Shown in pieces: positions 1 through 21,257 of a stretch of DNA of 21,257 nt. The translations under genes were made by a program, and so were the position numbers. The stretch lies in assembly GCA_019242465.1 (NCBI GenBank), contig JAFAVL010000222.1, positions 1 through 21,257 of the forward strand, in the 5' to 3' direction. The notes beneath the pieces were generated by a model. It saw only the letters and a list, made by a program, of their open reading frames with translations, had not been told where the DNA came from and searched no databases. Origin of the DNA: Chroococcidiopsidaceae cyanobacterium CP_BM_RX_35. GTDB lineage: Bacteria > Cyanobacteriota > Cyanobacteriia > Cyanobacteriales > Chroococcidiopsidaceae. Every line of letters begins with the position of its first letter. Position 1 is the first letter of the stretch.

Positions 1-126
1 AATCGTATCGAAATTAAGCAGGGCTTAAATGTGGGAGATCGCATCGTAGTTTCCGGGGCAGGATTCCTTAACGATGGTGATTTTGTCCAGGTCAATCCGC
101 CTCCAGTCAAGCCCACTTCACACTGA
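1..126 (+). CDS. RND efflux periplasmic adaptor (HlyD/MFP family), C-terminal end only
   Basis: The window opens inside this gene; only 41 codons and the TGA stop are visible. The translation contains IKQGLNVGDRIVVSG followed by FLNDGDFVQV, the membrane-proximal end typical of RND adaptor proteins (MexA/AcrA type), which link the inner-membrane pump to an outer-membrane channel. It ends 42 bases before the start of a complete RND pump on the same strand, which is the usual adaptor-then-pump operon order and the main support for the call. Domains further upstream (lipoyl, alpha-hairpin) lie outside the window. Confidence 0.82.
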   Translation, partial: NRIEIKQGLNVGDRIVVSGAGFLNDGDFVQVNPPPVKPTSH

Positions 127-168
127 GCGCGGTTATTATTCCGGCTACCCAATTACTCAAAATCTGCG

Positions 169-3100
169 ATGTCTTTCAACATCTCTGCCTGGTCGATTCG
201 TCAACCAGTGCCGACCCTAGTTCTATTTCTCATATTAACCGTATTAGGCTTGTTCTTTTTTCCTCAACTAGGCATAGATGCTGATCCAAACCTCGATATC
301 CCGGCAGTAACTATCACTGTGACTCAGCCTGGGGCTGACCCAACGGAACTGGAATCTCAAGTCACGCGACCAGTTGAGGATGCCGTGGCTGGTTTAGGTA
401 ATATCGACTATATGATCTCCACAGTGACTAATGGTGCTTCAAACACAGTGGTAAGTTTTGTGTTGGGCACCAACAGTGATCGCGCTACTAATGATGTCCG
501 TAATGCGATTGCCCAAATTCGCCAGAATCTGCCGCAAAATATCAACGACCCAATCGTGAAGCGAATTGATGCGGCCGAAGAAGCCATTATTTCCTACGCT
601 GTGATTTCAGAACGGCTATCTGTCGAACAGTTAAGCGATTTAATCGATCAGAAGATTAGCCGTGACCTGCTATCGGTGCCTGGCGTCGGTCGCATCCAGC
701 GACTGGGTGGTGTAGACCGCGAAATTCGCGTCGATCTAAATCCAGATCGGCTACAAGCCTTGGGAATTACAGCTACCCAGGTGAATGACCAGATGCGTAC
801 ACTCAACATTAACCTGCCAGGTGGACGAGCTAATGTGGGCAACAGTGAAGAAACGATCCGTACTCTCGGTAGTGCTAGAAGTGTGGAGCAGTTGCAAAAC
901 TATCCTATCGTCCTACTTAAAGGCAACTTTGTGCCACTCTCTAGCTTAGGCAATGTGGTTAATAGCTACGCCGAAGAGCGTCAGGCTGCCCGCCTCAACG
1001 GCAAACCTGTTGTTGCCTTTTCTGTCCTCCGGAGTACAGGGAGTACCCTTGTTACGGTAGAGGCAGGGGTAAGAGCGGCGGTGCAGCAACTGAATAAGAC
1101 ACTCCCATCCGATGTCAAAATCGCACTGATCTACAGTGAGGCGGACTTCATCCGGGAATCGTATCAGGCTTCCATCGATGCTCTCGTCTTAGGGGCAGCG
1201 TTGGCTGTTGTAACGATTCTGATTTTTTTGCGGGACTGGCGAGCGACATTAATTACTGCTGTGGCGCTGCCGCTCTCTGTCATTCCCACTTTTGCTGTGC
1301 TTCAGGCATTAGATTACACCCTCAACAGCATGACTCTGCTGGCACTGGCATTAGTCGTGGGAATCTTGGTAGATGATGCAATTGTCGAAATTGAAAACAT
1401 TGAGCGGCACGTCCAAATGGACAAAACGCCGCTGCAAGCTGCTTTAGATGCCTCAAGCGAGATCGGACTAGCAGTGGTTGCTACAACGATGTCAATTGTC
1501 TCAGTTTTTGTACCTGTCGCTTTTATGAGTGGCATTCCCGGTCAATATTTTCGTCCCTTTGGCGTGACGGTCGCGGTATCAGTCTTATTCTCTCTTCTAG
1601 TCGCACGCACAATCACGCCACTTATGGCAGCCTATCTGCTCAAAGCCAAGCACCACCAAAAGCAGTTGCACGAAGATGGACTTTCAGCAGTTTATCGACG
1701 GCTCCTAACCTGGGCACTCAAGCATAGGTTACAGACACTGGTGATTGCGCTGGCTTTCTTCATCGGCAGTTTGCTATTGGTACCGTATATTCCTACCAGC
1801 TTTGTTGACAGATACGATCAAGGACTGTCAATAGTTTCAGTTGAACTACCCCCTGGCTCTACCCTTAACCAGACTGATCGAATCGTACAGCAGGTCACTC
1901 AACTGTTGCAGCATCCAGCCGTAGAGAGTGTGCTAGCAACTGAGGGCACTCCAGTCGTTTCTGGAGGTTCTGTTGGTAGCTCTGAGGGTGCAGTAAATAC
2001 CGCCACCCTCTTTGTCAAATTGAAACTGCGCGGTCAACGCATCGGTCAACAACAGTTTGAGGCGCAGATGAGCCCTCAATTCAACCAAATTCCTGGAGCG
2101 CGGATCAGCTTTAATGCTGGCAGCTTTGGTGGCAAAAAGCAGTTGGCGGTTGTACTGAGGAGCGAAAACCCAGAAGCCTTGAGCCAGACAGCTGAGCAAC
2201 TGACTCAACAAATGCGCCAACTACCGGGTTTGGTGGAGGTAACCTCTAGTGCTAGTCTGGCGCAGCCAGAGATTTTAATTAAACCTGACCTCCAGCAAGC
2301 AGCAGACCAAGGGGTTACCGTGCAGGCGATCGCCAACACAGCTACGCTTGCTACCATCGGCGATATTGATGCAAATCTGGCTAAGTTCGATTTACCCAAC
2401 CGTCAAATTCCTATTCTAGTTGAGTTAGATCCTCGTTTTCGCAATAATATAGACACGATTAAAAACCTCCAGGTCCCAGGAAAAAATAATACTTTAGTCC
2501 CGTTAATGGCTGTAGCGCAGATTGAGCTTGGCAGTGGTCCAGCTGAAATTACCCGTTACGATCGGGCACGGCAGATTTCGGTACAGGCTAACTTGCAAGG
2601 TATAACTCTTGGGCAAGCCTACAGGCTAGTGAAGGTGCTGCCAGCCTTAATGCATCTTCCGCCCGGAGTGGAACAAGAACCTTCTGGCGATGCCAAGGTG
2701 ATGAATGAAGTTTTCAGTGGTTTTGCTGGCGCTTTGGGAACGGCGGTGCTATTTATTTATGCTGTGCTTGTATTATTATTTGGCAATTTCCTGCATCCCA
2801 TCACGATTATGGCGGCTTTACCCCTGTCTTTGGGGGGTGCCCTGATTGCACTGCTGGTAACCCAAAAGTCCCTAGGACTGTATGCACTGATTGGCATTGT
2901 GCTACTGATGGGGATTGTGACGAAAAATTCAATTTTGCTGGTAGATTACGCCTTGATTAACCAGCAAGAGGGAAAGCCACTGTATAAAGCCGTACTCGAA
3001 TCTGGAGTTGCTCGGCTACGACCAATCTTAATGACTACAATCGCCATGATTGCTGGAATGCTACCTATCGCCCTGGAACTTGGGGCTGGCTCACAGGTGC

Positions 3101-3336
3101 GTAGTCCGATGGCGATCACCGTGATTGGCGGCTTGATGACTTCAACACTACTTACTCTAGTGGTAATTCCGGTGATCTTCACATATCTAGATGGTTTCCA
3201 AGCTAGGATTTTCCGACTGATGCGAGGTGCTGGTCAGCAGCAGAATAGGGATTCCGGGATAAAGCAGAGTTCGCAAAGAAAATCTGGGTTGGGAAATAAC
3301 AATAAGTCTCGACCCAAACTTCCTGTCCGCAAATAG
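169..3336 (+). CDS. RND multidrug efflux transporter, HAE1/AcrB-type inner-membrane pump
   Basis: This 1055-residue protein has the full family length. It begins with the usual cytoplasmic/TM1 start (MSFNISAWSIRQPVPT), has two large periplasmic loops after TM1 and TM7, and about twelve membrane segments. Proton-relay residues of the family are visible: the Asp pair D402/D403 in TM4 (VVGILVDDAIV) and K919 in TM10 (GIVTKNSILLVDYA). It should export hydrophobic or amphipathic compounds by proton antiport as a trimer with the adaptor encoded just upstream. The C-terminal tail from about residue 1025 is basic and Gln/Ser-rich. The substrate cannot be read from the sequence. No terminator hairpin is obvious before the tRNA that follows. 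The start codon has no strong ribosome binding site but agrees with the family N-terminus. Confidence 0.95.
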   Translation: MSFNISAWSIRQPVPTLVLFLILTVLGLFFFPQLGIDADPNLDIPAVTITVTQPGADPTELESQVTRPVEDAVAGLGNIDYMISTVTNGASNTVVSFVLGTNSDRATNDVRNAIAQIRQNLPQNINDPIVKRIDAAEEAIISYAVISERLSVEQLSDLIDQKISRDLLSVPGVGRIQRLGGVDREIRVDLNPDRLQALGITATQVNDQMRTLNINLPGGRANVGNSEETIRTLGSARSVEQLQNYPIVLLKGNFVPLSSLGNVVNSYAEERQAARLNGKPVVAFSVLRSTGSTLVTVEAGVRAAVQQLNKTLPSDVKIALIYSEADFIRESYQASIDALVLGAALAVVTILIFLRDWRATLITAVALPLSVIPTFAVLQALDYTLNSMTLLALALVVGILVDDAIVEIENIERHVQMDKTPLQAALDASSEIGLAVVATTMSIVSVFVPVAFMSGIPGQYFRPFGVTVAVSVLFSLLVARTITPLMAAYLLKAKHHQKQLHEDGLSAVYRRLLTWALKHRLQTLVIALAFFIGSLLLVPYIPTSFVDRYDQGLSIVSVELPPGSTLNQTDRIVQQVTQLLQHPAVESVLATEGTPVVSGGSVGSSEGAVNTATLFVKLKLRGQRIGQQQFEAQMSPQFNQIPGARISFNAGSFGGKKQLAVVLRSENPEALSQTAEQLTQQMRQLPGLVEVTSSASLAQPEILIKPDLQQAADQGVTVQAIANTATLATIGDIDANLAKFDLPNRQIPILVELDPRFRNNIDTIKNLQVPGKNNTLVPLMAVAQIELGSGPAEITRYDRARQISVQANLQGITLGQAYRLVKVLPALMHLPPGVEQEPSGDAKVMNEVFSGFAGALGTAVLFIYAVLVLLFGNFLHPITIMAALPLSLGGALIALLVTQKSLGLYALIGIVLLMGIVTKNSILLVDYALINQQEGKPLYKAVLESGVARLRPILMTTIAMIAGMLPIALELGAGSQVRSPMAITVIGGLMTSTLLTLVVIPVIFTYLDGFQARIFRLMRGAGQQQNRDSGIKQSSQRKSGLGNNNKSRPKLPVRK

Positions 3337-3389
3337 TTATATAATATGAGCTAAGTTTAGCGCCTTGTCGAAGGTACTGATAGTTAACT

Positions 3390-3460
<71 letters not shown>

Positions 3461-3487
3461 TTTTAAAACCACATAAGATGATATCAA

Positions 3488-3544
3488 ACACAAAGACACG
3501 AAGACATAAAGTACCTATTCCTTTGTGTCTTCGTGTCTTCACGG
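3488..3544. repeat. Long inverted repeat of the 'cacaaagacacgaagac' type
   Basis: The arms 3488-3511 and 3521-3544 are inverted copies around a 9-nt centre; about twenty positions pair, with one internal mismatch and a frayed base. The core CAAAGACACGAAGACA reads back as TGTCTTCGTGTCTT. Similar palindromes recur between genes in many bacterial genomes as non-autonomous repeats. It lies 28 bases after the tRNA and could act as a processing or termination hairpin, but it has no T tract. The rest of the gene-free stretch 3461-3762 shows nothing I can name. Confidence 0.75.
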
Positions 3545-3762
3545 AGATAGTATTACTACGTTGACACAAATACCCAGTGATACTACTGATACACGCCACA
3601 GCTAGTTTAAAAAAACAGTGAATGTACCAATAGCCGCCTGTACTTCCTCAAATTAGGCTGAAACATGTGGTTCTTGTATGAAATCATGCTAACAGCCTCT
3701 ACTAAAGCGAGTACGAAAAGAGCAAAAATTGGTGTAGGTATGGAATTTAGCCGGAATTAGCA

Positions 3763-5616
3763 ATGGTAGAACAACTGATCGGCAAAAGGATTTCTATACC
3801 AGGACAGTTCACAGGTTCCGTGCTAGTTGAATCTGCAAAAGTTGTTGAAGACACATGGCTGCTACGGGTTCGCGATCGCCAGGGAGAATTGCACGACGCA
3901 TACCTAACAGCAACAGAAGCTTATGAGATTTTAGCTAGTTACGAGCAGGTATCAGCTGTTCCTGTTGATGCAGAGCAGTTCTTCCTCTTCATTGAGTCGG
4001 CGCGAATCAAAACAGCATATGACTACGATCGTCATTTTGCGGTGAGTCTCAGTGGAGTACGTCCTTTACCCCATCAGCTAGAAGCTGTTTACGAAAGAAT
4101 TCTGCCGCAAGTCCGGCTGCGGTTTTTGCTAGCTGACGATCCGGGAGCTGGAAAGACAATCGTGGCTGGACTGTTGTTGAAGGAGCTTAAGTTGCGCAAT
4201 GCTGTTGAACGAGTGTTGATTCTCGCGCCTGCTCCCTTGACGCTCCAATGGCAGGACGAACTACGCAGCAAGTTTTCTGAAACTTTTGAAGTTATCAACT
4301 CAATCTTAGCTAAAGGACAGTTGGCGGGAAATCCTTGGGAAAGGTTTCGCCAGTGTATTGCTTCGATTGATTTTGCCAAGCGAGATGATGTTGCTCCGGA
4401 TATTTTGCAGGTGGACTGGGATTTGGTAATTATTGACGAAGCCCATAAATGCTCGGCTCGAACTCAAGGAGACGAGCTAAGACGCACTGGGCGATACAAA
4501 TTAGCAGAAGAATTATCGCGGATTTCTGAACGGATTCTATTACTAACAGCTACACCCCATCAGGGAAATGTCGATCAGTTTCACAACTTTCTCCGTTTGC
4601 TCGATCCAGATCAATTTATTTGTGACAAACTTAATCCACAAATGCTGAGCTTGGAGGATAGCCCTTGGTTTCTGCGTCGAATCAAAGAGGAATTGAAAGA
4701 TTTTGAAGGTTGTCAACTCTTCCGTAATCGGTATCCCATCACAATACCTTTTGAGCTATCCGAGTTAGAAAAGTATCTATACGACCAAGTTACAAACTAC
4801 ATCAATAAATATCTAGGTAAAACCAAAGGACGCAAGCAAGCGGCAGTAGCTCTGGCTCGGACTGTATTACAGCGGCGTTTAGCAAGTAGTTTAAATGCCA
4901 TTTTTAGTTCGTTGAAAAAAAGGCAGCAGCGGTTTAGTAGCCTGTTAGACGAACTAGATGGCTTATCGGTAGCAGAACAACGCGATCGCCTGATGAACTT
5001 GGGTAAGCCTGTTGATTCTGAGATAGAGAGTGATGATTGCGATGAGGAACAATTAGAGGATTTAGCGATTGAATCCACAGTTGCAGAACAATTGGACCAA
5101 CTGCGTGAGGAATTACGAGAACTGGAGCGGTTAGTTAAGCTGACTCAACAGACAATCGATCTCGGAAATGAAACTTAACTAAATGCCCTGAAAGAGTGCT
5201 TATTGAGAGTCGAATTTGATGAATTAAAAGATGGACGCGGCAAACTACTCATTTTTACAGAGCATCGAGACACTCTAGAATATCTGAAACAGAATCTCAC
5301 GGATTGGGGATATAGTACTTGCGAGATTCATGGTGGGATGAACGCACTAGCTAGAAAATCAGCTCAAAAAGATTTTCAGTTCAATCAGCAGATTTGTCTG
5401 GCGACAGAAGCAGCGGGAGAAGGGATAAATTTACAATTCTGTCGATTGATGATTAACTACGACCTTCCTTGGAACCCGAACCGATTGGAACAGCGAATGG
5501 GGCGAATTCACTGAATTGGTCAGGAGCAAGATGTTTATATTTTTAATTTTGTCGCCATCAACACAGTAGAAGGCAGAGTACTAGAAAAGTTATTGCAGAA
5601 ATTAGAAGAAAGGTAG
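3763..5616 (+). pseudogene. SNF2-family helicase (RapA/DrmD-like), broken by two stop codons and 3' truncated
   Basis: The reading frame runs 3763-5616 but is interrupted by TAA at 5176-5178 and TGA at 5512-5514, both in the same frame, so these are nonsense changes and not frameshifts. The first part carries Walker A DDPGAGKT (residues 125-132), DEAH (225-228) and TATPH, with an alpha-helical insert up to the first stop. The second part holds the helicase C-domain: LLIFTEHRDTL, ATEAAGEGINLQF and QRMGRIH. The TGA falls where the family has arginine in motif VI (GRIHRIGQ), and matching protein continues after it. The last readable residues (LEKLLQKLEER) meet the left end of an IS element, so the remaining C-terminal part is lost. 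Such helicases occur in defence loci, DISARM DrmD among them, but no partner genes are present here. Two shorter ORFs remain open (3763-5178 and 5203-5514). The element is most likely dead. Confidence 0.88.
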
Positions 5617-5633
5617 TAATGCATAGTGATGAT

Positions 5634-6059
5634 TTAGCACTGCAATCGGGCATTGTAATCATGAACAAAGTACCAGACCGCCCCAATGTGGTTACTCAGC
5701 TTTTTAGAGAACGAGAGCGTCTTGCGAACTAAGCGCCCCACTCGTTGCCGCAAGGTATTGTTGAATCGCTCAATGTAACTTGTGCCACCACTCTGCTTGC
5801 CAACAGCTTGATGTCGCGTGTTCGGTATTACCTGTACATAAGCCTCCCAGAAGTCGGTATAGCAAACGGCACACTGTTGATAGACAGGAGGCAGCGAGTG
5901 CCACAGCCCTTTAGCTCCCTTACAGCTACGATCACCCACATAAACACCAACAAGCTCTCGGGTTGCCTGATCAATGGAAGCGCCAAATCCACTGCTTGTT
6001 TGGCTTTGAGCCAACAAACGACCACATCTCGTCGAGTTGAATGGTCAGCTTACCTGGTT
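5634..6059 (-). pseudogene. InsB-like IS1 transposase, frameshifted
   Basis: Read on the minus strand after a -1 slip in the A8 run (6058-6065), the protein continues LDEMWSFVGSKPNKQWIW, which holds the first catalytic aspartate of the IS1 DDE domain. That frame stops near 5977. The rest (IDQATRELVGVYVGDRS, TDFWEAY with the second Asp, SYIERFNNTLRQRVGR with the Glu) resumes in a different frame, open from 6017 down to 5634. A small indel around 5979-5990 (a 1-base insertion or 2-base deletion relative to the expected WIWLA) explains this. The -1 slip is normal for IS1 elements; the second frame change is not. The copy is probably unable to make full-length transposase unless the indel is a sequencing error. 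Confidence 0.8.
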
Positions 6060-6341
6060 TTTTTTCGTGACTTCAACCTGCTGTGGGGTTTGGTAGTATT
6101 TCTGGTTGACGTACATCTGTAACCACCGTTCAGAAACGCCTGTCACTCGTGCAATTGCCGCCAGTGCAAGTCGTTCAAGCAACAACTTATCAATCAGGCT
6201 ACGAGTTGTGGCATCAATGGGTTGCCGGGTTGGATGCTCAACAAACTGGCGTCCACAGACTCGGCAGCGATAGCGCTGTTTACCGTAGTGAGTGCGTCCG
6301 TTTTTGACAACTTGGAGCGAGTGACATTTCGGGCAGGACAT
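6045..6341 (-). CDS. InsA-like IS1 DNA-binding protein
   Basis: This 98-residue protein starts MSCPKCHSLQVVKNG and has a CxxC...CxxC zinc ribbon (C3, C6, C26, C29; the RYRCRVCGRQF motif). A helix-turn-helix region follows (ALAAIARVTGVSERWLQMYV). This is the N-terminal half of IS1-family transposases, which binds the terminal repeats and, made alone, represses transposition. Near its end is a run of eight A residues (plus-strand T8 at 6058-6065), the usual slippery site for making the InsAB' fusion by -1 frameshifting. The ORF itself is intact. The transposase half that follows carries an extra frameshift, so this copy may produce only the regulator. Confidence 0.85.
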   Translation of the reverse strand: MSCPKCHSLQVVKNGRTHYGKQRYRCRVCGRQFVEHPTRQPIDATTRSLIDKLLLERLALAAIARVTGVSERWLQMYVNQKYYQTPQQVEVTKKNQVS

Positions 6342-6496
6342 AGAGCGAGGCGGTGAGGGAGACGTTATTCTCTAGTTTACCCACAGCATTACTATTCATG
6401 ATTACCGGCACCATATTGCTCGACAATAGACCTGAGCCAGTAATTTTAGAGCTAGTGACGACAATTATTATTACACATGAGCTTTTCTCAAAATAA

Positions 6497-6528
6497 AACA
6501 GAATTCCCTTTATTTATAAGACGACTGA
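6497..6528. promoter_or_regulatory. Conserved control block, copy A (candidate sigma-dependent promoter/operator)
   Basis: Thirty-two consecutive bases, from AACAGAATTCCC to AAGACGACTGA, are identical to 9725-9756 although the flanks have many differences. The match extends with gaps to about 6552 (GAGCGGATT, GATTTATCTA). The preserved block lies in the region shared by the divergent sigma operon and exported-protein gene. That suggests selection on a binding site, but strand and exact elements are not determined. ECF-type half-sites such as CGTC on the minus strand or CGAC on the plus are present within it. Confidence 0.5.
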
Positions 6529-6660
6529 TGGAGCGGATTAGATTTATCTAAACACGGTCTAAACCTGACTTACTAAATCATATCAAGTAGTTTAAATCCG
6601 AAATTAGAGCACATTCGTCTTTAAAGATAGATGGGACGCAGTTGAACTATTTCAACACTA

Positions 6661-6764
6661 TAGCAATCCTAAAAGATTCATGAAATCAATTTGTGGTGCA
6701 GGCTTCTAGCCGACGCGAGATGCATTATCCGCGCCCCGCTTTCACAACACAAATTGGATTGCTA
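6661..6764. mobile_element. MITE-like insertion, about 104 bp
   Basis: The outer ends are inverted copies: TAGCAATCC at 6661-6669 and GGATTGCTA at 6756-6764. An inner pair CAATTTGTG (6687-6695) and CACAAATTG (6748-6756) also pairs, with 17 bases separating the two motifs on the left side. There is no ORF. The interior is GC-richer (CCGACGCGAG, CCGCGCCCCGC). The paralogous segment at about 9885-9900 lacks it: TTCAACACTATA and CATATGTAAGTTTAAG flank the element here, whereas copy B reads continuously CTGAACCTTATATCTAGGTTTAAG-like sequence. Copy B therefore acts as an empty site, and the insertion appears to target a TA-rich spot. Such elements are mobilised in trans by a transposase elsewhere. 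Confidence 0.72.
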
Positions 6765-6860
6765 CATATGTAAGTTTAAGGTAGCAGATGATCTACTATC
6801 AACATCTGCTAACTGGTTCAACTGCGTAATTCCTATCGAGTTTACACAGGAGTTTACGCC

Positions 6861-7157
6861 ATGAAACGTCTAATAATTAGTGGGTTCTCAGTTCTGCTAG
6901 CAATTGCTGCAGCTACACCTGCCTTTGCCTATGGAAAAGTGAATGAATCCAACACAGGAGACAGTCAATCTATTCCTGCAAACAGTTCTATGCAGCCCTC
7001 AGCACCGGAGTCGATGACAATACATTCAAACAAAAGGGAGCCACAAAGCAAGTCTATTACTTCACCGCTCTTGAACCCGAACCCGCCAGCGGAAGTCCCA
7101 TCGCCTAGCCTCTTCCATCTAGATCCTAGTAGTGCAGAGCAGTCCGGTGTGCACTAG
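6861..7157 (+). CDS. Small exported Ser/Pro-rich protein, copy A
   Basis: This 98-residue protein has a clear signal peptide (MKRLIISGFSVLLAIAAATP, cleavage probably after AFA at residue 23). A low-complexity Ser/Pro/Gln/Asn-rich mature part follows, without cysteines. The start is supported by AGGAG at 6848-6852, eight bases upstream. It is the paralogue of the protein at 10115-10429; identity holds up to PAEVPSPSL, after which the two C-termini are unrelated (FHLDPSSAEQSGVH here). The stop lies in a hairpin. I do not recognise a family or function. Its position beside a conserved sigma-linked control block suggests an envelope-stress-regulated secreted protein. Confidence 0.7.
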   Translation: MKRLIISGFSVLLAIAAATPAFAYGKVNESNTGDSQSIPANSSMQPSAPESMTIHSNKREPQSKSITSPLLNPNPPAEVPSPSLFHLDPSSAEQSGVH

Positions 7158-7161
7158 GATC
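7122..7161 (+). terminator. Hairpin spanning the stop codon of the copy A exported protein
   Basis: GATCCTA-gta-GTGCA (7122-7136) pairs with TGCAC-TAGGATC (7150-7161) around a 13-nt loop; the left arm has a 3-nt bulge. The right arm contains the TAG stop of the upstream gene. There is no T run after it, so termination is uncertain. It lies ten bases past the point where similarity to copy B ends, so it may instead mark the edge of an inserted segment. Confidence 0.4.
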
Positions 7162-7304
7162 AATGACGGCACAGTCATACAGAAGGAAGCGTTACACAAT
7201 TGCAGAATGATTTTTCGGTATTAGGCTGTGCCTTATATCTGCCTATAACTGTCTGGGGCAACTACAAGAGATTGCCCCTACAATTTCACACGAGGTCAAG
7301 AAAC

Positions 7305-7646
7305 ATGTTTCTCACAATCAAGCAGCTTAATTTGAATGAATTCAAACACCTAGACATCACCCAACTGGATTACATTATGGTGAAACTTGTCGGTCTACAG
7401 GATCTAGTTTACCAGAGGTTTGATGCGATAGAGGTTCATGACCCCAAGGTAGCCCAGTTACTGTGTAGGATGATCCCGGCTCGTTGTCCTTTTAAGCGAG
7501 ACATCAAGCTTTTTGACCATACCTTATTTCGCATTCCATCTCTGTGCAAGTTGAACCCTCTCTACGAGCAAGTGGTTAGCCTTCGCTTCAAGGCTCTATC
7601 TTATCTAGCAAATGAGTGCGGTGAGGATGTAGCAAGATATTGCTGA
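7305..7646 (+). CDS. Mo-dependent nitrogenase C-terminus family protein
   Basis: The C-terminal 70 residues match the small cyanobacterial family named after a Mo-nitrogenase C-terminal domain. Visible are CPFKRDIKLFDHTLFRIPSLCKLNPLYE-type sequence and a VVSLRFKALSYLANECGEDV ending with YC. Conserved cysteines occur in LLCRMIPARCPF, LCKLNPLYEQ, NECGED and the C-terminus. The name is historical; these proteins are stand-alone and their role is not established. The frame is open from TTG at 7200, but I chose ATG 7305 (MFLTIKQLNL, 113 residues) because a GAGG at about 7292 precedes it and the family similarity lies downstream. It sits in a block that interrupts the duplicated sigma locus, with a small membrane protein gene after it. 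Confidence 0.75.
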   Translation: MFLTIKQLNLNEFKHLDITQLDYIMVKLVGLQDLVYQRFDAIEVHDPKVAQLLCRMIPARCPFKRDIKLFDHTLFRIPSLCKLNPLYEQVVSLRFKALSYLANECGEDVARYC

Positions 7647-7747
7647 CAGCAAAGAGTAGCAAGTGTTTGCATGCACCTTAGAATCAGCAACAAGCCATCG
7701 AGATCACCTAAAGAATACTATCACTAGCCTTGGCATGAGGCTAACTT

Positions 7748-7882
7748 ATGAACCCCAACATCTCTTTTGTAACAGCACTTCAGTTCTTGACAATGGTCTA
7801 TGTGACCTCAGTGATGCTTGTACTGCTAGCTTCTTACTTTTATTTAGTAGTAATTGAAACTCTTGAAGAAGCTAGTGACTAA
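7748..7882 (+). CDS. 44-residue single-pass membrane protein
   Basis: The ORF reads MNPNISFVTALQFLTMVYVT and continues with a hydrophobic helix (about residues 8-36), ending in an acidic tail (ETLEEASD). GAGG at 7737-7740 stands seven bases before the ATG, a better signal than for most genes here. An overlapping 64-codon frame (7663-7857) has Cys/Ser-rich composition and no start signal. The peptide resembles tiny cyanobacterial thylakoid or plasma-membrane subunits in form, but I recognise no specific family. It lies 101 bases after the nitrogenase-C-like gene and could be co-transcribed with it. Confidence 0.6.
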   Translation: MNPNISFVTALQFLTMVYVTSVMLVLLASYFYLVVIETLEEASD

Positions 7883-7914
7883 TGTGAAAAGTTAGCGATT
7901 TATCTCCTCTTCAG

Positions 7915-7992
7915 TGGGGTGAGTTAATCGGCTTAATAGTGACTAGTCTGCGTATGACTAGTCTGTTTTTTCAAGGGTATGAGCCAAAATGA
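7915..7992 (+). pseudogene. Fragment of the PepSY-type membrane protein gene (copy A)
   Basis: This stretch matches 10638-10713 in the intact membrane/cupredoxin gene: GTTAATCGGCTTAATAGTGACT is shared almost unchanged. In the corresponding frame it reads LIGLIVTSLRMTSLFFQGYEPK and then stops at TGA (7990-7992). The intact gene has LIGLIVTGLSMTGLFSRRYQPKQV at the same place. Only the last membrane segment remains; the 5' part is missing and the match fades by about 8020. It is the second piece of copy A of the duplicated locus, separated from the first by about 800 bases of unrelated genes. Confidence 0.8.
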
Positions 7993-8072
7993 GTAGATGG
8001 CTGATACTCTTGTTTATGCTGTTTAATTAGATAAAATCAAGCTAAGTTTTCCTCAAAAAATTTTTCCACATA

Positions 8073-8104
8073 GAAAGTGGAAGCCAAGTTTCGGCTCCCA
8101 CTTT
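8073..8104 (+). terminator. Stem-loop, probable terminator
   Basis: GAAAGTGGAAGCC (8073-8085) pairs with GGCTCCCACTTTTC (8092-8105) with one A-C mismatch and a 7-nt loop. It lies between a rightward small-gene block and the leftward anti-sigma gene ending at 8326, so it could stop transcription from either side. The T tract is short on both strands. The rest of the gene-free stretch 7883-8325 holds only the membrane-gene fragment at its left end; 8106-8325 shows nothing recognisable. Confidence 0.55.
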
Positions 8105-8325
8105 TCGGATCTTCAGTACCGCCTAAACTTTAACTGAATCATATTGTTTAAGGTATCGGTTCTCTACCTGGTTAACAACTCTATTCAGAGATGCTAGCAA
8201 CAAGTAATAGATCAAAAACATATACTAAGCTTAACTTTGCCTAAAATAGAACTGAGCCAGCATCTTCGGTTCAAGCGAAAACCTGTTTTTCTCCTGGAAA
8301 GGCTGTTTGACTCAGTTGGGACTAC

Positions 8326-9045
8326 CTAGATGCTTTTCATGACTATAGGTCCCACTGGTTCCGAGGTGACTGGGGATGTTTCTAGGGTAACGATTAACCC
8401 TGAGACCTCATCATAAAGGTCGGTGGGCACAGAAAGTTTGGCTAAAACTATTCCCTGCGCACTGGCACTCAGCTGTCCACAAGGAAGCTTGTCACCATCA
8501 ACTACCGCCCAAAGCCGATAGACACGTCCTGCAGGCGCAGCCGGAAGATGTCGGATGACTAGAGCGATTCTTTGGCGCTCAAGATCCATAACAACGTTGC
8601 CAGAAGCAGCATCTGCTAGATTCGTGCCTTTCAGGGAGAACAGGCGAGTCTCAGAATTTTGCAACATCATGGGGACGGCTGTAGCAATCCTCAGCTCTTG
8701 CTGCAGACGATAATTAGCTAGACCCAGAACCAGGATTAACAATGCGGCCACACTGCCAGCAAATTTACCCCATGGTAAGGCAGGTCGTCTCAATTCTGTG
8801 GTCCTGTTGGCTGGGAAAGTGGCAGCTTCGAGGATAGCTGAGCCCAGGTGTGGCGGAGGCTCGACTTCATTTAGGCCATAAAGCACCTGCTCTAGGACTT
8901 CCTCCACAAGATTCACCTGTGCAATTAAGTCTGGATTTTCTCTAAGCAGCTGCCTAAATTCCTCGGCTTCTTCGGGGTCAAGGTCACCCAAAACATAGCC
9001 TGCTGCTAACTCTTCTAGGTACTCGGGAGTTGAAGGTACATTCAT
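8326..9045 (-). CDS. Anti-sigma factor, RskA-like, membrane-bound
   Basis: 239 residues. The N-terminal cytoplasmic part (about 5-75) has the acidic helical YLEELAAGYVLGDLDPEEAEEF pattern of RskA-type anti-sigma domains, without the zinc-binding His/Cys motif of ZAS proteins. One membrane helix follows at about 95-112 (AGSVAALLILVLGLANY). Then comes an extracytoplasmic RskA C-terminal domain with a VYRLWAVVDGDKLPCGQLSA core. It should sequester the ECF sigma factor encoded seven bases upstream and release it on an envelope signal, probably through regulated proteolysis. The tight spacing indicates one transcript. The signal sensed is not evident. Confidence 0.88.
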   Translation of the reverse strand: MNVPSTPEYLEELAAGYVLGDLDPEEAEEFRQLLRENPDLIAQVNLVEEVLEQVLYGLNEVEPPPHLGSAILEAATFPANRTTELRRPALPWGKFAGSVAALLILVLGLANYRLQQELRIATAVPMMLQNSETRLFSLKGTNLADAASGNVVMDLERQRIALVIRHLPAAPAGRVYRLWAVVDGDKLPCGQLSASAQGIVLAKLSVPTDLYDEVSGLIVTLETSPVTSEPVGPIVMKSI

Positions 9046-9052
9046 AAGGCAC

Positions 9053-9694
9053 CTACCCTATTTGATCTTGGAGGATTGGCTTCAGTTTCAGCAGACCCTG
9101 ACGAGTCCAAGTCTTGACTGTCCCGAGAGGGATATCCAGTTTTTGCGCAATTTCCGACTGACTAAGTCCTTCGTCGTAAGCCATCTCTAATACCTGACGC
9201 TGCTGTTGTGAAAGTTGTGCTAAAGCTGACCGGACATGTTGGGAACGCTCTGTTAAGGAAGCTTGCTCAAAAGGAGAAGTAGAAGATGTTTCTGCAGTTA
9301 CTGTTTGCCCCCAGCGTTGAAGGAGTTTTAAGTTTCTGCTACGAGAACGAATTTTGTCGATTGCCCGGGAGCGAGTCATAGTGATGATATATCTAATGAA
9401 ATAGCCATGCTCGGGATTATAGGTAACATGACGCCACAGAGCCAGAAAAATTTCTTGGGTCAAGTCTTCTGCCTCTTGAGAATTTTTCAAGATTTTGAGT
9501 GCTACCCCGTACACCAGACTACCGTAGCGCTCATAGAGAATACCCAACGCCTCTGGTTGCCTGGTCTTCAGTGCCTGAAATAGCTCTGCATCGGTTAGGG
9601 GCGGTAGATCTTGAGGGTTGTAATTGCGAGAGCTAGGCTCCATATTGCTCGATAATAGACCGGACCCAGTAGTTTTAGCGCCGATAACAATCAT
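9053..9694 (-). CDS. ECF-type sigma-70 family RNA polymerase sigma factor (RskA-linked)
   Basis: Region 2 lies at about residues 53-118 (LYERYGSLVYGVALKIL, EAEDLTQEIFLALW) and region 4 at about 155-208 (LSQQQRQVLEMAYDEGLSQSEIAQKLDIPLGTVKTW with a helix-turn-helix). There is no region 3, so it is of ECF type. Pairing with an RskA anti-sigma gene resembles the SigK-like ECF group. Two starts are possible: ATG 9694, or ATG 9643 (MEPSSRN). The duplicated copy at 6411-6465 differs from this upstream part by a 3-base indel and several third-position changes, which suggests that the codons before 9643 are translated, so I keep 9694. It is divergent from the exported protein/cupredoxin/phosphoesterase operon, which it probably controls. 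Confidence 0.9.
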   Translation of the reverse strand: MIVIGAKTTGSGLLSSNMEPSSRNYNPQDLPPLTDAELFQALKTRQPEALGILYERYGSLVYGVALKILKNSQEAEDLTQEIFLALWRHVTYNPEHGYFIRYIITMTRSRAIDKIRSRSRNLKLLQRWGQTVTAETSSTSPFEQASLTERSQHVRSALAQLSQQQRQVLEMAYDEGLSQSEIAQKLDIPLGTVKTWTRQGLLKLKPILQDQIG

Positions 9695-9724
9695 TATTCC
9701 ACATAAGCTTCTCTCTCAAAAGGA

Positions 9725-9756
9725 AACAGAATTCCCTTTATTTATAAGACGACTGA
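9725..9756. promoter_or_regulatory. Conserved control block, copy B (candidate sigma-dependent promoter/operator)
   Basis: Identical over 32 bases to 6497-6528. Here it is preceded by GGA, giving GGAAACAGAATTCC (9722-9735), a small inverted repeat GGAA-N6-TTCC that is not preserved in copy A. The block begins 30 bases upstream of the sigma start codon at 9694 and is about 360 bases from the divergent gene. That favours a role in sigma operon autoregulation, or a long leader for the other gene. Which strand it serves cannot be settled from sequence. Confidence 0.5.
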
Positions 9757-10114
9757 CAGAGCGGATTGGATTTATCTAGATAGAGCTGTTAACTGAGATT
9801 GTTAAGTAATATTTAGCAGCTTAAATCCGATTGGGAGAGCAGATTCGTCTTCAAAGTAGATGATACACAGTTAGGCTATCTGAACCTTATATCTAGGTTT
9901 AAGTTAGCAGCTTATATCCTACAGACTTCTTTAAAAATAAGCATTTTTAAGACTTGAAAGGTTGACGCTGTGAAGGCTTCAGCTATCAAGATTTAAATTG
10001 CGGAAAGGTTTGTTTTATCTGGATTTCAGTCTTGATCTATCCAGAGGTCTGATGAGGAGCCGCTAACTGGTTTAACTGCGTAATTCCTATCGAGTTTACA
10101 CAGGAGTTGACGCC

Positions 10115-10429
10115 ATGAAACGTCTAATAATTAGTGGATTCTCAGTTCTGCTAGTAATTGCTGCAACTGCACCTGCCTTTGCCTATGGAAAAGTGCAGGA
10201 GTCAACGTTCTCCCGGAGGCTTCCTCCGGGAGCTGCGTTGACGTCGTCCAAAACAGGGGACAGTCAATCTATTCCTTCCAGATGTTCTATGCAACCCTCA
10301 GCACCGGAGTCGATGAAGACACAGTCAAACACAAGGGAGCCACAAAGCCGATCTAGCACTTCACCACTCTTGGACCCGAATCCGCCAGCTGAAGTCCCAT
10401 CGCCTAGCCTAATTAGGTTTGGGATGTGA
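10115..10429 (+). CDS. Small exported Ser/Pro-rich protein, copy B
   Basis: 104 residues with a signal peptide (MKRLIISGFSVLLVIAATAP, cleavage after about AFA at 23). Its low-complexity mature region parallels the paralogue at 6861-7157. AGGAG at 10102-10106 is eight bases before the ATG. Between residues 29 and 45 it carries an extra stretch, TFSRRLPPGAALTSS, encoded by a 42-nt palindrome that is missing from copy A; the insertion keeps the frame. The gene ends seven bases before the membrane/cupredoxin gene, so it heads the putative three-gene operon. No family is recognised, and the function is unknown beyond export. Confidence 0.72.
   Translation: MKRLIISGFSVLLVIAATAPAFAYGKVQESTFSRRLPPGAALTSSKTGDSQSIPSRCSMQPSAPESMKTQSNTREPQSRSSTSPLLDPNPPAEVPSPSLIRFGM
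10201..10242. repeat. Palindromic element inserted in frame in a coding sequence
   Basis: GTCAACG (10201-10207) pairs with CGTTGAC (10236-10242) and CTCCCGGAGG (10210-10219) with CCTCCGGGAG (10223-10232). The loop is CTT and there is a TT/CTG internal bulge. The paralogue at 6861-7157 lacks it: flanking codons read GTGAATGAATCCAACACAGG there and GTGCAGGAGTC...AAAACAGGGG here. It adds about 15 codons without breaking the frame, so it behaves like a small interspersed palindrome that tolerates translation. Confidence 0.85.
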
Positions 10430-10435
10430 GTAGCA

Positions 10436-11143
10436 ATGAATATGAAACGAGGGTTTCGTAAATTCCATCGCCTGTTTGCCATCACTGTCTGTCTACCTTT
10501 GATCGTGACTGCAGTGACTGGACTCGGCATCACGATAGCTTCGGAGTGGTTCCACCATGAAGAGTTAGGCGAATTTCTCATAAAAGTTCATACCGGGGAA
10601 ATTTTTGGACTGGCAGCGATTTATCCGATTTTGAACGGGTTGGGGTTAATCGGCTTAATAGTGACTGGTCTGAGTATGACTGGTCTATTTTCCCGACGTT
10701 ATCAGCCAAAACAAGTCTTGGCGGCAGTACTTGCTTCTGCGGTGTTGATGACTTGGCTAGCGTCCTGTAGTCGTACTGCCCAATCTTCAAGGTCTCTCAA
10801 TCAGCCACTAGTAAAGGTCGCTCAACCGCTGGAACAATCAAAGCCAAGTCTCCCACAACCAAATGTCACTGTCAAAATTCACAATTTCAAATTCGAACCA
10901 GCAATGCTCAAGATTAGTAGCGGCGAAACTGTCAAGTTTGTCAACACAGATGAAGAACCGCACACGGTCACTGCCAAAGATGGTGTCTTCGATTCCAAGG
11001 CTCTAGATTCAGGTGAGACTTGGACGCATACCTTCGCTGCTACTGGAACCTTTCCCTACATTTGTGCCATTCATCCCTTTATGCAAGGGACAGTTACTGT
11101 AACTTCAGCAGGAGTCAAAAATGCAACGCCGAAAGTTCATTAA
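10436..11143 (+). CDS. PepSY-type membrane domain fused to a cupredoxin domain
   Basis: 235 residues in two parts. Residues 1-92 form a small PepSY-TM-like unit: helix at about 12-35, HTGEIFG around residue 52, helix at about 60-86. A hydrophobic stretch (94-110) ending in LASC111 follows, which looks like a lipoprotein signal peptide with lipobox. A Ser/Pro/Gln linker leads to a plastocyanin-like cupredoxin domain (about 143-224). The type-1 copper ligands are visible as H176 (EEPHTV), C210, H213 and M216 (YICAIHPFM). The domain is probably periplasmic or thylakoid-lumenal and could carry electrons or bind copper. The internal lipobox suggests two formerly separate genes joined in frame. The gene overlaps the phosphoesterase gene by 23 bases. 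Confidence 0.82.
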   Translation: MNMKRGFRKFHRLFAITVCLPLIVTAVTGLGITIASEWFHHEELGEFLIKVHTGEIFGLAAIYPILNGLGLIGLIVTGLSMTGLFSRRYQPKQVLAAVLASAVLMTWLASCSRTAQSSRSLNQPLVKVAQPLEQSKPSLPQPNVTVKIHNFKFEPAMLKISSGETVKFVNTDEEPHTVTAKDGVFDSKALDSGETWTHTFAATGTFPYICAIHPFMQGTVTVTSAGVKNATPKVH

Positions 11144-12032
11144 TCATGTCGGTTGGACCGGTCTTGGTATCGTGTGGGCTGTTAGTGGAGAAAACTTATT
11201 AACCTCCTGCACGATAGGTACTTCTGCAGCTAAAAAACAATTGGATTCCACCTCGCTGTCATTTGTTCAAATTAGCGATAGTCACATTGGTTTCCACAAG
11301 CCAGCCAACGAACATGTGACAGCAACGCTCCAAAAAGCCATCGATGCGATCAATGCATTACCGACACCGCCAGCGTTTGTCGTTCATACAGGTGACATCA
11401 CTCACCTGTCTAAGCCAGCAGAGTTCGATCAAGCTAAGCAGCTGCTTTCACAATTGAAAGTACCGCTGTTCACCCTGCCAGGTGAGCATGATGTAATTGG
11501 CGATCGGGGCAAGGCTTACTCCGAGGCGTTCAGCCAAGGTGATAAAACAGAAGGATTGCAGTTGTGGGACCACTCCGGTGTCCATTTTGTGTCGCTGACC
11601 AATGTCCTCGATTTTGGTGAGACAGGAGAAGGTAAGCTGGGTCAAGCTCAACTTGACTTGCTTGCCAAAGATCTCGCGGCCCAAAAACCTGATACGCCTT
11701 TAGTTGTATTTAGTCATATTCCTCTGTATGACCTGTACCCGAAGTGGGGTTGGGCGACAGCAGATGCGGCGAAGGTGCTCTCGTTGTTGTCTCGCTTTTC
11801 ATCTGTGACTGTACTAAATGGCCATATTCATCAAGTCGTTCATCACACGGAAGGCAATATCCGGTTCTCTACCGCTGCCGCAACAGCGTATCCACTACCG
11901 CCGCCAGGGCAAGGAGCGCAGCCAGCTCCAGTCACGTTGCCAGAGAACCACTTGCTGGCGGCATTGGGATTCCGCACCGTTGAATTTGCTCCCAGACAGG
12001 ATGTCAAAGTTGACCAACATTCCCTGGCTTAG
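11121..12032 (+). CDS. Exported metallophosphoesterase (calcineurin-like), Tat signal
   Basis: 303 residues. The N-terminus MQRRKFINHVGWTGLG is a twin-arginine signal, with a possible lipobox ending at C30 (LLTSC), so it may be a Tat-exported lipoprotein. Family metal-binding motifs are in order: D53-x-H55 (SDSHIG), G91-D92 (HTGDITH), G121-E-H-D124, H199 (FSHIP) and G234-H-x-H237 (NGHIHQ). The third motif is usually GNHD/E; here Glu replaces Asn, a change in a bridging metal ligand. The substrate is unknown; CpdA-like phosphodiesterases and alkaline phosphoesterases share the fold. AGGAG at 11110-11114 precedes the ATG by six bases, and the gene starts within the cupredoxin gene, indicating translational coupling. 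Confidence 0.88.
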   Translation: MQRRKFINHVGWTGLGIVWAVSGENLLTSCTIGTSAAKKQLDSTSLSFVQISDSHIGFHKPANEHVTATLQKAIDAINALPTPPAFVVHTGDITHLSKPAEFDQAKQLLSQLKVPLFTLPGEHDVIGDRGKAYSEAFSQGDKTEGLQLWDHSGVHFVSLTNVLDFGETGEGKLGQAQLDLLAKDLAAQKPDTPLVVFSHIPLYDLYPKWGWATADAAKVLSLLSRFSSVTVLNGHIHQVVHHTEGNIRFSTAAATAYPLPPPGQGAQPAPVTLPENHLLAALGFRTVEFAPRQDVKVDQHSLA

Positions 12033-12107
12033 AGGTCATCTGGGAAGTGTCACAACTGAGTTGTCATGGTGACGAATTTGGTGCTGGCGAAGCCGTAGGC
12101 GTTAGAG

Positions 12108-12183
12108 AAAAATGGGAAGAGCTTATGCCCCATAGATAAATCTAGCGGACTACGAGACTCGCCAAAAAGCCCTTCCCATTTTT
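12108..12183 (+). terminator. Inverted repeat after the phosphoesterase gene
   Basis: AAAAATGGGAAGAGCTT (12108-12124) pairs with AAGCCCTTCCCATTTTT (12167-12183), one mismatch, with a 42-nt centre. The right arm ends in five T residues, so it could end the rightward operon. The wide loop also fits a small non-autonomous repeat. The remainder of the gene-free stretch 12033-12416 has no recognisable gene; one 45-codon frame at 12246-12383 has no start signal. Confidence 0.5.
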
Positions 12184-12416
12184 CCAAGCCTTGCCTCGGT
12201 GAGAGCAGATTTGCAAAAAAAACATAGTCTACCCTTTGTTATCCGATGAAAAGCTTAACTGCAATCAATTTGGAAATTGCTCTACTGCAACCAGTACGCC
12301 AATGGCTCGAATTTCTAGAGGGTGTTATGCACTTAATACACGCATCTTGGTCATTACCATTACACAGTTGGCAAACTATTTGACTGGTTGTGGCTGGGTA
12401 GTGGTTAGACAGTGTC

Positions 12417-13448
12417 TCACTGGGATTGACATAGCAACAAGCCAAACCAGCGATTTGGATCTGTCCAGACTTGACGTGGTACTAAACCTTGGCTTAAAAG
12501 TTCCTGCTGTAAGACTTCAAGGTCAAATTTGCGGGAAATTTCCGTCAAGATTGTCTCATTAGTCTCAAACTGAACAGTGAGGTCTAGAGTTCGTAGCTGA
12601 ACAGTCTGTGATCGCAAACTCCGCAAATGCAGCTCGATTTGATGCTGCGATTCGTTATAAAACGCCCTGTGTTCAAATTGTGTGGTGTCAAAGTTACCAT
12701 CGAAACGTCGATTCAAATGATCCAGCACGTTCAGATTAAATGCCGCTGTTACCCCTTGACTGTCGTTGTATGCTGCTTCTAACAAGTGTTTCGGCTTTTG
12801 CAAGTCCACCCCCAACAAGAAATACTCGCCCGGCTTTAGGGTAGCTGTGATTTGGGAAAAGAACTGGTCGCATTCTTGAAGACTAAGATTTCCCAACGTG
12901 CTGCCAATAAAACAAATCATCCGGCTAGGAAGTTGAATCGGTGGCAATTGCGCTAGTGCCAGTTCGTAGGTACTAACCAAACCATTAACCCGGAGTGAGG
13001 GATAATCTGCCAGCAACTGTCTAGCACTGCTTTCCAAAATACCAGCACTGACATCAATTGGTAGATATAACAAGGGATAGTCTTGATGGGCGTAGGCATC
13101 CAATAGAATCCGGGTTTTTGTAGAGCTACCGCTGCCCAGTTCCACCAATTCACACGCCCTAGTTAGACGAGCGATCTCGTCAGCGTAACGTTGTAAGATT
13201 ACCGTTTCTGTCCTTGTTGGATAGTATTCTGGTAACTCACAAATCTGCTCAAACAGTTCAGAACCACGATCATCATATAAGTAACGAGCGGGCAAAGATT
13301 TGCCAGTGCGGGTCAACCCCTTAACAACATCACTCCCCGCTGTCGAGGTAACTAAGTGAGTTGCCTCTACCAAACGCTTTATCTGCAAGCGTTTCTCAAT
13401 TGCGGACTGGCTAAGAACCCTACCGCTTGCTGCCTTGTGAATGGACAT
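12417..13448 (-). CDS. egtD: L-histidine N-alpha-methyltransferase (ergothioneine biosynthesis)
   Basis: 343 residues, close to the family length. It converts histidine to hercynine with three SAM molecules, the first step of ergothioneine synthesis. Visible are the RYLYDDRGSELFEQICELPEYYPTRTE substrate-binding region (52-81), the SAM motif ELGSGSSTKTRILL (103-116), IDVSAG (131-136), FIGSTLGN (180-187), the substrate-pocket Tyr in EAAYND (227) and the E303-I-S305 motif in LTEISRKF, matching residues that position the imidazole in mycobacterial EgtD. The order egtC, egtB, egtD on one strand supports the pathway assignment. The 162-base gap before the start (13449-13610) shows no gene. Confidence 0.95.
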   Translation of the reverse strand: MSIHKAASGRVLSQSAIEKRLQIKRLVEATHLVTSTAGSDVVKGLTRTGKSLPARYLYDDRGSELFEQICELPEYYPTRTETVILQRYADEIARLTRACELVELGSGSSTKTRILLDAYAHQDYPLLYLPIDVSAGILESSARQLLADYPSLRVNGLVSTYELALAQLPPIQLPSRMICFIGSTLGNLSLQECDQFFSQITATLKPGEYFLLGVDLQKPKHLLEAAYNDSQGVTAAFNLNVLDHLNRRFDGNFDTTQFEHRAFYNESQHQIELHLRSLRSQTVQLRTLDLTVQFETNETILTEISRKFDLEVLQQELLSQGLVPRQVWTDPNRWFGLLLCQSQ

Positions 13449-13610
13449 GCAACCTCCATTTATTCGGCACGATACGCGCGGTTACGCATATGGCACACAC
13501 TTCAAAGAACGCCAACCCAAGAGGGCTTAGCATTACCGTCAGACAGTAAAACATAAAGGCATGACACACAAGATCAAACCTGAGCCAGATTTTTTAAACT
13601 ACTCTGTGCC

Positions 13611-14828
13611 TCACTTGGCACAGCGAAAACCTGCCAGAATTTGACGTATACCGGGATGATACCAATTGCGAAAGCTACAGCGTAAAGACCAAGGGCGAGT
13701 TGCCCAGCTGCCCCCTTTTAGAACCTGGTGTTGTCCATCAAAATAGACTTGGGAATAACCAGCATAGGGATAACTTACAAAACCTTCATATCCACAGAAT
13801 GTAGAAGCAGTCCACTCCCAGACATTGCCTAGCATGTCATTGCAACCGTATGCACTCTGCCCAGCTGGATAAGCATCTACTGGCGTCGTTTGTAGCGGCG
13901 GATAGCTATCTATCCCTACGTAAGAGTGATTGCATAATTGGGCAGATGGTGCCTCTTCTCCCCAAGGATAGCTGCGACGAATACCAGCAGTTGCATCCCA
14001 GGCAGCAGCTTTTTCCCATTCTGCTTCTGTAGGGAGCCGCTTACCGACAAACCGGGCATAGGCCTCAGCTTCATACCAGCTGACGCCATAGACGGGGTGG
14101 TTATTCCATGCGGGGTCGGTTGTCCAGTAGAGTGGTTGTGTAACATGCTGGCTCTGTTGCCATTCCCATCCCGCAGGCGACCACCAGTGAGGATTTTGGT
14201 AGCCCCCTGCCGCAATAAACTCTCGGTACTGCCCACATGTCACCGGATAACGGTCAATCGCGTAAGTTTCTAAATAATGCCGATGGCAAGGACGCTCATT
14301 ATCTAGGGCTTCGATTGCGTTATTGCCCTGCTCAAACTCACCTGCTGGGATCTCAATCATTTCATTTCTAGAGATGCAGCTTTGGGCTTCACATAAGTGG
14401 GGCGAGCCTTGTACCTTGAATTGAGCGTCCCAACGTTGCAACTGCAATACGAAAGCAATAGTTTCACTATGCTGGCTTTCGTGCTGAATTAGCCAGCGCC
14501 AGAGGCGTTCTTGTCGATCTAGATCAGCTCTTGGCAGGTAATCTATGACGTTTTCTCTAACCGTGTCTAGGTAGTAGCAAATTTCTGCCAAGGAGGGTAA
14601 CTTAACGCGCTCTGATTTAGGTAAACCATCAGCGACAAATAACTGGCGGTATTCTGGGAACAGAGCTGGCTTCCTTGCACTGCGCTCCAGCAGCCATAGA
14701 GATTCGGTATAAGCAATGTGCCCCAAGTGCCATCCTACAGGACTGAAGTCTAGGTGGGCTTGGCGACAGAAGGTGGCAGCATCCACTCCCTCAAACAAGG
14801 CAAGTGTGCCGATGCGGCTCTGCTGCAT
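13611..14828 (-). CDS. egtB: Hercynine oxygenase (sulfoxide synthase) EgtB
   Basis: This non-haem iron enzyme joins hercynine to gamma-glutamylcysteine or cysteine with O2. From ATG 14828 (MQQSRIGTLALFEG) it has 405 residues. The N-terminal DinB-like domain holds the iron ligands: HLGH (34-37) and HESQH (116-120). The FGE-sulfatase-like domain begins near 156 (MIEIPAGEFEQGN) and includes the C-terminal GNVWEW, GGSW and AGFRCAK motifs. The frame is open back to 15059, overlapping egtC by 194 bases. The first helix would be fuller with TTG 14897 or GTG 14912, so the start is uncertain; no ribosome site decides it. Co-encoded EgtC argues for gamma-glutamylcysteine as the substrate. Confidence 0.93.
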   Translation of the reverse strand: MQQSRIGTLALFEGVDAATFCRQAHLDFSPVGWHLGHIAYTESLWLLERSARKPALFPEYRQLFVADGLPKSERVKLPSLAEICYYLDTVRENVIDYLPRADLDRQERLWRWLIQHESQHSETIAFVLQLQRWDAQFKVQGSPHLCEAQSCISRNEMIEIPAGEFEQGNNAIEALDNERPCHRHYLETYAIDRYPVTCGQYREFIAAGGYQNPHWWSPAGWEWQQSQHVTQPLYWTTDPAWNNHPVYGVSWYEAEAYARFVGKRLPTEAEWEKAAAWDATAGIRRSYPWGEEAPSAQLCNHSYVGIDSYPPLQTTPVDAYPAGQSAYGCNDMLGNVWEWTASTFCGYEGFVSYPYAGYSQVYFDGQHQVLKGGSWATRPWSLRCSFRNWYHPGIRQILAGFRCAK

Positions 14829-14865
14829 ATCTGTAGCAATCGTTAAGGCGCGATCGCTCGCGTTC

Positions 14866-15663
14866 CTAAAATCGTACTTGATAGAGCTGGATCTCAAGGT
14901 CTTTCCCCACACTAATAACGCTCTGTTCAGGGCAACGATTCCAATTGCCGTCAAATAAAGGTTCTGACGCCACAATGGCTGCCTTTGGGAAGGCTGGATC
15001 GTCCCTGAGCCAGTAGAGAGAAGGCGCTGGTGTGCCGCCAGTTGCAAAGCGAGAGGCAACTAGATGATGCCCGTCACTCACAATCAGGTTGACAGAGACT
15101 GCCACTTGATCAGCCTGAGCTAGCTTGTCCAGGGTCAGCAACACAGTTTGCAAGGCTCTCTCTAAGGTAACATCTGGTTTGGCTTGCAGTTCATCAAGCA
15201 GCAGAGCAAAAATGTGTTCGGAATCAGTACTACCCTCAATCGACTGATAGGCGAAATTACTAAGGTGATCGCGGATTGATCGGTAGAGTGTTTGCCGGAA
15301 CCCTTCAATGCGACCGTTGTGAATGCACAAGAGTTGGTGGTTTTTAAAGGGCTGGCAGTTACTGATGTCTACACCCTGACCAGGGGTAGCACTGCGGACA
15401 TATCCTAGTACACATTCTGACTCAACATACCGTCCGAGACTAGGAAGGTTGACGTCATTCCAAATGGGTATCGTGTTTTTGTAGGTAAAAGGGTCTGTAT
15501 CTCGATGTAAGTGATACCAGCCAATACCAAAGCCATCAGCATTAGCGACTCCAGAACTCATCTCACGGGGCTGATAACTTTGGACAATTAGTGAGTGTTC
15601 TGGCTTGTACAGTAAGTAGTCGAGGGGAATTGACGGACCGAGGTATCCCAATAAACGGCACAT
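14866..15663 (-). CDS. egtC: Ergothioneine pathway class II glutamine amidotransferase-like hydrolase EgtC
   Basis: 265 residues beginning MCRLLGYLG, where Cys2 becomes the N-terminal nucleophile after Met removal. The Ntn-hydrolase core shows GFGIGWY, LGYVRSATPG, NCQPFKN, CIHNGRIEGF and STDSEHIFALLL. In the mycobacterial pathway EgtC removes the gamma-glutamyl group from gamma-glutamyl-hercynylcysteine sulfoxide. It is the first gene of the cluster; egtB follows with a 37-base gap or a small overlap depending on its start. egtA and egtE are not in the window, so glutathione-pathway gamma-glutamylcysteine synthetase and a lyase elsewhere would be needed. Confidence 0.92.
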   Translation of the reverse strand: MCRLLGYLGPSIPLDYLLYKPEHSLIVQSYQPREMSSGVANADGFGIGWYHLHRDTDPFTYKNTIPIWNDVNLPSLGRYVESECVLGYVRSATPGQGVDISNCQPFKNHQLLCIHNGRIEGFRQTLYRSIRDHLSNFAYQSIEGSTDSEHIFALLLDELQAKPDVTLERALQTVLLTLDKLAQADQVAVSVNLIVSDGHHLVASRFATGGTPAPSLYWLRDDPAFPKAAIVASEPLFDGNWNRCPEQSVISVGKDLEIQLYQVRF

Positions 15664-15720
15664 TCTAAGGTTTTACTCCCAATATTCAGAGAATCACTAC
15701 AGGGTTTACTGTTTCCTTCT

Positions 15721-15876
15721 ATGAGTTGTACGTTATATGCTCATATGAACCCCTTGAAGTTCCCGATTATTGGTACTCTTTTCCTTTTTACTATAGCTGG
15801 CTTGCTAGCCTTGTACCTACCCCTTCCTCCCTCAACAGCATCTAGCGACGCTAAATCCGAGCTGTTGCAGCGATAG
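15721..15876 (+). CDS. Possible 51-residue (or 43-residue) membrane-anchored peptide
   Basis: A frame from ATG 15721 (or 15745, MNPLKFPIIGTLFLFTIAGL) encodes one hydrophobic helix, a Pro/Ser-rich stretch (LPLPPSTASS) and a polar end, stopping at TAG 15874-15876. This resembles a signal anchor. There is no ribosome binding site, and it lies between two leftward genes in what may be the egtC promoter region. Plausible but weak. Confidence 0.3.
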   Translation: MSCTLYAHMNPLKFPIIGTLFLFTIAGLLALYLPLPPSTASSDAKSELLQR

Positions 15877-15884
15877 AATCGAGT

Positions 15885-18182
15885 TTAAGACCTAGACTGA
15901 TTGGGTAACCGGACTGTAAATGTAGTCCATCCCCTAGAGCTTTCAACCAAGATAGTTCCTCTCAAACGCTCGACTAGCTTTTGCACCAGAGCAAGACCTA
16001 AACCAGTTCCGCCTTGTCGCCAAGGATCGGTGCCGGGGACACGATAAAATTTCTCGAAGATCCGCGGCAACTCGATTGCGGGAATTTCTGCTTCGTTGCA
16101 AATAGTAAAGCTAGTCACGGTTGTTGCTGTTGGACAAGGTTCGCAATTGACGCTTAAAGCAATCTTTCCTCCTTTCGGTGTATACTTGCAGGCGTTGTTG
16201 AGCAATTCGACCAAGATCCGCCCTAAGCTGGTACTGTCTGAAATCATCGGGGGGAAAGATGGTGGTAGTTCGGCGTGCAGCAGTAATTGGCGTTCCTGAG
16301 AACGCACTCTAAACGGTTCGATGATATTGGGTAGCCAGTCCAAAAGGTTGACAACCTCCTGTGAGACTGTATATGCAGCAGCTTCCAACCGTTGCAAATC
16401 CAATAGGTCGTTGATGAGTTCAGCTTCCCTTGTACACTCATTTTGTAAAATTTTTAGATAGCGCTCCCTAGCTTCTGGTGCTGGCACAGTTTGCAGCATA
16501 TGAATCGCTAGCTTCATATTAGAGATGGGAGTCCGCAGTTCGTGGGAAACAGTACTTAAAAAGTCATCTTTAAGTCGATTAAGTTTTTCGAGTTCTGCAA
16601 CTTGGGCAGTAGCTGCTTGATAGAGTCGGGCTTGACGAATTGCGATCGCGCACTGATTAGTCACTTGCTGGACTAACCGAATCTCTGATGTATGAAAAAT
16701 ATGATTTTTTTGATTGATCAACCACAAGTCACCGATAACCCCTTGGTCGTCCGAAATTGGACAAGCTAGCATTGCAACTCTACCCCGGTTGGGATGGGGA
16801 ACGATGGAACAAAATTGGAAGTATTGATTCTGTAAAAGCTGACGATATAGCTCAGGGTAGTTTGCCATGTGAGCGACGCGACCTTGAGAAGCAGGAATAG
16901 ATATCGCGTACTCGTAGCAAATGGTAGAAGTGCCTTGTTCTAGGTTGTACAAAGCAATGTTACAGCAGCCGACGTTAAGTCCAAGAGCTAGTTCCTTCAC
17001 GGCTGCTTGCACAATCTGGCTTTCATCTAAACTGTCGCGGACTTTGTCAGTAATACGTTTTAGCCTAGCTTCAAAATCAAGTGCCTGCTGTAGCTGAAGT
17101 GTACGCTCTTGCACTTGGCGCTCAAGTGTAAGGGTAGCCGTCTCAGCTACTTTGACACGAAGCAGTACTGATTCTGTCTGCTTGCGTTCAGTAGTATCTT
17201 GAGCAGTACTGACAATCGCCGAGATTTTTCCTTCTAGAAACAGAGGAGCGAAATTAAAAGTAACGATTTTAACACTACCGTCTTTTCTAACTAGTTCTGC
17301 ATCTTGCTGGTTAGTAGCAATGCCATGATGGATGGTTGCAAGTAGAAAAGCTTGAATCCGAGTGGCGTCTTGAGGATAAAAAAGTTGTAAGAAAGAAAGC
17401 CCAAGCAACTCTTCAACGCTGTAGCCAGTTAGCACTGCTGTTCGTTGATTAACTAGCGTAAACTTTCCCTCTAAATCTAGAGTGTAGATGGCATCAGTTG
17501 CACTTTCCATTACCCGTTCGCGGAACTCATAAGCACTTTTGAGCTTGCGCTCTTGAGTTGCCGGAGCTGCCACAGGCATTCCCTTGAGTTGCATCTGGCT
17601 CAGGACCGATCCCAACTGTCCGCCAACTTGGGCAGCTAACAGACTCGTTAGGTTTCGCCACGTGATGGAATAAGCTCCAGCTCTAGTAGAGCTGAAGTTG
17701 AGACTACCGATAGTACGTTCACCAATCCGTAGGGGCAGCACCATCAGAGAATGGGTATCGGGAGCTATTCCCCACTCAGCTTTTAGGGGCATAGTCAGTG
17801 AGGGTGCAAGCTGTGCTAGATTCTGGATAAAATAGGGTTTTGAATCTGTGAGTACCCTACCAGACCACCCCTCCTCAATGGGGATTTTTTGAGGAGGGGT
17901 GCTTTTGGCTCTACTAGGACTCGTGATTTCAAATAGTACATACTCCTTATCTAGGGGCTTGAACCAAACTGCTAAGGTACATCGGTCAAAGTCAATTATC
18001 CAACGTAGTTTACGGATGAGAATCTGGTGCAATGTCTCAAAATCGGATGCCGTGCTGAGTTCACTAGCTAACTCTGCTAGCAGCAATAGAGGTTCTTGGG
18101 CTACAGGGGAGCCAGAACACAGCTTCTTACCAGTGTAGCGGTCTCTATTGGTGTCAGATGAGAGATGCTCGCGTTCAGCCAT
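15885..18182 (-). CDS. Multi-sensor histidine kinase (GAF-PAS-GAF-HisKA-HATPase)
   Basis: 765 residues, no membrane segment, so cytoplasmic. GAF domain at about 30-195; PAS at about 218-335 (MESATDAIYTLDLEGKFTLVNQ, ending QDTTERKQ); coiled coil at 336-370; second GAF at about 370-520; HisKA with phospho-acceptor H547 in FLSTVSHELRTP; HATPase with N box LLNNACKYTPKGG (661-673), F box RIFEKFYRV and G box GGTGLGLALV (724-733). No receiver domain is attached and no response regulator gene lies in the window, so the partner is unknown. The GAF domains lack the DCF/NCF Cys-His signature expected for bilin binding as far as I can see. The gene starts 23 bases after the AhpD-like gene, suggesting joint transcription. 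Confidence 0.93.
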   Translation of the reverse strand: MAEREHLSSDTNRDRYTGKKLCSGSPVAQEPLLLLAELASELSTASDFETLHQILIRKLRWIIDFDRCTLAVWFKPLDKEYVLFEITSPSRAKSTPPQKIPIEEGWSGRVLTDSKPYFIQNLAQLAPSLTMPLKAEWGIAPDTHSLMVLPLRIGERTIGSLNFSSTRAGAYSITWRNLTSLLAAQVGGQLGSVLSQMQLKGMPVAAPATQERKLKSAYEFRERVMESATDAIYTLDLEGKFTLVNQRTAVLTGYSVEELLGLSFLQLFYPQDATRIQAFLLATIHHGIATNQQDAELVRKDGSVKIVTFNFAPLFLEGKISAIVSTAQDTTERKQTESVLLRVKVAETATLTLERQVQERTLQLQQALDFEARLKRITDKVRDSLDESQIVQAAVKELALGLNVGCCNIALYNLEQGTSTICYEYAISIPASQGRVAHMANYPELYRQLLQNQYFQFCSIVPHPNRGRVAMLACPISDDQGVIGDLWLINQKNHIFHTSEIRLVQQVTNQCAIAIRQARLYQAATAQVAELEKLNRLKDDFLSTVSHELRTPISNMKLAIHMLQTVPAPEARERYLKILQNECTREAELINDLLDLQRLEAAAYTVSQEVVNLLDWLPNIIEPFRVRSQERQLLLHAELPPSFPPMISDSTSLGRILVELLNNACKYTPKGGKIALSVNCEPCPTATTVTSFTICNEAEIPAIELPRIFEKFYRVPGTDPWRQGGTGLGLALVQKLVERLRGTILVESSRGWTTFTVRLPNQSRS

Positions 18183-18205
18183 TTGCGTCTGTAAGCCTTA
18201 TGATG

Positions 18206-18505
18206 TTATGGCTGATTGGGATCGAGGGCAAGCAAATTAGCCACGGTGCAGATTTGCTCAAATAAAGCTACCCTCTGTACGTAGTCACAATGAGTAGCAG
18301 TTGCCACCACCAGACCAATCATTTCCTTTAGTACCCTCGGCAGGTGACCGTGGAGTATTGTTGCCCGGAACTGTCCCCATAGATGGACCAGCATCATCGG
18401 CTGAGTTTCCAGCAGTTGAAAAATTCTTGGCACCATCCCTGCACCCAATTCCCGCTCAGTTTGCTCAAAGGTCTGTTGAACTAGCAACGATTCAGCGTTG
18501 GACAT
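18206..18505 (-). CDS. AhpD/carboxymuconolactone decarboxylase-like small protein lacking the CxxC motif
   Basis: 99 helical residues. The stretch LPRVLKEMIGLVVATATHCDYV aligns in pattern with the AhpD/CMD core (KE.I.L.VA....CDYC). The second cysteine is replaced by valine (CDYV) and the following histidine is not evident. Peroxidase-type thiol chemistry is therefore unlikely, and a binding or sensory role beside the histidine kinase is possible. It precedes the kinase gene by 23 bases on the same strand. The family call rests on this core only. Confidence 0.55.
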   Translation of the reverse strand: MSNAESLLVQQTFEQTERELGAGMVPRIFQLLETQPMMLVHLWGQFRATILHGHLPRVLKEMIGLVVATATHCDYVQRVALFEQICTVANLLALDPNQP

Positions 18506-18930
18506 ATAGCTAACCTCTGAAGAGATAATCGATATGGATTTTAGGCGGAGTGCCTTTTAACAGAAATGATGCAGAAGTTCTCAAAATGTGTTTGCGCCCA
18601 GTTTAAAGGGATTACTTTAGCTGTAAGAGTTCTGTTAATTGAGACTACACACAGGGTAGTTTTTCTAGAAATTTGTTCGCATCCGAGATTGTATCTCGAC
18701 AGCCTGTTGCAGGTGTCTCCTGAGCGAGTATTAAGCGAGCTTAAGCTAATTCTGCTTCAATTATGTAGCAAAATCTATTCGGTATATCTAAAATTTGCTG
18801 GAATTTTAACGTATTTAACAGTACGGACTCTAGACCTATGCCAGCAGCAACCATGGTAGCAATTTTCATTAGCTACAGGTAAACATAGTCACAGTATTGA
18901 ACAGCAAGGTATTGCCTAGGAAGAGCAGTC
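18506..18930. other. Gene-free stretch
   Basis: About 425 bases between two leftward genes. A 97-codon rightward frame (18566-18859) is open but has no ribosome site and a composition unlike its neighbours. No tRNA, terminator with T tract or repeat is apparent. The right part presumably ends the EcsC-like transcript and the left part contains the promoter of the AhpD-like/kinase pair. Confidence 0.5.
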
Positions 18931-20064
18931 TTAAGCCTTGCTGCTAGCTTTCACTGACTCAAACTGGGTTGCCGACCTAATCGAATTCAAATCAATATCA
19001 AATTTGTTAGCGATCACTGTCATCACCTGCAGCTCTGCTGGGTTCGGGGCACCGTCAAGCTGAGCAGTTCTATAACACTGAGCCAGTAGTGGTACAGCAA
19101 AATCACGATTGAGTTGCTCTAGTAGCGTATTTAAAGGTTGGGGAGATTTAATTTTAGCAAGGGTTGCCATAGAGGCAGGGCTAAGTTTGAGCCTCTGTAG
19201 ATCTGGCAAAATCTCTGCCCAAGTCTTTTCTGGATAACTTGCTAGGAGCATATGAACCAAAATTTGATCCATCACTGCTTGTTGCGTGATGGCGACCTCT
19301 AAATAGCTGTCACTAGCAGTCTTGACTGCTGCTATTTTTTCCGTTTCTGTGATCGAAGCATTCAGCTTAGCTTCGTAGAATCGGCAAGCTGCATATCCTA
19401 ACGAATAGAGCATTGTTGCATTAGCACTGGCACCAATCACAGCCCCAGCAACTGGCACATTATGTAACAAGCCTAAACCCGCCCTCATTGCCCGGCTACC
19501 CCCTAGTGCCAGCCCAAAAATTGCCAAGACTTCTCCCTGACGATCCGCATTTTTGACATCTAGTCCGTAGGCAGCGGCAATTTGGTAAACCATTTCCGCC
19601 TGAAGGCGTGTAGTCGTTGCCAAGTCGATTGCGAGTAGGGCAATTGCCTCGCCAGGCACCAAGCTAGTAACTAGCCCCACACTACCAGCATAAATCGATT
19701 TCTCGACCATGAGCCGATGAGCAATTTGGCTTGGGGTATCGTGTGGGTGTTGTTGCTGCAACTTGATTACAGCTGCCTCTGCTTTGCTAATATCAACTTG
19801 ATCGACCGCACCAAGCAGCCAATCTAGTCGCAAAACCCTAGTCACTCTTCGCAGGATAGGGTTACTGGTGATAAATGCAGCGCCTCGCCCTGCTGTTTTG
19901 GTTGTCTGATTCAGAAGTTGGTAAATCTTTGTTTGCGCTGTCTTGACAACGGCTTTTACCGCTTCTAAGGTCGTACCAACGGTCTGATGCGCTCTAGATA
20001 CACCCTCGCCAATCATTTTTACCTTTTTAGCAAAGGTTGGTGATGTAGAGGATTTGTTATCCAT
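18931..20064 (-). CDS. EcsC-family protein with a C-terminal TerB-like region
   Basis: 377 residues. The central part (about 85-260) matches the EcsC family: EAAVIKLQQQHPHDTPSQIAHRL, then Gly/Ala-rich amphipathic or membrane segments (GLVTSLVPGEAIALLAIDLATT, LALGGSRAMRAGLGLL, VPVAGAVIGASANATMLYSLG). The final 80 residues (FAVPLLAQCYRTAQLDGAPNPAELQVMTVIANKFDID) resemble the TerB/DjlA-type helical module, with its D-G-x-x-x-x-x-E pattern. The function is not established; EcsC proteins are associated with membranes. It is separated from the branching-enzyme gene by 239 bases of divergent intergenic sequence with no feature I can name. Confidence 0.8.
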   Translation of the reverse strand: MDNKSSTSPTFAKKVKMIGEGVSRAHQTVGTTLEAVKAVVKTAQTKIYQLLNQTTKTAGRGAAFITSNPILRRVTRVLRLDWLLGAVDQVDISKAEAAVIKLQQQHPHDTPSQIAHRLMVEKSIYAGSVGLVTSLVPGEAIALLAIDLATTTRLQAEMVYQIAAAYGLDVKNADRQGEVLAIFGLALGGSRAMRAGLGLLHNVPVAGAVIGASANATMLYSLGYAACRFYEAKLNASITETEKIAAVKTASDSYLEVAITQQAVMDQILVHMLLASYPEKTWAEILPDLQRLKLSPASMATLAKIKSPQPLNTLLEQLNRDFAVPLLAQCYRTAQLDGAPNPAELQVMTVIANKFDIDLNSIRSATQFESVKASSKA

Positions 20065-20303
20065 AGCTCGGCACTGCCTTAAGATTTGGTGGCTTTATAC
20101 TTTGGTTTTAGCGCGGGTGCAAGTTACGCTACATCCCCCTACAAGCACAACTTCTTAACTTAGCTGCTACTTTCCTCGCTCCCCCTGTACCTTAACTTGC
20201 TGTTACTCTCTTGCTACCGCTTTGGCATAAAATTCTGAAGATATCTTGACGTTTTCTCCAGCCTACGTCTCGTGATCATTTCACCCTCAATTTTAAAATT
20301 ACT

Positions 20304-21257
20304 ATGGCTATTGGCTACGTTGCCCTTGTCCTTCACGCCCACCTGCCCTTCGTTCGCCATCCCGAAAGTGACTATGTGCTGGAAGAAGAATGGCTCTATG
20401 AAGCCATTACCGAAACCTACATTCCCTTGCTGCGAGTCTTTGAAGGATTAAAGCAGGACGGCATCGATTTTAAAATTACCATGAGTTTGACACCTCCTCT
20501 GGTGTCTATGCTCCGCGATCCATTGCTGCAAGAGCGGTATGACAGCCACTTAGCCAAGTTAGAGGAGTTGGCGGAGATGGAAGTCGAGCACAACGCTCAA
20601 TATGGTCACATCCGCTATTTAGCCGAACACTACGCCACTGAGTTTAATAAAGCACGTGCTCTTTGGGAGCGCTACGACGGTGATCTAGTAACGGCATTTA
20701 AGCAATTCTCTGACAGCAACAACCTTGAAATCATCACCTGCGGTGCAACTCATGGCTACCTGCCGCTGATGAAAATGTATCCTCAGGCAGTCTGGGCTCA
20801 AATTGAGGTTGCCTGCGAACACTATGAGCAAACCTTTGGTCGGCGACCAACAGGCATCTGGCTACCAGAATGTGCCTATTATGAGGGGCTAGAACGGATG
20901 CTGGCCGATGCTGGGCTGCGCTATTTTCTGACTGATGGGCATGGAATTCTCTACGCCCGTCCTCGTCCCCGCTTTGGCAGCTATGCTCCCATTTTTACTG
21001 AAACTGGTGTTGCCGCTTTTGGTCGAGACCATGAATCTTCCCAGCAGGTATGGTCTTCTGAGGTTGGTTATCCCGGTGCGCCTGAGTATAGGGAGTTTTA
21101 CAAAGACTTGGGCTGGGAAGCAGAATACGAGTACATCAAGCCTTATATTATGCCCAATGGTCAGCGGAAAAATACGGGCATCAAGTATCACAAAATCACT
21201 GGGCGCGGTTTGGGTTTGGGGGATAAGGCTCTTTACGATCCTTACTGGGCTAGGGAG
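20304..21257 (+). CDS. GH57 1,4-alpha-glucan branching enzyme, N-terminal 318 codons
   Basis: The gene runs off the window with 318 codons visible, about 60 per cent of the usual 520-530 residues. It starts MAIGYVALVLHAHLPFVRHP, where HAHLPF is the first conserved GH57 motif. Further motifs are LTPPLVSML, THGYLP, IWLPECAYY with the probable nucleophile Glu, and LRYFLTDGHG. The protein cuts and rejoins alpha-1,4 chains to make alpha-1,6 branches in glycogen; cyanobacteria often carry it beside GH13 GlgB. No clear Shine-Dalgarno sequence precedes ATG 20304, but the start matches the family N-terminus. Confidence 0.93.
   Translation, partial: MAIGYVALVLHAHLPFVRHPESDYVLEEEWLYEAITETYIPLLRVFEGLKQDGIDFKITMSLTPPLVSMLRDPLLQERYDSHLAKLEELAEMEVEHNAQYGHIRYLAEHYATEFNKARALWERYDGDLVTAFKQFSDSNNLEIITCGATHGYLPLMKMYPQAVWAQIEVACEHYEQTFGRRPTGIWLPECAYYEGLERMLADAGLRYFLTDGHGILYARPRPRFGSYAPIFTETGVAAFGRDHESSQQVWSSEVGYPGAPEYREFYKDLGWEAEYEYIKPYIMPNGQRKNTGIKYHKITGRGLGLGDKALYDPYWARE

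Follow-up and report, generated by a model that had tools for sequence, protein, structure and literature searches.

The window analysed here, a stretch of 21,257 nucleotides from Chroococcidiopsidaceae cyanobacterium CP_BM_RX_35, contains one locus in two copies, A and B. The explanation that we consider probable is that an ECF sigma factor, a stress-type regulator, forms a control module with an RskA-type anti-sigma factor, that the output promoter and the exported gene of this module were duplicated, and that copy A had its partner operon replaced. The arrangement of copy A is old, being common to a second genome, G408, and is not a fresh decay. Overall, the locus is a well-resolved and fairly ordinary case of duplication and divergence. 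The parts of copy A, with its left and right neighbours, are:

5634 to 6341, minus strand: IS1-type transposase in two ORFs, 5634-6017 and 6045-6341 (Pfam DDE_Tnp_IS1, Zn_ribbon_InsA)
6407 to 6469, plus strand: remnant of the sigma gene start with its upstream bases (79% to 9636-9698)
6518 to 6545, minus strand: motif facing the lost sigma gene, AAATCT-N16-CGTCTT, one mismatch (sequence, alignment)
6594 to 6621, plus strand: forward promoter motif, AAATCC-N16-CGTCTT, kept in copy A of G408
6661 to 6764, plus strand: A-only segment with the ends TAGCAATCC...GGATTGCTA (sequence)
6861 to 7157, plus strand: exported protein A, 98 amino acids, C-terminus LFHLDPSSAEQSGVH (ORF, protein alignment)
7305 to 7646, plus strand: Mo-nitro_C (PF06967) protein behind copy A (Pfam E 2e-38)
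7894 to 7989, plus strand: remnant of the PepSY/cupredoxin gene, codons about 60-92 (79% to 10615-10711)
8035 to 8122, plus strand: hairpin block after the PepSY remnant, common to G408 (84%; fold z -2.4)

The sigma module and the operon of copy B comprise:

8326 to 9045, minus strand: RskA-type anti-sigma factor (Pfam RskA_C 1.7e-16)
9053 to 9694, minus strand: ECF sigma factor, likely start codon 9643 (Pfam Sigma70_r2/r4; NCBIfam NF009172)
9746 to 9773, minus strand: promoter motif facing the sigma gene (sequence, alignment)
9823 to 9851, plus strand: promoter motif facing the copy B operon (sequence, alignment)
10115 to 10429, plus strand: exported protein B, 104 amino acids, C-terminus SLIRFGM (ORF, protein alignment)
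10199 to 10248, plus strand: palindromic CGTC-tagged repeat lying in frame in copy B (fold z -6.5); the 45-nt insert that copy A lacks is at about 10199-10243
10436 to 11143, plus strand: membrane (PepSY_TM-like) and cupredoxin protein (Cupredoxin_1 4.9e-13)
11121 to 12032, plus strand: calcineurin-like phosphoesterase, last gene of the operon (Metallophos 5.8e-13)

Two collinear copies of one locus

The first-pass annotation had described a duplicated locus, and this was borne out: a repeat search and pairwise blastn within the window agree on three direct-repeat blocks, collinear and in the same order. Block 1 joins 6407-6662 to 9636-9891 (77%, E 1e-49), block 2 joins 6808-7111 to 10062-10410 (78% across a 45-nt gap, E 6e-92, the best blastn match; its ungapped parts are 94% and 87% identical in the repeat search), and block 3 joins 7894-7989 to 10615-10711 (79%, E 4e-19). 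Between 6663-6807 and 9892-10061 blastn gave no alignment. The order and orientation first described thus stand, with limits that shift slightly, block 1 starting at about 6407 instead of 6402 and block 3 running from 7894 to about 7990 instead of 7915-8020. The statement that copy A keeps the whole control region holds in part and fails for 6663-6807. The N-terminal codons of the sigma gene are indeed kept in copy A, about two to three of them if the start is 9643 and about 19 if it is 9694. Nearly all of the sigma gene is thus missing from copy A, as is most of the PepSY/cupredoxin gene. In all, the similarity takes in non-coding sequence, the beginning of the sigma gene and part of the interior of the PepSY/cupredoxin gene. 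The stretch 7112-7893 of copy A holds the Mo-nitro_C gene, whose Pfam match lies above the gathering score (130.8 bits, cut-off 27), and a 44-aa ORF with a hydrophobic stretch (by eye) at 7748-7882, between Mo-nitro_C and the PepSY remnant, which is unmatched in the G408 stretch.

The sigma protein (213 aa) matches Sigma70_r2 at 3.5e-19 and r4 at 8.5e-16, and exceeds the cut-off of NF009172 as a generic RNA polymerase sigma factor; the SigK model of NCBIfam, the second best, stays below its own cut-off (125.4 bits against 226). Because the outgroup alignments begin at residue 18 in L001-L003, the start codon is likely at 9643 and not at 9694, where the longest ORF begins. The anti-sigma protein adjoins the sigma gene, reaches 61.1 bits with RskA_C (cut-off 29.4) and falls just short of its NCBIfam model (98.7, cut-off 100); its gene has a dN/dS of 0.26 at a dS of 0.26 between the window and G408. 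In copy B, the Cupredoxin_1 match is significant and the PepSY_TM match is below its cut-off (0.0016), and the phosphoesterase is 76-85% identical across seven cyanobacterial outgroup loci. Neither exported protein matches a Pfam family at E 1. Beside the sigma module, ergothioneine genes occupy 12417-15663 on the minus strand, with egtD scoring above its NCBIfam cut-off and an EgtB-type gene slightly under it, and with an EgtC-like amidotransferase named from reading the ORF.

Copy A in a second genome

Among 19 genomes of one family, the exported gene was found in one, G408, which is the one genome besides the window in which copy A was seen in genomic context. On contig C85 of G408, the exported gene A, Mo-nitro_C, the PepSY remnant and a hairpin block matching window 8035-8122 follow each other in order. 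Behind them lie a TnpB-type gene, a third exported gene, two DUF29-like ORFs and one acetyltransferase-like ORF (all names by reading), and then the anti-sigma gene and the sigma gene, which meets the contig end at residue 132. Window 6566-7731, that is, the exported gene, forward motif, leader and Mo-nitro_C over about 1.2 kb, is 84% identical to G408, and window 8326-9300 is 92% identical. It is this sharing of exported gene A, forward motif, Mo-nitro_C, PepSY remnant and hairpin block that makes copy A an old arrangement, and the idea that it is a private decay product of the window genome is rejected. The first-pass term "decayed and split" accordingly applies to the sigma and PepSY parts of copy A and not to its exported gene, forward motif and Mo-nitro_C, which are conserved in G408.

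Details differ between the two genomes. The PepSY remnant covers the equivalent of window 10573-10659 in G408 and of 10615-10711 in the window, so that each lineage has trimmed a longer remnant. The Mo-nitro_C genes (dN/dS 0.29 over 111 codons), which adjoin copy A in both, are not identical in length and end: that of G408 (L049 10669-11064) carries near its end a second kind of palindrome, CAGTTGTTTCCCGC...GCGGGAAACAACTG, with its last residues changed. For exported gene A, dN/dS is 0.51 at a dS of 0.27, a weak constraint. The A-only segment folds no better than shuffles (z -1.1) and has a single match in G408, in the same place, at 88%. Within the PepSY remnant of the window, at 7941-7963, copy A differs from copy B in such a way that a direct repeat has become GACTAGTC...GACTAGTC with a run of T behind it, which looks terminator-like; terminator-like sites number three in 6300-8400 against 1.3 expected, and this piece is deleted in G408. 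Dead coding DNA may here have become a terminator of copy A.

The right end of the IS1-type element lies just left of copy A, and no target duplication was recognised by eye at its termini. Upstream of copy A in G408 there is a glutathione S-transferase-like ORF (by reading) in place of the element, so that IS1 probably arrived beside copy A later and did not bring about its state. That the duplicate stands next to mobile DNA, as first annotated, is true of its position in the window and probably does not account for its origin. To the left, a helicase-like gene (by reading of the ORF) at 3763-5619 is interrupted at about 5178 and ends at the IS1 element.

Contig C190 of G408 bears a further B-type copy, which is broken and ends after 64 codons. 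Of the long sigma ORF it still has residues 1-30, or about 13 residues when counted from the likely start; of the two motifs it has the one that faces sigma and lacks the forward one, and an IS200/IS605-type pair is inserted (names by reading of the ORFs). Shortly after it, a yjdF (azaaromatic) riboswitch was seen at L050 3205-3312. The sigma-adjacent B operon of G408 falls in the assembly gap between the end of C85 and C3, a contig of 3118 bases that ends inside the phosphoesterase at residue 226 (94% identical). We considered and rejected the idea that copy B is broken in G408, as C190 is the only assembled B-type copy found and the sigma-adjacent B operon is unassembled. In a cupredoxin search that covered six genomes, two had a match; the assembled part of G408 gave no intact cupredoxin relative at E 1e-6, and a 35% match to the PepSY part on C83.

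Outgroup loci and the ancestral arrangement

Nine loci with the cupredoxin protein were drawn from a genome collection, seven of them cyanobacterial (L001-L007). In six of these seven, the sigma and anti-sigma genes stand in the same order together with an exported gene, the PepSY/cupredoxin gene and the phosphoesterase, L005 starting too late to show sigma. Nostoc 106C, Fischerella PCC 9431, Scytonema, Rhizonema, an Oscillatoriales MAG and Scytolyngbya thus have the same gene order as the window. Unlike the window, they are single-copy where the flank allows a judgement: five of the six, all but L003, extend for 3.5 kb or more to the left of the anti-sigma gene, and in that flank tblastn found no match to either exported protein or to Mo-nitro_C; each of the five has one sigma and one cupredoxin gene and no second, in a protein search that a short remnant could escape. 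The comparison with relatives that the first-pass annotation had proposed therefore points, by protein search of five outgroup loci, to a single copy as the probable ancestral arrangement.

The slot of the exported gene is filled differently in the outgroups: five of six have a member of another family (PF-x4-LAYxG, recognised by eye), and L006 has neither. Members of that family were noted by eye at L001 9541-9906, L049 12850-13212 (minus strand), L051 3073-3348 and L052 1471-1851 (minus strand), and the promoter motif lies upstream of three of these four. In G408 such ORFs occur on C85, C39 and C28, those on C85 and C39 with the motif. The Nostoc member has no NCBIfam match. The exported family of copies A and B was found in none of the seven genomes of L001-L007, in 14 of 388 genomes of a class sample as weak matches only, and in two of 388 genomes of an order sample, one being G408 and the other a weak match.

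A candidate promoter motif

The sequence AAATCC-N16/17-CGTCTT faces both the sigma gene and the exported gene and recurs in the Nostoc, Scytonema and Rhizonema loci. Written as AAATCC-N15-18-CGTCTT, it has three matches in the window against 0.01 expected, and none of 100 shuffles had three; the motif was defined from these same three sites, so the window count is not independent and the outgroups are the test. Sites at the sigma slot were found in L001-L004, with the pair in Nostoc (L001) and Rhizonema (L003), a partial forward site in Scytonema (L002) and the forward site in Fischerella (L004), and the motif is absent at the sigma slot of L006 and L007. The alignments comprise nine forward and seven reverse sites. 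The sigma-facing site of copy A, with its one mismatch in the window, is lost in copy A of G408. Genome-wide, the 12-base motif is not enriched (73 matches in 19 genomes, against 100 for a reversed control), and in G408 five of its eight matches lie at these control regions, counts that would fit a small regulon. From the pair in the window, L001, L003 and partly L002, we suggest a candidate autoregulated sigma promoter with a conserved -35/-10 pair, and it is this motif that supports the annotated control of copies A and B by sigma. Such a candidate motif is of some value for ECF sigma factors of cyanobacteria: a passage of a 2009 review describes it as unclear how SigG, SigH and SigI of Synechocystis recognise their promoters (PMC2758279).

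The exported proteins and possible recombination between the copies

With copy B as query, 16 relatives of the exported protein were found at E 0.01, and with an alignment as query at least 25 (best 7995 candidates scored), the window's own two being included each time. They have two main C-termini, one SLIRFGM-like (B-form) and one SLFYLDPSSAxQPGxH-like (A-form). The A-form occurs in P0004, P0005, P0009, P0010, P0011 and P0012, P0011 being copy A of the window. The distant relatives P0017, P0018, P0020, P0022 and P0024 have LDPSSA behind a PxEVPSxxL-type motif. This distribution suggests that the A-form motif is probably, not surely, the older one and that the short B end looks derived. The case is weakened by P0018 and P0025, which end in the short tails SLQDYQV and SLYNYGV, closer to the B-form.

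Site counts among four copies gave, for 6663-6807, three sites grouping copies within a genome, 47 grouping A with A and none cross-wise, out of 132. For 6808-7045, leader and gene body, the balance tips towards grouping within a genome, with counts of seven, one and two out of 236, and 7046-7160 was uninformative because the C190 copy loses homology near 7050. The 47 of 50 informative sites that join A with A upstream come largely from the A-only segment, and so reflect a shared history of copy A and not a contrast within one alignment. The upstream tree likewise puts the A copies together and the B-type copies together (dlnL 50), though A and B may lack homology over this stretch. In IQ-TREE tests on 6806-7045, A-with-A was worse by 7.1 lnL (AU p 0.073), and on the coding part alone by 6.2 (p 0.059). 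In a body tree of 14 proteins, the A-form as one clade had an AU p of 0.0006, of 0.030 after dropping P0014, of 0.099 without P0014 and P0008 and of 0.026 without P0014, P0008 and P0013; P0008 and P0014 were labelled B in this test, though the former has its own C-terminus and the latter none. On that tree the C-terminal form shows no clustering beyond shuffles (166-171 of 500 as low). These tests are borderline, and their outcome depends on the rows kept. Later recombination or gene conversion between the gene bodies of A and B is possible and unproved.

A CGTC-tagged repeat in copy B

The insert in copy B is a strong hairpin with a CGTC-bearing tail. In a DNA search of G408, at least 36 of 44 matches, in at least 33 places, fall on this repeat (40 of 83 candidates scored). 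Many of the dispersed copies, not all, have tails such as TTCGTC, GTCGTC or TGCGTC. The repeat thus shows what characterises CGTC-tagged REPs, a palindrome with an unpaired CGTC at one end in many dispersed copies. Twenty-five of its places in G408 were read with their flanks (L041-L046 and L088-L107 among the locus identifiers). By raw counts, 14 of the 25 fall inside reading frames that stay free of stops for 230 codons or more, and for four of these 14 the end of the frame is no more than 30 codons away. Ten such frames were scanned and eight match Pfam families; two of the matches, to a pyridine nucleotide-disulphide oxidoreductase and to an HD_5 protein, continue through the insert, and the others do not. 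P0002 has the same kind of insert in the same place as copy B, and in G408 the repeat also occurs in the control region of copy A.

Interpretation

We propose that the ECF sigma factor and the RskA-type anti-sigma factor would form a control module with divergent promoters of the same type, as motif and gene order suggest. One promoter would drive the sigma gene itself, and the opposite one the operon of exported protein, membrane/cupredoxin protein and phosphoesterase. The duplication would have taken place in a common ancestor of G408 and the window genome and would have covered everything between the start of the sigma gene and a point inside the PepSY/cupredoxin gene, control region and exported gene included; the duplicate would have been placed left of the anti-sigma gene, where the two genomes share its structure. 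In copy A a Mo-nitro_C gene has taken the place of the cupredoxin operon, and the PepSY remnant left behind is trimmed differently in each lineage. Since copy A retains a forward promoter motif and a coding exported gene, it probably gives the sigma factor a second output, as a putative working copy with dead flanking remnants. Points that count against this model are that copy A is seen in context in one further genome, that the motif is not enriched genome-wide, is missing at the slot in L006 and L007 and has a partial forward site in L002, that the constraint on exported gene A is weak, that the sigma-adjacent B operon of G408 falls in an assembly gap, and that a protein search could overlook a short second copy in the outgroups. 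The case suggests a way in which duplication can add an output to a small regulon. It also illustrates that a remnant lying next to an insertion sequence is not necessarily the product of recent decay, and that one related genome changes such a reading.

It would be hardly conceivable that the similarity is restricted to the signal peptides and that there was no duplication. The weak matches in the class sample do lean that way, 8 of 15 falling within the first 46 positions, but the non-coding and PepSY blocks of A and B align as well by blastn, and the idea is rejected. A dying pseudogene cluster, a fragment of the duplication that is passively carried, would account for the differently trimmed sigma and PepSY remnants, for the abutting IS1 element and for the dN/dS of exported gene A, which is only 0.51. 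We nevertheless regard it as unlikely: the A-form protein is open in six distinct sequences, that of the window and five others, and the forward motif and Mo-nitro_C are conserved in G408.

Other exported genes of G408 (on C39, on C28 and the third gene on C85) resemble these copies in control region or signal peptide, C190 holds one more B-type copy, in broken form, and the mature domains differ behind a similar start. From these points it could be argued that A and B are separately placed members of a set of dispersed promoter-plus-signal-peptide cassettes, alike through recombination between cassettes and not through local duplication. We find this quite unlikely, as the similarity of A and B includes the sigma gene start and the internal PepSY piece, in order, which such a cassette does not explain. 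A more tentative thought, which we doubt without dismissing it, is that the spreading unit is a cassette of promoter, leader and signal peptide, behind which mature secreted domains, and now Mo-nitro_C, would be swapped in, with recombination keeping leader and signal peptide alike. If true, the regulon would grow by exchanging what follows one fixed secretion start.

Comparison with known systems

The module resembles the SigK-RskA type of pair in that an ECF sigma gene adjoins an RskA_C anti-sigma gene. It differs in its operon, which here consists of the exported protein, the membrane/cupredoxin protein and the phosphoesterase, and its promoter motif differs from what we take to be the SigK motif. 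Among the papers found for an RskA/cupredoxin/PepSY module, none presents this locus in its title or in the opening of its abstract. For the palindrome of copy B, the CGTC-tagged repeats, of which four families have been published (PMC3733652), come closest among known kinds. A results passage of that paper places CGTC repeats in five phyla, Cyanobacteria not among them, and its abstract counts Cyanobacteria among the phyla with members of both super-families. With these repeats and with the Rickettsia palindromic elements, as described there, our repeat has in common that it is a short palindrome with a CGTC end, dispersed through the genome and in some places in frame within genes.
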